Positions 1 to 64,000 of a DNA stretch of 64,000 nt are shown here, in pieces. The DNA comes from Magnetospirillum gryphiswaldense MSR-1 v2. GTDB lineage: Bacteria > Pseudomonadota > Alphaproteobacteria > Rhodospirillales > Magnetospirillaceae. Under the pieces are notes generated by a model. That model saw only the letters and a program-made list of their open reading frames with translations, had not been told where the DNA came from and did not search any database. A program made the position numbers and the translations under genes. Position 1 is the stretch's first letter. The number at the start of each line of letters is the position of its first letter. Where the stretch lies: the NCBI RefSeq assembly GCF_000513295.1, contig NC_023065.1, forward strand, positions 434,001 through 498,000, given 5' to 3'.

Positions 1-3
1 TAC

Positions 4-438
4 ATGAACAAGGTGGCCACGGCCATCGTTGCCCGCATTGATGCCAACCGGGCCGCCATCTTGAACGAACTACGCACCGCCCGGGAAAGCGCGTCCGAGC
101 CCAACAGCGGCAAGGTGTTCACCACCGAGGCCATGTTGGCCGGGATTTATCGCTTCCACGAGGCCTGCTCGTTCTATTCGGCGCTGAGCAGCATGACCCA
201 GAATGCGGCGCTGCCCGACACCGTGGAAAGCGTGCGCGGGCGAGTGGAGATGGCACAAAAGGACGTTGCCGCCCTGGAGCAGCAGATCGCCACCACCACC
301 GATCCCAAAGCCTTGGCGGCGTTGCAGCGCCTGTTGGCGACCAGGGTCAACACCCTTAATTTCCTCACCACCCAGTTGGGGGTGCTGGAAACCCGGGCCG
401 GCTCCGGTCTTGGTGCGGCGCCCGCCACCAGCCAATGA
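4..438 (+). CDS. Hypothetical protein, possibly 5'-truncated by the window edge
   Basis: A 144-residue reading frame on the same strand as aspS, ending 82 bases before it. It is rich in Ala, Glu, Gln and Leu. Residues about 75-115 look like a helical coiled coil (alternating Val/Ala/Leu with Glu/Gln/Arg). I see no signal peptide, membrane segment or catalytic motif. The first ATG lies three bases into the window, so the protein may begin further upstream. I do not recognise a family. Codon usage matches the neighbouring genes, which supports it being real. Being upstream of aspS on the same strand allows co-transcription, but nothing more specific. Confidence 0.5.
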   Translation: MNKVATAIVARIDANRAAILNELRTARESASEPNSGKVFTTEAMLAGIYRFHEACSFYSALSSMTQNAALPDTVESVRGRVEMAQKDVAALEQQIATTTDPKALAALQRLLATRVNTLNFLTTQLGVLETRAGSGLGAAPATSQ

Positions 439-520
439 TAATTCCTTTCCATCTTGACAATCCCCCGGTGGCGTGTGTCTTTTCCCGTTTCTCGCGCACC
501 CACCGGGGATCGTTTTGACC

Positions 521-2308
521 ATGCATCAATATCGCACGCACACCTGCGGCCAGCTTCGCGCCAGCGATGCCGGCACCATTGCCCGCCTGTCCGGTTGGGT
601 CCACCGCAAGCGTGACCATGGCAACCTTCTGTTCGTCGATTTGCGCGACCATTACGGTCTGACCCAGTGCGTCTTGGATATTTCCAGCGCCGTTTTCGCC
701 ACCTTGGAAAAGGCCCGGCCGGAAAGCGTCATCACCGTCACCGGCAAGGTGGTCAGCCGCACCAGCGACACCATCAATCCGCGCCTGCCCACCGGCGAGA
801 TCGAATTGCAGGTGGCCGAGATCGAGATTCAGTCCATCGCCGACGTGCTCCCCATCCAGGTGGCCGGCGACCAGGAATATCCCGAGGACATGCGGCTCAA
901 GTACCGCTTCCTCGATCTGCGCCGTGAAGACGTGCACGCCAACATGATGCTGCGCTCAGAGGTCATCGCCTATTTGCGCAAGGCCATGCTGGACCAGGGC
1001 TTCACCGAGTTCCAGACCCCGATCCTGACCGCCAGCAGCCCGGAAGGCGCGCGCGATTATCTGGTCCCCGCCCGTCTGCATCCCGGCAAGTTCTATGCGC
1101 TGCCGCAGGCGCCGCAGCAGTTCAAGCAATTGCTGATGGTGGCTGGCTTCGACAAGTATTTCCAGATCGCGCCGTGCTTCCGTGACGAGGCCGGTCGTGC
1201 CGACCGTTCCCCGGGCGAGTTCTACCAGCTCGATTTCGAGATGAGCTACGTGACGCAAGACGACGTCTTCGCCGCCATCGAGCCGGTGCTGGAAGGCGTG
1301 TTCAAGCAGTTCGGCAAGGGCCGCAAGGTCACCCCGGCGCCGTTCCCGCGCATCCCTTACGCTGAATCCATGCTGAAATACGGCTCGGACAAGCCCGATC
1401 TGCGTAACCCCATCGAGATCGCCGACGTCACCGAGCCGTTCCGCGGCTCCGGTTTCGGCCTGTTCGCCAAGCTGGTGGACAAGGGCGCGGTGGTCCGTGC
1501 CATTCCCGCCCCCGGCGCCGCCAACCAGCCGCGCTCGTGGTTCGATAAGTTGAATGAATGGGCGCGTGAAAACGGTGCCGGCGGTCTGGGCTATATCCAA
1601 TTCGCCGCCGATGGCGCCAAGGGCCCCATCGCCAAGAACCTGGAACCGGAACGCATCAACGCCATCAAGCAAGCCGCCAAGTTGAACGACGGCGATGCCG
1701 TGTTCTTCGCCTGCGACAAGGAATTGCCGGCGGCCAAGTTCGCGGGACTGGTCCGCACCAAGATCGGCAACGATCTGGACCTGTTGGAAAAGGACGTGTT
1801 CAAGTTCTGCTGGACCGTGGACTTCCCCATGTACGAGTTGAACGAGGAAACCGGCCAGATCGATTTCAGCCACAACCCGTTCTCCATGCCCCAGGGCGGC
1901 ATGGACGCGCTGGAAAACCAGGACCCGCTGACCATCAACGCCTATCAGTACGACATCGTCTGTAACGGCGTCGAATTGTCGTCGGGGGCCATCCGCAACC
2001 ACCGTGCCGACATCATGATCAAGGCCTTCGGCATCGCCGGCTATGGTCCGGAAGTGGTCGAGGAAAAGTTCGGCGGCATGTTGAACGCGTTCCGCTATGG
2101 CGCGCCGCCGCACGGTGGCTCGGCCCCGGGCGTCGATCGCATCGTCATGTTGCTGGCTGATCAGCCCAACATCCGCGAGGTCATCTTGTTCCCCATGAAC
2201 CAGCAGGCCCAGGATCTGCTGATGGGGGCGCCGGCCGAGGTCGATGCCATGCGCTGGAAGGAACTGCACATCAAGCCGGATCTGCCCAAGCCGAAAAAGG
2301 AAGGCTGA
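521..2308 (+). CDS. aspS: Aspartyl-tRNA synthetase
   Basis: A class II aminoacyl-tRNA synthetase that charges tRNA-Asp (in many alphaproteobacteria also tRNA-Asn). The 595 residues match the bacterial-type enzyme, which carries an extra GAD domain. The N-terminal OB-fold anticodon-binding domain begins [12 protein letters not shown] and includes [19 protein letters not shown]. Class II motif 2 is seen around [19 protein letters not shown], and motif 3 near the C-terminus as GVDRIVMLL with its conserved Arg. The frame stays open upstream to base 473, but the ATG at 521 gives the family N-terminus and has GGGGAT just upstream. A strong terminator follows 40 bases after the stop, so this appears to end its transcript. 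Confidence 0.97.
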
Positions 2309-2344
2309 TCAGCCCAGCTTTTCCTGCAACGAGGTGCAAAATCA

Positions 2345-2380
2345 AAAAAGCCGGACGAGAGATCGTCCGGCTTTTTGTTT
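2345..2380 (+). terminator. Rho-independent terminator after aspS
   Basis: A perfect 10-bp stem AGCCGGACGA / TCGTCCGGCT closes a GAGA tetraloop and is followed by CTTTTTGTTT. A run of A before the stem means it could also work on the opposite strand. Its stem core recurs in the terminator at 4653-4690. Confidence 0.9.
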
Positions 2381-2399
2381 CTGCGTCTTAAGGATGAGG

Positions 2400-2545
2400 C
2401 GTCCATGCTAAATGAAGGAATTAACTTATTGTGCGTATGCCTTTATTGTCAGTAATGAATTGACCGTTATGGTTACGTGCTATTGATATTAATATATTAC
2501 GGTATTCTTATTTTATTTTGTATGCTTCTTCAATAATCTGCGCGA
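2400..2545 (+). promoter_or_regulatory. AT-rich promoter region of the hemerythrin chemoreceptor
   Basis: This stretch is far more AT-rich than its surroundings. It contains TTGACC at 2460-2465, followed about 15-17 bases later by weak -10-like sequences within TATTGATATTAATATATT. It lies between the aspS terminator and the chemoreceptor start, where a promoter is expected. I cannot define the exact -10. Confidence 0.35.
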
Positions 2546-2558
2546 ATGTGAGGCTGTC

Positions 2559-4649
2559 ATGTTTTCTAACATGAACATTGGGGCGCGCATGTCCCTTGGG
2601 TTTTTCCTCGTCCTGGTTTTGACCTTGGCTATTGGCATCATCGCCGAAATTTCTTCGGCGCAATTGTCGGAATTGACGGCCAAGCTGTATCGGCATCCCT
2701 TTGCCGTCACCAATGCGCTGTCCGACGCCAATGCCAACATCATCGCCATGCATCGGTCGATGAAAGACGTGGCGCTGTCGCAGACACCCGAGGACCTAGC
2801 CAAGGCTGTGGCCGACGTGGATGCGCGGGAAAAGCGGGTCTACGACAAGTTCAATCTGGTGCGCGAACGCTTCCTGGGCGACAAATCCGACGTCGAGGCG
2901 GCGGCCAAGGCCTTCGCCGATTGGAAGCCAATCCGCGATCAGGTGATCGTCGCCATCCGCGACAATCGGCGCGAGGACGCCGCTGAAATCACCAAGACCA
3001 AGGGGGCGGTTCAGGTCGCCTCCATCAATGCCACCTTGGACAAGGTGATGGTCTTTGCCTTCGACAAGGCCGAGGCCTTCATGGTCAATGCCCAGGCGAC
3101 CAAGGACCGTATGACCATGATCACCCGCCTGTGTTTGGGCGGCGCTCTGATTTTGGGCGTGACCGTAGCTTGGTGGATCACCCGCGGCATCAGCCGGCCC
3201 ATCAACGCCATGACCGGTGTGATGGATCAACTGTCGCAGAACAAGCTGCAAGTTGACGTCCCCTATGCTGGCCGTGGCGACGAAATCGGTCGCATGGCCA
3301 AGTCGGTGCGCCACTTCAAGGATCAGTTGGTGCGGGTGCACCAGCTTGAACAAGAGCAGGAAGAGCAGAAGCGCCGGGCCGAGGTCGATCGTATGACGGC
3401 CATGCGCAAGATGGCCGACACTTTTGAAGGCAGCGTCGGTGCGGTGATCAATACCGTGACCTCGGCGGCGACCGAGTTGCAGGCGGCGTCCAGCCAGATG
3501 GCCGGCACCGCCACCGAAACCAGCGCTCAGGCGACCACGGTGGCGTCTTCGGCGCAACAGGCCTCGGCCAATGTGCAGACGGTGGCCTCGGCCACCGATG
3601 AACTGGCCGCCTCCATCGAGGAAATCACCCATCAGGTGGAACGGGCGCAGACGGTATCCGGTCGGGCCGGGACCGAGATGGACAAGGCCACTCTTCAGGT
3701 GGAAGCCCTGTCGGAAAATGTCGGCAAGATCGGCGAAATCGTCAGTCTGATCGATCATATCGCCAGCCAGACCAATTTGCTGGCGCTGAATGCGACGATT
3801 GAGGCGGCTCGCGCCGGTGATGCCGGTAAAGGCTTCGCCGTGGTGGCCAACGAGGTCAAGGGGCTGGCCAACCAGACCGCCAAGGCCACCAGCGAGATCG
3901 CCACTCAGATCCAGGCGGTGCAGCAAGGGACCGCCGCCGCCGTCCATGCCATCGGCGACGTATCTTCGGTCATCGCGGAAATGGCCGCCATCAGTGCGGC
4001 GGTCGCCGCCGCCGTCGAACAGCAAAGCGGCGCCACCAACGAAATCGCCCGCAATGTCGAGCAGGCCGCCGACGGCACCCAGCAGGTGACGGAAAATATC
4101 GTCTCGGTCGAGCAGGCGGCGCGGGAAACCGGATCGGCGGCGGAACAGATCAGCATTTCCGCCACCGATCTGTCGAAGCAGGCGGAATATCTGCGGCATG
4201 AAGTCGGGCAGTTCCTGTCCCAGGTGCGGGCCGACAAGACGAAAATGGTTCTGTTGACCTGGACCGACAATCTGGCCAGTGGCGTCGCCAGCATCGACGC
4301 TCATCATCAGGAAATGTTCGCCCAGTTGAATGCCTTCTACGGCGAGATGATGGCCGGCGACAGCGGCAAGGGGGCGTTGACCATGTTGGCGGCCATTGAA
4401 CGCAGCATGTCCACCCATTTCGCCGAGGAAGAAGCGCTGATGACCAAACACCGCTATGGCGCCGCCGATACCCATCGCGGCCACCATCGCGACTTCCTGG
4501 CCAAGGTGGCGTTGATGCGTCAGGACATCGAGGGGCAAAAGCCCAATGCCATGGCCAATTTCTTCGATTATGTCTCGACCTGGTTGGCCGAACATATCGG
4601 CAAGGAAGACAAGGCCCTGTTCACCGCCCTTAAAACCCAGGCGGCGTAA
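2559..4649 (+). CDS. Methyl-accepting chemotaxis protein with C-terminal bacteriohemerythrin domain
   Basis: A 696-residue transmembrane chemoreceptor. There is one membrane segment at residues 12-30 and another at about 188-207, enclosing a periplasmic helical region of the 4HB type. HAMP follows (about 208-260), then the signalling domain with the conserved hairpin tip [20 protein letters not shown] around residues 407-428. The last 130 residues are a hemerythrin domain with all the usual di-iron ligands: H583 in IDAHHQ, HFAEE (HxxxE), HRGHH (HxxxH) and HIGKED (HxxxxD). Hemerythrins bind O2 or are oxidised by it, so this receptor probably feeds oxygen or redox information into the CheA pathway. 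The architecture resembles DcrH of Desulfovibrio. Start chosen at the first ATG, preceded by GTGAGG. It has its own promoter region and terminator, so it is probably monocistronic. Confidence 0.95.
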
Positions 4650-4652
4650 ACG

Positions 4653-4690
4653 AAAAAAGGGGCCGGACGATCACTCGTCCGGCCCTTTCA
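4653..4690. terminator. Bidirectional terminator between the chemoreceptor and hmgL
   Basis: An 11-bp stem GGGCCGGACGA / TCGTCCGGCCC with loop TCAC. On the plus strand it is followed by a short T tract. On the minus strand it is followed by TTTTTTCG, the stronger tail, so it mainly ends the liu operon while also ending the convergent chemoreceptor transcript. Confidence 0.88.
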
Positions 4691-4765
4691 GTTTACGGTT
4701 CTTGGGAGACATCCTTCCCCGTTCCCAGGGAAAAGCCCGCTGCAACGAACCACTTTGCCACGGGG

Positions 4766-5659
4766 TCAGTTCAGCGCGCGGGCCACCTTCGATCCGTTGG
4801 GCCGCCCCAGGCGATCGCAAATGAAGGTGCCGGCCTCGATCAATTTTCCCAGGTCGACGCCGGTGTGGATGCCCATGCCGTGCAGCATGTAGACCACATC
4901 CTCGCTGGCGACGTTGCCGGCGGCGCCCTTGGCATAGGGGCAGCCGCCCAGGCCGGCGACCGAGGAATCGACCACCGCCACGCCACGTTCCAGCACCGCC
5001 AGGATATTGGCCAAGGCTTGGCCGTAAGTGTCGTGGAAATGCGCCGCCAGCATGGTTACCGGCAGATGGGCGGTGACGGCGTCGATCATGGCTTGCGCCT
5101 TCAACGGCGTGCCGACACCGACGGTGTCGCCCAACGAGATTTCATAACAGCCCATCGCCGCCAGCTTGCGCGCCACCCCGGCGACGGCGGCGGGGGTGAT
5201 GTCGCCTTCATAGGGGCAGCCCAGCACGCAAGAGACATAACCGCGCACCTTGACGCCCTGGTCCCGCGCACGGGTGATGACGGGGGCGAAACGGTCCAGG
5301 CTTTCGTCAATGGAGCAATTGATGTTTTTTTGCGAAAAGCTTTCCGAGGCGGCGCCGAACACCGCCACCTCAAGCGCCCCCGCCGCCAAGGCCGCTTCCA
5401 GTCCCTGCATGTTGGGGGTCAGCACCGGATAGACCACGCCGGGTTTTTGGCCGATGCCGGCCAGGACCTCGGCGCTGGCGGCCATTTGCGGCACCCATTT
5501 GGGGCTGACGAAGCTGCCCGATTCGATCACCGGCAGCCCCGCCGCCGTCAGGCGGTCGATCAGGCCGATCTTGGTTTGCACCGATACCGGGCTGGCCTCG
5601 TTCTGCAAGCCGTCGCGGGGGCCGACCTCGACGATTTTTACGGCGGGCGGGATGGTCAT
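4766..5659 (-). CDS. hmgL: Hydroxymethylglutaryl-CoA lyase
   Basis: Cleaves 3-hydroxy-3-methylglutaryl-CoA to acetoacetate and acetyl-CoA, the last step of leucine degradation. The 297 residues have the DRE-TIM barrel metal-binding start [12 protein letters not shown] and the family signature [19 protein letters not shown] with its catalytic Cys. Length is normal for bacterial enzymes. The ATG overlaps the mccA stop by four bases (ATGA), so the two are translationally coupled. It is the last gene of the operon, and the terminator at 4653-4690 follows. Confidence 0.95.
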
Positions 5660-7650
5660 TTCGCCTCCGTCACCTCGAAGGTCACCAATTGGGCACCGTC
5701 GGCAACCTGATCACCGGCGCCGTACAGCACTTCCTTCACCGTGCCGTCGGTGGGGGCCTTGATGGTATGTTCCATCTTCATGGCCTCGACCACCATCAAG
5801 ACCTGACCCTTTTCCACCACCTCGCCGGCCTTGACCAAGGCCTGCACCACGGTGCCGGTCATCGGCGCGGTCAAGCTGCCGCCGGCATCGGCGTCCTGGT
5901 CGGCGGCCTTGGCCGAGGGGTCGTCCAACTTCAGCTTCCAGGCATTGCCGGCTTCCAGCACGGTGATGTCGAAGCCTTGGATGACCACGGTGGCCGATTT
6001 GCGCTCGCCGTTGATTTCGGCGGTGACGGTGCGGCCCTGGCGACTGGCGCCCCTGACCACGCACTTGCCCTCGGGCATGTCCATGTCCCAGCCAAGGCTG
6101 CGGAAATGGACGGTGACGAGACGCGCCGTCTCGTTGTCGATCAGGCGGAAATCATGATGATTGTCGTCATTCATGCGCCAGCCATTGGTCAGCCGCCAGG
6201 GCGAATGCGGGTCGTCGCGGCGGGTGGGCGCGGCTTCGCGTTCCATCAGCATGGCGGCGGCGGCGAAGGCCAGGGCGGTGCTGGGCACGGCCTGGGCGCT
6301 TTTCAGCAGATCGTCGCGATGGCGGTTGATGAAGCCGGTATCGACCTGGAAGGCAGCGAAGGCGGGATGGCCGGCGATGGCCGCCAGAAAGCCCACATTG
6401 GTGGTCATGCCGGCGATTTCATAATCGGCCAAGGCCCGGCGCAACCGGCGCAGGGCGCGGTCGCGGTCCTCGTCCCAGACGATCAGCTTGGCGATCATCG
6501 GGTCGTAGAAGGCGGTGACGGCATCGCCCTGGCGTACGCCGGTATCGACGCGCACATGGGCGTTGGTGGCCGGCGGCGCCAGATGCACCAAGGTGCCGGT
6601 GGCCGGCAGGAAGTCGCGGTCGGTGTCCTCGGCGTAGATGCGGGCCTCGAAGGCGTGGCCCCTGCGCACCAGTTCATGCTGGCCCAAAGGCAGCGGACGG
6701 CCCGAGGCCACCAGCAATTGCCATTCCACCAGATCCTGACCGGTGATCATCTCGGTCACCGGATGCTCCACCTGCAAGCGGGTGTTCATCTCGATGAAGA
6801 AGAATTGGCCGTCCTGATAGAGGAACTCCACCGTGCCGGCGCCGACATAATTGACCGCCTTGGCGGCGGCCACCGCCGCCTCGCCCATGGCTTGGCGCAC
6901 TTCCTCGGCCAGCAGCGGGGCGGGGGCTTCCTCGATCACCTTCTGGTGACGGCGCTGGACCGAGCAATCACGCTCGAACAGATAGATGCCGTTGCCAAGG
7001 GAATCGCAGAAAATCTGGATTTCCACGTGGCGGGGATGGTCGAGGTAACGTTCTAGCAGCAGGGAATCGTCGCCGAATGCCGCCTTGGCCTCGCGCTTGG
7101 CGCCGTTGATGGCGTCGACCAGTTCGCTTTCCTGGCGCACCACCCGCATGCCCTTGCCACCGCCGCCCGCCGATGCCTTGACCAGCACCGGATAGCCCAT
7201 CTTGTTGGCGGCGGCGACCAGTTCGGCCTGTTCCTGGCCCTGGCCGTGATAACCGGGGACCAGCGGCACCCCGGCGTCTTCCATCAGTCGCTTGGATTCG
7301 GCTTTCGAGCCCATGGCGCGGATGGCCGAGGCCGGCGGCCCCATGAAGACGATGCCGTTGTCGGCGCAGGCTTCGGCGAAGCCCGCGTTTTCCGACAAAA
7401 AGCCGTAGCCGGGGTGAATGGCCTGGGCACCGGTGCGTTTCGCCGCGTCGATGATGCGGTCGGCCTTCAGGTAGCTTTCGCTGGCCGGGGCCGGGCCGAT
7501 CAACACCGCTTCGTCGGCCATGGCCACATGCATGGCATTGGCGTCAGCCTCGGAATAGACGGCGACGGTGCGAATGCCTAAGCGCTTGGCGGTGCGCATG
7601 ACCCGGCAGGCGATTTCGCCGCGATTGGCGATCAGAATTTTGTCAAACAT
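5656..7650 (-). CDS. mccA: Methylcrotonyl-CoA carboxylase, biotin-containing alpha subunit
   Basis: ATP- and biotin-dependent subunit that carboxylates 3-methylcrotonyl-CoA in leucine breakdown. In order, the 664 residues carry the biotin carboxylase N-domain ([17 protein letters not shown]), the ATP-grasp region with glycine-rich [11 protein letters not shown], the [14 protein letters not shown] catalytic segment, and a C-terminal biotinyl domain. The biotinylated lysine is K625 in [10 protein letters not shown]. The subunit architecture resembles propionyl-CoA carboxylase, but the neighbours ivd, mccB, liuC and hmgL make methylcrotonyl-CoA the substrate. The start has GGGGGAT upstream and lies three bases after the liuC stop. 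Confidence 0.95.
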
Positions 7651-7653
7651 GGG

Positions 7654-8439
7654 TTATCCCCCGATCCAGCCGGCTTTGCGCTTTTCCAGAAAGGCCCGCA
7701 CCCCCTCGCGCCCCTCGTCCGAGGCGCGGATGGTGGCGATGCGTCCGGCGGTCCAGTCGCGTAAATCGTCGTTCAATTCCTGCTCGGCGGCGCGCACGGC
7801 CAGTTCCTTGGCCGCTTCCATGGCCTTGGGGCCGTTGGCCGACAGTGCCTTGATCCAGCGGTCGCGCACCTCTGTCAACTGGTCCAGGGGCACCACTTCC
7901 GACACCAGACCCAGTTCCGCCGCCTTGGCGGCGCTGAAGGTCTCGGCGGTCTGGAAATAGCGCCTTGCCGCGCGGCCACCGATGGCGCGGACCACGTAAG
8001 GCGAGATGACGGCGGGGATCAGGCCCAGCTTGACTTCCGACAGGCAGAAACTGGCGCTGTCGGCGCACACCACCATGTCGCAGCAGGCGGCGAGGCCGAC
8101 ACCGCCGCCATAGGCCGAGCCCTGGACGACGCCGATGACCGGCTTGGGCGCGCTGTCGATGGTTTGCATCAACTTGGCCAAGGCCCGCGAATCGGCCAGA
8201 TTCTGCGCGTGGTCGTATTCGGCCATGCGCTTCATCCAGTTAAGGTCGGCGCCGGCGGAAAAGCTTTTGCCGGTGGCGTCCAGCACGATGATGCGACTGT
8301 CGGCGTCATCGATGGCTGCCTGGAAGGCCTCGGTCAACTCGGCGATCAGCAGGTCGTCGAAGGCGTTGTGGCGGTCGGCCCGGTTCATGGTGATGAAGCG
8401 GGTCGGGCCCCGTTGGACGATGATCAGGGACTCGCTCAT
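7654..8439 (-). CDS. liuC: Methylglutaconyl-CoA hydratase (crotonase family)
   Basis: Hydrates 3-methylglutaconyl-CoA to HMG-CoA, linking methylcrotonyl-CoA carboxylase to HMG-CoA lyase. The 261 residues have the crotonase oxyanion-hole segments SAGADLNWM and GSAYGGGVGLAACCD, followed by FCLSEVKLGLIPAVISPYVV with the conserved catalytic Glu. At the position of the other crotonase Glu there is Gly (GGGVGLA); from memory this is also the case in bacterial LiuC proteins, which supports the specific assignment over a generic enoyl-CoA hydratase. It lies between mccB and mccA with gaps of only a few bases. Confidence 0.9.
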   Translation of the reverse strand: MSESLIIVQRGPTRFITMNRADRHNAFDDLLIAELTEAFQAAIDDADSRIIVLDATGKSFSAGADLNWMKRMAEYDHAQNLADSRALAKLMQTIDSAPKPVIGVVQGSAYGGGVGLAACCDMVVCADSASFCLSEVKLGLIPAVISPYVVRAIGGRAARRYFQTAETFSAAKAAELGLVSEVVPLDQLTEVRDRWIKALSANGPKAMEAAKELAVRAAEQELNDDLRDWTAGRIATIRASDEGREGVRAFLEKRKAGWIGG

Positions 8440-8443
8440 TTCC

Positions 8444-10051
8444 TTACATCCTGAACACGCCGAACTTGGTCGGTTTGATGGGGGCGTTGAGCGAAGCGGA
8501 AATCCCCAGTCCCAGCACCATGCGGGTGTCGGCGGGGTCGATCAGGCCGTCATCCCACAGCCGTGCCCCGGCATAATAGGGGTGGCCCTGGGTTTCGTAC
8601 TGGGCGCGGATGGGGGCCTTGAACGCCTCCATGTCCGCACTGGCCCAATCCTCGCCCTTGGCCGCCATGGAATCCTTCTTGATCTGGGCCAGGACGCCCG
8701 CCGCCTGTTCGCCGCCCATCACCGAGATGCGGCCCGTGGGCCACATCCACAGCATGCGCGGTTGGAAGGCGCGCCCGCACATGCCGTAATTGCCGGCGCC
8801 GAACGAGCCGCCGATGAGGACGGTGAATTTGGGCACGTTGGCGCAGGCCACGGCGGTGACCATCTTGGCGCCATCCTTGGCGATGCCGCCCGATTCGTAC
8901 TTCTTGCCGACCATGAAGCCGGTGATGTTCTGCAAGAACACCAAAGGAATACCGCGCTGGGCGCACAATTCGACGAAATGGGCGCCCTTGACGGCGGATT
9001 CCGAGAACAAAATGCCGTTATTGGCGACGATGCCCACCGGATAGCCCCAGATGCGGGCGAAGCCGCAGACCAGGGTCTGGCCGTAGAATTGCTTGAACTC
9101 GTCGAAGCGCGAACCGTCGACGATGCGGGCGATGATTTCGCGCACGTCATAGGGCTTGCGCGGGTCGGCGGGGATGATGCCGTAGATTTCCTTGGGGTCG
9201 TAACGCGGCTCTTCCGGCGTGGCGATGTCGAGGCTGACCGGCTTGGTGCGGTTGAGGTTGCCGATGACGCGCCGGGCGATGGCCAAAGCGTGGCCGTCGT
9301 CCAGCGCGTAATGGTCGGTGACGCCCGACACCCGGCAATGCACGTCGGCGCCGCCCAAATCCTCGGCGGTGACGATCTCGCCGGTGGCGGCCTTGACCAA
9401 GGGCGGTCCGCCCAGGAAGATGGTGCCCTGGTTCTTGACGATGATGGATTCGTCGCTCATGGCCGGGATGTAGGCGCCGCCCGCCGTGCACGAGCCGTGC
9501 ACCACCGAGATTTGCGGGATGCCGTCCGCCGACATCTGCGCCTGGTTATAGAAAATGCGGCCGAAATGCTCTTTGTCGGGAAAAACCTCGTCCTGCTGCG
9601 GCAGGTTGGCGCCGCCCGATTCCACCAGATAGACGCAAGGCAGGTTGTTTTCGCGGGCGATTTCCTGGGCCCGCAGATGCTTTTTCACCGTCACCGGATA
9701 ATACGATCCACCCTTCACGGTGGGATCGTTGGCGACGATCATGCATTCCTGGCCCTGGATGGCGCCGATGCCGGTGATGATGCCGGCAGCGGCGATGTCG
9801 CCGGAATACATGCCGTAAGCGGCCAGTTGCGACAGCTCAAGGAAGGGCGAGCCGACGTCGAGCAGACGGCGGATGCGTTCGCGCGCCAGCAGCTTGCCGC
9901 GCGATTCGTGGCGGTCGCTGGCCACCTTGCCGCCGCCTTGCTTGATTTCCGCCACCACCTTGCGCATGTCATCGATGACGCGCCCGGTGGCTTCGGCATT
10001 GGCACGGAACTCGTCCGAGCGGGGGTTGATGGCGCTTTTGATGACGGACAT
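8444..10051 (-). CDS. mccB: Methylcrotonyl-CoA carboxylase, carboxyltransferase beta subunit
   Basis: Transfers the carboxyl group from biotin to 3-methylcrotonyl-CoA. About 535 residues with the two crotonase-like carboxyltransferase halves. The acyl-CoA/biotin region includes [20 protein letters not shown] and later [19 protein letters not shown], typical of MccB rather than PccB. Start choice: the ATG at 10051 shares one base with the ivd stop (TGATG). A GTG three bases upstream is also possible (GTGA overlap). AAGAGA lies upstream at a workable distance for either. Both options imply coupling to ivd. Confidence 0.95.
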
Positions 10052-11214
10052 CACTTGGTCTCTTCGAACAGTTCACGACCGATCAGCATGCGGCGGATTT
10101 CCGAGGTACCGGCGCCGATTTCATAAAGCTTGGCGTCGCGCAGCAGCCGCCCGGTGGAATATTCGTTGATGTAGCCGTTGCCGCCCAGGGTCTGGATCGC
10201 CTCCAGCGCCATCCAGGTGGCCTTTTCGGCGGTGTAAAGGATGACGCCGGCGGCGTCCTTGCGGGTGGTTTCGCCGCGCGTGCAGGCCTTGGCCACCGCA
10301 TAGGCATAGGCGCGGCAGGCGTTCATGGTGGTGTACATGTCGGCGATCTTGCCCTGCATCAGCTGGAAGGTGCCGATGGCCTGACCGAACTGGGTGCGTT
10401 CGTGGATATAGGGGACCACCACGTCCATGCAGGCACGCATGATGCCCAGGGGACCGCCGGCGAGGACCGCGCGTTCGTAATCCAGGCCGCTCATCAGCAC
10501 GTTGACGCCCTTGCCGACGTTGCCCAGTACGTTTTCTTCCGGCACTTCGCAATCCTGGAACACCAGCTCACCGGTGTTGGAGCCGCGCATGCCCAGCTTG
10601 TCCAGCTTCTGCGCTACCGAAAAGCCCTTGAAATCCTTTTCGATGATGAAGGTGGTGATGCCCTTGGAGCCGGCATTGACGTCGGTCTTGGCATAGACCA
10701 CCAGGGTGTCGGCGTCGGGGCCGTTGGTGATCCACATCTTGGTGCCGTTCAGGATGTAGCGGTCGCCCTTTTTCTCGGCCCGCAACTTCATCGACACCAC
10801 GTCCGAGCCGGCATTGGGCTCGCTCATGGCCAGCGCGCCGATATGGTCGCCGGAAATCAGCTTGGGCAGGTATTTGCGCTTTTGCGCCTCGGTGCCGTTA
10901 CGACGGATTTGGTTGACGCACAGATTGGAATGCGCCCCATAGGACAGGCCGACGGAAGCCGAGGCGCGGCTGATCTCCTCCATGGCGATGACGTGTTCCA
11001 GATACGACATGCCGGCGCCGCCGTATTCTTCCTCGACCGTCAGGCCCAGCAGGCCCATGTCGCCGAACTTCTTCCACAACTGGTTGGGAAATTCGTTGCT
11101 GTGATCGATCTCGGCGGCCAGGGGCGCGATCTCGGCGGCGGCGAAGGCGGCGACCTGATCGCGCATCATGTCGGCGGTTTCACCCAGGTCGAAATTCATG
11201 GTGGCGTTGAACAT
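10051..11214 (-). CDS. ivd: Isovaleryl-CoA dehydrogenase
   Basis: FAD-dependent acyl-CoA dehydrogenase that oxidises isovaleryl-CoA to 3-methylcrotonyl-CoA, the first dedicated step of the operon. The 387 residues contain the family motifs [18 protein letters not shown] and [18 protein letters not shown]. The catalytic base is at the position specific to isovaleryl-CoA dehydrogenases: E247 in [14 protein letters not shown]. The site used by medium-chain enzymes near the C-terminus is not Glu ([12 protein letters not shown]). This residue pattern separates it from generic acyl-CoA dehydrogenases. It is the promoter-proximal gene of ivd-mccB-liuC-mccA-hmgL. Confidence 0.95.
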
Positions 11215-11248
11215 TCGGACGGCTCCCGGTGTCAGGGTCTTATTGTCT

Positions 11249-11268
11249 AAAAACGAACATACGTTTTT
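11249..11268 (-). promoter_or_regulatory. Inverted repeat upstream of ivd, candidate operator
   Basis: A perfect AAAAACG-N6-CGTTTTT inverted repeat centred about 44 bases upstream of the ivd start, in the 97-base gap behind the dctP-like gene. Its A/T arms with a CG core and no GC stem argue against a terminator. An operator for a TetR- or MerR-type repressor of leucine catabolism would be expected here. Confidence 0.45.
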
Positions 11269-11311
11269 TTAATCGGCGCGCAAGAGGGATTTGTGTCCCC
11301 AAGTGCGGATA

Positions 11312-12337
11312 TCAGTGACTGGTGGAAATCGCGGTCCGGAATTTTTCCAGCCACGCCGCATCCTTGCCCAGGGCTTCGACGATGGCTTCCTCGACCGGCG
11401 GCTGCATGGTTTCCTTGAATTGCTGACGTTCCTGCGGCGACGGGGTCAGCACCGTCAAGCGTTTGGCCAGACCGACGCGGCCGCGTTCGGTCTTGTCGAC
11501 GGCATCCACCGTGTGGCGGCCAAAGGCCAGGGCATCGCTGGCCGCTTGGCGCACCAAGGCGGCATCCTCGGCGGTCATGGCGTTCAGGGCGGCGGTGTTG
11601 AACAGCCAGACATAGGGCGAATAAATGGCGTCGATGAAGGTGGCGTAGCGCTGCACCGTGTCGAAATTGCGGGCCATGATCACGGCGGGGGGACTCATCT
11701 GACCATCGATGGCGCCCATGGCCAGCATGGACAATTCGTCGCGCGACGATACCTGGACCGGGCGAGCGTTGACGGCGGTGATCATGGCATCCAGGGGGGC
11801 GAAACCGGGAATGGCGCGCAGGCGCAATCCCCACATGTCGTCGGGGTCGGTGATCGGGCGGTCCAGGTTGGTGAGGACGTGAAAGCCGCCGGGATCGGCG
11901 AAGCCCAGCAAGGTCAGCTTGGTCCGTGCCGCCATGTCGGTGGCCATGTCGCGGACGAAGGGGCCGGCCATCACCTCACGGGCTTGGGCGATGGTGTCGA
12001 AGGCGAAAGGCAGTTGTGTCGCCATCAGCGGCGGATAAAGCGCGGTGACGCCGCCGACGGTGACCAGGGCGGATTGGATGACCCCTTTGCTGGTCAGGCT
12101 GGCCATGTCGCGGTTGCCGCCCAGTACGCCGTCGGGGAAGATTTCCACCGCCAGCCGGCCCTGGCTTCGTTCCGCCAGCAGGCGGCGGAATTCCGCCGCC
12201 ACCGCCGCCACCGGGTCCGAGGCCGACACTTGCGGTTGGGCATGGGCCAGGAAGATCTGGACCGGTTCGGCCCGGACGGGCAAGGCGGCCAACACCATGA
12301 AGGCTAGACCGAGAAGGCTGCGCTTGAGCATGTCCAT
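11312..12337 (-). CDS. TRAP-type periplasmic solute-binding protein (DctP family)
   Basis: A 341-residue exported protein. The signal peptide has a basic start and the hydrophobic core LLGLAFMVLAALPVRA, with probable cleavage after ARAE or VRA. The mature part has the DctP fold hallmarks: IFPDGVLGGNRDMASLTSKG early, WGLRLRAIPGFAP mid-way, and GAIDGQMSPPAVIMARNFDTVQ. TRAP receptors normally sit with DctQ and DctM membrane genes; none are near here. Instead its start lies four bases after the stop of a membrane nucleotide cyclase, so the pair are almost certainly co-transcribed. It may therefore act as a ligand-binding partner of that sensor rather than in transport. That role is inference from context. 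Confidence 0.85.
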   Translation of the reverse strand: MDMLKRSLLGLAFMVLAALPVRAEPVQIFLAHAQPQVSASDPVAAVAAEFRRLLAERSQGRLAVEIFPDGVLGGNRDMASLTSKGVIQSALVTVGGVTALYPPLMATQLPFAFDTIAQAREVMAGPFVRDMATDMAARTKLTLLGFADPGGFHVLTNLDRPITDPDDMWGLRLRAIPGFAPLDAMITAVNARPVQVSSRDELSMLAMGAIDGQMSPPAVIMARNFDTVQRYATFIDAIYSPYVWLFNTAALNAMTAEDAALVRQAASDALAFGRHTVDAVDKTERGRVGLAKRLTVLTPSPQERQQFKETMQPPVEEAIVEALGKDAAWLEKFRTAISTSH

Positions 12338-12341
12338 CGCC

Positions 12342-14429
12342 CTATTTGCTGTCGAAACGCAAGATACCGTCCCAATCGGCGGTTTCTGCTTGTGCCAACG
12401 CCTTCAGGTACAAGGCGGCGGCCTTGTCGTGCGGGCGCATCTCGGTGAAATCGGTGAAGGCGCGGGCGGCGTCGCGCCATTGACGACGTTCGATCAGGGC
12501 CATGGCTTCCCCCCACAGCAATACGTCGGTGGCCGGGTCGCTGCCTTCGCCCAGCAATTCGTGCACGTCGATGGGCAGGCTGGTCCCCACCGCCAACACC
12601 CGGCCCATGGGCCGCAGGGTGAAGCGCCCGGCCACCGCCTGGGCGACGTCGCCGGTGACCAGCAATTGGGTGTCCAATTGCTTGTTCAGGCTTTCCACCC
12701 GCGAGGCCAAATTGACCATGGCGCCCAGGGCGGTGTATTGCATGCGGTCGCTGGCCCCCACATTGCCGACCACCGCCATGCCGGTGTGCAAGCCCATGCG
12801 GGTCTTCAACTGCCCGCCATCCGCTCCGCCCAAGGTCGCCGCGTCTCGGCAGGCCAACATGGCGCGGCAGGCGTGGGCCACATGATCGTCATCGTCCAAA
12901 GGCGCGTTCCACAGGGCCATGATGGCATCACCGATATACTTGTCGATGGTGCCGTGATGGCGGTGAATGGCGGTGGACATGGCATCGAAATAGGCGGACA
13001 GCCAGGGCAGCACCTGTTCCGGCGGCATGGCCTCGGTGGCGGCGGTAAAACCTTGCAGATCGGTGAACATCACCGTCAGCGGTCGGCGCTGTCCGCCGAC
13101 CGAGGTGCCGATGCCCGATTGGATGATGTTGTGCACCAGGCTTTTCGGCACATAGGTGCCAAAACTGGCAAGCCCGGTCTTCATCGAGGCGATGGCCTTG
13201 GCCAGCTTGTCGATTTCCACCACCGGCGAGATCACCTTGACCGGCTGGCCCAATTCCAGGCGGCTGATGCGGTCGGTTTCGGCGATCAGGGTTTCCATGG
13301 GCTTGACCAGCATGCGGGCAGCGCGCTGGATGGCCAGGGCGGCGATGCCCAGGAACAGGCCGCCGGCCAGCAGGATCAGCAGGCTGGCCTTCTTGATCGG
13401 GCCGACGAACTCATCTTCGGCGACGACCACGCCGATGGTCCAGGTACTGCCGAATTTATTGGTGAAGGGGCTGAAGCGGACCATCCAGTCGGTGCCGTCC
13501 TCGGCTGATTGCACGACGAAATTGTCGCCCTTGCCGGCGCGCCAGCCGCGCACGGCCTCGGCCACCACCGAATCATCCACCTGGGCGCCGTCGACCAAGT
13601 GCAGGTTGGTGCCATCCGAACGGCTGACCTTGGTTTCATCGGGATGGCCGATCATGCGTCCGGCACTGTCCAGGATGAACACCCTGCCGGTCACCCCCAC
13701 CTTCTGTTCGCGCAGGAAGGCGGACAGGGCGGCGATGGTCATGTCGGCGCCGAATACCGCCAGCCGTGCCCCGTCCGAGGTGGTCAGGCGACGCGACAAG
13801 GTCAGGCCGGGCTGCACCGGACCGGCGAACATGTAGACCGGTGAGCCGGCGATGTCGTCGAAGGGCAGGGCGGCCCGATACCAGGGCCGTTCGCGCGGGT
13901 CGTACTCAGTGGGGGCGCGTTCCAGCCCGACAACCTTGCCCCACGATGACAGATACAGCACGCTGTCGCGCCATTGGCCGGAACTGTTGTCGATGATCCG
14001 GATCAGCCAATTGGCGTCCTTGGGCAGCTTGCCGCCGGTGGTGGTGGTGTAGCTGCCATCCTGGGGCAGGTGCACCACCTGATAGAAGGCGCCATCCTCG
14101 TGCATGCCGAAATACAGGCTGAGGACGCCGGGCATCTGTTGCAACTGTTCCAGCATGGGGCGCAGCGCCTCGGGGCGGCGCAGTTCGCTTTGCTGGCTTT
14201 TGCCGAAGGCCACCGCCATGTCCAGGGCACGGGCCATGCCGTCCATGACATTGCTGACCTTGAAGGTGACCTGATTGGTGGCCAGTTCCATGGATTGCTC
14301 GGCCACTTGTCGGGCCAAGGTGGTGTTGCTGCGGTAAATGAAGCCGATCATTGCCGCCGACAGCGGCACGACGATCAGCAGGAACATCACCGTGATGCCC
14401 ACGCGCAGACGAATGCGAACACGATCCAT
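12342..14429 (-). CDS. Membrane-bound class III adenylate/guanylate cyclase with dCACHE sensor
   Basis: A 695-residue membrane sensor enzyme. One membrane segment (about residues 10-32) precedes a large periplasmic dCACHE-type domain (RPWYRAAL and VFILDSAGRMIGHPDETK are typical). A second membrane segment, around LLILLAGGLFLGIAALAI, leads into HAMP and a class III cyclase domain. The metal-binding Asp lie in FTDLQGFTAATE and in IDKYIGDAIMALW. The Lys of IDKYIGD and Thr of YTALG favour ATP as substrate. Asn and Arg of MVNLASRVE complete the active site. A short TPR-like tail follows. It is upstream of and coupled to the dctP-like gene. Confidence 0.93.
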   Translation of the reverse strand: MDRVRIRLRVGITVMFLLIVVPLSAAMIGFIYRSNTTLARQVAEQSMELATNQVTFKVSNVMDGMARALDMAVAFGKSQQSELRRPEALRPMLEQLQQMPGVLSLYFGMHEDGAFYQVVHLPQDGSYTTTTGGKLPKDANWLIRIIDNSSGQWRDSVLYLSSWGKVVGLERAPTEYDPRERPWYRAALPFDDIAGSPVYMFAGPVQPGLTLSRRLTTSDGARLAVFGADMTIAALSAFLREQKVGVTGRVFILDSAGRMIGHPDETKVSRSDGTNLHLVDGAQVDDSVVAEAVRGWRAGKGDNFVVQSAEDGTDWMVRFSPFTNKFGSTWTIGVVVAEDEFVGPIKKASLLILLAGGLFLGIAALAIQRAARMLVKPMETLIAETDRISRLELGQPVKVISPVVEIDKLAKAIASMKTGLASFGTYVPKSLVHNIIQSGIGTSVGGQRRPLTVMFTDLQGFTAATEAMPPEQVLPWLSAYFDAMSTAIHRHHGTIDKYIGDAIMALWNAPLDDDDHVAHACRAMLACRDAATLGGADGGQLKTRMGLHTGMAVVGNVGASDRMQYTALGAMVNLASRVESLNKQLDTQLLVTGDVAQAVAGRFTLRPMGRVLAVGTSLPIDVHELLGEGSDPATDVLLWGEAMALIERRQWRDAARAFTDFTEMRPHDKAAALYLKALAQAETADWDGILRFDSK

Positions 14430-14522
14430 GGTTACCTTCCGCCCTATCGTCTCCCTGTCAGGCGGAAGACCCTATGCAGAATGGGGTAATCCAAAGGTGT
14501 TGGCAAAATAAACTTTTGCGCA

Positions 14523-15152
14523 TCAACGCAAGCTACAGGTGTCCGATAGCTGGCTGTCTGGAACCAAACCGCGCAGAACCATGTCGCAATAGACCTGGGC
14601 CACGTCCTCGCGGCTCAGGCGGCCCGATGGGCGGAACCACGTGCATACGCCGGTCAGCATGGCCAGGATGCCATAGGCGGCGACGGCGATGTCGGGAATC
14701 TGGAACAGACCTTGCGCGCGACCGTCGTCCAGGATGGCCATCAGCCGTTTTTCGTACTGGCGGCGCAGACCGACGATGTCTTCGTAATGATTGGGGTCCA
14801 GGCTGCGCAGCTCCGAGGCGCCGATGAACACCTCGCGCTTTCTCAGGATGTGATAGGTGACGTGGAAGAAGATGAACGCCTTCAGGCGTTCCACCGGGCC
14901 TTGTCCGGCGGTCTTGGCCTCGACCTTGGCCAATTCGGCGAACAAAGCGTCCATGTGGGTCTTGATCAGGTCGTAAAGCAAATCCTGCTTGGTGCTGATG
15001 TGGTTGTAAAGCGACCCTACCTGCACGCCCACCTCGGCGGCCAGCTGGCGCAGGGTCATGGCCTCGTAGCCGTGTTCATGAATAAGCTTCAGGCCAGCCT
15101 TGCGGATGGCCTCCATGGTCTTGGGGCCATGGGAACCGACGGTGCGCGCCAT
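14523..15152 (-). CDS. TetR/AcrR family transcriptional regulator
   Basis: A 209-residue repressor-type protein. The N-terminal helix-turn-helix spans about residues 12-58 (IRKAGLKLIHEHGYEAMTLR, then VGVQVGSLYNHISTKQDLL). The C-terminal half is a helical ligand-binding and dimerisation domain, similar in style to the TetR proteins that control acyl-CoA catabolism. It is followed by the cyclase gene on the same strand after 93 bases. The leucine operon begins about 3.3 kb away, so it is a candidate regulator of that operon, but the sequence does not prove this. Confidence 0.9.
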   Translation of the reverse strand: MARTVGSHGPKTMEAIRKAGLKLIHEHGYEAMTLRQLAAEVGVQVGSLYNHISTKQDLLYDLIKTHMDALFAELAKVEAKTAGQGPVERLKAFIFFHVTYHILRKREVFIGASELRSLDPNHYEDIVGLRRQYEKRLMAILDDGRAQGLFQIPDIAVAAYGILAMLTGVCTWFRPSGRLSREDVAQVYCDMVLRGLVPDSQLSDTCSLR

Positions 15153-15315
15153 GCTTTCAAGGTCCGATCAAACAAACAAGCCCTCGTATATCCGCCGATG
15201 AGGGCAACAGCGCAAGCGCCATATTGGCTTGTGCGTATAAGGGGTGGCGGAAAGCCATATGTTGACCAGCCTTTAGGTGTGGCGCTAGGGTGCGGCAAGC
15301 CCGCCGAGGATTACG

Positions 15316-16494
15316 ATGGCCGAACCGTTTTTTATCCCGGATTTGCGTACCATCCTGGTGATGACGATCTTCGTTTTCGCCATCCAGGGCTTTTTTCTGT
15401 GGCAGCTTTACCGCATCAAGCGCCGCCCGGCCTTCGCCCTGCTGGCCTGCGGCTGCGCGGTGTTTTCGGCTGGCTTCGTCGGTTATTTCCTGCGCCCCTA
15501 TCTTGGCCTCAACTGGTTGACCGTGGTGGTCGCCAATCTGCTGATCCTGGCCTATCCGGTTTTCCTGCTGGCCACCTTGATGCAGTGCCATGGCATCGCC
15601 CGACCGATCCGGGCGCTGTGGTGGGGGCTGCCCGGCATCATCGTGCTGTTGGTGGTGGCCGTGCTTTATCTGCGCGACAATCTTTTGGTGGTGGTCGTCG
15701 CTTCCGCCATCAACGGGGCGTTCTATCTGTTCATCGCCGCTTTCGTTGCCCGCCGCTTGCCGCTGAACGAGCCCAGCATGCGCATGACCCTGGTGTCCAA
15801 CCTGCTGTTGGCGGTGGTTTTGTTCGGGCGCGCCGGGGTGGCGTGGGTGATGTACGAGAACCCGCAGGCGGCGCCGGCGGTGGCGGTGTGGCTGTCCTAT
15901 ACGCTGATGATCGCGCTGTTTTGCCTGTCGGCGCAGATTTACGGCCTGCCCTTGCAGGAATTCACCCGCAGTGAACGCACGCTTGAGCATCTGGCCTCGG
16001 TCGACCCGCTGACCGAGGTACTGAACCGCCGCTCGTTCTTTGCCAAAGCCCAAGGATTGTGGCAGTCGCATCAAAGCGACGGGCGCCCGTTTTCGGTGCT
16101 GATGCTGGATTTGGACCGCTTCAAGGCCATCAATGATCGCCACGGCCACCCCACCGGCGACCGGGTGATCGTCGCCTTTGCCCGCCTGCTGCGTGACGCC
16201 ATGCGCCACGACGATCTTTTGGGCCGTATGGGCGGCGAGGAATTCGCCATCATCCTGCCCGGCGTGGCGACGGCGCAAGCCCTGGAAGTCGCCGAACGCA
16301 TCCGCGCCGCCAGCGAAGCGGTGGAGGTGCTGTCCGATGACGGCTTCCGCGTGCGGTTGACGGTCAGCATCGGCCTGGCTCTGGGCGATGGCGCCACCTC
16401 TTTGGATGATTTGATGAAACGGGCGGATGCCGCCCTTTATCAGGCCAAGGATCAGGGGCGCAATCGGGTGGTCATGGTCGAACAGGCAGCTTAA
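15316..16494 (+). CDS. Membrane diguanylate cyclase (GGDEF domain)
   Basis: Synthesises cyclic di-GMP from two GTP. The 392 residues comprise an N-terminal half of about six or seven membrane helices (starting VMTIFVFAIQGFFLWQLY) and a C-terminal GGDEF domain of about 170 residues. The active-site signature is GGEEF, preceded five residues upstream by the RxxD inhibitory site (RHDD), so product feedback inhibition is likely. The metal-binding DLDRFKAINDRHGHPTGD region is intact. There is no EAL domain. It is transcribed towards the YgiQ gene, 49 bases away. Confidence 0.93.
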   Translation: MAEPFFIPDLRTILVMTIFVFAIQGFFLWQLYRIKRRPAFALLACGCAVFSAGFVGYFLRPYLGLNWLTVVVANLLILAYPVFLLATLMQCHGIARPIRALWWGLPGIIVLLVVAVLYLRDNLLVVVVASAINGAFYLFIAAFVARRLPLNEPSMRMTLVSNLLLAVVLFGRAGVAWVMYENPQAAPAVAVWLSYTLMIALFCLSAQIYGLPLQEFTRSERTLEHLASVDPLTEVLNRRSFFAKAQGLWQSHQSDGRPFSVLMLDLDRFKAINDRHGHPTGDRVIVAFARLLRDAMRHDDLLGRMGGEEFAIILPGVATAQALEVAERIRAASEAVEVLSDDGFRVRLTVSIGLALGDGATSLDDLMKRADAALYQAKDQGRNRVVMVEQAA

Positions 16495-16543
16495 ACGACT
16501 TAGCCCCTCGTCAGAGGCGGCGGCAACGACTATGTAAGGGGGC

Positions 16544-18550
16544 ATGACTGCACTCCTTCCCGTTTCCGCCCCGGCCCGGCGCCACGCCGTTCCCTTCCTG
16601 CCCATGTCGCGCGCCGAGATGGACCGGCTGGGCTGGGACCAGTGCGACATCATCGTCGTTTCCGGTGACGCCTATGTGGATCACCCCAGCTTCGGTGCCG
16701 CCATCATCGGCCGGCTGCTGGAGGCTCAGGGCTGGCGCGTCGGCATCATCGCCCAGCCCGACTGGAATTCGGCCGAGCCGTTCAAGGTGCTGGGCAAGCC
16801 GCGGCTGTTCTTCGGCGTGACCGCCGGCAACATGGATTCCATGGTCAACCGCTATACCTCGGACCGGCGCATCCGCTCCGACGATGCCTATACGCCGGGC
16901 GGCGAGGGCGGCAAGCGGCCCGACCGCGCCGCCCTGGTCTATGCCCAACGCTGCCGCGAGGCATTCAAGGATGTGCCCGTCGTCCTCGGCGGCATCGAGG
17001 CCAGTCTGCGCCGCATCGCCCATTACGATTACTGGTCCGACAAGGTCCGTCGCTCGCTGCTGCTGGATGCCAAGGCCGACATCCTGGTCTATGGCAACGC
17101 CGAGCGCGCCATCATCGACATCGCCCGCCGCGCCGATCAGGGCGAGGCGGTCAAAAGCATGACCGACATCCGCGGGACCGCCATCATGCTGCCCGCTGTG
17201 CCCGAGGGCTGGGTGGTGGCCGATTGGTCGGACATGGACGATACGCCACGCGTGCCCAAGGGCGACAAGGTGGTGGTGCGGCTGCCCTCCTATGAAGCGG
17301 TGGCCGCCGACCCGCCGCTTTACGCCCATGCCTCGCGCGCGCTGCATCTGGAAAGCAACGCCTCCAACGCCCATGCCCTGGTTCAGCGCCACGGCGAGCG
17401 CGAGGTGTGGATCAACCCGCCGCCCATTCCGCTGTCCATGATGGAAATGGACGCGGTCTACGACCTGACCTATGCGCGGGCGCCGCATCCGTCCTACGGC
17501 GATGCCAAGCTGCCAGCGTGGGAGATGATCCGTTTTTCCGTCAACATCATGCGCGGCTGCTTCGGCGGCTGTTCGTTCTGTTCCATCACCGAACACGAGG
17601 GCCGGGTGATCCAAAGCCGCTCGGAAGGCTCGATCCTGCGCGAGATCGAGGCCATCCGCGACAAGACCAAGGGCTTCACCGGCACCATTTCCGATTTGGG
17701 CGGCCCCACCGCCAACATGTATCGCCTCGCCTGCAACGACGACAAGATCCAGGCGGTGTGCCGGCGGCTGTCCTGCGTCTACCCGGATATCTGCAAGAAT
17801 CTGGGCACCGATCACGGGCCGCTGATCCAGATTTACCGCAAGGCCCGTGCCATCAAGGGGGTCAAGCGCATCACCATCGGCTCGGGCCTGCGTTACGATC
17901 TGGCGGTGAAAAGCCCGGAATACGTCAAGGAGCTGGTCACCCACCATGTGGGCGGCTATCTGAAGATCGCTCCCGAACACACCGAAACCGGGCCGTTGTC
18001 CAAGATGATGAAGCCGGGCATGGGCGCCTACGACCGCTTCAAGCAGATGTTCGACAAGGCGGCGCAGGCAGCGGGTAAGAAATACTATCTCATCCCCTAT
18101 TTCATCGCCGCCCATCCCGGCACCAGCGACGAAGACATGATGAATTTGGCCCTGTGGCTGAAGAAGAACGGCTTCAAGGCCGATCAGGTGCAAACCTTCC
18201 TGCCGTCGCCCATGTCGTTGGCCACCGCCATGTACCATTCGGGCAAGAACCCGCTGGCCCCGGTGCGTCACACCGGCACCGAGGACGTGGTCTCGGCCAA
18301 GGGGCTGAAGCAGCGCCGCCTGCACAAGGCCTTCCTGCGCTATCACGACCCGGAAAACTGGCCGGTCCTGCGCGAGGCGCTGAAGCGCATGGGCCGCGCC
18401 GACCTGATCGGGCCGGGCCAGCATCAATTGGTGCCGTCGGGTAATTATGCTCCGGTGGGCAAGGCTGTCGGCACACCGTTTCGCACCCAGCACAGCCGGG
18501 TCGAATTCAAGGGAAATGCGCGAGGCCCGCGACCGCCGAAAATGCGCTAG
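16544..18550 (+). CDS. ygiQ: YgiQ-family radical SAM protein
   Basis: A 668-residue radical SAM enzyme of the UPF0313/YgiQ family, whose reaction is not established. The N-terminus [19 protein letters not shown] and the [11 protein letters not shown] segment match YgiQ. The 4Fe-4S cluster motif CxxxCxxC is C339, C343 and C346 in [17 protein letters not shown]. The C-terminal region [19 protein letters not shown] is also conserved. Start at 16544 follows AAGGGGG. Its TAG stop overlaps the stop of the convergent outer-membrane protein gene on a shared CTAG. Confidence 0.95.
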
Positions 18551-19236
18551 AACTTCCAGGCGGCATTGGCGACGAAGTTATGGGCGGTGAAATCGTCGCG
18601 TCCCTCGGTACCGCTGTCGATCCACATATAGCGATAACGCAGGCCCATGCTCATCTGATCGGTCAGATTGGTTTCCGCCCCGACCATGCCGGCCACGGCC
18701 AGATCGGTATGGGTGGATTCAAAATTGGTGGCCAAGGTGCCGATGCGGGTGATCTTTTCCTCGGTGGCGGCGAAGCCGATGCCGGCCCCCAGCAGCGGCG
18801 ACACCTTGGTCTTGCCCAAGGGCGAAACGATGCCATGCACCATGCCGATGGCCGAAGAAACCGTGCCTTCCATGCTGGCGCTGCCGTTGACGGCAGTGGT
18901 AGTGCCGTTGCTGGTGACATTGCCGTTCAGGCTGATGTTGTCGTATTCAAAGCGGCTGTATCCCAGTTCCGCCTCGCCCCGCACATAATCGTTGAGGTGA
19001 TAGCCGGCCAAGCCCGACACCGAATAACCGTCCTTGAACTGGTAGGTGCCGGCGGCGGTGGTGGTAATGCCGCCGCTGCTGGACGTACCGGAAAAGCTGA
19101 CGTCTTCGGGCAGGACTATTCCGGCCTGAGCGCCCAGGTAGAACTTGCCCTTGCTGGCGCTACCCGCATCCTGGGCCATGGCCGCATTTGCCCCCAGAAC
19201 GGCGAGGACGGCGAGGCCGGACAGCAGTTTATGCAT
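18547..19236 (-). CDS. Outer-membrane beta-barrel protein (OmpA/opacity-type)
   Basis: A 229-residue protein starting [21 protein letters not shown] with a clear signal peptide cleaved before QDAG. The mature part alternates hydrophobic and polar residues in the way of an eight-stranded barrel ([47 protein letters not shown]) and ends with WKF, a C-terminal aromatic as required for barrel assembly. A frame extending 11 codons upstream exists, but the chosen ATG has GGAGAGA at the right distance. Function beyond a small porin-like or adhesion barrel is unknown. Confidence 0.85.
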
Positions 19237-19422
19237 GTTTTCTCTCCATTCAGGACAACCATTGCTCATGCGGTTCTGCCCTCAATGGTTTAACAAATAA
19301 TTACAAGTTGATCATTTAACGGATGTTTTCCGATTTCGCCATTGTCGTCGAGCCGGAAGAAGAACGATCGGGATGGATGGAAATCATGGTAGGAACGGTC
19401 GTCACCGGAGGATGGAGAGGCC

Positions 19423-20355
19423 ATGGATTGGGATAATCTGCGCATCTTTCTGGAACTGGCGCGCGGGCGGCGTTTGATGGATGCCGCCGAGCGCCTGGGC
19501 ATCGATTATTCCACCGTGTCGCGGCGCATCCGCCGGTTCGAGCAGGAACTGGGTACCCAGTTGTTCGACCGTAACAACCAGGGCTACACCCTGACCGCCC
19601 AGGGCCTGCACTTGGTGGAATACGCCGAAAAGGTGGAAGCCATTGTGCATCTGGCCCAGGAAAAACTGACCGGGCACAATTCGGCCCTGTCGGGGCAGAT
19701 CAGGCTGGCCTGCACCGAAGGCTTCGGCACCCATTTCCTGGCGGCGCAACTGGCCCATTTCTGCGCCCGTCACCCGCATATCACCCTGGATTTCCTGCCG
19801 TTGTCGCGCTTCGTCAACCTGCCCAAGCGCGAGGCCGACATGGCCATTTCCATTGAACGGCCCGAGAGCGGCAATTACGCCATCGCCAAGCTATGTGATT
19901 ATCACCTCAAGCTTTATGCCAGCCCGGCCTATCTGGCGGCACATGGCCCGATCATAGCGGCCAGTGATTTGCAAAATCACAATTTCATCGGCTATGTGGA
20001 CGATCTGGTGTTCTCGGAGGAACTGCGCTACCTGGAGCAGATCGTACCGGCGGACCGGGTCAGCTATCGCTCCACCAACGTCGTCGCCCAATGCTCGGCG
20101 GTGCGCCAGGGGACGGGGCTGGCGGTGCTGCCGTGCTTTCTGGCCTCGCCCCATGCCGATCTGGTGCCGGTGCTGGAGGATCAGGTGTTGTTCAAACGCT
20201 CGTTCTGGCTGGTGACGCCGGAAGAGCGGCACAATCTGGCCCGCATCAAGGCCCTGCGCCAGTTCGTCAAGGACGTGGCCGAGCGTAACCGCGCTTTCCT
20301 GCTGGGTGAAAGCCGGGAAATGGTGACGCCGGATAGGCCGGCGTCACCACAATAA
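19423..20355 (+). CDS. LysR-family transcriptional regulator
   Basis: A 310-residue regulator. The winged helix-turn-helix is at residues 1-60 (MDWDNLRIFLELARGRRLMD, then RLGIDYSTVSRRIRRFEQEL), followed by a LysR substrate-binding domain from about residue 90. A GGAGG-like site precedes the ATG. It is divergent from the outer-membrane barrel gene and convergent with an orphan ABC binding protein. Its TAA abuts that gene's stop with no base between. The binding-protein promoter carries a T-N11-A palindrome of LysR type (21671-21684), making it a plausible target. Confidence 0.92.
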   Translation: MDWDNLRIFLELARGRRLMDAAERLGIDYSTVSRRIRRFEQELGTQLFDRNNQGYTLTAQGLHLVEYAEKVEAIVHLAQEKLTGHNSALSGQIRLACTEGFGTHFLAAQLAHFCARHPHITLDFLPLSRFVNLPKREADMAISIERPESGNYAIAKLCDYHLKLYASPAYLAAHGPIIAASDLQNHNFIGYVDDLVFSEELRYLEQIVPADRVSYRSTNVVAQCSAVRQGTGLAVLPCFLASPHADLVPVLEDQVLFKRSFWLVTPEERHNLARIKALRQFVKDVAERNRAFLLGESREMVTPDRPASPQ

Positions 20356-21579
20356 TCAGCCCTTGACCAAGGGACAGGTGGACTTGGCCAGCGGCTGGAA
20401 GGCCTCGGCCGCCGGCACGGTGCCGACCTTCTTCAGGTAATCCCACGGATATTTGGACTCCTGCGGCGCCTTCACTTCATACACATACATGTCGTGGATG
20501 ACGCGGCCATCGGGACGGATGGACGCATTCTTCATCACCGCATCCTTGATCGGCAGCTTGCGCATGGTCGCCGATACCTTCTGCCAATCGTCGGTACCGC
20601 TGGCCGCGACCGAGCGCAGATAATGCAGCGTGCTGGAATAGACGCCGGCCTGCACCATGGTCGGCTTGGCGCCCTTGACCTTGGCCTCGAAACGGGTGGC
20701 CAGGGCGCGGGTGTCGTCATCGGCATCCCAATAAAAGCCGTCGGCGTAAGACAGGCCTTGGGCGGTGGGCAGGCCCAAGGCATGGACGTCGGACAGGAAG
20801 ACCAACAGCGCCGCCAGCTTCTGGTCCTTGCCGCCGATGCCGAATTCCTTGGCCTGCTTGATGGCGTTGACGGTGTCCTGGCCGCCATTGGCCAGACCGA
20901 TGACCTGGGCCTTGGAGCCCTGGGCCTGCAACAGGAAGGACGAGAAGTCGCTGTTGTTCAAGGGGTGGCGCACCGCGCCCAGAACGGTGCCGCCATTGGC
21001 GGTGACCTGATCGCCGGCGTCCTTTTCCAGGGAATGGCCGAAGGCGTAATCGACGGTGATGAAATACCAGTTCTTCAGCCCCAGCTTGGTCAGGGCCGCC
21101 GCCCCCACCGCCGCCTGCGAATAGGTGTCGAACATCCAGTGGAAGCCGTTGGCGGCGCAATCGTCGTTGGTCAGCCGGGTGGTGGCCGGGCCGGAATACA
21201 TGGCGATGCCGCCCTTTTCCTTGATCAGCTTCTGCACCGCCAGCGACACCGACGAATTGGTCAGGTCGACCATGGCGTCGACCTTGTCCTGTTCCAGCCA
21301 TTGCCGCGCGGTGGCGGCGCCGATATCGGCTTTGTTCTGGTGGTCGGCCTGGATCAGCTCGATCTTCATGCCCTTGCATTCGGCGGCCAGGCAATCGTCG
21401 ATGGCCATCTGCGCGGCAACCACCGAGCCGGGGCCGCCCATGCCGGAATAGGGGCCGGACATGTCGGTCAGCACGCCGATCTTGACGCCGCCATCGGCAA
21501 ATTGCGCCTGGGCCGGTAAGGCCGCCAGCATGGCCGTGGTGGCGGCCACGCCCAGGGAAACGAGCGTCCGTTTGCTCAT
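20356..21579 (-). CDS. ABC transporter substrate-binding protein, branched-chain amino-acid type
   Basis: A 407-residue exported protein of the periplasmic binding protein type I (LivJ-like, Peripla_BP_6) family. The signal peptide is MSKRTLVSLGVAATTAMLAA ending ALPAQA, then mature QFADGGVKIGVLTDMSGPYS. The start at 21579 has GGGAGGA upstream; the frame stays open further but the extension is not coding-like. No LivHMFG permease or ATPase genes are nearby, so it is an orphan that must share a transporter encoded elsewhere or act in sensing. Ligand unknown; amino acids, amides or aromatic acids are all possible in this family. Confidence 0.88.
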   Translation of the reverse strand: MSKRTLVSLGVAATTAMLAALPAQAQFADGGVKIGVLTDMSGPYSGMGGPGSVVAAQMAIDDCLAAECKGMKIELIQADHQNKADIGAATARQWLEQDKVDAMVDLTNSSVSLAVQKLIKEKGGIAMYSGPATTRLTNDDCAANGFHWMFDTYSQAAVGAAALTKLGLKNWYFITVDYAFGHSLEKDAGDQVTANGGTVLGAVRHPLNNSDFSSFLLQAQGSKAQVIGLANGGQDTVNAIKQAKEFGIGGKDQKLAALLVFLSDVHALGLPTAQGLSYADGFYWDADDDTRALATRFEAKVKGAKPTMVQAGVYSSTLHYLRSVAASGTDDWQKVSATMRKLPIKDAVMKNASIRPDGRVIHDMYVYEVKAPQESKYPWDYLKKVGTVPAAEAFQPLAKSTCPLVKG

Positions 21580-21670
21580 GGTGTCATTCCTCCCGAATTG
21601 ACTTTTATTTGTCCGTCGATAATGGAGGAAACGAAACTGCCTTAGCAATGGCGCGAAAGTCGGTGTTGGT

Positions 21671-21684
21671 TTGCAAAAATGCAA
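21671..21684. promoter_or_regulatory. TTGCA-N4-TGCAA inverted repeat upstream of the binding-protein gene
   Basis: A perfect five-base palindrome with an AAAA centre, containing a T-N11-A LysR-type core, about 92 bases before the binding-protein start. The nearest LysR gene ends at 20355. Confidence 0.35.
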
Positions 21685-21694
21685 TGTCGTGGCT

Positions 21695-21733
21695 AAAACA
21701 ATGCCCCCCGGCGAACCGGGGGGCATTGTTGGC
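21695..21733 (-). terminator. Terminator of the VOC-fold gene
   Basis: A perfect 15-bp stem (21697-21711 with 21716-21730), reading CCCCCCGG into CCGGGGGG at its core, with a TTCG tetraloop on the minus strand. It starts eight bases after the VOC gene stop and is followed by a short T tract. Confidence 0.9.
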
Positions 21734-21737
21734 ATGA

Positions 21738-22274
21738 TCAGCCGTTGAATTCTTTTTCGTGCAGCCACGAGGCGTGGGTGACCACCTTCTTGTGCTTGGA
21801 CCATTCCTCCAGCATCACCGGGGCCAGTTCCTTCAACTCCTGCATCTGCGCAGCAGTGCCGGTGACGCAGGTCAGTTCCAGCCGGTGGCCGTTGGGGTCG
21901 AAGAAATAGATGGATTTAATGATGCCGTGATCGGTGGGGCCGACCACTTCCAGGCCTTGCGCCTCGACTTCCGCCTTGGCCTCCAGCAGCGCCGCTTCGT
22001 CGGCGACCCGGAAGGCGATGTGCTGGACCCAGCGCGGGGTATTGGGGTCGAAGCCCATGGGCGGCGAGTTGGGGATCTCGAAAAACGCCAGGATGTTGCC
22101 GTTGCCGGCATCGAGGAACAGGTGCATGTACGGGTCGGGTTCCTTGGTCGACGGCACCTTGTCTTCGGAAATGGCCACCAGGAAATCCATTTTCAGCACC
22201 CGGCGGTAAAATTCCACGGTTTCCTTGGCGTCGTTGCAGCGATAGGCCACGTGGTGAATCTGCTCGATCTTCAT
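21738..22274 (-). CDS. VOC-superfamily protein (glyoxalase/ring-cleavage dioxygenase fold)
   Basis: A 178-residue protein of paired beta-alpha-beta-beta-beta modules. Likely metal ligands are His in EQIHHVAYRC near the N-terminus, His in WVQHIAFRV and Glu in GHRLELTCV, matching the 2-His-1-Glu triad of type I extradiol dioxygenases and glyoxalases. The C-terminus carries a helical extension. Substrate is not evident; a small aromatic or acyl compound would fit. It is monocistronic: promoter with a MarR-type palindrome upstream, terminator immediately downstream. A MarR gene lies directly behind it on the same strand. Confidence 0.85.
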   Translation of the reverse strand: MKIEQIHHVAYRCNDAKETVEFYRRVLKMDFLVAISEDKVPSTKEPDPYMHLFLDAGNGNILAFFEIPNSPPMGFDPNTPRWVQHIAFRVADEAALLEAKAEVEAQGLEVVGPTDHGIIKSIYFFDPNGHRLELTCVTGTAAQMQELKELAPVMLEEWSKHKKVVTHASWLHEKEFNG

Positions 22275-22348
22275 GACGTTTCTTACTCCCTGTCGCCGCT
22301 TGACGGCGACGTTTTATCTGGCGTCGCCGCTTGGGCAGCGTTGATGGG

Positions 22349-22380
22349 ATGAAATTAGTTTCATTTGTAACCGTTGTCAA
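22349..22380 (-). promoter_or_regulatory. Promoter of the VOC gene with overlapping MarR-type operator
   Basis: On the minus strand TTGACA (22375-22380) is followed after 17 bases by TAATTT (22352-22357). The -10 lies inside a perfect ATGAAA-N4-TTTCAT inverted repeat (22349-22364), so a dimeric repressor bound there would block RNA polymerase. The adjacent MarR protein is the obvious candidate. Confidence 0.5.
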
Positions 22381-22413
22381 GAAAAGACGCATGCCCTTGC
22401 CGATTTGCAGGAA

Positions 22414-22833
22414 TCAGTCGTTGGTCAGTTTGCGCAGGATGGTATCCAGGGCGGTGATTTCGTCGGCGGAGAGAGTGGACAGGATTTCCGCCTCGCGCGC
22501 CTGCACCAGCGGCAGGATCTGGCCGTAGACCTCGGCGCCCTTGGCGGTCAGGCGCAGGCTGACATAGCGGCGGTCGGTCTCGTCCTCTTGCCGCGACACC
22601 AGACCGGCCTCGATCATGCGGGCGATGGCGCGGGTGACGCGCACCTTGTCCATATTGGTGCGTTGGCAGATGCCGTTGGCGGACAGCGGCTGGAAGCCGG
22701 CCAGCACCGCCATGGCCCGCCATTCCGGCGGCGTCAGGCCGAAACGGTCGGAATAAAGCGCGGCCAGCGAGCGGCTGACCTGTTCGTTCAGCACCGACAG
22801 GCGATAGGGGAAGAATTGTTCCAGCTTGAAAAT
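22414..22833 (-). CDS. MarR-family transcriptional regulator, probable ATT start
   Basis: A winged-helix dimeric regulator of about 139 residues. The family N-terminus reads FKLEQFFPYRLSVLNEQVSR, then the DNA-binding region RTNMDKVRVTRAIARMIEAG and the wing DETDRRYVSLRLTAKG. No ATG, GTG or TTG is positioned to give this N-terminus: the first in-frame GTG (22794) would delete 13 conserved residues, and an in-frame TAA lies six codons above. A perfect GGAGGT (22840-22845) ends six bases before an ATT codon at 22833, so I take ATT as the start. The short GTG-started form remains possible. It likely controls the VOC gene next door. Confidence 0.85.
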   Translation of the reverse strand: MFKLEQFFPYRLSVLNEQVSRSLAALYSDRFGLTPPEWRAMAVLAGFQPLSANGICQRTNMDKVRVTRAIARMIEAGLVSRQEDETDRRYVSLRLTAKGAEVYGQILPLVQAREAEILSTLSADEITALDTILRKLTND

Positions 22834-22879
22834 GGCCGCACCTCCGGGTTACCGACCGATCATAGCCGAGCCGTGCCTA

Positions 22880-23536
22880 TCAGTTGAGGAAGAATCGTAC
22901 CGGCACGGTCAATTGCAGCACGGCGCCGTGAGTTTCCGGTGGCGGCGGTGGCAGGGGCTGGGCGCGGACCAGCATGTCGAGGGCGGCGGCATCCAAAGAT
23001 GCATGGCCGGACGAGGTGTTGATTGCTTGCGTCAAAACCCGACCCGAGCGGTCCAGGCTGAAGGCCACCAGCACGGTGCCGCGCAGGCGGCGTGCCTGCG
23101 CCTGGGACGGGAAACGTTTATGCCGCTCCAGATGAGCCAGCAGCCGGCTTTGCCACGACGATACGGCATGCGGGTCAGGGGGCGGGGGCGCCGTCTGGTG
23201 CGTGCTGGCCGGGGCCGGTTCCGCCGGGACGGCGGCGGCGCTTTCGGCGGCAGGCGGTTCAGGGGCGGCCTGGGGCAGGGCCACCGCCTGACGTGGTGCC
23301 GGTTTGGGAACGGCGGGCCTGGGCTTTTTCGTCACCGGTTGCGGCCTTGGCTGCGGTTCCGGTTCCGGCGCCTTGGCCGAGGGCGGGGGCGCCGCCGGCG
23401 GCAAGTCCAGCAAGATGGCCGCCCCGGCGGGCTTGGGTGGCGGCACCAGGGTATGGGTGACGATCAAGGCGGCGGCAATCACCCCGTGGGCGGCGATGGC
23501 GATGGCCAGACCGATGCTCCAGGGACGCGTGATCAT
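22880..23536 (-). CDS. tonB: TonB energy-transducing protein
   Basis: A 218-residue TonB. A short cytoplasmic start MITRPWS leads to a single membrane helix at about residues 8-28 (IGLAIAIAAHGVIAAALIV, carrying the His that is typical of TonB helices). A long Pro/Ala/Lys-rich periplasmic spacer follows (about 32-115), then the C-terminal receptor-contacting domain (LLAHLERHKRFPSQAQARRL to VPVRFFLN). The start overlaps the exbD stop by four bases. It is the last clear gene of the iron-uptake operon and presumably drives the receptor encoded at 27908-29890. Confidence 0.92.
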   Translation of the reverse strand: MITRPWSIGLAIAIAAHGVIAAALIVTHTLVPPPKPAGAAILLDLPPAAPPPSAKAPEPEPQPRPQPVTKKPRPAVPKPAPRQAVALPQAAPEPPAAESAAAVPAEPAPASTHQTAPPPPDPHAVSSWQSRLLAHLERHKRFPSQAQARRLRGTVLVAFSLDRSGRVLTQAINTSSGHASLDAAALDMLVRAQPLPPPPPETHGAVLQLTVPVRFFLN

Positions 23537-23949
23537 CCCGCCTCCAGCCCCACCAGCGCCACTTTCAGATAGCCGGCGTGGCGCAGCGCATCCATCACCT
23601 CCATAAGCCGGCCATAGGCGATGGCCTTGTCGGCACGCAGGAAAACGCGGGTTTCCTTGTCGGCATGGGCGGCAATGTCGAGCGCCGCCGGCAACTGATC
23701 CTGGGCGACGCTGTTTTCCCCCACCGCCAGCGATTGATCGGCGCGGATGGTGACGAAGACCGGCTGGTCCGGCTTGGGCAGGGGCTGCGCCGACGAATCG
23801 GGCAGATCGACGGGGACGTCGACGGTGGCCAGGGGGGCGGCGACCATGAAGATGATCAGCAGCACCAGGATCACGTCGATGAACGGGGTGACGTTGATCT
23901 CGTGGGTTTCGGCGATATCGCCGCCGCCGTCAGACAGCCGGGCGCTCAT
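23533..23949 (-). CDS. exbD: Biopolymer transport protein ExbD
   Basis: A 138-residue ExbD, part of the proton-driven ExbB-ExbD-TonB motor. The single membrane helix is preceded by EINVTPFIDVILVLLIIFMV, which contains the essential membrane Asp (FIDV). The periplasmic domain follows (VDVPVDLPDSSAQPLP to GYLKVALVGLEAG). ATGA overlaps link it to exbB upstream and tonB downstream. Confidence 0.95.
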   Translation of the reverse strand: MSARLSDGGGDIAETHEINVTPFIDVILVLLIIFMVAAPLATVDVPVDLPDSSAQPLPKPDQPVFVTIRADQSLAVGENSVAQDQLPAALDIAAHADKETRVFLRADKAIAYGRLMEVMDALRHAGYLKVALVGLEAG

Positions 23950-24635
23950 TCGGCGGCCCGGCGAAAGGAATTGGCGTCGCGGTCCAACTCGCGCCCGGCC
24001 AGCCGCAGGATTTCTGCCGCCGCCAGTCCGGCCTGGGCGCGCTGGCCGGCGATGGCGCGGGCGAAGGCGTTATAGACCACCACCGCCGGTATGGCCGCCA
24101 CCAACCCCATGCCGGTGGCGAGCAGAGCCTCGGCGATGCCCGGCGCCACCACCGCCAGATTGGTGGTCTGGCTGTGGGCGATGCCGATGAAGCTGTTCAT
24201 GATCCCCCACACCGTGCCGAACAGGCCGATGAACGGACCGGTGGAGCCGATGGTGGCCAAAATACCGGTGCCGGCGCTGAGGCGGCGGCCCAATTGCGCC
24301 AATTCGCCCTCCAGGCGGCTGGCAACGCGGTCCTTGATGCCGTCGGGGCCCAAGCCGGTGGACAGGCGCAGTTCCGTCGCCGCCGCCTCCAGCATGGTGC
24401 TGACCGGGGCGTGTTGGGGGTGGCTCAGATCGCGCTTGGCTTCGTACAGGCTGGTGGCCCGGGCGAGAATGGCCTGACCGACGGCGATGCGGCGCTTGGT
24501 CTGGCGCAATTCCCAGGATTTGGCCACCAAAACCGTCCAGGTGGCGACCGAGGCCAGGGCTAGGCCGATCATCACCAGCCGGACCACCAGATCGGCGGCC
24601 AGGAACATGCCCCAGGGGGAAAGATCGTGGTCCAT
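23946..24635 (-). CDS. exbB: Biopolymer transport protein ExbB (MotA/TolQ/ExbB family)
   Basis: The proton-channel subunit, 229 residues with three membrane segments: about 11-32 ([20 protein letters not shown]), about 120-142, and about 165-190. The conserved family segment [20 protein letters not shown] is present. The start at 24635 gives the family N-terminus [11 protein letters not shown] and shares one base with the DUF2218 stop (TGATG). The frame continues upstream to about 25007, but that part overlaps DUF2218 and is not coding-like. Confidence 0.94.
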
Positions 24636-24925
24636 CAGCGGGACTCCCAGGTGATGTTGAGTGATTCGCGCCAGCCGAAGCGGACCAGATGGTCCTCGAC
24701 CACCGCCTTGATGTGTTGCAGCGATTGCTCGCTGTCGGCTTCCAGCCGCAACGACAAGGTCGCGTCGTCGGCGTCGAAATGGCACGAGCCGCCGGGAAAG
24801 TCGGCCCGACCGCTGTTGGCGCCGTATTCCACCGGAATTTTGTGAGCGAAATGCTTGCACAATTGGGTCAGATAGCGGCTGGCCGTGGGGGTGGTCACGG
24901 CTCCGCGGGTGATGAGACGGTTCAC
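24635..24925 (-). CDS. DUF2218 family protein
   Basis: A 96-residue soluble protein of DUF2218, a family of unknown function often found with siderophore or metal-uptake genes. It contains [20 protein letters not shown] and ends with a helix [20 protein letters not shown]. It starts with GTG, overlapping the ATPase stop as GTGA, and ends sharing a base with the exbB start. It is thus locked into the transporter operon between the ABC ATPase and ExbB, which suggests a role in handling the imported iron complex (inference). A transporter accessory or ferri-complex reductase function cannot be told from the sequence. Confidence 0.8.
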
Positions 24926-25707
24926 ATGAACCTCCTTTCGGCGGCGCGGTCGGCGAGAACCATGGGAAAGCCGAGCGAGCAGGTCTCGACCCGGCCCTGG
25001 ATGCCATAGGCGCGGTGCAGGATGTCGGGACTGAGAGCCTTGTTGGGACTGCCGTCGGCGATGATGCTGCCTTCGCCCAGGATGACCAGCCGGGTGCAGA
25101 AGCGGGCGGCCAGATTGATGTCGTGGATGGCGATCAAGGCGATGGCCCCCTGGCGCCGGGCCAGATGCACCACATTGCCCAGCACCGCCAATTGCCAGCG
25201 CAGGTCCAGGGCGCTGGTCGGCTCGTCCAGCAACAGCAGGCGGGGTTGGCGCACCAGCACCTGGGCCAGCCCGACCATTTGCCGCTGGCCGCCGGACAAT
25301 TGGCTCATGCGCGACAGCGCCAGCCCGTGCAAGCCCAGTTCGGCGAAGACCGTCTCGATCGCCGCTTCGGCGGCGGCGGCGCCCAGATCGGGGCGGGTGG
25401 CGCGTAAGGCGCCCAAAACCGCTTCGTAGGCCAGCAAGGGCGAGGCTTGCGGCAAGGTCTGCGGCAGATAGCCCACCTGGCGCAAGCGATGCAGTGCCGG
25501 GGCGCGCAGCAGGTCGAGACCGTCCAGTTCGGCTCGTCCGCTGGCGGGCAGCAACCCGGCCAGGGCGCGCAGCAGCGTCGATTTGCCGGCACCGTTGGCG
25601 CCCAGCAGGCCGACGACGCTGCCCGGCGCCACAGGGGCCAGATCGATGCCGTCCAGTACCGGCTTGCGGCCATAGGCGACGGAAATATCTGCCAGGGACA
25701 GGCTCAT
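24922..25707 (-). CDS. Iron-complex ABC transporter ATP-binding protein (FecE/FepC type)
   Basis: A 261-residue ATPase. Walker A is GANGAGKST (about residues 36-44), the Q-loop lies near YLPQTLPQ, the ABC signature is LSGGQRQ, Walker B is LLLLDEPTSALD, and the switch His lies in IAIHDIN. It powers the permease encoded immediately upstream and overlaps it by four bases. The start at 25707 gives the family N-terminus MSLSLADISVAYGRKPVLDG; a longer frame upstream lies within the permease gene. Confidence 0.94.
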   Translation of the reverse strand: MSLSLADISVAYGRKPVLDGIDLAPVAPGSVVGLLGANGAGKSTLLRALAGLLPASGRAELDGLDLLRAPALHRLRQVGYLPQTLPQASPLLAYEAVLGALRATRPDLGAAAAEAAIETVFAELGLHGLALSRMSQLSGGQRQMVGLAQVLVRQPRLLLLDEPTSALDLRWQLAVLGNVVHLARRQGAIALIAIHDINLAARFCTRLVILGEGSIIADGSPNKALSPDILHRAYGIQGRVETCSLGFPMVLADRAAERRFM

Positions 25708-26732
25708 GGCCGCCTCCGCTGACCCAGCAACAGGGCCATGAACAGCGGGATGCCGACCAAGGCGGTGACGATGCCCACCGGCAGCACCAATCCGGGCACG
25801 ATGGCCTTGCTGGCCGTCGAGGCCAGCGACATCACCAGGGCGCCGGCCAGGGCGGCGCCGGGCAGATAGAAACGGTGATCCTCGCCCAAGGTCAGGCGGG
25901 CCAGATGCGGACCGACCAGACCGATGAAGCCGATGGTGCCGACGAACGCCACCGCCACCGCCGCCAACAGGCTGACCCGGACCAGCACCACCAGACGCAA
26001 CCGCTCGACCTGGATGCCGAAGGAGCGGGCGTGATCCTCGCCGCCGCGCAAGGTGGTCATGGCCCATACCTGACGCAGTGATAGCGGCAGGCACAGGGCC
26101 AGGGCGGTGGCGATGATGGCGGCCTTATCCCAGCTCGACCGGGTCAGGCTGCCCATGGTCCAAAACACGATCTGCTGCACGGCGTCGGCGCTGGCGACAT
26201 ATTGCACCAGCCACAACAGCGCGTTCATGACGAAGACCATGGCGATGCCGAACAGCACCACCGTATCGGCCCCGGCCCCTTGGCTGCGGGCGAGGAAATT
26301 GACTAGAAGGGTGGCGGCCAAGGCGGCGGCGAAGGCGAACAGCGGCACAATGTGCATGGCGGCCAGCCCCGGCACCGACAGGTCGAAGACGATGGCCGAG
26401 GCGGCGCCCAAGGTGGCGGCGTTGGTTACCCCCAGGGTGAACGGACTGGCCAGGGCATTGTTGAGGGTGGTCTGCATTTCCGCCCCGGCCAGGGCCAGGG
26501 CGGCGCCCACCAGCACTGCCGTTACCGCTTGCGGCAGGCGGATGTCCCACAAGATCACCGCCAGGGTGGAATCCTGTTCAGCCGCCAGCAGATCGGCCAG
26601 ACGCAGCCCGGACGGGCCGGTGGCGACGTCGAAGACAAAGGCGGCGACCAAGGCCAGGGCCAGGGCGGCCATGGTCGCCAGCCGCCCGATGATGAAGCGG
26701 CGATAGCCGCAGGCCAGACTGAGCGCGGTCAT
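25704..26732 (-). CDS. Iron-complex ABC transporter permease (FecCD/BtuC family)
   Basis: A 342-residue permease with about nine or ten membrane helices. BtuC-type hallmarks include DIRLPQAVTAVLVGAALALA, GAEMQTTLNNALASPFTLGV and GTIGFIGLVGPHLARL. It starts at 26732 with MTALSLACGYRRF, overlapping the binding-protein stop by four bases. It imports a ferric-siderophore or haem-like complex across the inner membrane together with the adjacent ATPase and binding protein. Exact substrate unknown. Confidence 0.93.
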   Translation of the reverse strand: MTALSLACGYRRFIIGRLATMAALALALVAAFVFDVATGPSGLRLADLLAAEQDSTLAVILWDIRLPQAVTAVLVGAALALAGAEMQTTLNNALASPFTLGVTNAATLGAASAIVFDLSVPGLAAMHIVPLFAFAAALAATLLVNFLARSQGAGADTVVLFGIAMVFVMNALLWLVQYVASADAVQQIVFWTMGSLTRSSWDKAAIIATALALCLPLSLRQVWAMTTLRGGEDHARSFGIQVERLRLVVLVRVSLLAAVAVAFVGTIGFIGLVGPHLARLTLGEDHRFYLPGAALAGALVMSLASTASKAIVPGLVLPVGIVTALVGIPLFMALLLGQRRRP

Positions 26733-27853
26733 GGATATTGGGTCCAGAACACGCCGTCCAGCGGCAGCGGCTGAAAACGGGTGGTGAGTTCCCGCAAGGT
26801 GGCGGCGGGGTCGAGATCGGCGAAATGCTCGGGGTGAATCCACTGGGCCAGCACCTGGACGGCGACGACGTTGAAGGGGGAATGGACGAAATGGTGCCAC
26901 AGGGCATAGGCGCGGCCCTGGCGCACCGCCTGCAACTGACCGATGCCGGGGCGGGCGAGGGCACGGGCGAAGCTGGATTTGGCCAGTTCGACCGGGGTGT
27001 CGTGGCCCAGGACGATGCGTTCCGGCGCCTTGGCGGCACTGTCGATATTGCCCACCGCCGTGCCCAGGTAGATATCGGGCTGATGGGTCATCAGATATTC
27101 CAGGCTGATGGTGCCGGCATAGCCGGGGATCAGGCCAGACGCCAGATTGCGCCCGCCGGCGGCGGCGACCATGGTGCCCAAGATGCCGTTGCCGATGCTG
27201 GCGCAGCATTCCGCCTGCAAACCGACACGGTTTTCGATGAACACCAGCGGGCGATCCTTGAGGGCCGCCACCCGGTCGGTGACCTTGGCCAGTTCGCGGC
27301 CATAGACCGCGTTGAACTCCGCCGCCTCGGCCTGACGGCCCAGCAAAGTGCCCAGCAGTTCCATGCTTTTCGGTGTGTTGACCAGGGGGTCGAAAAAGAA
27401 ATCGACGAAGGCGACGGTGATGCCGGCGGCTTCCAATTGCTTGATGATTTCCACATCCTTGGGCGCCGGGCCGTGACCGGCCATGGAAAACAGCGCCAGA
27501 TCGGGCTTGAGGGCGATGCTGCGTTCGACGCTGAACGAATCGGCGGCGACCTTGCCGATGGCGGCGATTTCGCCAAGCTGGGGGAAGCGCTTCAGCCATT
27601 TGGCGTGGCCGATGGGGTCGAGCAGGGGGAAGTCGCCCATGGTGCCGACGACGCGGGCCAACGGATCGGCGCGGTCAAGAATGCCCAGGGCGATCACCGC
27701 CCGGCCTTCGCCCAGGATGATGCGTTCGACCTTGTCCGGCACGGTGATGGTGCGGCCTGCAAGATCGACCACCTTTGGCCCGGCTTGCGCCGGGCCGGGG
27801 GGCAGGGACAGGGCGACCGCCATGGCCAGCACGAGCAAAAGATGGCGGATCAT
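26729..27853 (-). CDS. Iron-complex periplasmic substrate-binding protein
   Basis: A 374-residue exported protein: signal peptide MIRHLLLVLAMAVALSLPPG with cleavage near AQA, then a class III (FecB/BtuF-like) binding fold opening with VVDLAGRTITVPDKVERIIL. The middle includes KPDLALFSMAGHGPAP and the later lobe ECCASIGNGILGTMVAAAGG. It is longer than typical FepB-like proteins and resembles the large iron-complex binding proteins seen beside haem- or siderophore-type receptors. It is the first gene of the seven-gene operon; a regulatory element shared with the receptor promoter lies about 30 bases upstream (27883-27903). Confidence 0.9.
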   Translation of the reverse strand: MIRHLLLVLAMAVALSLPPGPAQAGPKVVDLAGRTITVPDKVERIILGEGRAVIALGILDRADPLARVVGTMGDFPLLDPIGHAKWLKRFPQLGEIAAIGKVAADSFSVERSIALKPDLALFSMAGHGPAPKDVEIIKQLEAAGITVAFVDFFFDPLVNTPKSMELLGTLLGRQAEAAEFNAVYGRELAKVTDRVAALKDRPLVFIENRVGLQAECCASIGNGILGTMVAAAGGRNLASGLIPGYAGTISLEYLMTHQPDIYLGTAVGNIDSAAKAPERIVLGHDTPVELAKSSFARALARPGIGQLQAVRQGRAYALWHHFVHSPFNVVAVQVLAQWIHPEHFADLDPAATLRELTTRFQPLPLDGVFWTQYP

Positions 27854-27882
27854 GATGGCCCTCCCCTGATTGTGCGAATGAT

Positions 27883-27903
27883 GTTGAGAGTCAAACGCAT
27901 AAT
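27883..27903 (-). promoter_or_regulatory. Shared iron-island regulatory element in front of the binding-protein operon
   Basis: A 21-base element containing GTTGAGAGT and ACGCAT (plus-strand reading). It matches 17 of 21 positions of the reverse complement of 29950-29970 in the receptor/araC intergenic region. It sits 30-50 bases before the operon start. A Fur-type or AraC-type site is likely. Confidence 0.5.
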
Positions 27904-27907
27904 TTGG

Positions 27908-29890
27908 TCAGAACTTCAACGTTGTCGACAGCAGGAAGGAGCGGCCCTCCTCGTAGACCGGGGTGATGTTGTTGGCGGTGGTATAGCTGCCGCGGGCCAC
28001 GTATTTCTTGTCGAGGACGTTGTTGGCCTCGAGCCGCAAGGTCCAGTGTTCGTAGGATTCCAAGGGCTGCCATTGGCTGAACAGGTCGAGCACGGCGTAG
28101 CCCTTCATGGGCTGGAAATTACCCCGGGTCAGGGCTTCGTCGTGGATACCCTTGGCCATTTCGGCGGCGCCACCCACGGTGACGCGGATGGGCTCAAGGG
28201 TGTATTCGGCCCCCATATTCAGCACATGACCCACTGGGGTGGCCAGGTTGTAATCACTGGGCAAGGCCATGCGCGAGGCATAGCGGGCCTGGGTGAAGTT
28301 GTACTTGCCCCACAGCTTGCCACCGCCCCAGTCATAGCTGCCGGCCAGATCGATGCCCTGGCTGCGCAGGCTGGCGCCGTTGATGCGGATGGAGTTGGTG
28401 TAGTTGTAGAAAAGCGTGTCGTACATCTGCGTACGGAACAGCGCGCCTTCCAGCTTCAGGCCGCTGTCGTCATAGCGCAGGCCGGTGCGGAAATTGTGCG
28501 AGCGGGTGGCCTCGACGTCGTCGCTGGTGGTCATTTCATAGGCGTGCAGCAGACCGGTTTCCGGCAACGACAAGCCGCCGAACACATAGGAATAGCCGCC
28601 GAAGGCGCTGAGCGTCGGGGTGATGGCATATTCGGCGCTGGCATTGGGCGACAGGCCGAAATTGTTGAAATCCTTCTCGTCCACGCTGTGATAGGTCTGA
28701 TAATCGGCGCGCAGGCCGGTGGACAGCTTCCAGTCGGTCCAGGGCGAGATACGGGCCTGGGCGAACAGGCCGTAATTGCGCGCCTGTTCGTCGGCATTGG
28801 TTCGCTTGAGATAGCGGTGGACGAAGGCGTCGCTGTTCTCGAAATCGAAGCCGGCGGTCAGCTTGCCGGTGGGGATGGCGAAGGTGTTCTGCGCCTTCAA
28901 GCCCATGGTTTCGATATTGGAATTGAACACGCCCGAAGCCACCGCCGTCTGGTTGGTGTCGTTGGGGCGTTGCAGGCTGACGCGGTTGTAGAACAGGTTG
29001 ACCTTGGGATCGAAGGTGTCGGTGGGCGCCGTGGTTTCATAGGTGATGCTGGTGCTCAGGCGGGTGGCGCGGGTGGTGTTGTAAAGCCTGCCGGTGCCCT
29101 GGCTAACCTCGCCCAAATTGGGGCGCATGCGGCGCACCGCGTTGTCTTCGGCATATTCACCCGACACGCCGAAGCGGTGACCGCCGGCATTCTCATAGGC
29201 CAGCTTGGCCAGACCGCTTTGCAGATGATCCTTGGTGCCGGGTTCACCGTTGCCGTCGCCGTTGATGTAGTTCTCGCCCATTTTGCGGGTCAAAACGCCC
29301 AGCACCTCGTAGCCGTCCTGGGCGGCATAGCCGGAACCGGTGGTGCGGAAGCTCTGACTGTTGGTGTTGTAGCTGGCGATGATGGTGCCGCCGGCAGTCT
29401 GGCCGGGCAGCAGCATGTCCTTGGCATCCTTGGTTTCCATCTTCACCGCCCCGCCCAGGGCGCCGGGTCCGGCATCGGCGGGGGCCACGCCGGCCTCCAC
29501 CTGCACCGCCTTCAGGAACAGGGGGTCCAGGGTGGTCGAGCCGTTATGGTGCCAGATGTTGCTGCGCTGGGTGATGCCGTCGATGCTGACGTTGAGGTTG
29601 CTTTGCTCAACCCCGTGGACGAAAAATTTCTGTGCCGCCGCCGAGCCGCCGCTGACCGTCACCGCCGGATCATGGCGGAACAATTGCCGCATATCCTTGG
29701 GCTGTTCCTGGTCGATCTGCTCCTGGTCGATGATCGAGGTGGTTTCCACCTCGCGCGGGGCCTTGCCCTCGACATCCACCGGCGCCAACTGGATGGCCTG
29801 TTGTCCATGGGCCGGCAGGATGGTGCCGGCCAGAATGGACGATGCCAACAAGGCGGCTTTACCGAAAAGGCGGTGGGGGCGGCTGGTCAT
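27908..29890 (-). CDS. TonB-dependent outer-membrane receptor
   Basis: About 660 residues. The signal peptide MTSRPHRLFGKAALLASSIL ends near PAHG, followed by a TonB-box-like segment (IQLAPVDVEG) and the plug domain (DMRQLFRHDPAVTVSGG, then VHGVEQSNLNVSIDGITQRS and GPGALGGAVKMETKDA). The 22-strand barrel ends RSFLLSTTLKF with the terminal Phe. The ATG at 29890 has GGAAGA upstream; an ATG six codons earlier lacks a good site. It takes up a ferric or haem-type complex. Its placement between the transporter operon and a PchR-like regulator supports iron, but the ligand is not determined. Confidence 0.93.
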   Translation of the reverse strand: MTSRPHRLFGKAALLASSILAGTILPAHGQQAIQLAPVDVEGKAPREVETTSIIDQEQIDQEQPKDMRQLFRHDPAVTVSGGSAAAQKFFVHGVEQSNLNVSIDGITQRSNIWHHNGSTTLDPLFLKAVQVEAGVAPADAGPGALGGAVKMETKDAKDMLLPGQTAGGTIIASYNTNSQSFRTTGSGYAAQDGYEVLGVLTRKMGENYINGDGNGEPGTKDHLQSGLAKLAYENAGGHRFGVSGEYAEDNAVRRMRPNLGEVSQGTGRLYNTTRATRLSTSITYETTAPTDTFDPKVNLFYNRVSLQRPNDTNQTAVASGVFNSNIETMGLKAQNTFAIPTGKLTAGFDFENSDAFVHRYLKRTNADEQARNYGLFAQARISPWTDWKLSTGLRADYQTYHSVDEKDFNNFGLSPNASAEYAITPTLSAFGGYSYVFGGLSLPETGLLHAYEMTTSDDVEATRSHNFRTGLRYDDSGLKLEGALFRTQMYDTLFYNYTNSIRINGASLRSQGIDLAGSYDWGGGKLWGKYNFTQARYASRMALPSDYNLATPVGHVLNMGAEYTLEPIRVTVGGAAEMAKGIHDEALTRGNFQPMKGYAVLDLFSQWQPLESYEHWTLRLEANNVLDKKYVARGSYTTANNITPVYEEGRSFLLSTTLKF

Positions 29891-29949
29891 CTTCCGTCTT
29901 CCTTTCATCCACAGCGGTGGGGCTGGACCCTGGCTGTGCGGTTATGATA

Positions 29950-29970
29950 ATAATGCGTCGCACTCTCAAC
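29950..29970. promoter_or_regulatory. Shared iron-island element between the receptor and the AraC regulator
   Basis: Plus strand reads ATAATGCGT then ACTCTCAAC separated by three bases. It is the inverted copy of the element at 27883-27903 (17 of 21 positions). Just before it, TGATAAT at 29945-29951 resembles a Fur half-site. It lies in the divergent promoter region of the receptor and araC genes. Confidence 0.5.
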
Positions 29971-30113
29971 AAAAATCGGTGCTGGGCCGCAGATTTCAGT
30001 CTGTATAAAGCCTGTAGCAAAAATGTGCTTTTGCGCCGCATTCGCATTTGTTTGCGGCGCATTCAAAAATTGGAAACGGACGGCAGTACGGAGCTCTTGA
30101 TCAGGACGAACCC

Positions 30114-31073
30114 ATGCATGAAGCAGCCAAGGCCATCAGTTTTCAGGATATCCGCCACCAGAACCGCACCGACAAGTTCAAGCTGGTGGCACCGGTGATC
30201 CAGCCCGGCGACACCGTGCTGCATGGCCGCTATTGCAGCATGGCCCTGCGCTCGGGCCTGCGCTTTCATGCCACCGACATCGTCGACATGCACGATCTGG
30301 TCACCCAGGCCCAGGCCGAGCCGGGGCTGACCATCGGCCTGTTCCTGCAAGGCGGCGCCAGCGTTTCCTTGGGCGGCAAACCCTTTGCCTTCGGCGAGGG
30401 CGGCGATTCCCAGCCCCATGCCTTTGCCCTCAATTGCGCCGAGACCGATCTGTTCGAGCGGCGCGGCAAGCGCGGGCGACGGGTGTGCAAGGTCAATATC
30501 AACCTGCCGCCCGACTGGCTGGACCGTCAGGAACTGGCGGCGGATGACGTGCGCCCGTTGTTTTGCGGCCATCGTGCCGTGCGCACCTGGAGTCCCAGTG
30601 CCCGCCATCTGGAATTGGCCCAGGGCCTGCTTTATCCCGATCCGGCCATGCCTTTCATCCACTCCCTGCATCAGGAATCGCTGGCGCTGGAATTCGTCGC
30701 CGAAACCCTGCGGCAATGGGACCAAAGGCCCGAGCCGGTGCCGCGCCTGGGCGGGCGTGATCTGGCGCGGCTGCGCCGGGCCTGCGATTACCTGGATGCC
30801 CATCAGGACAGCCGCCTGCACGTGGACGACGTGGCGCGCGAGGCGGGCATGAGCATCAGCGGGGTGCAGCGGCTGTTCCATGCTGCCCATGGTGCCTCGG
30901 TGCTGGAATTCGCCCGCACCCGCCGTTTGCTCCGTGCCCGCGAAGCCTTGGAGCAAGGTAGCATCAGCGTCACCGAGGCGGCGTTGAATGCCGGCTATAC
31001 CTCGTCGGCCAACTTCGCCACCGCCTTCAAGCGCCAGTTCGGCATCTCGCCCAAGGATGCGCGCAGACGGTAA
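30114..31073 (+). CDS. AraC-family regulator (PchR-like)
   Basis: A 319-residue transcription factor. The N-terminal two-thirds is a ligand-sensing domain and the C-terminal 100 residues are the double helix-turn-helix (RLHVDDVAREAGMSISGVQR, then ISVTEAALNAGYTSSANFAT, ending FKRQFGISPKDARRR). The layout is that of PchR-type regulators that sense ferric siderophores in the cytoplasm and activate their receptor. It is divergent from the TonB-dependent receptor. Start at 30114 has AGGA seven bases upstream; a longer frame from 30048 lacks a comparable site. Confidence 0.9.
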   Translation: MHEAAKAISFQDIRHQNRTDKFKLVAPVIQPGDTVLHGRYCSMALRSGLRFHATDIVDMHDLVTQAQAEPGLTIGLFLQGGASVSLGGKPFAFGEGGDSQPHAFALNCAETDLFERRGKRGRRVCKVNINLPPDWLDRQELAADDVRPLFCGHRAVRTWSPSARHLELAQGLLYPDPAMPFIHSLHQESLALEFVAETLRQWDQRPEPVPRLGGRDLARLRRACDYLDAHQDSRLHVDDVAREAGMSISGVQRLFHAAHGASVLEFARTRRLLRAREALEQGSISVTEAALNAGYTSSANFATAFKRQFGISPKDARRR

Positions 31074-31158
31074 GGGACTGGGGGAGACGGATAAAACCAG
31101 CAGCAAAGCGGATAAAATAAAAATTCGCTTTCATCCGCGATGTGTCTGGGTGCGTCAG

Positions 31159-32274
31159 CTATAGCAAAAGCCGGACCGCGTGATTGTCCCACGAGCGGTC
31201 GCGCACATATGCGCCGGTGATCTCCACCGTGCCGGTCTGGGCCGACCACAGCCAGGCGCCACGGCGGCCGCTGGTCATCAGGACGCTGTCGCCGTCACCG
31301 CCGGCAGCGACGCCGCAGCCATCGGCCACCGCCACCGTGCCGAGGAAACGGGCAGAGGTGGTTTCCCACAAGGTGACCAGCGATGCTTGCGGGCACGAGG
31401 CGGCGAAATAGCGGCCATCGGCGGACATGGCGACGCTGCCGCAATAATTGCGCACAGTGGCGGGCAGGGGGGCGGGCAGGTCGAGCAGGCGGATGGGCTG
31501 GCCGAAGCGGTGAAGCGCGATGATCGGTGCGGTGGTGTCGTCATCCTGATATTGCATGCCGATGGCGACGTCGCCTTGGTCGTTGACGGCGAAGTGGCGC
31601 ATGGACAGCAATTTCCACCGTGCCGGCAACCGCCACTGACCCAGCAAGCCGCCGTCGCGGCTGTCCAGGTAGACCAGCGACGGATCCATGCGTTCCAGGT
31701 TCAGGCGGGCGCGTCCGCTGTCGGGATGGGTGATGATGCCGCCATTGGCCACCACCAGGGTATGACCGTCGGTCAGCATGCGGATGTCGTGCGGCTCGAT
31801 GCCGTGCGACGGCATTTCCCCCACCCGCCGCCAAGTGTCGCCCACGTCCCAGATACCGATCACCCCGGTGGCCTCGGCATAATCGTTTTCGGCGGAAAAG
31901 AACCGGCGGCCATCGCCGGAAAAGGCGCCATGGCCGTGGAAGTGGCGCCCTGTCGGGGCTTCCAGCCAATGGGTGGCCTCACCGCTGGCCAAGTCGATCA
32001 CCCCGGCGAAGGTGCCGGGGCGCCGGGCCACCGCCACCGCCAGTTTGCCGTCGGGGGCAAGGGCGATGCCGTGACCGCGACCGGGCAGCGCCACCTCGAA
32101 TTCCATGTGGCCGCCAGAATCGAACGCCCCCAGGCCGTATTGCCGCCCAGGGGCAAGGTTGGCGGCCAGCCACAACGAGCGGCGTCCGTCGGCACGCGCC
32201 GCACTTTTGCCCATCAGGCCGAAGGCGGCGATGGCGGCCAGGAAGGCGCGGCGGTCAATCACCATCGAGTCCAT
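31159..32274 (-). CDS. DUF1513 beta-propeller-like exported protein
   Basis: A 371-residue protein with a twin-arginine-like signal (IDRRAFLAAIAAFGLMGKSA) and repeated blade-type segments such as GHGIALAPDGKLAVAVARRP, HGAFSGDGRRFFSAENDY and GSVAMSADGRYFAASCP. DUF1513 proteins are typically encoded with imelysins and di-haem oxidoreductases in iron-regulated clusters (compare PA4370-PA4373 of Pseudomonas), as here. The start codon lies inside the end of the preceding imelysin gene (20-base overlap) with GGTGGGA upstream. Biochemical role unknown. Confidence 0.85.
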   Translation of the reverse strand: MDSMVIDRRAFLAAIAAFGLMGKSAARADGRRSLWLAANLAPGRQYGLGAFDSGGHMEFEVALPGRGHGIALAPDGKLAVAVARRPGTFAGVIDLASGEATHWLEAPTGRHFHGHGAFSGDGRRFFSAENDYAEATGVIGIWDVGDTWRRVGEMPSHGIEPHDIRMLTDGHTLVVANGGIITHPDSGRARLNLERMDPSLVYLDSRDGGLLGQWRLPARWKLLSMRHFAVNDQGDVAIGMQYQDDDTTAPIIALHRFGQPIRLLDLPAPLPATVRNYCGSVAMSADGRYFAASCPQASLVTLWETTSARFLGTVAVADGCGVAAGGDGDSVLMTSGRRGAWLWSAQTGTVEITGAYVRDRSWDNHAVRLLL

Positions 32275-33334
32275 TGAATCCCACCTGCACGTCCAACGCG
32301 GCGGCCACCTCGGTTTCCAGCACTTGGGCGGCAGTCTTGATCTTGGCTTTCAGCCCGTTCAGGCGGGCCCAGCCATCCGTCTCGCCCATGCTTTCCTCCA
32401 TGGGGGCGGGCAGCTTGGTCACCGCACCTTGCGCGTCAATGAGGGCGGCGAGGAAGCGGTCGGCGGCGGCGCCCTTGCCGTCGGCACGCAAGGCCGGGGC
32501 GAAGGCGGTGGCGAAAGTGTCGCGCAAGGATTCCAGGTTCACGGCGATGTTGCGCAACGACCGCTTGGACCGCCAGCTTTCCGCCCGGCTTGGGCGGGCT
32601 TCACCAGCCGAGACGGCCAGGGGATAAGCCAGCTTGACCTCGGCCATGGCCGAAAGCTGGGCGTGCAAGGCATTGAACATCTGCGACGCCGCCTGCCGGT
32701 GGTCGGCATAGGGATTGACGCCGGTCCCGGCACTTTTCAATACGGTGGCGAAGCCGTCCGGCTTGCTCCAATCCTGGACCAACTCACCGCCGATCCGCCC
32801 CAGATTGGCGGTGATGCCTTGGGCCAGCCGGCAACGCAGGGTACCGTCGTCGCTGGCTTCCACCAGCTTGGCCGCTTGGTTGGTGTCGAACAACAGCATT
32901 TCCAGCGCCGGCAGCCCTTGGATGGCGACGCTGGCGAAAGCGATGCGGTTGCCTTCCAGCGCCTCGGCGTTGCGATCCTTCAGCAGTGCCAGCATCTGAC
33001 GGTCGCCGGCATTCTTCTTGTCGGGCCAGAACTGCACGCGCTGGCCGCGGTGGAAGGCTTCCACCGGGCCATAGCCGATCCATTGCACCTTTTGCCAAGA
33101 GTCCATGGCGGCGTGAAAGCCGGCGCGGGCGATTTCCAGACTGGGCGGGGCGGGGCTGGCGCACAGGGTCTGCATCCCCTGGTCCAGCAAGGCGGCCTTA
33201 GCCTGGAAGTCACGGTAGCCGGCGATCATCGGCCCATCGGCCCCGGCGGTGAGGATGCCGGCATAATCGGGAGCGGCCCAGGCCGGGCTCGATGCCACCA
33301 GCAAGACGGCCATCAGCGTAAGATGAACGCGCAT
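32255..33334 (-). CDS. Imelysin-family periplasmic protein (second type, GLPALE motif)
   Basis: A 359-residue exported helical protein: signal peptide MRVHLTLMAVLLVASSPAWA. It carries the IQGLPALEMLLFD segment where classical imelysins have GxHxxE, so the motif His is replaced and peptidase activity is doubtful. The neighbouring helices (YGPVEAFHRGQRVQFWPD) are typical of this subgroup. Imelysins (IrpA/IcmP) are linked to iron uptake. It lies ten bases after the di-haem gene and is clearly co-transcribed with it. Confidence 0.85.
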   Translation of the reverse strand: MRVHLTLMAVLLVASSPAWAAPDYAGILTAGADGPMIAGYRDFQAKAALLDQGMQTLCASPAPPSLEIARAGFHAAMDSWQKVQWIGYGPVEAFHRGQRVQFWPDKKNAGDRQMLALLKDRNAEALEGNRIAFASVAIQGLPALEMLLFDTNQAAKLVEASDDGTLRCRLAQGITANLGRIGGELVQDWSKPDGFATVLKSAGTGVNPYADHRQAASQMFNALHAQLSAMAEVKLAYPLAVSAGEARPSRAESWRSKRSLRNIAVNLESLRDTFATAFAPALRADGKGAAADRFLAALIDAQGAVTKLPAPMEESMGETDGWARLNGLKAKIKTAAQVLETEVAAALDVQVGFNGLDGD

Positions 33335-33344
33335 GGGATTCCCC

Positions 33345-34781
33345 TTACAGCGAGTTGACGAAGCGGATCAGGGCGGCGCGGTCGGCCTTGGGCATGGATA
33401 CCACCTTGTCGCGTGCGGCCTGGGCCTCGCCGCCGTGCCACAAGATGGCTTCCAGCGTGTTGCGGGCGCGCCCGTCGTGCAAAAGCTGGGTATGGCCGTT
33501 GACCACCTGGGTCAGGCCGATGCCCCACAGCGGCGGCGTCTTCCATTCCGACCCGCTGGCCATGCCCTCGGGCCGGTTGTCGGCCAGACCGTCGCCCAGG
33601 TCGTGCAGCAACAAGTCGGTATAGGGCCAGATCAGTTGATCCGATTGTTCGGGCATGTCGGCGCGTTGGGCCGTCTTGTGGCTGGGGGTGTGGCACGAGG
33701 CGCAGCCGGTTTGGTTGAATACCTGCTTGCCGCGCAGCACCTGGGCATCACTCGCATCGCGCCGCTTGGGCACCGCCAGATTGCGCGAATAGAAGCTGAC
33801 CAGATCCAAAACGTTGGCCGGTACCTCGAAGCCGGCATATTGGTCGTCGCCGCCATGGGGGGCATCGAGGCAGGCTTTTTGCGCCCCGGTGCAATCACCG
33901 GAATTGGCGGGGAACAGCGGGTTGGACAGGCCGATATCGCCATTGAAGGCATCGGCGCTTTGCTGCTTGACCGTCGGGTTGCCACCCTTCCAGCCGAAGC
34001 GGCCCAGCATCAGCTTTCCCTCTTCCTGCCCCCAGATCATCTTGGCCCGACCGGAAATGCCGTCGCTGTCCTTGTCCTCGGGGTCGGCGCGGGCGATCAG
34101 GCTTTCTTCGGCGATGGCTTCCAGCAGACCCAGGCCGATCATCGGCGGGGCGACGCGGGGCGAGATCAGGGTTTGCGGATGCAAGGGGCCATAGCCCAGA
34201 TCGCTGATGGCATAGCTGGGCTGGCGCAGGCTGGCTTTCTCGCCGCCCGACAGCGCCACCGGGATTTCCTGGTAGCGGATAGTCATGCGGCCCTCGGCGG
34301 CATGGCCGGCGATGGCGAAATTCTGCAATTGGCCGCCATAGGTGGGCTCGGGAACGATATTGGCGCGGCCCTGGGCGATGGCGGATTTTTGATCTTCGGT
34401 CTGCGGCGGAATGGATAGGCGCAGGAACATGGATACGCCTTCCTCGCCGTCGGCGGGCACGTGGCCGCGACCGTCCTTGAGATGGCAGTTCTGGCAGGCG
34501 CGGGCGTTGAACAACGGCCCCAGACCGTCGGCGGCCTTGGTCGAGGACGGCGCCGTCACCCACAGGCGGCGGAAAAAGCCGTTGCCGACCTTGAAATCCA
34601 TTTCCTTGGCGAAACTCATATTGGCGGAGAAATGCGAGAAGGCATCGCGGTTGATGACCTTGGCATGGGTGGCGGTGCCGCCCGGCATGTCCTCGCCCGG
34701 TTCCAAAGGCGCCAATCCATTGGCCAGGGCGGTACCGGCCATGGACAATCCGGCCAGCAGCGAAACGATCATCACCCGCAT
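33345..34781 (-). CDS. Di-haem oxidoreductase / c-type cytochrome (DUF1111, DHOR family)
   Basis: A 478-residue periplasmic protein with signal peptide MRVMIVSLLAGLSMAGTALA. Two haem-attachment sites: C96QNC99H100 in NARACQNCHLKDGRGH, and C360ASC363H364. The family is distantly related to MauG and cytochrome c peroxidases and commonly pairs with imelysins; electron transfer for iron reduction or oxidation during uptake is plausible. The start at 34781 follows AAGGAGA at good spacing, better than an ATG eight codons upstream. Confidence 0.9.
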   Translation of the reverse strand: MRVMIVSLLAGLSMAGTALANGLAPLEPGEDMPGGTATHAKVINRDAFSHFSANMSFAKEMDFKVGNGFFRRLWVTAPSSTKAADGLGPLFNARACQNCHLKDGRGHVPADGEEGVSMFLRLSIPPQTEDQKSAIAQGRANIVPEPTYGGQLQNFAIAGHAAEGRMTIRYQEIPVALSGGEKASLRQPSYAISDLGYGPLHPQTLISPRVAPPMIGLGLLEAIAEESLIARADPEDKDSDGISGRAKMIWGQEEGKLMLGRFGWKGGNPTVKQQSADAFNGDIGLSNPLFPANSGDCTGAQKACLDAPHGGDDQYAGFEVPANVLDLVSFYSRNLAVPKRRDASDAQVLRGKQVFNQTGCASCHTPSHKTAQRADMPEQSDQLIWPYTDLLLHDLGDGLADNRPEGMASGSEWKTPPLWGIGLTQVVNGHTQLLHDGRARNTLEAILWHGGEAQAARDKVVSMPKADRAALIRFVNSL

Positions 34782-34805
34782 GATTTCTCCTTTTCTTAAC
34801 AACAA

Positions 34806-34840
34806 GAACGGGGCCGCCCCAAGGGCGGCCCCGTATAATG
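34806..34840 (-). terminator. Hairpin between irpA and the di-haem gene
   Basis: A perfect 12-bp stem ACGGGGCCGCCC / GGGCGGCCCCGT with a three-base loop, starting 12 bases after the irpA stop and followed on the minus strand by TTCTTGTT. The tail is weak, so it probably acts as a partial terminator or mRNA stabiliser that raises irpA over the downstream genes. Confidence 0.75.
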
Positions 34841-34846
34841 GAATGC

Positions 34847-36118
34847 TTACTTGCCGATGGCCGACGGGTTGTCGAGGCTATCCGAGCCCTCGAACTTGAC
34901 CTCGCCCAGGGCCAGTACCGCCACCGCCTTTTCCAGCGAGCGGGTCTGTGCCACCAGGGCGTCGATGGCGGCCTGAACCTTGGCGTTGCCGGCGCTGTTG
35001 CCAGCACCGATCATCTGGTCATAGGCCTCGCCGCCTTCGGCGGTCTTCACCAACACGCCCATGGCGGTCATGGTGGCGTCGAGCTTAGCCTTCATGTCGC
35101 CATCCAGGGCGGTATCCTTGGCGGCGACCAGATCGGCCAGGGCCGGGCCCTTTACCTCGGTGCCGTCGGTGCGGGTGTACTTGCCCAGATAGATGTTCTG
35201 GATGCCCTTGGCGTCATAGAAATGCGAGTTGTGGGTGTTGTCCGAGAAGCAATCATGCTCTTCCTCGGGGTCGTGCAGCATCAGGCCCAGCTTCATGCGC
35301 TCGCCCGCCAGTTCGCCGTAGGACAGGCTGCCCAGGCCGGTGACGATGGTGGCGATGCCGGCATCGGGTTTGCCCTTCAGCAGCTTGGCGCGGATTTTGC
35401 CCTTGGCGCTCCAGCCGTCGACCATGGTCTTCAGATCGTCGACCAACAGATCGGTGGCGGTGACCAGATAGGCGGCGCGGCGGTCGCAATTGCCGCCGGT
35501 GCAGCTCTTGGTGTCGAAATCGCTGGCCGGACGGTTGCCGGCACCCGGACCGGTGCCGTTGGTGTCTTGGCCCCACAGCATGAATTCGATGGCGTGATAG
35601 CCGGTGGTGACGTTGGCTTCGACCCCGCCGGCCTCGTGCATCTTGGCCAGCAGCTTCTTGTCGATCTTGCTGGCATTGACGTTCTTGCCGCCGACCTTGA
35701 GCTTGGGATGGGCGATGATGTTGGCGGTGTAGAGCGGGTTTTCTCCCGATTCGGTGCCATAGGTATCGGCGTTGACGTAGTCGATCAGACCTTCGTCCAG
35801 CGGCCAGGCATTGACCTTGCCTTCCCATTCGTCGACGGCGGTGTTGCCGAAACGGAAGGCCTCGGATTGCTGATAGGGCACGCGGGCGGCAATCCAGGCC
35901 GCCTTGGCGGTGGCCAGGGTTTCGGCACTGGGGGCGGCCACCAGGGCATCGATTGCGACCTTCAACTGCTTGGCCGCGATCAGCGAATCTTCATACTTGG
36001 CGTGGGCGATGTCGGCATAAGTGGTCAGCACCGCCTTCTTGTCCACACCGGCGGCGCCAGCCTGACCGCCCCCCAGCAATACCGCCGCACTGGCGGCCAC
36101 CATCACAAAACGCTTCAT
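34847..36118 (-). CDS. irpA: Imelysin / iron-regulated protein A
   Basis: A 423-residue exported imelysin (peptidase M75 family). Signal peptide MKRFVMVAASAAVLLGGGQA. The family GxHxxE motif is intact in TTGYHAIEFMLWGQD. Two Cys (SCTGGNC) could form a disulfide. Two repeated helical halves are expected from the family fold. It is first in the cluster irpA-DHOR-imelysin-DUF1513, has a Fur-like repeat upstream, and is followed by a hairpin that may make it the most abundant product. Role: iron-regulated periplasmic protein; direct iron binding is likely but unproven here. Confidence 0.92.
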   Translation of the reverse strand: MKRFVMVAASAAVLLGGGQAGAAGVDKKAVLTTYADIAHAKYEDSLIAAKQLKVAIDALVAAPSAETLATAKAAWIAARVPYQQSEAFRFGNTAVDEWEGKVNAWPLDEGLIDYVNADTYGTESGENPLYTANIIAHPKLKVGGKNVNASKIDKKLLAKMHEAGGVEANVTTGYHAIEFMLWGQDTNGTGPGAGNRPASDFDTKSCTGGNCDRRAAYLVTATDLLVDDLKTMVDGWSAKGKIRAKLLKGKPDAGIATIVTGLGSLSYGELAGERMKLGLMLHDPEEEHDCFSDNTHNSHFYDAKGIQNIYLGKYTRTDGTEVKGPALADLVAAKDTALDGDMKAKLDATMTAMGVLVKTAEGGEAYDQMIGAGNSAGNAKVQAAIDALVAQTRSLEKAVAVLALGEVKFEGSDSLDNPSAIGK

Positions 36119-36164
36119 CTGTTGACCCCGCTTTCCACAAGAAAAGAGGGGGCATGATTACGCA

Positions 36165-36203
36165 ATTGAGAGGCGATTGCAGTGCTATTGAGAATCGATA
36201 TTA
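36165..36203 (-). promoter_or_regulatory. Tandem Fur-like repeats upstream of irpA
   Basis: Two copies of ATTGAGA-NN-CGAT (36165-36177 and 36187-36199) spaced 22 bases apart, two helical turns. The second extends to TGAGAAT-C-GATATTA, matching 10 of 14 positions of a 7-1-7 Fur box. The first is embedded in a GCAAT-N9-ATTGC inverted repeat. Both lie 47-85 bases before irpA. Confidence 0.5.
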
Positions 36204-36245
36204 GTTCTGTATGAGATTGCCCCCTTACGGCGGCACGTCAAACGA

Positions 36246-37409
36246 TCAGTCGTCGTGACCGCCGCGCCGTCCGATGGGCAAATCGCGGTGGATGTAGGCG
36301 CTCATCACCAATCCCCAGCCGAACAAAAGCGACAGCATGGCGGTGCCGCCATAAGAGATCAGCGGCAGCGGCACGCCGACCACCGGCACCAAGCCCATGA
36401 CCATGGCGGTGTTGATGAAGAAATACAGGAAGAAGGTGGTGGTGATGCCCAGCGCCACCAGACGACCGAATTGGGCGCGGCAGCGCATGGCGATGGCATA
36501 GCCGAAGGCGGTCAGCAGGACGTAAAGCCCCAGCAGGAACAGGCCGCCCATCAGCCCCCATTCCTCGCCATACATGGTGAAGATGAAGTCGGTCTGCTTT
36601 TCCGGCAGGAAGTTCAGGCCCGACTGGGTGCCGTTCATATAGCCCTTGCCGAACAGACCGCCCGAGCCCAGGGCGATCTTGGATTGAGTGATATGATAGC
36701 CGGCGCCCAAGGGATCCTGGTCGGGGTTCAGGAAGATGATGACGCGCTTTTTCTGGTAATCATGCAGGAATTGCCAGGCCACCGGAATCGATCCCAGGCC
36801 GCCGGCCAGCAGCAGGGCGAATTTCCATATGCGGACGCCGGCCATGAAGAAGATGGCGCCCGAGCTCATCAACACCATCATGGCGGTGCCCAGATCGGGT
36901 TGCTTCATCACCAAGGCCACCGGCAGCAGCACCAGCAGCAGGGGGGGGATCAGGAAGGTCGGACGGCCCACATCCTGCACGCTGGCCCCGTGGAAATAGC
37001 GGGCCAGGGTCAGGATCATGGCGATCTTCATGATTTCCGACGGCTGAAGCTGGATGAAACCCAGATCGATCCAGCGCTGTGCCCCCATGCCGATGGTGCC
37101 TTTAAGATCGACGGCGATCAGCAAGACGATGGAGACGGCGTAAAGGATATAGGCGTGGCGCATCCAAAAGCGCAAATCCACCACCGCCACGGTGATCATC
37201 AGGCCGATCCCCACGGCGAAGCGAATCATCTGCTTGATGGCCCAAGGTTCCAGCGATCCCTTGGCGGCGGAATAAAGCGTCAGGAAACCGACGCTGGCGA
37301 TGGCGGTCAGTACGGCGATCAGCGACCAGTTGATCTGCCAGATCTTTTCCCGCCAGCTCATCTCGGTACGGTTCAGGCGGCTGGACAGTCTTTGTGTCGG
37401 ACGCAGCAT
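36246..37409 (-). CDS. rodA: Rod-shape SEDS peptidoglycan glycosyltransferase RodA
   Basis: Polymerises glycan strands of the lateral wall together with PBP2. 387 residues with about ten membrane helices. Conserved SEDS segments include RWIDLGFIQLQPSEIMKIAM, VMKQPDLGTAMMVLMSSGAI, and GLVPVVGVPLPLISYGGTAM near the C-terminus. The ATG shares a base with the mrdA stop. It is the last gene of the mreBCD-mrdA-rodA series. Confidence 0.97.
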   Translation of the reverse strand: MLRPTQRLSSRLNRTEMSWREKIWQINWSLIAVLTAIASVGFLTLYSAAKGSLEPWAIKQMIRFAVGIGLMITVAVVDLRFWMRHAYILYAVSIVLLIAVDLKGTIGMGAQRWIDLGFIQLQPSEIMKIAMILTLARYFHGASVQDVGRPTFLIPPLLLVLLPVALVMKQPDLGTAMMVLMSSGAIFFMAGVRIWKFALLLAGGLGSIPVAWQFLHDYQKKRVIIFLNPDQDPLGAGYHITQSKIALGSGGLFGKGYMNGTQSGLNFLPEKQTDFIFTMYGEEWGLMGGLFLLGLYVLLTAFGYAIAMRCRAQFGRLVALGITTTFFLYFFINTAMVMGLVPVVGVPLPLISYGGTAMLSLLFGWGLVMSAYIHRDLPIGRRGGHDD

Positions 37410-39298
37410 CAGCCATGCTCCTTGTGGTCGCAGGCATGATCGGCGCAGTTCTGGCCAGAGGCGACGCGGGCGCGTTCACGCTTTTGCACTTCCAGCATGA
37501 TGTCGCGGGCGATGGGCGCGGCCACCGCCGAACCGCCGCCGCCATGTTCCACCACTACGGCGATGGAAAAGCGCGGTGCATCCTCGGGGGCATAGGCGAC
37601 GAACAGGGCGTGGTCGCGTTCCTTCCACGGCAATTCATCGTTCTTCTTCACCCCGGTTTCGCGCTCGCGCATGGTGATGCGGCGCACCTGGGCGGTGCCG
37701 GTCTTGCCCGACAGCCACATGCCGTCTTGCTCGATACGAGCGCGAAACGCCGTGCCGCCGGGTTCGTTGGACACCGCGTTCATACCCTTGCGCACCAGCA
37801 TCAGGCTGCGTTGCGACACGCCGCAGGACGGCCAGTTGGGGGCGGGGCGCGGGGCGGAATCCTTTTCGGTGATCAGGTCGCGGGCCACATGCGGTACCAC
37901 CTGCTGACCACCATTGGCGATGCGCGCGGTCATCACCGCCAATTGCAAGGGCGTGGTCAGGCAGTAGCCCTGGCCAATGCCGTTGATCAGGCTTTCACCC
38001 GGATGCCAGGGCTGTTTCAAGGCCTTGCGCTTCCAGGCGCGAGTGGGGATCAGGCCGGGCCGTTCGTTGGGCAGGTCGATGCCGGTATGCACGCCCAGGC
38101 CGAAACGGTTGGCCACCTCGGCCACCTTGTCGAAGCCGACACGGCGGGCGATTTCATAGAAGTAGACGTCGCACGAGCCCTTGATGGCATTGATCAGATC
38201 GACGGAACCATGGCCGCCCTTTTTCCAGCAGTGAAACTTGATGCTGCCCAACTCGGTGTGGCCCCGGCACAGTACCGTCTGTTCCGGGCTGATCACCCCG
38301 GCTTCCAAGGCGGCGATGGCCACCACCATCTTGAAGGTGGAGCCCGGCGCGAAGGTGCCGGAAATGGCCTTGTTCTGCAAAGGCGCCCGCGGGTTGGTGG
38401 ACAATTCCTTCCATTCGTCGTGGGTCAGGCCGCGATTGAAGGCATTGGGATCGAAGGACGGCGTCGAGGCCATGACGATGACGTCGCCGGTATGGATGTC
38501 CATTACCACCACCGCCGCCGATTCGTCGCCCAGGCGCTGGGCCGCATATTCCTGCAACCGGGTGTCCAAGGTCAGCGCCAGATCAACGCCCGGCTCACCC
38601 TCGCGTCGCTCAAGCTCGCGCATGACGCGGCCCACCGCGTTGACCTCTTCCTGGCTGGTGCCGCCGCGACCGCGCAGCGCCATGTCATAGATCTTTTCCA
38701 CCCCGGCCTTGCCGATACGGAAGCCGGGCAGTTCCTCCAGCGGATCGTTGTCGCTCTGGTCGTTTTCCGACACCGCCGAGACATACCCCAGAATATGGGC
38801 GCCCAGATGTTCCAGTGGATAAAACCGGCTTTGGCCGACGTCGATCATGACGCCGGGCAGATCGGGGGCGTTGACCTCGATGCGGGCCACTTCCTCCCAC
38901 GACAGGTTTTCACGCACGGTGATCGGCACAAAGGACCGGCGGCGGCGAACTTCCTTGGTGACGCGGGCGCGGTCATGGTCGGTCAGCGTGATGATCTGCG
39001 ACAGCGCATCCAGGGTGTAATCCAGCGACGGCGACTTTTCCGACACCACCAGCACCCGGTAATTGTGTTGGTTGACGGCCATGGCGATGCCGCTGCGATC
39101 CAAAATAAGCCCGCGCGGCGGCAGCAGCAGGCGGATGGCGACGCGGTTTTCCTCGGACAGCATGGTGTAGCGGTCGGCTTCCACCACCTGCAAATAATAC
39201 ATGCGGGCGATCAGGGCACTGATCAGGGCGCCCTTGCCGCTGGCCAGCATCAAGGCCCGGCGGCTGAACAGTTTGGTCCGGTCGTTGTCGTGGTACAT
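37409..39298 (-). CDS. mrdA: Penicillin-binding protein 2 (cell-elongation transpeptidase)
   Basis: A 629-residue class B penicillin-binding protein. A short cytoplasmic tail and one membrane anchor (about residues 18-40) precede a dimerisation domain and the transpeptidase. The active-site serine is S320 in GSTFK, the second motif is SCD in KGSCDVYFYEIARR, and the third is LSGKTGTAQV. It forms the elongation synthase with RodA, whose gene directly follows. Starts MYHDNDRTKLFSRRALML, six bases after mreD. Confidence 0.97.
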   Translation of the reverse strand: MYHDNDRTKLFSRRALMLASGKGALISALIARMYYLQVVEADRYTMLSEENRVAIRLLLPPRGLILDRSGIAMAVNQHNYRVLVVSEKSPSLDYTLDALSQIITLTDHDRARVTKEVRRRRSFVPITVRENLSWEEVARIEVNAPDLPGVMIDVGQSRFYPLEHLGAHILGYVSAVSENDQSDNDPLEELPGFRIGKAGVEKIYDMALRGRGGTSQEEVNAVGRVMRELERREGEPGVDLALTLDTRLQEYAAQRLGDESAAVVVMDIHTGDVIVMASTPSFDPNAFNRGLTHDEWKELSTNPRAPLQNKAISGTFAPGSTFKMVVAIAALEAGVISPEQTVLCRGHTELGSIKFHCWKKGGHGSVDLINAIKGSCDVYFYEIARRVGFDKVAEVANRFGLGVHTGIDLPNERPGLIPTRAWKRKALKQPWHPGESLINGIGQGYCLTTPLQLAVMTARIANGGQQVVPHVARDLITEKDSAPRPAPNWPSCGVSQRSLMLVRKGMNAVSNEPGGTAFRARIEQDGMWLSGKTGTAQVRRITMRERETGVKKNDELPWKERDHALFVAYAPEDAPRFSIAVVVEHGGGGSAVAAPIARDIMLEVQKRERARVASGQNCADHACDHKEHG

Positions 39299-39304
39299 GC
39301 GCCC

Positions 39305-39820
39305 TCAGACCTCTTTCAGAAAGGCCATTTGGGTCCGGGCCAGGGTCCAGGTCAGCAGCGGGAACAGGCCCATGGTCAGCAGGTAGTCGAAGATCACCGG
39401 GCTGGCGTCAAGGGCTTGGCCGTAAAGAATGGTGACCAGCAGCCAGGTGGCCCCGGCGGCGGCGGCGGCCAGCAGGCCAAACGCCCACCACGCCACCATG
39501 AACGACTTACCCAGGAAGAAACGGCGTTGGCCGGCGGCGATGCCTTGCACCGACAGCAGCACCAGGGCGTTCACCCCCAAAGGCGTGCCGCCGATGATGT
39601 CGTACAGCAGGCCGATCAGAAAAGCCGACCACGCCGGCAGCAGATCAGGGCGATAGATGGCCCAATAATACACCCCCATCAGCGGCAACATGGGGATGAT
39701 GCCGGACAGGCCGGGGATGCGGGTGGGAATGGCGGTCAGCAACAACAGAACCAGGGTCACGCCGACGGGAACCAAGTGGCGGACCCAGGTGTCCATGCGC
39801 ACCCAGACCGAGGGCTTCAA
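39305..39820 (-). CDS. mreD: Rod shape-determining protein MreD
   Basis: A 171-residue membrane protein with about five helices, typical length for MreD. It contains PMLPLMGVYYWAIYRPDLLP and FLIGLLYDIIGGTPLGVNAL, the conserved family core. The start appears to be TTG at 39820: it overlaps the mreC stop as TTGA and has GGAG seven bases upstream. The next ATG (39796) would remove eight residues. Part of the elongasome linking MreB to cell-wall enzymes. Confidence 0.93.
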   Translation of the reverse strand: MKPSVWVRMDTWVRHLVPVGVTLVLLLLTAIPTRIPGLSGIIPMLPLMGVYYWAIYRPDLLPAWSAFLIGLLYDIIGGTPLGVNALVLLSVQGIAAGQRRFFLGKSFMVAWWAFGLLAAAAAGATWLLVTILYGQALDASPVIFDYLLTMGLFPLLTWTLARTQMAFLKEV

Positions 39821-40716
39821 TTGCCCGCTCCGCTGTCGGGTCCGCGCCGCCGGCGTTCCGGCATCGCCGGCTTTTCAAAGGGCAGGATGCCGCCCAGGCC
39901 GAAATCGACCACGGCGACGAATTCCAGTTCATGGCGGCGGACGAAGGGCTCGACCCGGATGGCGCCCTCGGCGGTCGAGGCGATGACGCCGATGGGCAGG
40001 CCGGGCGGGAAGGCGGCACCCGAGGCGGCGGTGATGACCCGGTCGCCCACCGAAATGGACGGGTTGCCGGCGACGTAATTGAGCTTGGGCCGCGCCTTGT
40101 TGTCGCCGGAAAGGATAGCGCGCGTGCGCGAGTTTTCCACCAGCACCGGGATCTTGGCGTTGATGTCGGTCAGCAGCAAAAGCCGCGACGAGCGGTCACC
40201 CACCTCGGCGATATAGCCGATCAGGGCTTCCCCCGATAGTACCGCCTGGCCCTTGCGTACGCCATCGTGCGAGCCGGCGTTGAGCAGCATGGAATGACCG
40301 AAGGCCGAGCCCAGATCGCCGATGACGCGGGCGGTGATGAAGGCGGGGTCGGGATCGGGAACCACGTTCAGGTGGTCATGCAACACGCTGTTTTCGGCAT
40401 CCAGCCGCCGGGCTACCGTCTGCCAGTGTTGCAGACGCAGATTTTCCTGCTTCAGACGGGCGTTTTCGGCCCGCAGATTGGCAAGTTCGCGGATGCTTTC
40501 GCTGATTTCGGCGATGGTGGCGGCGGGGCGCGACATGGCGTCGAGCATGGGGGCGATGGCGTCGGCGACGGCAGTGCGCGTGCGTTCGATCAGGACGATG
40601 TCCGCCTTGCCCAGGATCATCAGGGCGACGGCGGCGACGACCAGGGAGACGAAGGCGAAGCGTTGGGCCAGCAGCCGCAACGTTGCCAGGCGTCCGACCG
40701 CACCGGACTGCTTCAC
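39817..40716 (-). CDS. mreC: Rod shape-determining protein MreC
   Basis: A 299-residue bitopic protein: membrane helix at about residues 18-38, coiled coil at about 70-105 (IRELANLRAENARLKQENLR), then the beta-rich periplasmic domain (GHSMLLNAGSHDGVRKGQAV, LLLLTDINAKIPVLVENSR). The C-terminal tail is basic and probably disordered. It scaffolds PBP2 and RodA and is coupled to mreD by a four-base stop/start overlap. Confidence 0.95.
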   Translation of the reverse strand: MKQSGAVGRLATLRLLAQRFAFVSLVVAAVALMILGKADIVLIERTRTAVADAIAPMLDAMSRPAATIAEISESIRELANLRAENARLKQENLRLQHWQTVARRLDAENSVLHDHLNVVPDPDPAFITARVIGDLGSAFGHSMLLNAGSHDGVRKGQAVLSGEALIGYIAEVGDRSSRLLLLTDINAKIPVLVENSRTRAILSGDNKARPKLNYVAGNPSISVGDRVITAASGAAFPPGLPIGVIASTAEGAIRVEPFVRRHELEFVAVVDFGLGGILPFEKPAMPERRRRGPDSGAGN

Positions 40717-40803
40717 ATGATCCCCCTTTGCGCCTGAAATACGGTCGTCGGGCGCGCCGACGACCGATTGCAGGCCAGACTACTACATATTGATGTCGGA
40801 AAA

Positions 40804-41868
<1,065 letters not shown>

Positions 41869-41896
41869 CTATGCCGTGGTTGAGCCTGGACTTATA

Positions 41897-43441
41897 TCAG
41901 GGCGTGACGGCGGCGGGAGCGCTTTTTTGCCGTTTCGTCAAAAGTTTGTTCAAAGCCTTCACGTAGGCTCGGGCCGAAGCCACCATGGTGTCGGTATCCG
42001 CGCCCTGGCCGTTGACGGTTTTGCCGTCTTCTTCCAACCGCACGGTCACTTCCGCTTGGGCGTCGGTTCCTTGCGTCACCGCGTGCACCTGATAGAGCAG
42101 CAGGCGCGCTTCATGCGGGCACAAGGCCTTGATGGCGTTAAAGGTGGCATCGACCGGGCCGTCGCCGGTGGCCTTCACCGATTTCAGTTCTCCGTCGATT
42201 TCCAGTTCCAGTTCCGCCTTGGGCGGGTTGTGGCGGGTGCCGCACAGCACTTCCAGCCCCTTGAAGCGGATGCGTTCGTTATCGCGGAACACCGCTTCAT
42301 CGACCAGGGCGACGATGTCTTCGTCGAACACTTCCTTCTTGCGGTCGGCCACGTCCTTGAAACGGGCGAAGGCGTCCTCGATGGCGTTGTCACCAAGATC
42401 ATAGCCTAATTGTTTAAGCTTATCCTTAAAGGCGGCACGACCGGAATGCTTGCCCATGACCAGACTGGAGCGGTTGAGCCCCACCGATTCCGGCGTCATG
42501 ATCTCGTAGGTCTGGGCACATTTCAGCATGCCGTCCTGATGGATGCCGGATTCGTGGGCAAAGGCGTTCTTGCCGACGATGGCCTTGTTGGGCTGGACGA
42601 CGAAGCCGGAGATGGCCGAGACCAGCCGCGAGACGCGGGTGATGTTCTCGGTCTTGATGCCGGTGGTATAGGGCATCAGGTCGTGGCGGGTGCGCAACGC
42701 CATGACGATTTCTTCCATGGCGGCGTTGCCGGCGCGTTCGCCCAGGCCGTTGATGGTGCATTCCACCTGCCGGGCGCCTGCGCTCAGCGTCGCCAGCGAA
42801 TTGGCCACCGCCAGCCCGAGATCGTTGTGGCAATGCACCGACAAGATGGCCTTGTCGATGTTGGGGACGCGGTTGACCAGCATCTTGATCAGGGCGGCGT
42901 ATTCATCCGGCACCGCATAGCCGACGGTGTCGGGGATGTTGATGGTGCGCGCGCCGGCATCAATGGCCGCCTCGACCGAACGGCACAGGAAGTCGTGTTC
43001 GGTGCGCGAGCCGTCTTCCGCCGACCATTCGACGTCGTCCACCAGATTGCGGGCGAAAGCCACCGATTCCTTGATCTTTTCCAGCACCCGCTCGGGTTCC
43101 ATCTGCAACTTGAACTTCATGTGCAGCGGGCTGGTGGAAATGAAGGTGTGGATACGGTGCAAGGGCGCCAGCTTCACCGCCTCGGCGCAGCGTTCGATAT
43201 CGCCACGGGCGGCGCGGGCCAAGCCGCAGATGGTGGAATTCTTCACCGCGCGGGCCACCGCCTGCACCGCCTCGAAATCGCCATTGCTGGCGATGGGGAA
43301 GCCGGCCTCGATGACGTCGACGCCCATTTCCTCCAGCGCCAGGGCGATCTTCACCTTTTCCTCGAGATTCATCGAGGCGCCGGGGGATTGTTCGCCGTCG
43401 CGCAGCGTGGTGTCGAAAATAATGACGCGGTTGTTGTCCAT
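41897..43441 (-). CDS. leuA: 2-isopropylmalate synthase
   Basis: Condenses acetyl-CoA with 2-oxoisovalerate, the first committed step of leucine synthesis. The 514 residues start [20 protein letters not shown], a DRE-TIM metal motif. The HxH metal ligands are in [15 protein letters not shown] and a further conserved segment is [16 protein letters not shown]. The C-terminal LeuA regulatory domain (about 390-505) should mediate leucine feedback. A frame continues 37 codons upstream, but this ATG gives the family N-terminus. The 165-base region upstream holds no leader peptide with a leucine run that I can see. Confidence 0.96.
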
Positions 43442-43606
43442 GGACCTGCCCAGATCAAGAGTCCCGCCCCGCTGGCGCAGACCCGGGGAGGGCGTTCGGT
43501 CACGGGAAGGACGGTTTGGATTGCGATTGTGGCAAAATTGTGGCCGCCGCACCGCAACGCGGCTATAGGAAGTCCAAGTTGAGTGTCGTTGTCAACAGGC
43601 TATCTG

Positions 43607-45589
43607 TCACGCCGGCAGGGTGAAGCTGAACACAGCCCCTTGATTGGGGCCGGCGGAATCGACCCAGATACGACCGCCATGGCTTTCGACGATCTTTTTG
43701 CAGATGGACAGGCCAATGCCCGAGCCGCCGCCATGTTCGTCGCGCCCGTGCAGACGCTGGAAGATACGGAAGATGCGGTCATAGAATTCGCGGCTGATGC
43801 CGATGCCGTTGTCGGACACCGATATGCACCAGGCTCCGGTTTGGCGTTGGGCGGCGATCTCGATGCAAGGGGATACGCCGGGCTGGCGGTATTTGATGGC
43901 GTTGGCGATCAGGTTCTGGAACAGGCGGACCATGTCGTCGGCACTGGCGAACAAAGTCGGCAGCGGGCCGGCGACAATGGTGGCATTTTGCTCGGCCATG
44001 GCCAGTTCCAACAGGTTTTTGGCCTGATCCAGGCATAGATTGAGGTCGACCATACCGCGCTGCGCCGACATGCGCCCGATGCGCGAATATTGTAAAAGGT
44101 CCTGGATCAGCCGATCCATGCGCTGGGCGCCGTCGCGGGCGAAAGCGATGAATTCCTTGATTTCATCGCTCAGTTCCGTGCCCATACGCCGTTCGATCAG
44201 GCCCATATAGCTGTTGATCATGCGCAACGGTTCGCGCATGTCGTGGCTGGCCACATAGGCGAATTCTTCAAGCTCGGCGTTGGATTGTTGCAGCTTTTCT
44301 TGAAACTGGCGCGATTCGGTGATGTCGATGCCCGAGGCCAAGCTGCCTGCCGGCTGGCCGTCCTGGTCGCGCAAAGGCCGCGCCACTTCGTGAATCCAGG
44401 CATAGCTGCCGTCGTTGCGGGCCAGACGGTATTCGTGCTCGCCGCCCTTGGCCAGACCCGCCCGGTCGTCGGGATGCACCGCTTCCAGCCAGCCCTGGCC
44501 CAGGGCATCGGTGGAGGGGTGGCCGGTAAAGGCGGTCCAGGTGGCGTTGACGTATTGGCACTGGCCGTTCGAGTCCTGACGGCGCACCAGGGTCGGCATT
44601 TCGTCGAGCACCTGCATATAATAGTCGCGTGCCTTCAGTACCTGTTCTTGCGCTAGTTGGTGGCTTCTCTCACGGCTGCCGCGCACCCTGACCAGGGCGA
44701 CGGCGAAGGCGATGACCAACAGGGCGACCGCCACATTGCCGATCAGCCGCGGCAGAACCGGGCGCAGGATATCGGCTCGGGTGGCGCTGACGCCGATGAC
44801 CAACCCCCAGGGCTCGATGGTGCGTAGCGCGATCAGCCTGACCTTGCCATCGATGCCGCCCACCCCTTCCTGGATGCTGGCCTGCTTGCCCGAAGCCAGA
44901 TGGGCTACCCGCAGCGGCACCTTGGCCAGCGACCGACCGATGGGGGCGCCGTCCATGCTGGGGGCGCGGGCCAGCACGGTGTGGTCGCGGTTGGTGACGG
45001 AAATGGCGCCGCTTGCCTCGGATGGCAAGGCCGCTTCAACGATGCCGGAAAACAGGCTGGGCGACAGGGCGGAAACGAAGATGGCCTGCACTTGTCCCTT
45101 TTCGTCGCGTTTGGCGCGGGCGGCGAAGATCACAGTGCGCGACAGCAGACTGGTGACCGGTTCGGACACGAACAAGAGGTCGGAGGAAGGATTGGCGCGG
45201 AAAAAATCCAGATAGGACCGGGCCCCCACATTCTTGCCCACCAGCGAAGCGTTGGTGGAATGGGTGATGGTGCCGTCGGGGGTGGTGATGGTGATGGTCA
45301 GCGCCGCCGGTTCAAAGCGGGCGCGGGTGGTGAGAAAGCGGTTATAATCGCTGTCGCCGGGACGATAGGTGGGCTTGAACTCGGCGGCGGCATCGGCCAA
45401 CAGGAAGTCCAGGGATCTGATGGTTTGCCCGACGCGGGCTTCAACCACCCGGGACAGGGCATCCAACCGCTCGACCGCTTCGCTCCGTCGATCGACCACC
45501 AGGGAATACGAGTCCCAGGCGGTCATGCCGATGACAGTGACGATGACGACCACCGCCCAGAACCAATCCGTGCCCCGTTTCGCCGCCAT
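43607..45589 (-). CDS. Membrane sensor histidine kinase (dCACHE-PAS-HisKA-HATPase)
   Basis: A 660-residue kinase. Membrane helices at about 9-26 and 280-302 flank a periplasmic dCACHE domain (TPDGTITHSTNASLVGKNVG, RSYLDFFRANP). A PAS domain spans about 325-428. The phosphoacceptor is H449 in YVASHDMREPLRM. The ATP-binding domain has the N box FQNLIANAIKY and G boxes DNGIGISREF and GGGSGIGLSICKKIVESHGG. There is no receiver domain and no adjacent response regulator. It is a tandem paralogue of the next gene, 80 bases apart on the same strand. Confidence 0.94.
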   Translation of the reverse strand: MAAKRGTDWFWAVVVIVTVIGMTAWDSYSLVVDRRSEAVERLDALSRVVEARVGQTIRSLDFLLADAAAEFKPTYRPGDSDYNRFLTTRARFEPAALTITITTPDGTITHSTNASLVGKNVGARSYLDFFRANPSSDLLFVSEPVTSLLSRTVIFAARAKRDEKGQVQAIFVSALSPSLFSGIVEAALPSEASGAISVTNRDHTVLARAPSMDGAPIGRSLAKVPLRVAHLASGKQASIQEGVGGIDGKVRLIALRTIEPWGLVIGVSATRADILRPVLPRLIGNVAVALLVIAFAVALVRVRGSRERSHQLAQEQVLKARDYYMQVLDEMPTLVRRQDSNGQCQYVNATWTAFTGHPSTDALGQGWLEAVHPDDRAGLAKGGEHEYRLARNDGSYAWIHEVARPLRDQDGQPAGSLASGIDITESRQFQEKLQQSNAELEEFAYVASHDMREPLRMINSYMGLIERRMGTELSDEIKEFIAFARDGAQRMDRLIQDLLQYSRIGRMSAQRGMVDLNLCLDQAKNLLELAMAEQNATIVAGPLPTLFASADDMVRLFQNLIANAIKYRQPGVSPCIEIAAQRQTGAWCISVSDNGIGISREFYDRIFRIFQRLHGRDEHGGGSGIGLSICKKIVESHGGRIWVDSAGPNQGAVFSFTLPA

Positions 45590-45669
45590 GGCGTCTGCTC
45601 ACCTCAAAGTCACCTCACCAGGGTAGAACCTTGATCCAGGGCACACAAGGGAGACAAAAGGCGGAAAAC

Positions 45670-47694
45670 CTAGCCGTTCAGGGCCGGCAGGATGAAGGTG
45701 AAAGTGCATCCCTGGTTGGTTCCGGCGGAATCGACCCAGATGCGACCACCATGGCTTTCAACGATCTTCTTGCAGATGGACAATCCGATGCCGGAGCCGC
45801 CGCCATGGTCGTCGCGGCCATGCAGGCGCTGGAAGATGCGGAAGACGCGATCAAAATAGGTGCGGTCGATACCGATGCCGTTGTCCTGCACCGAAAGCCG
45901 CCACGATCCGGCCTCGCGCTGGCAATCGATGCGGATTTCCGGGGCGATCCCCGGCTGCGCGTATTTGATGGCGTTGGCGATCAGGTTCTGGAACAGGCGC
46001 ACCATGTCGTCATCGCTGGCATTGAGCGTGGGCAGGGCGCCGATGCACAGCCGGGCCCGGCTTTCATCGATCATCACTCCCAGATTGGACAGCGCCACCG
46101 ACAGGCAATCGGCCAAATCCAGAGGCCGTCGGGCCGTGGACATGCGACCGATGCGGGAATATTGTAGAAGGTCCAGGATCAGGCGGTCCATGCGGGTGGC
46201 GCCGTCCTTGGCGAAAGCCAGGAATTCCTGGATGTCGCTTTCGACCTTGCAGCCCAGGCGGCGCTCGATCAGCCCCATATAGCTGCTGACCATGCGCAAC
46301 GGCTCGCGCAGATCATGGCTGGCCACATAGGCGAACTGTTCCAATTCAGCGTTGGACTGGGTCAGCTTTTCCTGGGCTTCGCGGGTCTCGGTGACGTCCA
46401 GACAGGCGGCCAGATGACCGGCGAAGCTGCCGTCCTGGTGATGAAATGGCTGGGCCACCTCGTGCATCCAGCGATATTGGCCATCATATCGGCGCAGGCG
46501 GAATTCCTGTTCGCTGCTCTCGCGCCGGTGCAGGCGGGACGCGTTGGCGTCTTGCCATGATGCCAGATCGTCGGGATGCACCAGCGGACGCAGATCGCCG
46601 GCGGTGGCGCCGCAATAGGCTTGCAGCGTGCCGTTGGTATAATCGATACGGCCCAGGTCGTCGCAGCGCCAGATATGCACCGGCAGGTGGTCGAGAACCC
46701 GCATGTAATAATCGCGGGCCAGCGCCAGTTCGCGCTGGGTTTGCAGGCGTTGGCGTTCGCGACCGCCGAGAAAGCGGCCCAAGACCATCACTACGGCGCC
46801 GACGATGATCAGGAAGATCAAATCGGCCACCAGGGTCTTCAAAACCGGCTCGAACAAATGCTGGGCGGAAATGGTCACCACCACCACCAGATTGTGCAGG
46901 TTGGTGTCGCGGATGATCAACAGGCGCTCGAACTGGTCGGGACCGCCGCCACCTTGTAGCACCGACAATGCGTTACCGCTGGTGATATGGGCCTGGAACA
47001 TGGGGGCACCGGCCAGCGAGGCGCCGGGGGTGGTGTTGGCGAGTTCCGGGCGTCGGGCCAGCACGGTGCCGTCGCGGCGCAATATGGCGATGGCGCCGCT
47101 GTCTTCTGACGGCAAGGCCGATTGCAGCAACGATCCCAGCAATTCCGGGTTGATGCCGGTCAGCACCACCGCCCGCAGACGCCCGTCGTCATGGCGGATG
47201 GCCCGGGCGGTGAAGATCACCGGGTTGTTGGCGATGCTGACCGCCGGCTTGCTGATGAACATGGAGGTGTCGTCGGGATGGGCGCGGAAATGGTGCAGGT
47301 AATCGCGCTCGCCCACATTGCGCCCGACGAGGGAAACATTGGAGGCATGGATGATTGTGCCATCCGGGCTGACCACCGAAATGGTCAGGGCATCGGTGAA
47401 GATGAAGCTGCGGCCCTTGAGTAAGCGCAGGAAACCGGAATCACCCGGCGGACGGTCGAACGGCAGTTCGTTGGCGGTTTCCCGCAGCAGCATGTCCAGA
47501 GTCTGGAAGGTCTGTTCGGTGCGGGCCTCGACCACCTTGGCCAGGGCGGTCAAGCGCTCGACCGTCTGGCGGCGGTGTTCGACATAGCTGCGCCCGATAT
47601 CCCACAGCAGCACGGCCAGACACAGCAGCATGACCATCCCCAGCCATGCCCGCGTCAGCGTCATCTGCCGGCGCAAAGCCGCGATCATCGTCAT
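45670..47694 (-). CDS. Membrane sensor histidine kinase, paralogue of its neighbour
   Basis: A 674-residue kinase with the same plan: membrane helices at about 14-34 and 290-308, periplasmic dCACHE (SPDGTIIHASNVSLVGRNVG, RDYLHHFRAHPDD), PAS (about 330-437), HisKA with H460 in YVASHDLREPLRM, and HATPase (FQNLIANAIKYAQPGIAPEI, DNGIGIDRTYFDRV, GGGSGIGLSICKKIVESHGG). The kinase half is nearly identical to that at 43607-45589, while the sensor half has diverged, as expected after duplication. Start chosen at 47694 (MTMIAALRRQ); the open frame continues into ilvC but not as coding sequence. Confidence 0.93.
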   Translation of the reverse strand: MTMIAALRRQMTLTRAWLGMVMLLCLAVLLWDIGRSYVEHRRQTVERLTALAKVVEARTEQTFQTLDMLLRETANELPFDRPPGDSGFLRLLKGRSFIFTDALTISVVSPDGTIIHASNVSLVGRNVGERDYLHHFRAHPDDTSMFISKPAVSIANNPVIFTARAIRHDDGRLRAVVLTGINPELLGSLLQSALPSEDSGAIAILRRDGTVLARRPELANTTPGASLAGAPMFQAHITSGNALSVLQGGGGPDQFERLLIIRDTNLHNLVVVVTISAQHLFEPVLKTLVADLIFLIIVGAVVMVLGRFLGGRERQRLQTQRELALARDYYMRVLDHLPVHIWRCDDLGRIDYTNGTLQAYCGATAGDLRPLVHPDDLASWQDANASRLHRRESSEQEFRLRRYDGQYRWMHEVAQPFHHQDGSFAGHLAACLDVTETREAQEKLTQSNAELEQFAYVASHDLREPLRMVSSYMGLIERRLGCKVESDIQEFLAFAKDGATRMDRLILDLLQYSRIGRMSTARRPLDLADCLSVALSNLGVMIDESRARLCIGALPTLNASDDDMVRLFQNLIANAIKYAQPGIAPEIRIDCQREAGSWRLSVQDNGIGIDRTYFDRVFRIFQRLHGRDDHGGGSGIGLSICKKIVESHGGRIWVDSAGTNQGCTFTFILPALNG

Positions 47695-47778
47695 TGTCTG
47701 TCGCCGATTGTTCACCCCTGACCAATGTACATGCTTGGGCGGATGATCTCCATAACCAATGGATATGGCCGTGACCCA

Positions 47779-47816
47779 AGAAAAAACCCCGGAAGTTTCC
47801 TTCCAGGGTTTTCTGC
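47779..47816 (-). terminator. Terminator after ilvC
   Basis: Minus-strand hairpin AAAACCCTGGAAG / CTTCCGGGGTTTT with one mismatch and a four-base loop, followed by TTTTTTCTT. It separates ilvC from the downstream sensor kinase pair. Confidence 0.85.
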
Positions 47817-47837
47817 GTCGATACTGAAAGACCGGCC

Positions 47838-49429
<1,592 letters not shown>

Positions 49430-49447
49430 GTTGCTGTTCCTTATGCC

Positions 49448-51217
<1,770 letters not shown>

Positions 51218-51247
51218 TTCGCACCTTTATTCCTATGAACGCGAACA

Positions 51248-51296
51248 GCAGCCACCCATAAACGCACGCATCCGCGTGCGGCCACAAGGTGGCTGC
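51248..51296 (-). promoter_or_regulatory. Two-tier hairpin in the ilvB leader
   Basis: An outer perfect 9-bp stem GCAGCCACC / GGTGGCTGC encloses an inner perfect 7-bp stem CGCACGC / GCGTGCG with an ATCC loop. It lies between the miaA stop and the ilvB start, 31 bases before the latter. No T tract follows, so it is not a simple terminator; regulation or stabilisation of the ilv mRNA is possible. Confidence 0.45.
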
Positions 51297-51319
51297 GAGC
51301 GGGACAACCTATCGCTTCA

Positions 51320-52258
51320 CTAAGGCGGGGTCAATAGAAAGTGGCGAACTTTCGCAAAGATTTCGTCAAAAATTCTTTCCGAAAGTTGCGTAGAAACCAC
51401 CTCTGGCTTTTCAAGTTGATGCCGGAACCACGTCAACTGCCGTTTGGCGTAATTTCGTGTCGCCCGTTGCGCCGCTTCCACCGCCTGGATTTCGGTCATG
51501 GCGCCACTAGCCAGTCGGGCCAGTTCGGGCACGCCCAGGGCCTTCATGGCCGGCAGCGCCGGATCAAGGCGCAAGTCCAGCAAGGCGCGCACCTCGTCCA
51601 GCGCCCCTTGCGCCATCATCGCCCGGAAGCGTTGGTCGCACTGGGCGTAAAGAATGTTGCGCGGCGGGTCCAGCGCCAGGGTCAGCCAGCGCGCCGGCAC
51701 CGCCCCTTCCATGGGCAGGGATTGCCAATGGGCCAGGGATTGGCCGCTGGCTTCCAGCACCTCCCAGGCCCGGGCCAGGCGCTGGGAATTGGCCGGGTCC
51801 AGCCGTGCCGCCATCACCGGGTCGCGCTTGGCCAGTTGCGCATGAAAGCCAGCGTTGCCCATCTCGGCCAGCAAGGCCCGCGTATGGGCGCGGATGTCAT
51901 CGGGAATCGGCGGGGCGGGGGAAATGCCGTGCATCAAGGTGCGGATATAAAGCCCGGTGCCTCCCACCACCACCGGCAGTCGGCCCTGCGCCCAGGTCTC
52001 TTCCATGGCGGCGGCGGCCATCTCTTTCCACAGGGCGGCGGAGCAGTTGACCGATGGCGGCAACGTGCCATACAGGCGATGGCGGGCCTGGGCCTCTTCC
52101 TCCGGGGTGGGGCGGGCGGTGATTACCCGCAGCACGTCATAGACCTGCATGGAATCGGCGTTGATGACAGTGCCGTCGAAGGCGCGGGCGATGGCCAGGG
52201 CCAGACCTGACTTGCCTGACGCGGTGGGACCGGCGATGACGATGGCGGGACGGTTCAT
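51320..52258 (-). CDS. miaA: tRNA dimethylallyltransferase
   Basis: Prenylates A37 of tRNAs reading UNN codons using DMAPP. 312 residues. The P-loop is AGPTASGKSGLALAIA (about residues 9-24), the substrate region is NADSMQVYDVLRVITARPTP, and the family motif PVVVGGTGLYIRTLMHG is present. The conserved C-terminal AQRATRNYAKRQLTWFRHQ is also seen. The start at 52258 gives the family N-terminus; the frame extends upstream without support. It is divergent from serB. Confidence 0.96.
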   Translation of the reverse strand: MNRPAIVIAGPTASGKSGLALAIARAFDGTVINADSMQVYDVLRVITARPTPEEEAQARHRLYGTLPPSVNCSAALWKEMAAAAMEETWAQGRLPVVVGGTGLYIRTLMHGISPAPPIPDDIRAHTRALLAEMGNAGFHAQLAKRDPVMAARLDPANSQRLARAWEVLEASGQSLAHWQSLPMEGAVPARWLTLALDPPRNILYAQCDQRFRAMMAQGALDEVRALLDLRLDPALPAMKALGVPELARLASGAMTEIQAVEAAQRATRNYAKRQLTWFRHQLEKPEVVSTQLSERIFDEIFAKVRHFLLTPP

Positions 52259-52368
52259 GGTCTTGCCTATACCATCTTGAGGACTTGGGCGGAACCTTCC
52301 CTTGCCAAGCGGCGCCCTTGGCCGTAAAGCTTTGGCCGCCGCCATGACCACGCACAACCGGGTGATTG

Positions 52369-53262
52369 ATGGAAAACATACTGACGCTGATCGCCGGCCC
52401 AAAGGTCGGTCTGACCGACGCCATGGTGGCGGATATCCGCCAGGGATTGAAAGCCTTGGGCGCCCATGTGGCGGCGGCCCAATGGCTGTCGCCGGGCAAG
52501 GCCTGCGATCTGGCCTTCGGCGACCTTGCGCCGGAACAGGCAGACGCCGCGGCCCGTCAGCGCCTGGGTAAAGTGGCCGTCGACGTGGTGGCCCAAGCCG
52601 CCCAGGGTCGGCGCAAGCTGCTGCTGGTGGCCGACATGGATTCCACCATGGTGGTGGGTGAGACCCTGGACGAACTGGCCGAATATGCCGGCATCAAGGA
52701 TCGTATTTCCGCCATCACCGCGCGGGCCATGAACGGCGAGATCGGCTTCGAGGCCGCGCTCAAGGAACGGATCGGCCTGATGGCCGGAGTACCGGAAACC
52801 GCCTTGGCCGAAACCTGGGCCAAGACCCGGCTGATGCCCGGCGCCCGCACCTTGGTGCAGACCATGAAGGCCAACGGCGCCTATGCGGTGCTGGTCTCGG
52901 GCGGCTTCACCTATTTTACCACCCGCGTGCGTGAGGCTTGCGGTTTCGACATCGATTTGGGTAACCGCTTCATCTTCACCGACGGCAAGCTGTCGGGGGT
53001 GGAAGACCCCATCCTGGGGCGTGAAACCAAACTGGCCACGCTGATCGGCACGGCGGGCGAACGCAAGATTCCGCTGGCTCTGGCGGCGGCGGTGGGCGAT
53101 GGCGCCAACGACCTGGATATGATCAAGGCCGCCGGCCTGGGCGTGGCCTATCAGGCCAAGCCGGTGGTGGCGGCTGAAGCCCGCGTGCGCATCGACCATG
53201 GCGACCTGACGGCACTGCTTTATGCCCAAGGCTATGGCGATGACGACATGGTGGAGGGGTGA
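52369..53262 (+). CDS. serB: Phosphoserine phosphatase
   Basis: A HAD-family enzyme for the last step of serine synthesis, 297 residues. An N-terminal ACT-like segment (about 1-85) precedes the phosphatase. HAD motifs: VADMDSTMVVGE (nucleophile and acid Asp), VLVSGGFTYFT, a Lys in ETKLATLIG, and AVGDGANDLDMI. An alternative TTG one codon upstream adds only a Met. Its TGA ends one base before the ATG of the next gene. Confidence 0.96.
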   Translation: MENILTLIAGPKVGLTDAMVADIRQGLKALGAHVAAAQWLSPGKACDLAFGDLAPEQADAAARQRLGKVAVDVVAQAAQGRRKLLLVADMDSTMVVGETLDELAEYAGIKDRISAITARAMNGEIGFEAALKERIGLMAGVPETALAETWAKTRLMPGARTLVQTMKANGAYAVLVSGGFTYFTTRVREACGFDIDLGNRFIFTDGKLSGVEDPILGRETKLATLIGTAGERKIPLALAAAVGDGANDLDMIKAAGLGVAYQAKPVVAAEARVRIDHGDLTALLYAQGYGDDDMVEG

Positions 53263-53263
53263 G

Positions 53264-53554
53264 ATGGCTGATTTCCGCTATTTCACCACCTATACCGGCG
53301 TGCGCCTGCCGTTGAAGCTGGTGGGGCCGCTGGCCGAAACCGAAATCTCCAACCGCAATACCTTCATCCGCGCCCATTTCGACGGCGCCGAGCGGGTGGT
53401 GCGGCTGGAAAAATGCGTCTATGGCGCCGTGGTGCTGGGCCACGCCTATGACTACCACCCCAACGGCGCCTTGAAGCGGGCGGAAATCGTCGTCCATGAC
53501 GAGGACGACGAAACCACCGTGTTGCATTTCGACGAAAACGGCACCGCCTGTTAA
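53264..53554 (+). CDS. Small conserved-looking hypothetical protein coupled to serB
   Basis: 96 residues, soluble, beginning MADFRYFTTYTGVRLPLKLV. It lies one base after the serB stop with GGAGGGG upstream, so translation is probably coupled. It is rich in beta-strand-like segments and acidic near the end (VHDEDDETTVLHFDENGTAC). A YHPNGALKRAEIV stretch faintly recalls the Y..nG repeats of YwqK-type proteins, but I do not assign a family. Its TAA overlaps the convergent decarboxylase stop on TTAA. Confidence 0.75.
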   Translation: MADFRYFTTYTGVRLPLKLVGPLAETEISNRNTFIRAHFDGAERVVRLEKCVYGAVVLGHAYDYHPNGALKRAEIVVHDEDDETTVLHFDENGTAC

Positions 53555-54798
53555 ACCACCACGTTGGCCAAGGCTGAGTTCAACGGCACGATCTGGCTGT
53601 CATTCTCGCCGTAGGGCTGGGGCGGGATGAAATCCAGCGTTACCCCCGGCTGGAAGATCAGGCAATGGGTCGAGCCGCCGTATTGGAAATAGCCGATCTC
53701 GTCGCCCTTGGCCACGGTTTGGCCGATTTTCACCGCGATGATGCACGACGAGATTTCCGCCATGCCGACGAAGATGCAGCCGACCTTGCCCAGGGCCGGG
53801 TTGCCGGTGTCGATGACCATCACCGCCCGCGTCGCCACCGCGGTGATGAAGCCTTGGGAATTGTTGGGGCCGGCGGGGTCCAGACCTTCCGACGGCGCGT
53901 CGGCGTAATAGGTGCCGTTGACCACATAGGCGTCAACCACCGTACCGGATACCGGCGCATGCCAGCGATGGTAATTATAGGCCGACAGAAACGCCTGATA
54001 GACGGTGCCGCCGACAAAGGTTTCCGCCAGATCGCGGCGGTCGGCGGTGAACATGTCCATCAACGAATAGGGCTGGGTCTTGATCCAGAACTTGTCGAAC
54101 AGATTGACCCCGGTCTGTAGCGCATAGGGGCCGGATTCGCAGGCGGCGGTCACCACCAGCGCATTGTCGGGGCTGGCCACCGGGCGCATGCCCGGCTTGA
54201 ACAGACGGGTGAAGAAATCATTCCACGAGCGATAGCCCCAATGGGGCAGGGCAGGGTCGCAGATGAATTCCGACATGTTGACCTTGGTGGCGGCGGTGGT
54301 GCTGAACCAGCCCTTGGGATTGTCGGTGTTCAGATAATCGCGCGAGTTGGGACCGGACAAAAAGTCCGACCAATAACCGAGCACGGCGCGGATTTTCTCG
54401 TTGATGGCCGGGAACTGGAAGAAGGCGAAGCCCGACGGCATGCACATGGGCCAGTCCAACAGGGCGTTCAGCGGGCAGCCGACCAGGGACGAAGTGGAAA
54501 ACGGCGGGGCGTAATGCATGACCGCGTTGATCCGCCGCATCAGCCCGTCGATATCGGCATAGCCCAAGCGATAGCCGGCGGTGTGGGCCTGCTCGATGGC
54601 CTGGGTCAGGTGCATGCGGTAAAGCGGCGTTTCCATGATGCAGTCGTAAAGCGCCTGCACCGGGCGCACCAGCGGGCGGTCGGGATGGGCGGCGACCTCG
54701 GCCTCGATTCCCAGGCGGAACTCGGCCAGCGCCGCTTCGTCCATGGGCAGCCAGCCACCGGGACGGGATTTGTTGATGGTGATGGATTGCGTGGTCAT
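53551..54798 (-). CDS. PsiD-like decarboxylase (phosphatidylserine decarboxylase superfamily)
   Basis: 415 residues: an N-terminal accessory domain (about 30-170), found in PsiD-type proteins but not in ordinary phosphatidylserine decarboxylases, followed by the decarboxylase domain. The conserved NYHRWHAPVSGTVVDAYVV is present. The predicted self-cleavage site is GGS with S376 in FQYGGSTHCLIF, which would generate the pyruvoyl group. There is no membrane anchor. Family members such as fungal PsiD decarboxylate tryptophan; a free aromatic amino acid is therefore a possible substrate, but phospholipid cannot be excluded. Confidence 0.85.
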   Translation of the reverse strand: MTTQSITINKSRPGGWLPMDEAALAEFRLGIEAEVAAHPDRPLVRPVQALYDCIMETPLYRMHLTQAIEQAHTAGYRLGYADIDGLMRRINAVMHYAPPFSTSSLVGCPLNALLDWPMCMPSGFAFFQFPAINEKIRAVLGYWSDFLSGPNSRDYLNTDNPKGWFSTTAATKVNMSEFICDPALPHWGYRSWNDFFTRLFKPGMRPVASPDNALVVTAACESGPYALQTGVNLFDKFWIKTQPYSLMDMFTADRRDLAETFVGGTVYQAFLSAYNYHRWHAPVSGTVVDAYVVNGTYYADAPSEGLDPAGPNNSQGFITAVATRAVMVIDTGNPALGKVGCIFVGMAEISSCIIAVKIGQTVAKGDEIGYFQYGGSTHCLIFQPGVTLDFIPPQPYGENDSQIVPLNSALANVVV

Positions 54799-54920
54799 GG
54801 TCGGGCCTCCCCCACTTATGTTGGCATGAAACGCCGCCAGCAGGATGGCACGAAATCAGATAAACCTAAAACGTGTATTTTGTTATAAATTGTCTATCTT
54901 TGGTTTGATTGCGGGGTATG

Positions 54921-54952
54921 AAAAAGCCCCGGCAGGGTGTGCCGGGGCTTTT
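54921..54952 (-). terminator. Terminator after the 48-residue histidine-rich gene
   Basis: A perfect 13-bp stem AAAAGCCCCGGCA / TGCCGGGGCTTTT with a five-base loop, followed on the minus strand by an extra T and C. It begins 12 bases after the stop of the small gene, which supports that gene being a real transcript. Confidence 0.92.
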
Positions 54953-54964
54953 GCGAACCGAGAT

Positions 54965-55111
54965 TTAATGGTGGCCGTGGCCGCCATGGCTGTCATGACC
55001 GTGACCATGGCCGTCGCCGGCGGCCTTGCCCGAGCCCACGCACATCAGCAGGCCATAGACGGCGACCGACGCGACCAGCAGCAAAATGACCCCTTGCAGC
55101 ACACCGGACAT
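54965..55111 (-). CDS. 48-residue membrane protein with histidine-rich C-terminal tail
   Basis: Translates as MSGVLQGVILLLVASVAVYG followed by LLMCVGSGKAAGDG and the tail HGHGHDSHGGHGHH. One membrane helix spans about residues 4-24. Seven of the last fourteen residues are His, an obvious metal-binding (Ni, Cu, Zn or Co) tail. GGAG lies seven bases before the ATG, and a strong terminator follows the stop. It starts 62 bases after the stop of the UrtA-chemoreceptor gene, so the two could share a transcript. No family recognised; a metal chaperone or small regulatory subunit is conceivable. Confidence 0.85.
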   Translation of the reverse strand: MSGVLQGVILLLVASVAVYGLLMCVGSGKAAGDGHGHGHDSHGGHGHH

Positions 55112-55173
55112 GGCTTTTCTCCATTGATTGATTGCCGCGAAACTGGCACGGCGCGGGGGTTGAAGTCAACCGG

Positions 55174-57375
55174 CTACTCGGCCGCCAGGGCCGGGGCTGG
55201 CGTGGGTTGCTCCGGCTCCGGCGCGATCAGTCCGCTCGAGCGCCAGACGATGGCGATGGAGCCGTCGGCCTGCATGCGGCCCAGCAGGCACGGCTTATGC
55301 AGGTGGTTGTTGGTGTCATCGACGGAGACATCGAAACCGGTCAGCGACCGGGTCTTCTGTCCGGGCAAGGCCGCGCGCACCTTGTCCGGCTCGGTGCTGC
55401 CGCAGGCTTCCACCGCCGCCGCCCACAGGCGCAAGGCCATGACCGACGCCTCCATGGCGTCGTTGACCACCGCCTTGGGGTTGGCGCAATGTTGCCGCCA
55501 CTGGCGCAGGAAGGCCTGGTTCTCCGGCGTGTCGATGCTCATCAGATAGTTCCACGCCACCATGTGGCCGGCCAGCAGGCGGGGATCGAGCAAGGCGGCC
55601 TCGGCCTCGCCGATGGAGACGGTGAGCACCGGCACCTCGGCGCCGCCCAATTGGCGGAAGAAGTGGAAGTTGCTGTCGCCGCCCACCGTGCTGACCACCA
55701 GCGCCTTGCCGCCACCGGCGCGGGCGAAGGCGCGGATATCGGCCACTGCCCGGGCCCAGTCGTCGGCGCCCACCGGCAGCAGGGTTTCACGCAGGCTCTG
55801 GCCGCTTATACCGCGTCCGCGCAGGTAATCGGTCAGCACCTTGTGGGTCAGACGCGGATACAGGGTGTCGTTGCCGATCAGGTAAAAACGACTGTATCCG
55901 CCGCCCTCGGCGCTCATCAGATATTGGATGGCCGGCAGCAATTGCTGGTTGGGCGGGGCGCCGCAATAGACGACGTTGGCAGCGGCCTCGGCCCCCTCGT
56001 ATTGCGACGGATAGAACAGCAGGCCGTTGCGGTGGCCCAGCACCGGCAGGGTTTCCTTGCGCGCGGTGGAACTCCAGGCGCCGAACAGCGCCTGTACCCG
56101 GTCGTGGCCCAAGGCCTGATCGGCCAGTTCGGCGGTGCGCTTGGCATCCGATCGCGGATTGTAGAGCAGGGCTTCGACCGGGCGTCCCAACAGGCCGCCA
56201 CGGGCGTTGAGCGCCGCCACTTCCATCAGCAGCACATCCTTCAACGGACGTTCGCCCACGGCCGAGCCACCTGACAGCGAATGCAGGATGCCGATACGGA
56301 TGGCGCCGTGATCAAGGTCGTCCAGGAAGGTGCCGACGGCTTGGCCCAAGGTGTCCGATTGCTGGCCCAGCGCCCCGGCGGCGGCGTGCACGCTGTCGGC
56401 TTCGGCTCGGGTCTGGCTGCTGGCTTCGGCCACATCCTCGATGGAGGCGCTCATGCTTTCGGCCTCGGCGGCGGTGGCCCGGACGCCATCGGTGATGGCC
56501 CGGCTGGCGGCACTTTGCTGGTGCATGGTGGCGGCGATGGCGGCGACCAGGGCGTTGACCTCGTGCATGGAGCCGCCGATGGCATTCATGGCTGCCACCG
56601 CCTGATCGGTGGCCTGACGGATCTCGCCGGCGCGCCCGTCGATTTCGGCGGTGGCTTTCTCGGTTTCGGTCACCAGATTCTTGACCTCGGCGGCGACCAC
56701 GGCAAAGCCCTTGCCGGCCTCACCCGCTCTTGCCGCCTCGATGGTGGCGTTGAGCGCCAGCATGCGGGTCTGGCCGGCGATGTCGGAAATGGTGCGAGCC
56801 ATGCCGCCGATGCGCCCGGCGGCGTCGGACAGGCCGCGAATGGTGGCATCGGCGCTATCCACCAGTCCCACCGCCTGGGTGATGACCTGGGCGGCGCGGC
56901 TGGCCCGGCCTTCCAACTCGCCCAAGGACTGGTCCAACTGGCCAGCGGCCTCGGCCAGCACGGCGGCTTCGCTGGTGGCGGTGGCGGCACCGGTTTGCAC
57001 CTGCTGGCTTTTTTCAGCCACGGTGCCGGCCTGGGCGACCAGGGCGCCGGCGGCGTCGCGCATGCTGTGGGCGGCATTGGACAGGTTTTGCTGCACGCCG
57101 GTGACCGTGCCTTCGAACTTGCCGATGAAGCTTTCCATGGAGCGGTGGCGTTGTTCCTGCACCTCGCGGTCGGCTTCCTGTTCGGCGATGGCGGCATCGG
57201 CCTCGACCAGCGCTTGGCGCATGGCCTCGACGGCGCGGGCCAGCCGGGCGGCGGCATCAGTGCCGGTTTGATGGGGGACTTTGACGAAGCGGTCGCCGGC
57301 GGCGATTTCTTCGGCGGCTTTGGCCAATTCGGCCAGTTGGGGCTTACGGGAAAAGGGTGAAACCGATTTCACCAT
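55174..57375 (-). CDS. Soluble chemoreceptor fused to a UrtA/FmdD-type amide-binding domain
   Basis: 733 residues with no signal peptide and no membrane segment. Residues about 1-90 are helical; about 90-350 are a chemoreceptor signalling domain with the hairpin [20 protein letters not shown]. From about 357 the protein is a full-length type I binding protein of the UrtA/FmdD (urea/short-chain amide) family: [87 protein letters not shown] and [12 protein letters not shown] all match. Such domains are normally periplasmic; here it must be cytoplasmic, presumably sensing an imported amide or urea. Start at 57375 has GGAGG upstream. Confidence 0.92.
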
Positions 57376-57501
57376 GACGGCCTCCGGGTTGTGGCTCCGC
57401 CCCAGCCGTAGCAATCGGCATGCCGCCGCCCAGGCCAAGCTTATCCGTGGTCGTCAACCAGGGCGCGCCGACAAGATAGGCAGTCTGGCTTAAAACAAGG
57501 C

Positions 57502-57540
57502 AAAAAAGACCCCGGAAAACACATGTCTTTCCGGGGTCTC
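57502..57540 (-). terminator. Terminator after ccoG
   Basis: A perfect 12-bp stem AGACCCCGGAAA / TTTCCGGGGTCT with a nine-base loop, starting 13 bases after the ccoG stop and followed on the minus strand by TTTTTTG. Confidence 0.93.
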
Positions 57541-57552
57541 GGGATGGGCGGA

Positions 57553-59019
57553 TTATTTATCCGGTCCGGCAAACAGCGTCTTGCTGCGGATGGGTTTTCC
57601 GCTTTTTCCTTGCTCGGTCAGGACAAAAGTCAGGTCGGCACTGCGTCCGGGCAGAACGTTTTCGGGAACGTTGACGAAGATGCGGTAGGTGGCGACCTGA
57701 TCCTTTTCCACCTTCAGCTCCAATTCGGCGGCATCGGCCTTGCCGCCGACCACTTCCAAAGTGGCGCCAGCCAAGCCTTCGGTCTTCAGTACATAGGTGC
57801 GGTCCTCGCGCACCATGTTGAGAATCTTGTAGGCATAGCCGTTGCGGACCGATCCGTCGGACAATTGCACGTAAAGCGGCGCGCGTTCGTGCAAAACGTT
57901 GACTTCGGTGGTGGAGCGGGTCAGCAGCGATACCAGCATGATGCCGGCGACGATGGCCAAAAGGCCGGCATAGAGCACGGTGCGGGCGCGGATGGGCTTG
58001 ATCCCCGGCGCTTTCCGTCCGGCCTCGCGCGCTTCCAGGTTGACCTGGGAATCATAGCTGATCAGGCCGCGCGGCAGGCCGAACTTGTCCATGATCTGGT
58101 CGCAGGCGTCGATGCAGACACCGCAGCCGATACAGGCCAATTGGTTGCCGAAGCGGATGTCGACGCCGGTGGGGCAGGATTGCACGCACATCTTGCAATC
58201 GACGCAATGGCCGCGATCAGCGAAATTGCGGTCCTTGGGGGCGGGGGCGCGCGGTTCGCCGCGCCAGGCTTCATAGCTGACGATCAGCGAATGTTCGTCG
58301 AACATGGCCGCCTGGAAGCGCGAATAGGGGCACATATAGACGCACACCCGTTCGCGGGCGAAGCCGCCCAACAGGAAACAGAAGCCGCCGATGATGATGA
58401 TGAAGACATAGGCGGCGGTGGGCGCCTCCAGGGTGAAGATGTCCTTCAGCATCTGGAAGGCGTCGCCGAACCACAGCGTCACACCGATGCCGCAAGCGGC
58501 CGAGACCAGTGCCCAGGCGCCGACCACCACACTCTTCTTGGCCAGTTTGCCGACACTGGTGGGGGCGCGTTCAAAAGTGATGCGGGCGGTGCGTTCGCCG
58601 ATCACCCAGCGTTCGATGTTCTGGAACAGATCGGTGTAGACCGTCTGCCAGCACAAGAAGCCGCACCAGACACGCCCGGCCAGGGCGCTCATCAGGAACA
58701 GGGAGATGGCGGCGATCAGCAGCAGGCCGGTGACGTAATAGATTTCCTGCGGCCAGATCTCGATATCGAAGAAATAGGCGCGCCGTCCGGCCATGTCGAG
58801 CAAGATGGCTTGTCCCGGCGCGTCGGGACCGCGATCCCAGCGCAGGAACGGTCCCAGATGCCACCAGGCCAGCAGAATGCCCGAGGCCCACCATTTGAGA
58901 TTGCGGAACAATCCCTTGACGCCGCGCGGTACGGCTTGGCCATTTTCGCGGTAAAACGGAACCTCGCCCTTGGTGGGCTGGCGCTCGGTGATCTGATCAG
59001 GGTCGATGGTCGCGTTCAT
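57553..59019 (-). CDS. ccoG: Cytochrome cbb3 oxidase accessory protein CcoG (polyferredoxin)
   Basis: A 488-residue membrane protein with about five helices. Two 4Fe-4S ferredoxin motifs: CVDCKMCVQSCPTG and CIGCGVCIDACDQI. The upstream membrane part includes AGRVWCGFLCWQTVYTDLF and RERVCVYMCPYSRFQAAM. The C-terminal Ig-like domain is periplasmic. CcoG (FixG/RdxA) reduces copper during cbb3 oxidase assembly. Unusually, no ccoNOPQ or ccoIS genes are adjacent. A perfect Crp/Fnr-type palindrome (59076-59091) lies about 60 bases upstream, consistent with oxygen-dependent control. Confidence 0.95.
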   Translation of the reverse strand: MNATIDPDQITERQPTKGEVPFYRENGQAVPRGVKGLFRNLKWWASGILLAWWHLGPFLRWDRGPDAPGQAILLDMAGRRAYFFDIEIWPQEIYYVTGLLLIAAISLFLMSALAGRVWCGFLCWQTVYTDLFQNIERWVIGERTARITFERAPTSVGKLAKKSVVVGAWALVSAACGIGVTLWFGDAFQMLKDIFTLEAPTAAYVFIIIIGGFCFLLGGFARERVCVYMCPYSRFQAAMFDEHSLIVSYEAWRGEPRAPAPKDRNFADRGHCVDCKMCVQSCPTGVDIRFGNQLACIGCGVCIDACDQIMDKFGLPRGLISYDSQVNLEAREAGRKAPGIKPIRARTVLYAGLLAIVAGIMLVSLLTRSTTEVNVLHERAPLYVQLSDGSVRNGYAYKILNMVREDRTYVLKTEGLAGATLEVVGGKADAAELELKVEKDQVATYRIFVNVPENVLPGRSADLTFVLTEQGKSGKPIRSKTLFAGPDK

Positions 59020-59075
59020 GGGTGCCTTGTCCTCCTGTCCCGAGTCCAGGTTTAGCTGAGGCTTAACCAGTTTTC

Positions 59076-59091
59076 AGTGACATTTGTCACT
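59076..59091. promoter_or_regulatory. GTGAC-N4-GTCAC palindrome, candidate Crp/Fnr-family site
   Basis: AGTGACA-TT-TGTCACT is a perfect 16-base palindrome in the divergent ccoG/GNAT promoter region, with the 5-4-5 spacing of Fnr/Dnr/FixK boxes (consensus TTGAT or TTGAC half-sites). A Crp/Fnr regulator is encoded 1 kb away (60136-60843). Confidence 0.5.
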
Positions 59092-59119
59092 AACAGCCAT
59101 GCAGGAATGGAGGGTCTGG

Positions 59120-59656
59120 TTGCGAACCCAACGCCTAATATTGCGCGCCTGGCGCTCCGACGATCTGGCCGCCTTCCGTCTCATCAACGCTGACCCCGAG
59201 GTCATGGCCCTGATGCCGTCAACACTGGATTCTGGTCAAAGCGACGCCCAGGGCTTGCGCATCATGGATAATCTGTCCACCCGCGGCTGGGGCCTGTGGG
59301 CGGTGGAAGTGCAAGGCGGCAGCCCGTTCATCGGCTATGTCGGGCTGAACGAACCGGCCCAGCCCATGCCGTTCGCCACCCAAGGCCAAACGGTGGAAAT
59401 GGCCTGGCGCCTGGGCCGTGGCCATTGGGGCCACGGCTATGCCGCCGAGGCCGCCGCTGCTGCCCTGGATTTCGGCTTTTCCACCCTGGGCTTGGCGGAA
59501 ATCATCGCTTATACGGTACCGCACAATCACCGTTCGCGCCGGGTGATGGAGCGCATCGGTCTGGTCCGCGACACTGCGGGCGATTTCGATCATCCCGTCC
59601 TGCCGCCCGGCCATGCCTTGCGCCGCCATGTTCTCTATAGAAAGAGCCGTTCATGA
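59120..59656 (+). CDS. GNAT-family N-acetyltransferase (RimJ/RimL type)
   Basis: About 178 residues of the ribosomal-protein-acetyltransferase-like GNAT class. The N-terminus LRTQRLILRAWRSDDLAAFR is the family pattern, and acetyl-CoA-binding motif A is seen as RLGRGHWGHGYAAEAAAAAL. I prefer the TTG at 59120, because GGAGGG lies five bases upstream and it gives the family start. An ATG at 59099 would add seven residues but lacks a ribosome-binding site. The stop overlaps the next gene by four bases. Substrate unknown. Confidence 0.88.
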   Translation: MRTQRLILRAWRSDDLAAFRLINADPEVMALMPSTLDSGQSDAQGLRIMDNLSTRGWGLWAVEVQGGSPFIGYVGLNEPAQPMPFATQGQTVEMAWRLGRGHWGHGYAAEAAAAALDFGFSTLGLAEIIAYTVPHNHRSRRVMERIGLVRDTAGDFDHPVLPPGHALRRHVLYRKSRS

Positions 59657-60099
59657 CCCGCATCTTCATCGACGGCGACGCCTGCCCGGTCAAGGACGAG
59701 GTTTTGCGCGTTGCCGCCCGACACCAATTGCCGGTGATCATCGTTGCCAATCGCTGGCACCGCATCGACCATTATCTGGTCGAGCAGGTGGTGGTGGCCG
59801 AAGGCGCCGATGCCGCCGACGACGTCATCGCCGAACGCTGCCAGGACGGTGACGTGGTGGTCACCGCCGATATTCCGCTGGCCGCCCGCTGTCTGGCCAA
59901 GGGGGCGCTGCCCCTGGATTCGCGCGGGCGGGCGTTTCAAGAGGCCAATATGGGCATGCAACTGGCCATGCGTAACCTGATGACCGATTTGCGCGAACAG
60001 GGCACCGTCACCGGCGGGCCGTCAGGCTTCACCAAACAGGATCGCTCGCGTTTTCTCGACGGCTTGGAACGTCTGGTGCAGGCGGCCCGGAAACGATAG
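59653..60099 (+). CDS. UPF0178/DUF188 family protein (YaiI/YqxD type)
   Basis: A 148-residue PIN-like protein. The family opens with FIDGDACPVKDEVLRVA, followed by VADIPLA-like VVTADIPLAARCLAKGA with conserved Asp residues and the C-terminal SGFTKQDRSRFLDGLERLV. The acidic cluster resembles a nuclease metal site, but activity is not established for the family. It starts on ATGA overlapping the acetyltransferase stop, so the two are co-translated. Confidence 0.92.
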   Translation: MTRIFIDGDACPVKDEVLRVAARHQLPVIIVANRWHRIDHYLVEQVVVAEGADAADDVIAERCQDGDVVVTADIPLAARCLAKGALPLDSRGRAFQEANMGMQLAMRNLMTDLREQGTVTGGPSGFTKQDRSRFLDGLERLVQAARKR

Positions 60100-60135
60100 T
60101 CTATCATCCAATCATAATGTAACGGAAACAGGGCG

Positions 60136-60843
60136 ATGCGCCGTAGTCAGATCGAAGCCGCGTGGTTGGGTAAGGCCGAATGCCGCACATGTGCCATCCG
60201 CGATCTGGTGCTGTTCGCCGATTTGCAGGAAGCGGATTTCCAGCTGATCCATTTGCCGGTGGAAGAGCTGATGCTGGATGCCGGGACGACGCTGTATCAT
60301 TCGGGGGACGAGGGCGTCGCCGCCTTCACCATCCGCAGCGGTCTGGTCAAACTGGTGCAATACCTGCCCGACGGCAACCGCCGCATCGTCCGGCTGCTGC
60401 GCGCCGGCGACGTGGCCGGGCTCGAGGTGCTGGCCGGGCGCCCCTATGAACACGCGGCCCAGGTGTTGCAGACGGCCCTGGTCTGCCGTCTGCCGCGCGA
60501 GGTGGTCGAGCGGCTCAACCGCGAAACCCCACGCCTGCATCGCCAATTGATGAACAAATGGAGCGATTCTCTGCGTCTGGCCGATGAATGGCTGACCGAG
60601 TTGAACACCGGCACCGCGCGCCAGCGTATGGCGCGGCTGTTCGTGCATCTGTCGGGATTGAGCGAGGACGGCCTGTGCCGCATGCTGGGGCGCGAGGATG
60701 TGGGCGCCATCTTGTCGCTGACCACCGAAACCTCCAGCCGCACGGTGGCGGAATTCAAGCGTTTGGGAGTGGTTCAGGAAATCCGCCCCAACACTTTCCG
60801 CCTTGATCGCGGCCAGTTGGATGCCATCGCTGCCGGCGGCTGA
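60136..60843 (+). CDS. Crp/Fnr-family transcriptional regulator
   Basis: A 235-residue regulator: cyclic-nucleotide-binding-like beta roll (about 30-135), dimer helix, and C-terminal helix-turn-helix. Three of the four positions used by Fnr to hold its 4Fe-4S cluster are Cys: C16 and C19 in ECRTCAIRD, and C117 in LVCRLPREVV. The third Fnr ligand position (about 25) is Val. The recognition helix TTETSSRTVAEF carries the E-xx-SR pattern of Fnr/FixK/Dnr proteins rather than the R-xx-ER of Crp. It may bind the palindrome at 59076-59091. Its stop abuts the convergent TPR gene on TGATCA. Confidence 0.92.
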   Translation: MRRSQIEAAWLGKAECRTCAIRDLVLFADLQEADFQLIHLPVEELMLDAGTTLYHSGDEGVAAFTIRSGLVKLVQYLPDGNRRIVRLLRAGDVAGLEVLAGRPYEHAAQVLQTALVCRLPREVVERLNRETPRLHRQLMNKWSDSLRLADEWLTELNTGTARQRMARLFVHLSGLSEDGLCRMLGREDVGAILSLTTETSSRTVAEFKRLGVVQEIRPNTFRLDRGQLDAIAAGG

Positions 60844-61422
60844 TCACAGCGCCAAGCCGATCACCTGATTGCGCAACTGGCTGACATCGTCGCGCAGGTC
60901 GGTCAGGTGCGGGTTCAGGTCCAGCGCGGTTTCAAATGCCGCCAGGGCAGCGCGCTCTTGTCCCATCTCCCGCATGATCAGCCCCAATCCGGCCCAGGCG
61001 CCGAAATGGCGCGGCTCCAGCGTCAAGGTGACGGCGATATCGGCCAGGGCCGCGGCATAATCGTCTTGGGCGTAATGCAAGGTCGCCCGCATGTTCCAGG
61101 CCGCCACCAGATCGGGGGCCTTGAGCACGATCTGATCGAGCAGGTGAAAGGCGGTGGGCAGATCGCCGCCATGCAGGGCGGCCTTGGCCCATTTCATCAT
61201 TCGCTCCACCTCGGGCTGATTGCTGCGCGACCACACATGGCGGATGGTCGCCTCGAGCAGGCGGGCTTCGGCGGGATTGGTGGTGGTGTGCAATTGCTGG
61301 AACAGACGGTCCAGGCCGGGCTGGATTTCAGCATGGCTGGGCGGCTTTGGCGAGCAGGCATTGGCCGCGCCAAGCAGGATAATCGCCATCAGAAAGCCAA
61401 TGATCCGTGCCATGACCTGCAT
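60844..61422 (-). CDS. TPR-repeat protein, exported or lipoprotein-like
   Basis: 192 residues beginning with a hydrophobic signal-like segment (ARIIGFLMAIILLGAANACS). The Cys could be a lipidation site, but the preceding residues are a poor lipobox. The C-terminal half holds about three tetratricopeptide repeats (LVAAWNMRATLHYAQDDYAA, HFGAWAGLGLIMREMGQERA, then ALAAFETALDLNPHL). Likely a protein-interaction scaffold in the periplasm. An ATG three codons later is also possible as start. Confidence 0.82.
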   Translation of the reverse strand: MQVMARIIGFLMAIILLGAANACSPKPPSHAEIQPGLDRLFQQLHTTTNPAEARLLEATIRHVWSRSNQPEVERMMKWAKAALHGGDLPTAFHLLDQIVLKAPDLVAAWNMRATLHYAQDDYAAALADIAVTLTLEPRHFGAWAGLGLIMREMGQERAALAAFETALDLNPHLTDLRDDVSQLRNQVIGLAL

Positions 61423-61457
61423 GTGGGCACGGCGAAAGTCCTTGGCAAGACGGCAAG

Positions 61458-61491
61458 AAAAAACCGCGCTCCAGGTGGGGCGCGGTTTTTA
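61458..61491 (-). terminator. Terminator after rpmJ
   Basis: An 11-bp stem AAAAACCGCGC / GCGCGGTTTTT with a ten-base loop, about 20 bases after the rpmJ stop, with TTTTTTC on the minus strand. Confidence 0.92.
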
Positions 61492-61511
61492 CTTTCGGTC
61501 CGGCCGGGCGA

Positions 61512-61637
61512 TCAGCCCTGGCGAGCCTTGAAGCGGGGGTTCGTCTTGTTGATGACGAACACGCGGCCCTTGCGGCGGACAATACGGCAGTTCTTGTCGC
61601 GCAGCTTGGCCGACTTCAGCGAATTGCGAATCTTCAT
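61512..61637 (-). CDS. rpmJ: 50S ribosomal protein L36 (41-residue form)
   Basis: Translates to 41 residues, [17 protein letters not shown] through to NPRFKARQG. This is the longer L36 form lacking the zinc ribbon: only one Cys (C17) is present, so it cannot bind zinc in the usual way. Basic throughout (13 Lys/Arg). Own terminator downstream and 139 bases of noncoding sequence upstream before the divergent gene, so it is transcribed alone. Confidence 0.96.
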
Positions 61638-61776
61638 AATCCAACTTCCCTAAAGCTTTTAGGTCGCGAATGGTCTAGTCCGGGTGCGCGACCGGAGGCG
61701 GCGAAAATACGGAAACCCCCATAGGCTGTCAACCCATTGATGGATTTTTTCTGCGGCGCCATTTATCTATGTAGGC

Positions 61777-62565
61777 ATGTTACAGTTTATCGCCCATCCC
61801 GACAACGATCCCGTGCCGTTTCAGCGCCTCGACGCCACCCATGACCCATCGGTGCTGATCGTCTGCGATCATGCCTCGGCGGTTATTCCGTCACGCCATG
61901 GCGATCTGGGATTGGCCGCCGATAGCCTGACCGATCACGTGGCCTGGGATATCGGTGCCGCCACCATCTCTCGTCTGCTGGCCGAGCGGCTGGGGTGTCA
62001 CGCCATTTTGGCCGGAATCAGCCGTCTGGTCATCGATTGCAACCGCCAACCCGGTGATCCGTCCTCGATCCCGCATTGTACCTGTGGGGTCACGGTGCCC
62101 GGCAATCATAATGTGGACGATGCCGAGGCGGAAGCCCGGGCCGGGGCGTGGTTCTGGCCTTACCACCGCGAGATCGGCACCGTGCTGGGGCGCATGTTCC
62201 GCCATGGGCCGGTGCCGGCGATGATTTCGGTGCATAGTTTCACCCCGTGCATGCAGGGGTTTCAGCGGCCTTGGCAAGTCGGCGTGTTGTGGAACCGCGA
62301 CGGTCGCATGGCCCTGCCGGTGATCGATTCCTTGCGCCAGGTGCCCGGATTATGCGTGGGCGACAACCAGCCTTATTCGGGGCGCGAGATCAATTACACC
62401 CTCGATACCCATGCCGGAGCGGCGGGGCTGCCGCATGTATCCTTTGAAATCCGTCAGGATCTGGTGCGGGACGAGGAAGGGTGTCGCCGCTGGGCCGATA
62501 TCCTGGCCCGAATCTTGGCGCCGGTGCTGGCCGATCCGTCGTTGCGGCGTGTGCAGGTGTTTTGA
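61777..62565 (+). CDS. N-formylglutamate amidohydrolase family protein
   Basis: 262 residues of the N-formylglutamate deformylase (HutG-type/COG3931) fold. It contains VLIVCDHASAVIP, the acidic WDIGAATISRLLAERL, SRLVIDCNRQPGDP and ISVHSFTPCMQG, which supply the expected metal and substrate residues, and a C-terminal HVSFEIRQDLV. No histidine-utilisation genes are adjacent, so a role in hut-type catabolism is uncertain. Other family members act on different N-formyl or N-acyl amino acids. Its stop abuts the convergent response regulator on TGATCA. Confidence 0.9.
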   Translation: MLQFIAHPDNDPVPFQRLDATHDPSVLIVCDHASAVIPSRHGDLGLAADSLTDHVAWDIGAATISRLLAERLGCHAILAGISRLVIDCNRQPGDPSSIPHCTCGVTVPGNHNVDDAEAEARAGAWFWPYHREIGTVLGRMFRHGPVPAMISVHSFTPCMQGFQRPWQVGVLWNRDGRMALPVIDSLRQVPGLCVGDNQPYSGREINYTLDTHAGAAGLPHVSFEIRQDLVRDEEGCRRWADILARILAPVLADPSLRRVQVF

Positions 62566-62949
62566 TCAGGCGGCTTGGCGGGCGCTGCTGCGTTGCAGGG
62601 CGGCGTATAATTGCTCGCGCGTGAATGGCTTGGGCAGGTAATGGCTGCTGTGGTCGCCAATGGTCCGGCGGATGCTGTCGGGGCAATGCTGGGCCGTCAT
62701 CATGATGAAGGGCAAATGGGCCAGTGCGGGACGCAGGCGCATTTCCGCCATCAGGCCGTGGCCGTCCATGGGTTCCATATGCAAATCCGACAGTACGATG
62801 TCGACGGCTTGGCTGTTCAGGATTTCCATCGCCTCGCGCCCGTCTCCGGCCTCGACCACATCCAGGCTGCCATGCTGTTCCAGCATGCGGCGGATCATGC
62901 GGCGGGTCAGCGGGCTGTCTTCAACCACAAGAACGGTGCGAACAGGCAT
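62566..62949 (-). CDS. Single-domain response regulator (CheY-like)
   Basis: 127 residues, a receiver domain only. Acidic pocket in VVEDSPLTRRM, phosphoacceptor D55 in IVLSDLHMEPMDG, Thr in FIMMTAQH and Lys in YLPKPFT. The start at 62949 (MPVRTVLVVED) leaves the receiver at the N-terminus; the frame continues upstream without support. It has no output domain, so it must act through protein contact or phosphotransfer. A second similar regulator follows upstream on the same strand (63072-63476). Confidence 0.93.
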   Translation of the reverse strand: MPVRTVLVVEDSPLTRRMIRRMLEQHGSLDVVEAGDGREAMEILNSQAVDIVLSDLHMEPMDGHGLMAEMRLRPALAHLPFIMMTAQHCPDSIRRTIGDHSSHYLPKPFTREQLYAALQRSSARQAA

Positions 62950-63071
62950 GATCTGGACTCTCGAAAGCCAATCATCGATCGGCTCAGGATGCCAGTATCC
63001 CCGGGCAAGTCCCACAAGGCGTTAGTCTTAGGCGCCTGATCATTGGCAGCACGCAGTGTCATACTTTCGAT

Positions 63072-63476
63072 TCAGGCGGCGGGGCGCCACCGGACCACCT
63101 TGGTCAATTGGCGGGTCAGGGCATCAAGGCCGAAGGGCTTGATCAGATAGCCGTTAACGCCAGCCGAGCGGGCGCGTTGCACATGCTCCATCGACCCTTC
63201 GCCGGTGATCATGATGAAGGGGATGTGGCTGGTCGCCGGGTCTTCGCGCATGGCCATCAGAAGCTGCAGTCCGGTCATGGGAATCATGTTCCAGTCGGAC
63301 AGGACCACATCTACGGGTTGAGCCCGGACCAACTGCAATGCGGTGGAGCCGTCATTGGCTTCGATGATCTGATCGATGCCCAATGACCTCAACATCTGCC
63401 GGACCAGCAAACGCATGGCGGGGATGTCCTCGACCAACATGATGCGGGGCTGCGACGACGGCGTGTTCATGGCCAT
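63072..63476 (-). CDS. Single-domain response regulator (CheY-like)
   Basis: 134 residues, a receiver only: acidic residues in IMLVEDIPAMRLL, phosphoacceptor D61 in VVLSDWNMIPMTGL, Thr in FIMITGEG and Lys in YLIKPFGLD. It is similar in plan to the regulator at 62566-62949 but clearly diverged. It ends 122 bases before that gene's start, on the same strand. Together with the sensor kinase entering the window from the right they may form one phosphorelay. Confidence 0.93.
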   Translation of the reverse strand: MAMNTPSSQPRIMLVEDIPAMRLLVRQMLRSLGIDQIIEANDGSTALQLVRAQPVDVVLSDWNMIPMTGLQLLMAMREDPATSHIPFIMITGEGSMEHVQRARSAGVNGYLIKPFGLDALTRQLTKVVRWRPAA

Positions 63477-63634
63477 GCTCTCTTTACGCGAATTTTCCGT
63501 GTTGTGCGCATCATATCTCCGGGTGTTTTTTCATGCATCGGGTGCGCACCTTATCCGGCGAATTTTTCCCGGCTTGAACCGGAAACGGTGGCGCATTATG
63601 GTCTGGCACCCATTCGAGGCCGAGGAATGAACAG

Positions 63635-63898
63635 ATGAGCGACGACCAGAACAACAGCCAGATCGGGGGCATTGCCGCCGAGGCATTGCGCCAGTTCGTT
63701 GAGCGCATCGAGCGGCTGGAAGAAGAAAAGAAGGCGTTGTCCGCCGATATCAAGGACGTTTATGCCCAGGCGAAAAGCCAAGGCTTCGACACCAAGATCA
63801 TCCGCAAGTTGATTGCCCTGCGCCGCATGGAAGAGCAGGAGCGCGAAGAGATCGACCAGTTGCTGGAACTGTACAAGGCCGCGCTGGGCATGGTCTGA
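63635..63898 (+). CDS. gapR: Nucleoid-associated protein GapR (DUF2312)
   Basis: 87 residues of the alphaproteobacterial GapR/DUF2312 family, which in Caulobacter binds AT-rich, overtwisted DNA and supports replication. The helical core is EALRQFVERIERLEEEKKAL followed by SADIKDVYAQAKSQGFDTKI and the dimerising RRMEEQEREEIDQLLELYK. The C-terminus is as expected. GAGGAA lies before the ATG. It is divergent from the second response regulator. Confidence 0.95.
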   Translation: MSDDQNNSQIGGIAAEALRQFVERIERLEEEKKALSADIKDVYAQAKSQGFDTKIIRKLIALRRMEEQEREEIDQLLELYKAALGMV

Positions 63899-63915
63899 CT
63901 TTTCCACCGACGACC

Positions 63916-63948
63916 AAAAAGGCGCGGGGTTTACTCCGCGCCTTTTTT
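63916..63948 (+). terminator. Terminator after gapR, overlapping the end of the next gene
   Basis: AAAAAGGCGCGG / CCGCGCCTTTTTT with an eight-base loop, 18 bases after the gapR stop. The right arm and loop lie inside the final codons of the convergent kinase gene; its TAA (63931-63933) is in the loop. Confidence 0.88.
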
Positions 63949-64000
63949 CATGTCGCGCTCGACCGGCAGGCTGAAGCCGAAGGTGGCGCCCTGGTCGGGG
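63931..64000 (-). CDS. C-terminal end of a sensor histidine kinase (partial, runs off the window)
   Basis: The last 22 codons of a minus-strand gene are visible: PDQGATFGFSLPVERDMKKG then AE and TAA. The G-ATF-F-LP pattern is the closing strand of a GHKL (HATPase) kinase domain and matches the ends of the two kinases at 43607-45589 and 45670-47694 (NQGAVFSFTLPA, NQGCTFTFILPA). The rest lies beyond base 64000. It is convergent with gapR. Confidence 0.75.
   Translation of the reverse strand, partial: PDQGATFGFSLPVERDMKKGAE

Follow-up and report, generated by a model that had tools for sequence, protein, structure and literature searches.

How would a chemoreceptor work if its sensor were a transporter binding protein that never left the cell? 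The question is raised by a gene on the reverse strand (55174..57375) of the window, the 64,000-nucleotide stretch of Magnetospirillum gryphiswaldense MSR-1 v2 analysed here (NC_023065.1, positions 434,001 to 498,000). ABC-transporter binding proteins signal by docking onto receptors from outside, and SBP-type domains also act as sensors in cytosolic proteins, according to passages of one published account (PMC9602780); if the binding protein is the receptor's own cytoplasmic sensor, the cell would measure an imported or internal pool. On the sequence evidence set out below, the product is probably a soluble cytoplasmic chemoreceptor whose UrtA-derived C-terminal sensor reads an amide- or urea-like cytoplasmic molecule and alters CheA activity.

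The gene, defined by its open reading frame and translation, Pfam matches and purifying selection, encodes an MCP::Peripla_BP_5 fusion of 733 residues when read from the ATG at which the frame of a relative (L032) also opens; an alternative TTG start is possible at 57438, 21 codons upstream. The protein comprises a HAMP-like segment (residues 14–57, 57205..57336; Pfam HAMP at 17.8 bits, below the cut-off of 25), an MCP signalling domain (residues 165–322, 56410..56883; PF00015 MCPsignal, 88.5 bits against a cut-off of 34.6, E 6.2e-25) and a UrtA-type sensor domain (residues 359–721, 55213..56301; PF13433 Peripla_BP_5, 368 bits, E 5.5e-110, likewise well above its threshold), all on the reverse strand. 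Within the MCP domain, the hairpin tip (about residues 197–234, 56674..56787, reverse strand) has many invariant columns across 37 aligned fusions, as befits an MCP. The preliminary description of this DNA, which had proposed a chemoreceptor joined to a complete UrtA-type domain with the binding domain placed second, is thus borne out by the Pfam coordinates on both counts. Purifying selection acts on both halves (NG86 dN/dS 0.09–0.28 in seven pairs). Searching the same genome with the receptor returns 58 matches, most of them to the MCP half, and among solved structures the second half comes closest to UrtA-type proteins and AmiC.

The fusion recurs in other genomes. A peptide pattern search of a species-genome collection gave 54 related loci, 44 of which carry the full-length fusion (45 rows including the window's own copy), which rules out a chance or frameshift fusion and shows the receptor class to be genuine, conserved and sensible in its build. 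The loci are titled Alphaproteobacteria or merely Proteobacteria (L036, L037, L044 and L067), apart from one bin titled Stygiobacter (L031, VBWB01000006.1), whose copy is 94% identical and which probably represents a magnetospirillum that was mislabelled. Because the loci were fetched by exact query peptides, the search would overlook more divergent members. By protein search the fusion is sparse: it was found in 8 of 55 genomes of the same family and, class-wide, in at least four of 289 (G000, G014, G217 and G094; open frames of more than 700 residues, then checked, with up to six candidates scored per genome). Across 299 genomes of the phylum, full-length matches at E 1e-100 came from G000 and G014 alone, among the three candidates scored per genome.

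In a tree of 53 fusion rows and 48 others (SH-aLRT 99), and again in a smaller tree of 21 rows (support 100/100), the sensor halves fall together in a single clade whose sister is proteobacterial UrtA. The history of the MCP halves is less clear-cut. An early tree rejected a single clade (p 4e-8), with comparators that were almost all MCPs of the same genome and a duplicate filter that seemingly dropped most window-type fusions. A better-sampled tree still split the fusions into two sets and placed the long rows L214 and L215 between them; when these rows and the split genes L072 and L073 were excluded, the MCP halves lay on one side of a branch with support 94, or 95 without L117. Because these exclusions were picked after seeing the better-sampled tree, the result supports a single MCP origin rather than proving it.

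The protein appears soluble. Its maximum 19-residue hydropathy is 1.14, compared with 2.5–3.2 in three membrane receptors encoded by this genome, by a simple hydropathy measure rather than a trained predictor, and this agrees with the claim that it has neither a signal peptide nor a membrane segment. An anchor hidden by a wrongly chosen start is ruled out, as the frame opens just 26 codons above the ATG (759 residues in all) and the 21 codons from the TTG onward were included in the scan. Nine of the 45 full-length rows share this window-type form (L001, L031–L037 and L044), with no hydrophobic stretch above 1.61, a maximum that falls in the upstream frame extension of L035. The other 36 have an N-terminal hydrophobic stretch (1.68–2.80) ahead of the HAMP-like part, which in most of them reads by eye as two helices and a short loop; L174 also has such an anchor stretch, and L117 is weakly hydrophobic there (1.47). 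Since the hydropathy maximum precedes the MCP domain in the anchored rows, a cytoplasmic sensor is expected in both forms, and the window-type receptors have most simply lost an N-terminal anchor. The sequences thus support the earlier proposal of a soluble receptor that should sense its ligand inside the cell, and its design is conserved across a family.

The MCP hairpin folds back, so that its C-terminal end adjoins the HAMP end, and the C-terminal sensor would thereby sit at the normal input end. In the proposed mechanism, the two-lobed UrtA-derived domain would close on a small amide- or urea-like cytoplasmic molecule, and this closure would alter CheA activity through the hairpin. The junction between coiled coil and sensor (residues 350–358, 56302..56328, reverse strand) is of fixed length in all 37 aligned fusions, which carry no insertion or deletion anywhere from residue 336 to 372, a span that runs from the last part of the coiled coil into the sensor; such a junction could transmit the closing motion directly to the C-terminal helix.

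Comparison with known receptors places the novelty in the type of sensor, because C-terminal sensors are known in cytoplasmic receptors. TlpD and other cytoplasmic CZB receptors are likewise soluble with the sensor after the signalling domain, but theirs is a small zinc-binding helical bundle rather than a two-lobed binding protein, as described in passages of PMC13001251 and PMC12871147, the latter of which also has the returning hairpin helix of TlpD connecting to its C-terminal sensor. The preliminary description was right about the domain order and overstated how unusual it is, in view of TlpD as portrayed in those passages. MtpA of Methylobacterium aquaticum 22A, a metabolism-linked sensor, is also cytosolic and proposed to read an internal product, although the MCP signalling domain alone is reported for it in the passages available (PMC10613068). 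In titles, openings of abstracts and passages of the open-access literature, we found no description of the MCP::Peripla_BP_5 architecture; a survey that covers plant-associated bacteria (PMC8547431) includes, among chemoreceptor sensor types, a single Peripla_BP_5 cluster containing one sequence.

What the sensor binds is best approached through UrtA. The sensor is homologous to UrtA over its full length (TIGR03407; structures 8HIC, 7S6E and 7S6F, and 8TG1, titled Extracellular ligand-binding receptor) and 45% identical to the UrtA of the same genome. It differs from UrtA in several respects: it scores 352.5 bits against TIGR03407, under the cut-off of 492.75, whereas the genome's true UrtA reaches 577.5 bits; it has no signal peptide by hydropathy; and it is encoded outside a transporter operon, between ccoG and a phosphatidylserine decarboxylase family gene rather than with urtBCDE. 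In the UrtA–urea structure, as reported in passages of PMC10392092, nine residues surround urea, of which four (Ser122, Gln144, Tyr190 and Asn246) form hydrogen bonds with it; binding was reduced or lost on mutation of any of the four. By alignment, the window protein keeps UrtA Trp120, Ser122, Tyr141, Gln144 and Glu146 as W434, S436, Y455, Q458 and E460 (55996..56076, reverse strand), and it also keeps Ser274. It carries Thr504 (55864..55866, reverse strand) at the Tyr190 position, Gly565 (55681..55683, reverse strand) at the Asn246 position and Tyr in place of Phe192. Six of eight UrtA pocket residues are therefore retained and two of the four urea hydrogen-bonders replaced, so the claim that the ligand-contact regions look intact does not stand, and the loss of pocket residues that would tell against the preliminary description has occurred in part. 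The UrtA of the same genome retains both Tyr190 and Asn246.

With two of four hydrogen-bonders changed, the pocket could also be dead, and the sensor half might then serve as a structural or protein–protein module, such as one for docking or dimerisation. We regard this as unlikely. The branch leading to the window-type clade is indeed long (0.88 in the larger tree, 0.61 in the smaller), which suits either changed or relaxed function, and position 190 is variable among 51 fusion rows, in which the window protein and L001 are identical (Y 30, T 13, S 3, D 3, F 1, N 1). The six kept residues and the Tyr at 192, on the other hand, are invariant in those rows. For Y455, Q458 and E460 this invariance is built in, because all 51 rows contain the fetch peptide FYPSQYEG; W434, S436, Y506 and S587 (UrtA positions 120, 122, 192 and 274) lie outside this search bias and are invariant in 51 of 51. 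Ten fusion rows of a 47-row set came from a plain protein search and keep W, S, Y, Q and E, and L117 and L174 retain Y, Q and E even though they lack the FYPSQYEG peptide. Selection also argues against a dead pocket, as dN/dS of the sensor half (0.09–0.24) is below that of the MCP half in all seven pairs.

At the other extreme, the receptor might genuinely sense urea inside the cell, binding it in the manner of UrtA. The retention of six key residues and the sister relationship of the sensor clade to UrtA speak for this, as does the presence of urtABCDE and urease in the same genome. The first rows to branch off in their subclades, L117 and L174 (support 86 and 90), keep Tyr190, Asn246 and the rest of the urea signature except for the Tyr at Phe192, so the ancestor of the fusions may have bound urea, with the change coming later. 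We nevertheless consider urea itself improbable as the ligand of the window protein, because Tyr190 and Asn246, whose mutation abolished or strongly reduced urea binding in the passages of PMC10392092, are Thr and Gly here. At position 246, which like 190 falls outside the search peptides, the 51 rows have S 39, G 10 and N 2. In the 47-row set Asn246 is present in four fusions and absent from 43, compared with its presence in 77 of 78 free-standing SBPs, a comparator that leans to UrtA because it was found by similarity to the window sensor (83 proteins less five taken out by hand, split or truncated fusions to which the script had given the SBP label); more distant, FmdA-linked Azospirillum SBPs have Val there. 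Urease, too, has no strong match in 9 of 22 fusion-bearing genomes. Judging from these replacements, the probable ligand is an amide or a relative of urea rather than urea itself, and the loss of Asn246 in most of the window fusion family makes a clear prediction of ligand change.

AmiC is the cytoplasmic partner of AmiR. In Pseudomonas aeruginosa (1PEA, 1QO0) it belongs to the same binding-domain family and is a regulator rather than part of a transporter (amidase operon, by PDB title), but it is farther from the window sensor (131.8 bits, against 277.8 for 8TG1), has no MCP domain and, by alignment, has Tyr and Pro at the positions of Trp434 and Gln458.

The surroundings of the gene provide no guidance on the ligand. 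Upstream lies ccoG (57553..59019, reverse strand; TIGR02745, 442 bits), separated from the receptor gene by a strong terminator-like hairpin of 14 pairs and a T run (57506..57540, reverse strand; pattern scan, which found five such sites in the region against 2.9 expected). Downstream, 375 bases away, is the phosphatidylserine decarboxylase family gene (53551..54798, reverse strand; PF02666, PF12588). The hairpin and the gap suggest that the receptor gene is probably transcribed alone, and no RNA family reached the gathering threshold within 53000–59500. No amide or urea gene was recognised adjoining the window gene or the relatives examined. In the Rhizobiales loci the recurrent neighbours look, by eye from clusters and sequence starts, like housekeeping genes, and ten scanned neighbours of L117 and L174 comprised LysR, glucosaminidase, MFS, DUF2491, SMC-type, DUF1800, LpxC, FtsZ and FtsA proteins and one without a match. 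The urtABCDE genes of this genome, in which UrtA is encoded with urtBCDE and beside urease, are located elsewhere. Among the 22 fusion-bearing genomes, urease matches below E 1e-20 occur in 13 and FmdA in four, the window's own genome not among them; such absences are soft, since some of the 22 are draft bins. Four of the eight fusion-bearing genomes of the same family have no other UrtA-type match at E 1e-40.

A more direct link to uptake comes from Azospirillum, a genus used for chemotaxis work. A search of plasmids revealed a second MCP::Peripla_BP_5 fusion there, with the same domain order and the same sensor family as the window protein. In four of four plasmid records (L220, L221, L223 and L224) the fusion lies in a cluster running SBP, UrtB-like, UrtC, UrtD, UrtE, fusion, FmdA, where the FmdA of L220 scores 777 bits against a formamidase model (cut-off 500). 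This fusion is linked directly to an amide transporter and its enzyme. The fusion frame of L224 is broken, and the start of the L220 fusion runs in another frame; a Caballeronia match (L222) showed an SBP domain over the stretch examined and was not counted as a fusion. The amide-transporter/FmdA cluster also occurs without the fusion, in Azospirillum oryzae (L225, NZ_CP054618.1), where an aliphatic amidase, a large ATP-binding protein and a response regulator are encoded on its flanks.

The Azospirillum sensor differs from that of the window protein in origin and pocket. Sequence identity of the L221 sensor reaches 73% with the SBP from the L220 cluster and 32% with the window sensor. The fusions and SBPs of L220 and L221 have an identical nine-letter pocket (WSYFEYWVS) and group together in the tree, away from the window family; L221 and L223 have a hydrophobic N-terminal hairpin. 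This grouping implies that the design has arisen on at least two occasions. Its separate origin also means that the Azospirillum fusion supports post-uptake sensing by the window-type receptors by analogy only. The earlier proposal of post-uptake sensing of nitrogen sources gains plausibility from this cluster, although no link of the window gene itself to urea uptake is supported. Post-uptake sensing of an amide- or urea-like compound is the best reading of the window receptor, and in Azospirillum, where transporter, receptor and formamidase occur together, such sensing is directly testable.

The genomes that carry the receptor were examined for its candidate CheA partner and its possible output. 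All 22 fusion-bearing genomes tested have CheW-domain matches, and 18 have FliG; two Methyloligella and two Methyloceanibacter genomes have no FliG match, and the Methyloligella genomes show just two MCP matches each at E 1e-10. A receiver-bearing CheA (CheA-REC) occurs in 21 of 22 fusion genomes and in 47 of 115 sampled class members (Fisher p 7e-7 with three shared genomes removed and kinship ignored). In the genomes without FliG, all the CheW-domain matches listed lay at CheA-REC, which accounts for 3 of 3 matches in G621 and at least 2 of 3 in G616, 2 of 3 in G623 and 2 of 4 in G618. Gene order showed a cluster of HPTransfase, CheA(REC), CheW, CheY, CheB and CheR common to the window's own genome, one Methyloligella and one Methyloceanibacter (L217 8347–14868, L218 5979–12504, and L219), the Methyloceanibacter call resting on BLAST alone with CheB in two frames; its HPTransfase is presumably ChpT-like. 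Past this cluster, L218 encodes on the opposite strand a response regulator that has a DNA-binding domain, and L219 contains a close match to it.

These observations would fit a receptor that feeds a non-flagellar output through the CheA-REC of the HPTransfase cluster, a route compatible with the cytoplasmic sensing favoured here. We think it rather unlikely, given that 18 of the 22 genomes have FliG, that the CheA-REC comparison is uncorrected for kinship and that the window's own genome encodes several CheA-like proteins, any of which could be the partner. A wider possibility, which we consider less likely than not, is that Alphaproteobacteria built post-uptake receptors, with an amide- or urea-type SBP behind the MCP hairpin, at least twice, and that Methyloligella and Methyloceanibacter, without FliG, use them with a non-motility CheA/histidine-phosphotransferase output. 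Were this true, such receptors would report the contents of the cytoplasm rather than the outside, the Azospirillum sensor being a copy of the neighbouring transporter's SBP.

Two further loci are worth recording. Elsewhere in the window (2559–4649, forward strand) lies a second receptor with a C-terminal sensor, comprising 4HB_MCP_1, HAMP and MCPsignal domains followed by a hemerythrin domain (residues 575–691). At another locus (L226 591–4579; G000:C1:2126090-2130078), a UrtA-type protein (Peripla_BP_5, 560 bits) that has a hydrophobic stretch at its N-terminus is encoded directly upstream of a hybrid histidine kinase gene (HAMP, HisKA, HATPase, receiver, Hpt and a weak dCache). The array continues with an apparent response regulator, recognised by eye, and then the urtABCDE genes, and together the UrtA-type protein, the hybrid kinase and urtABCDE perhaps constitute a urea-sensing system.
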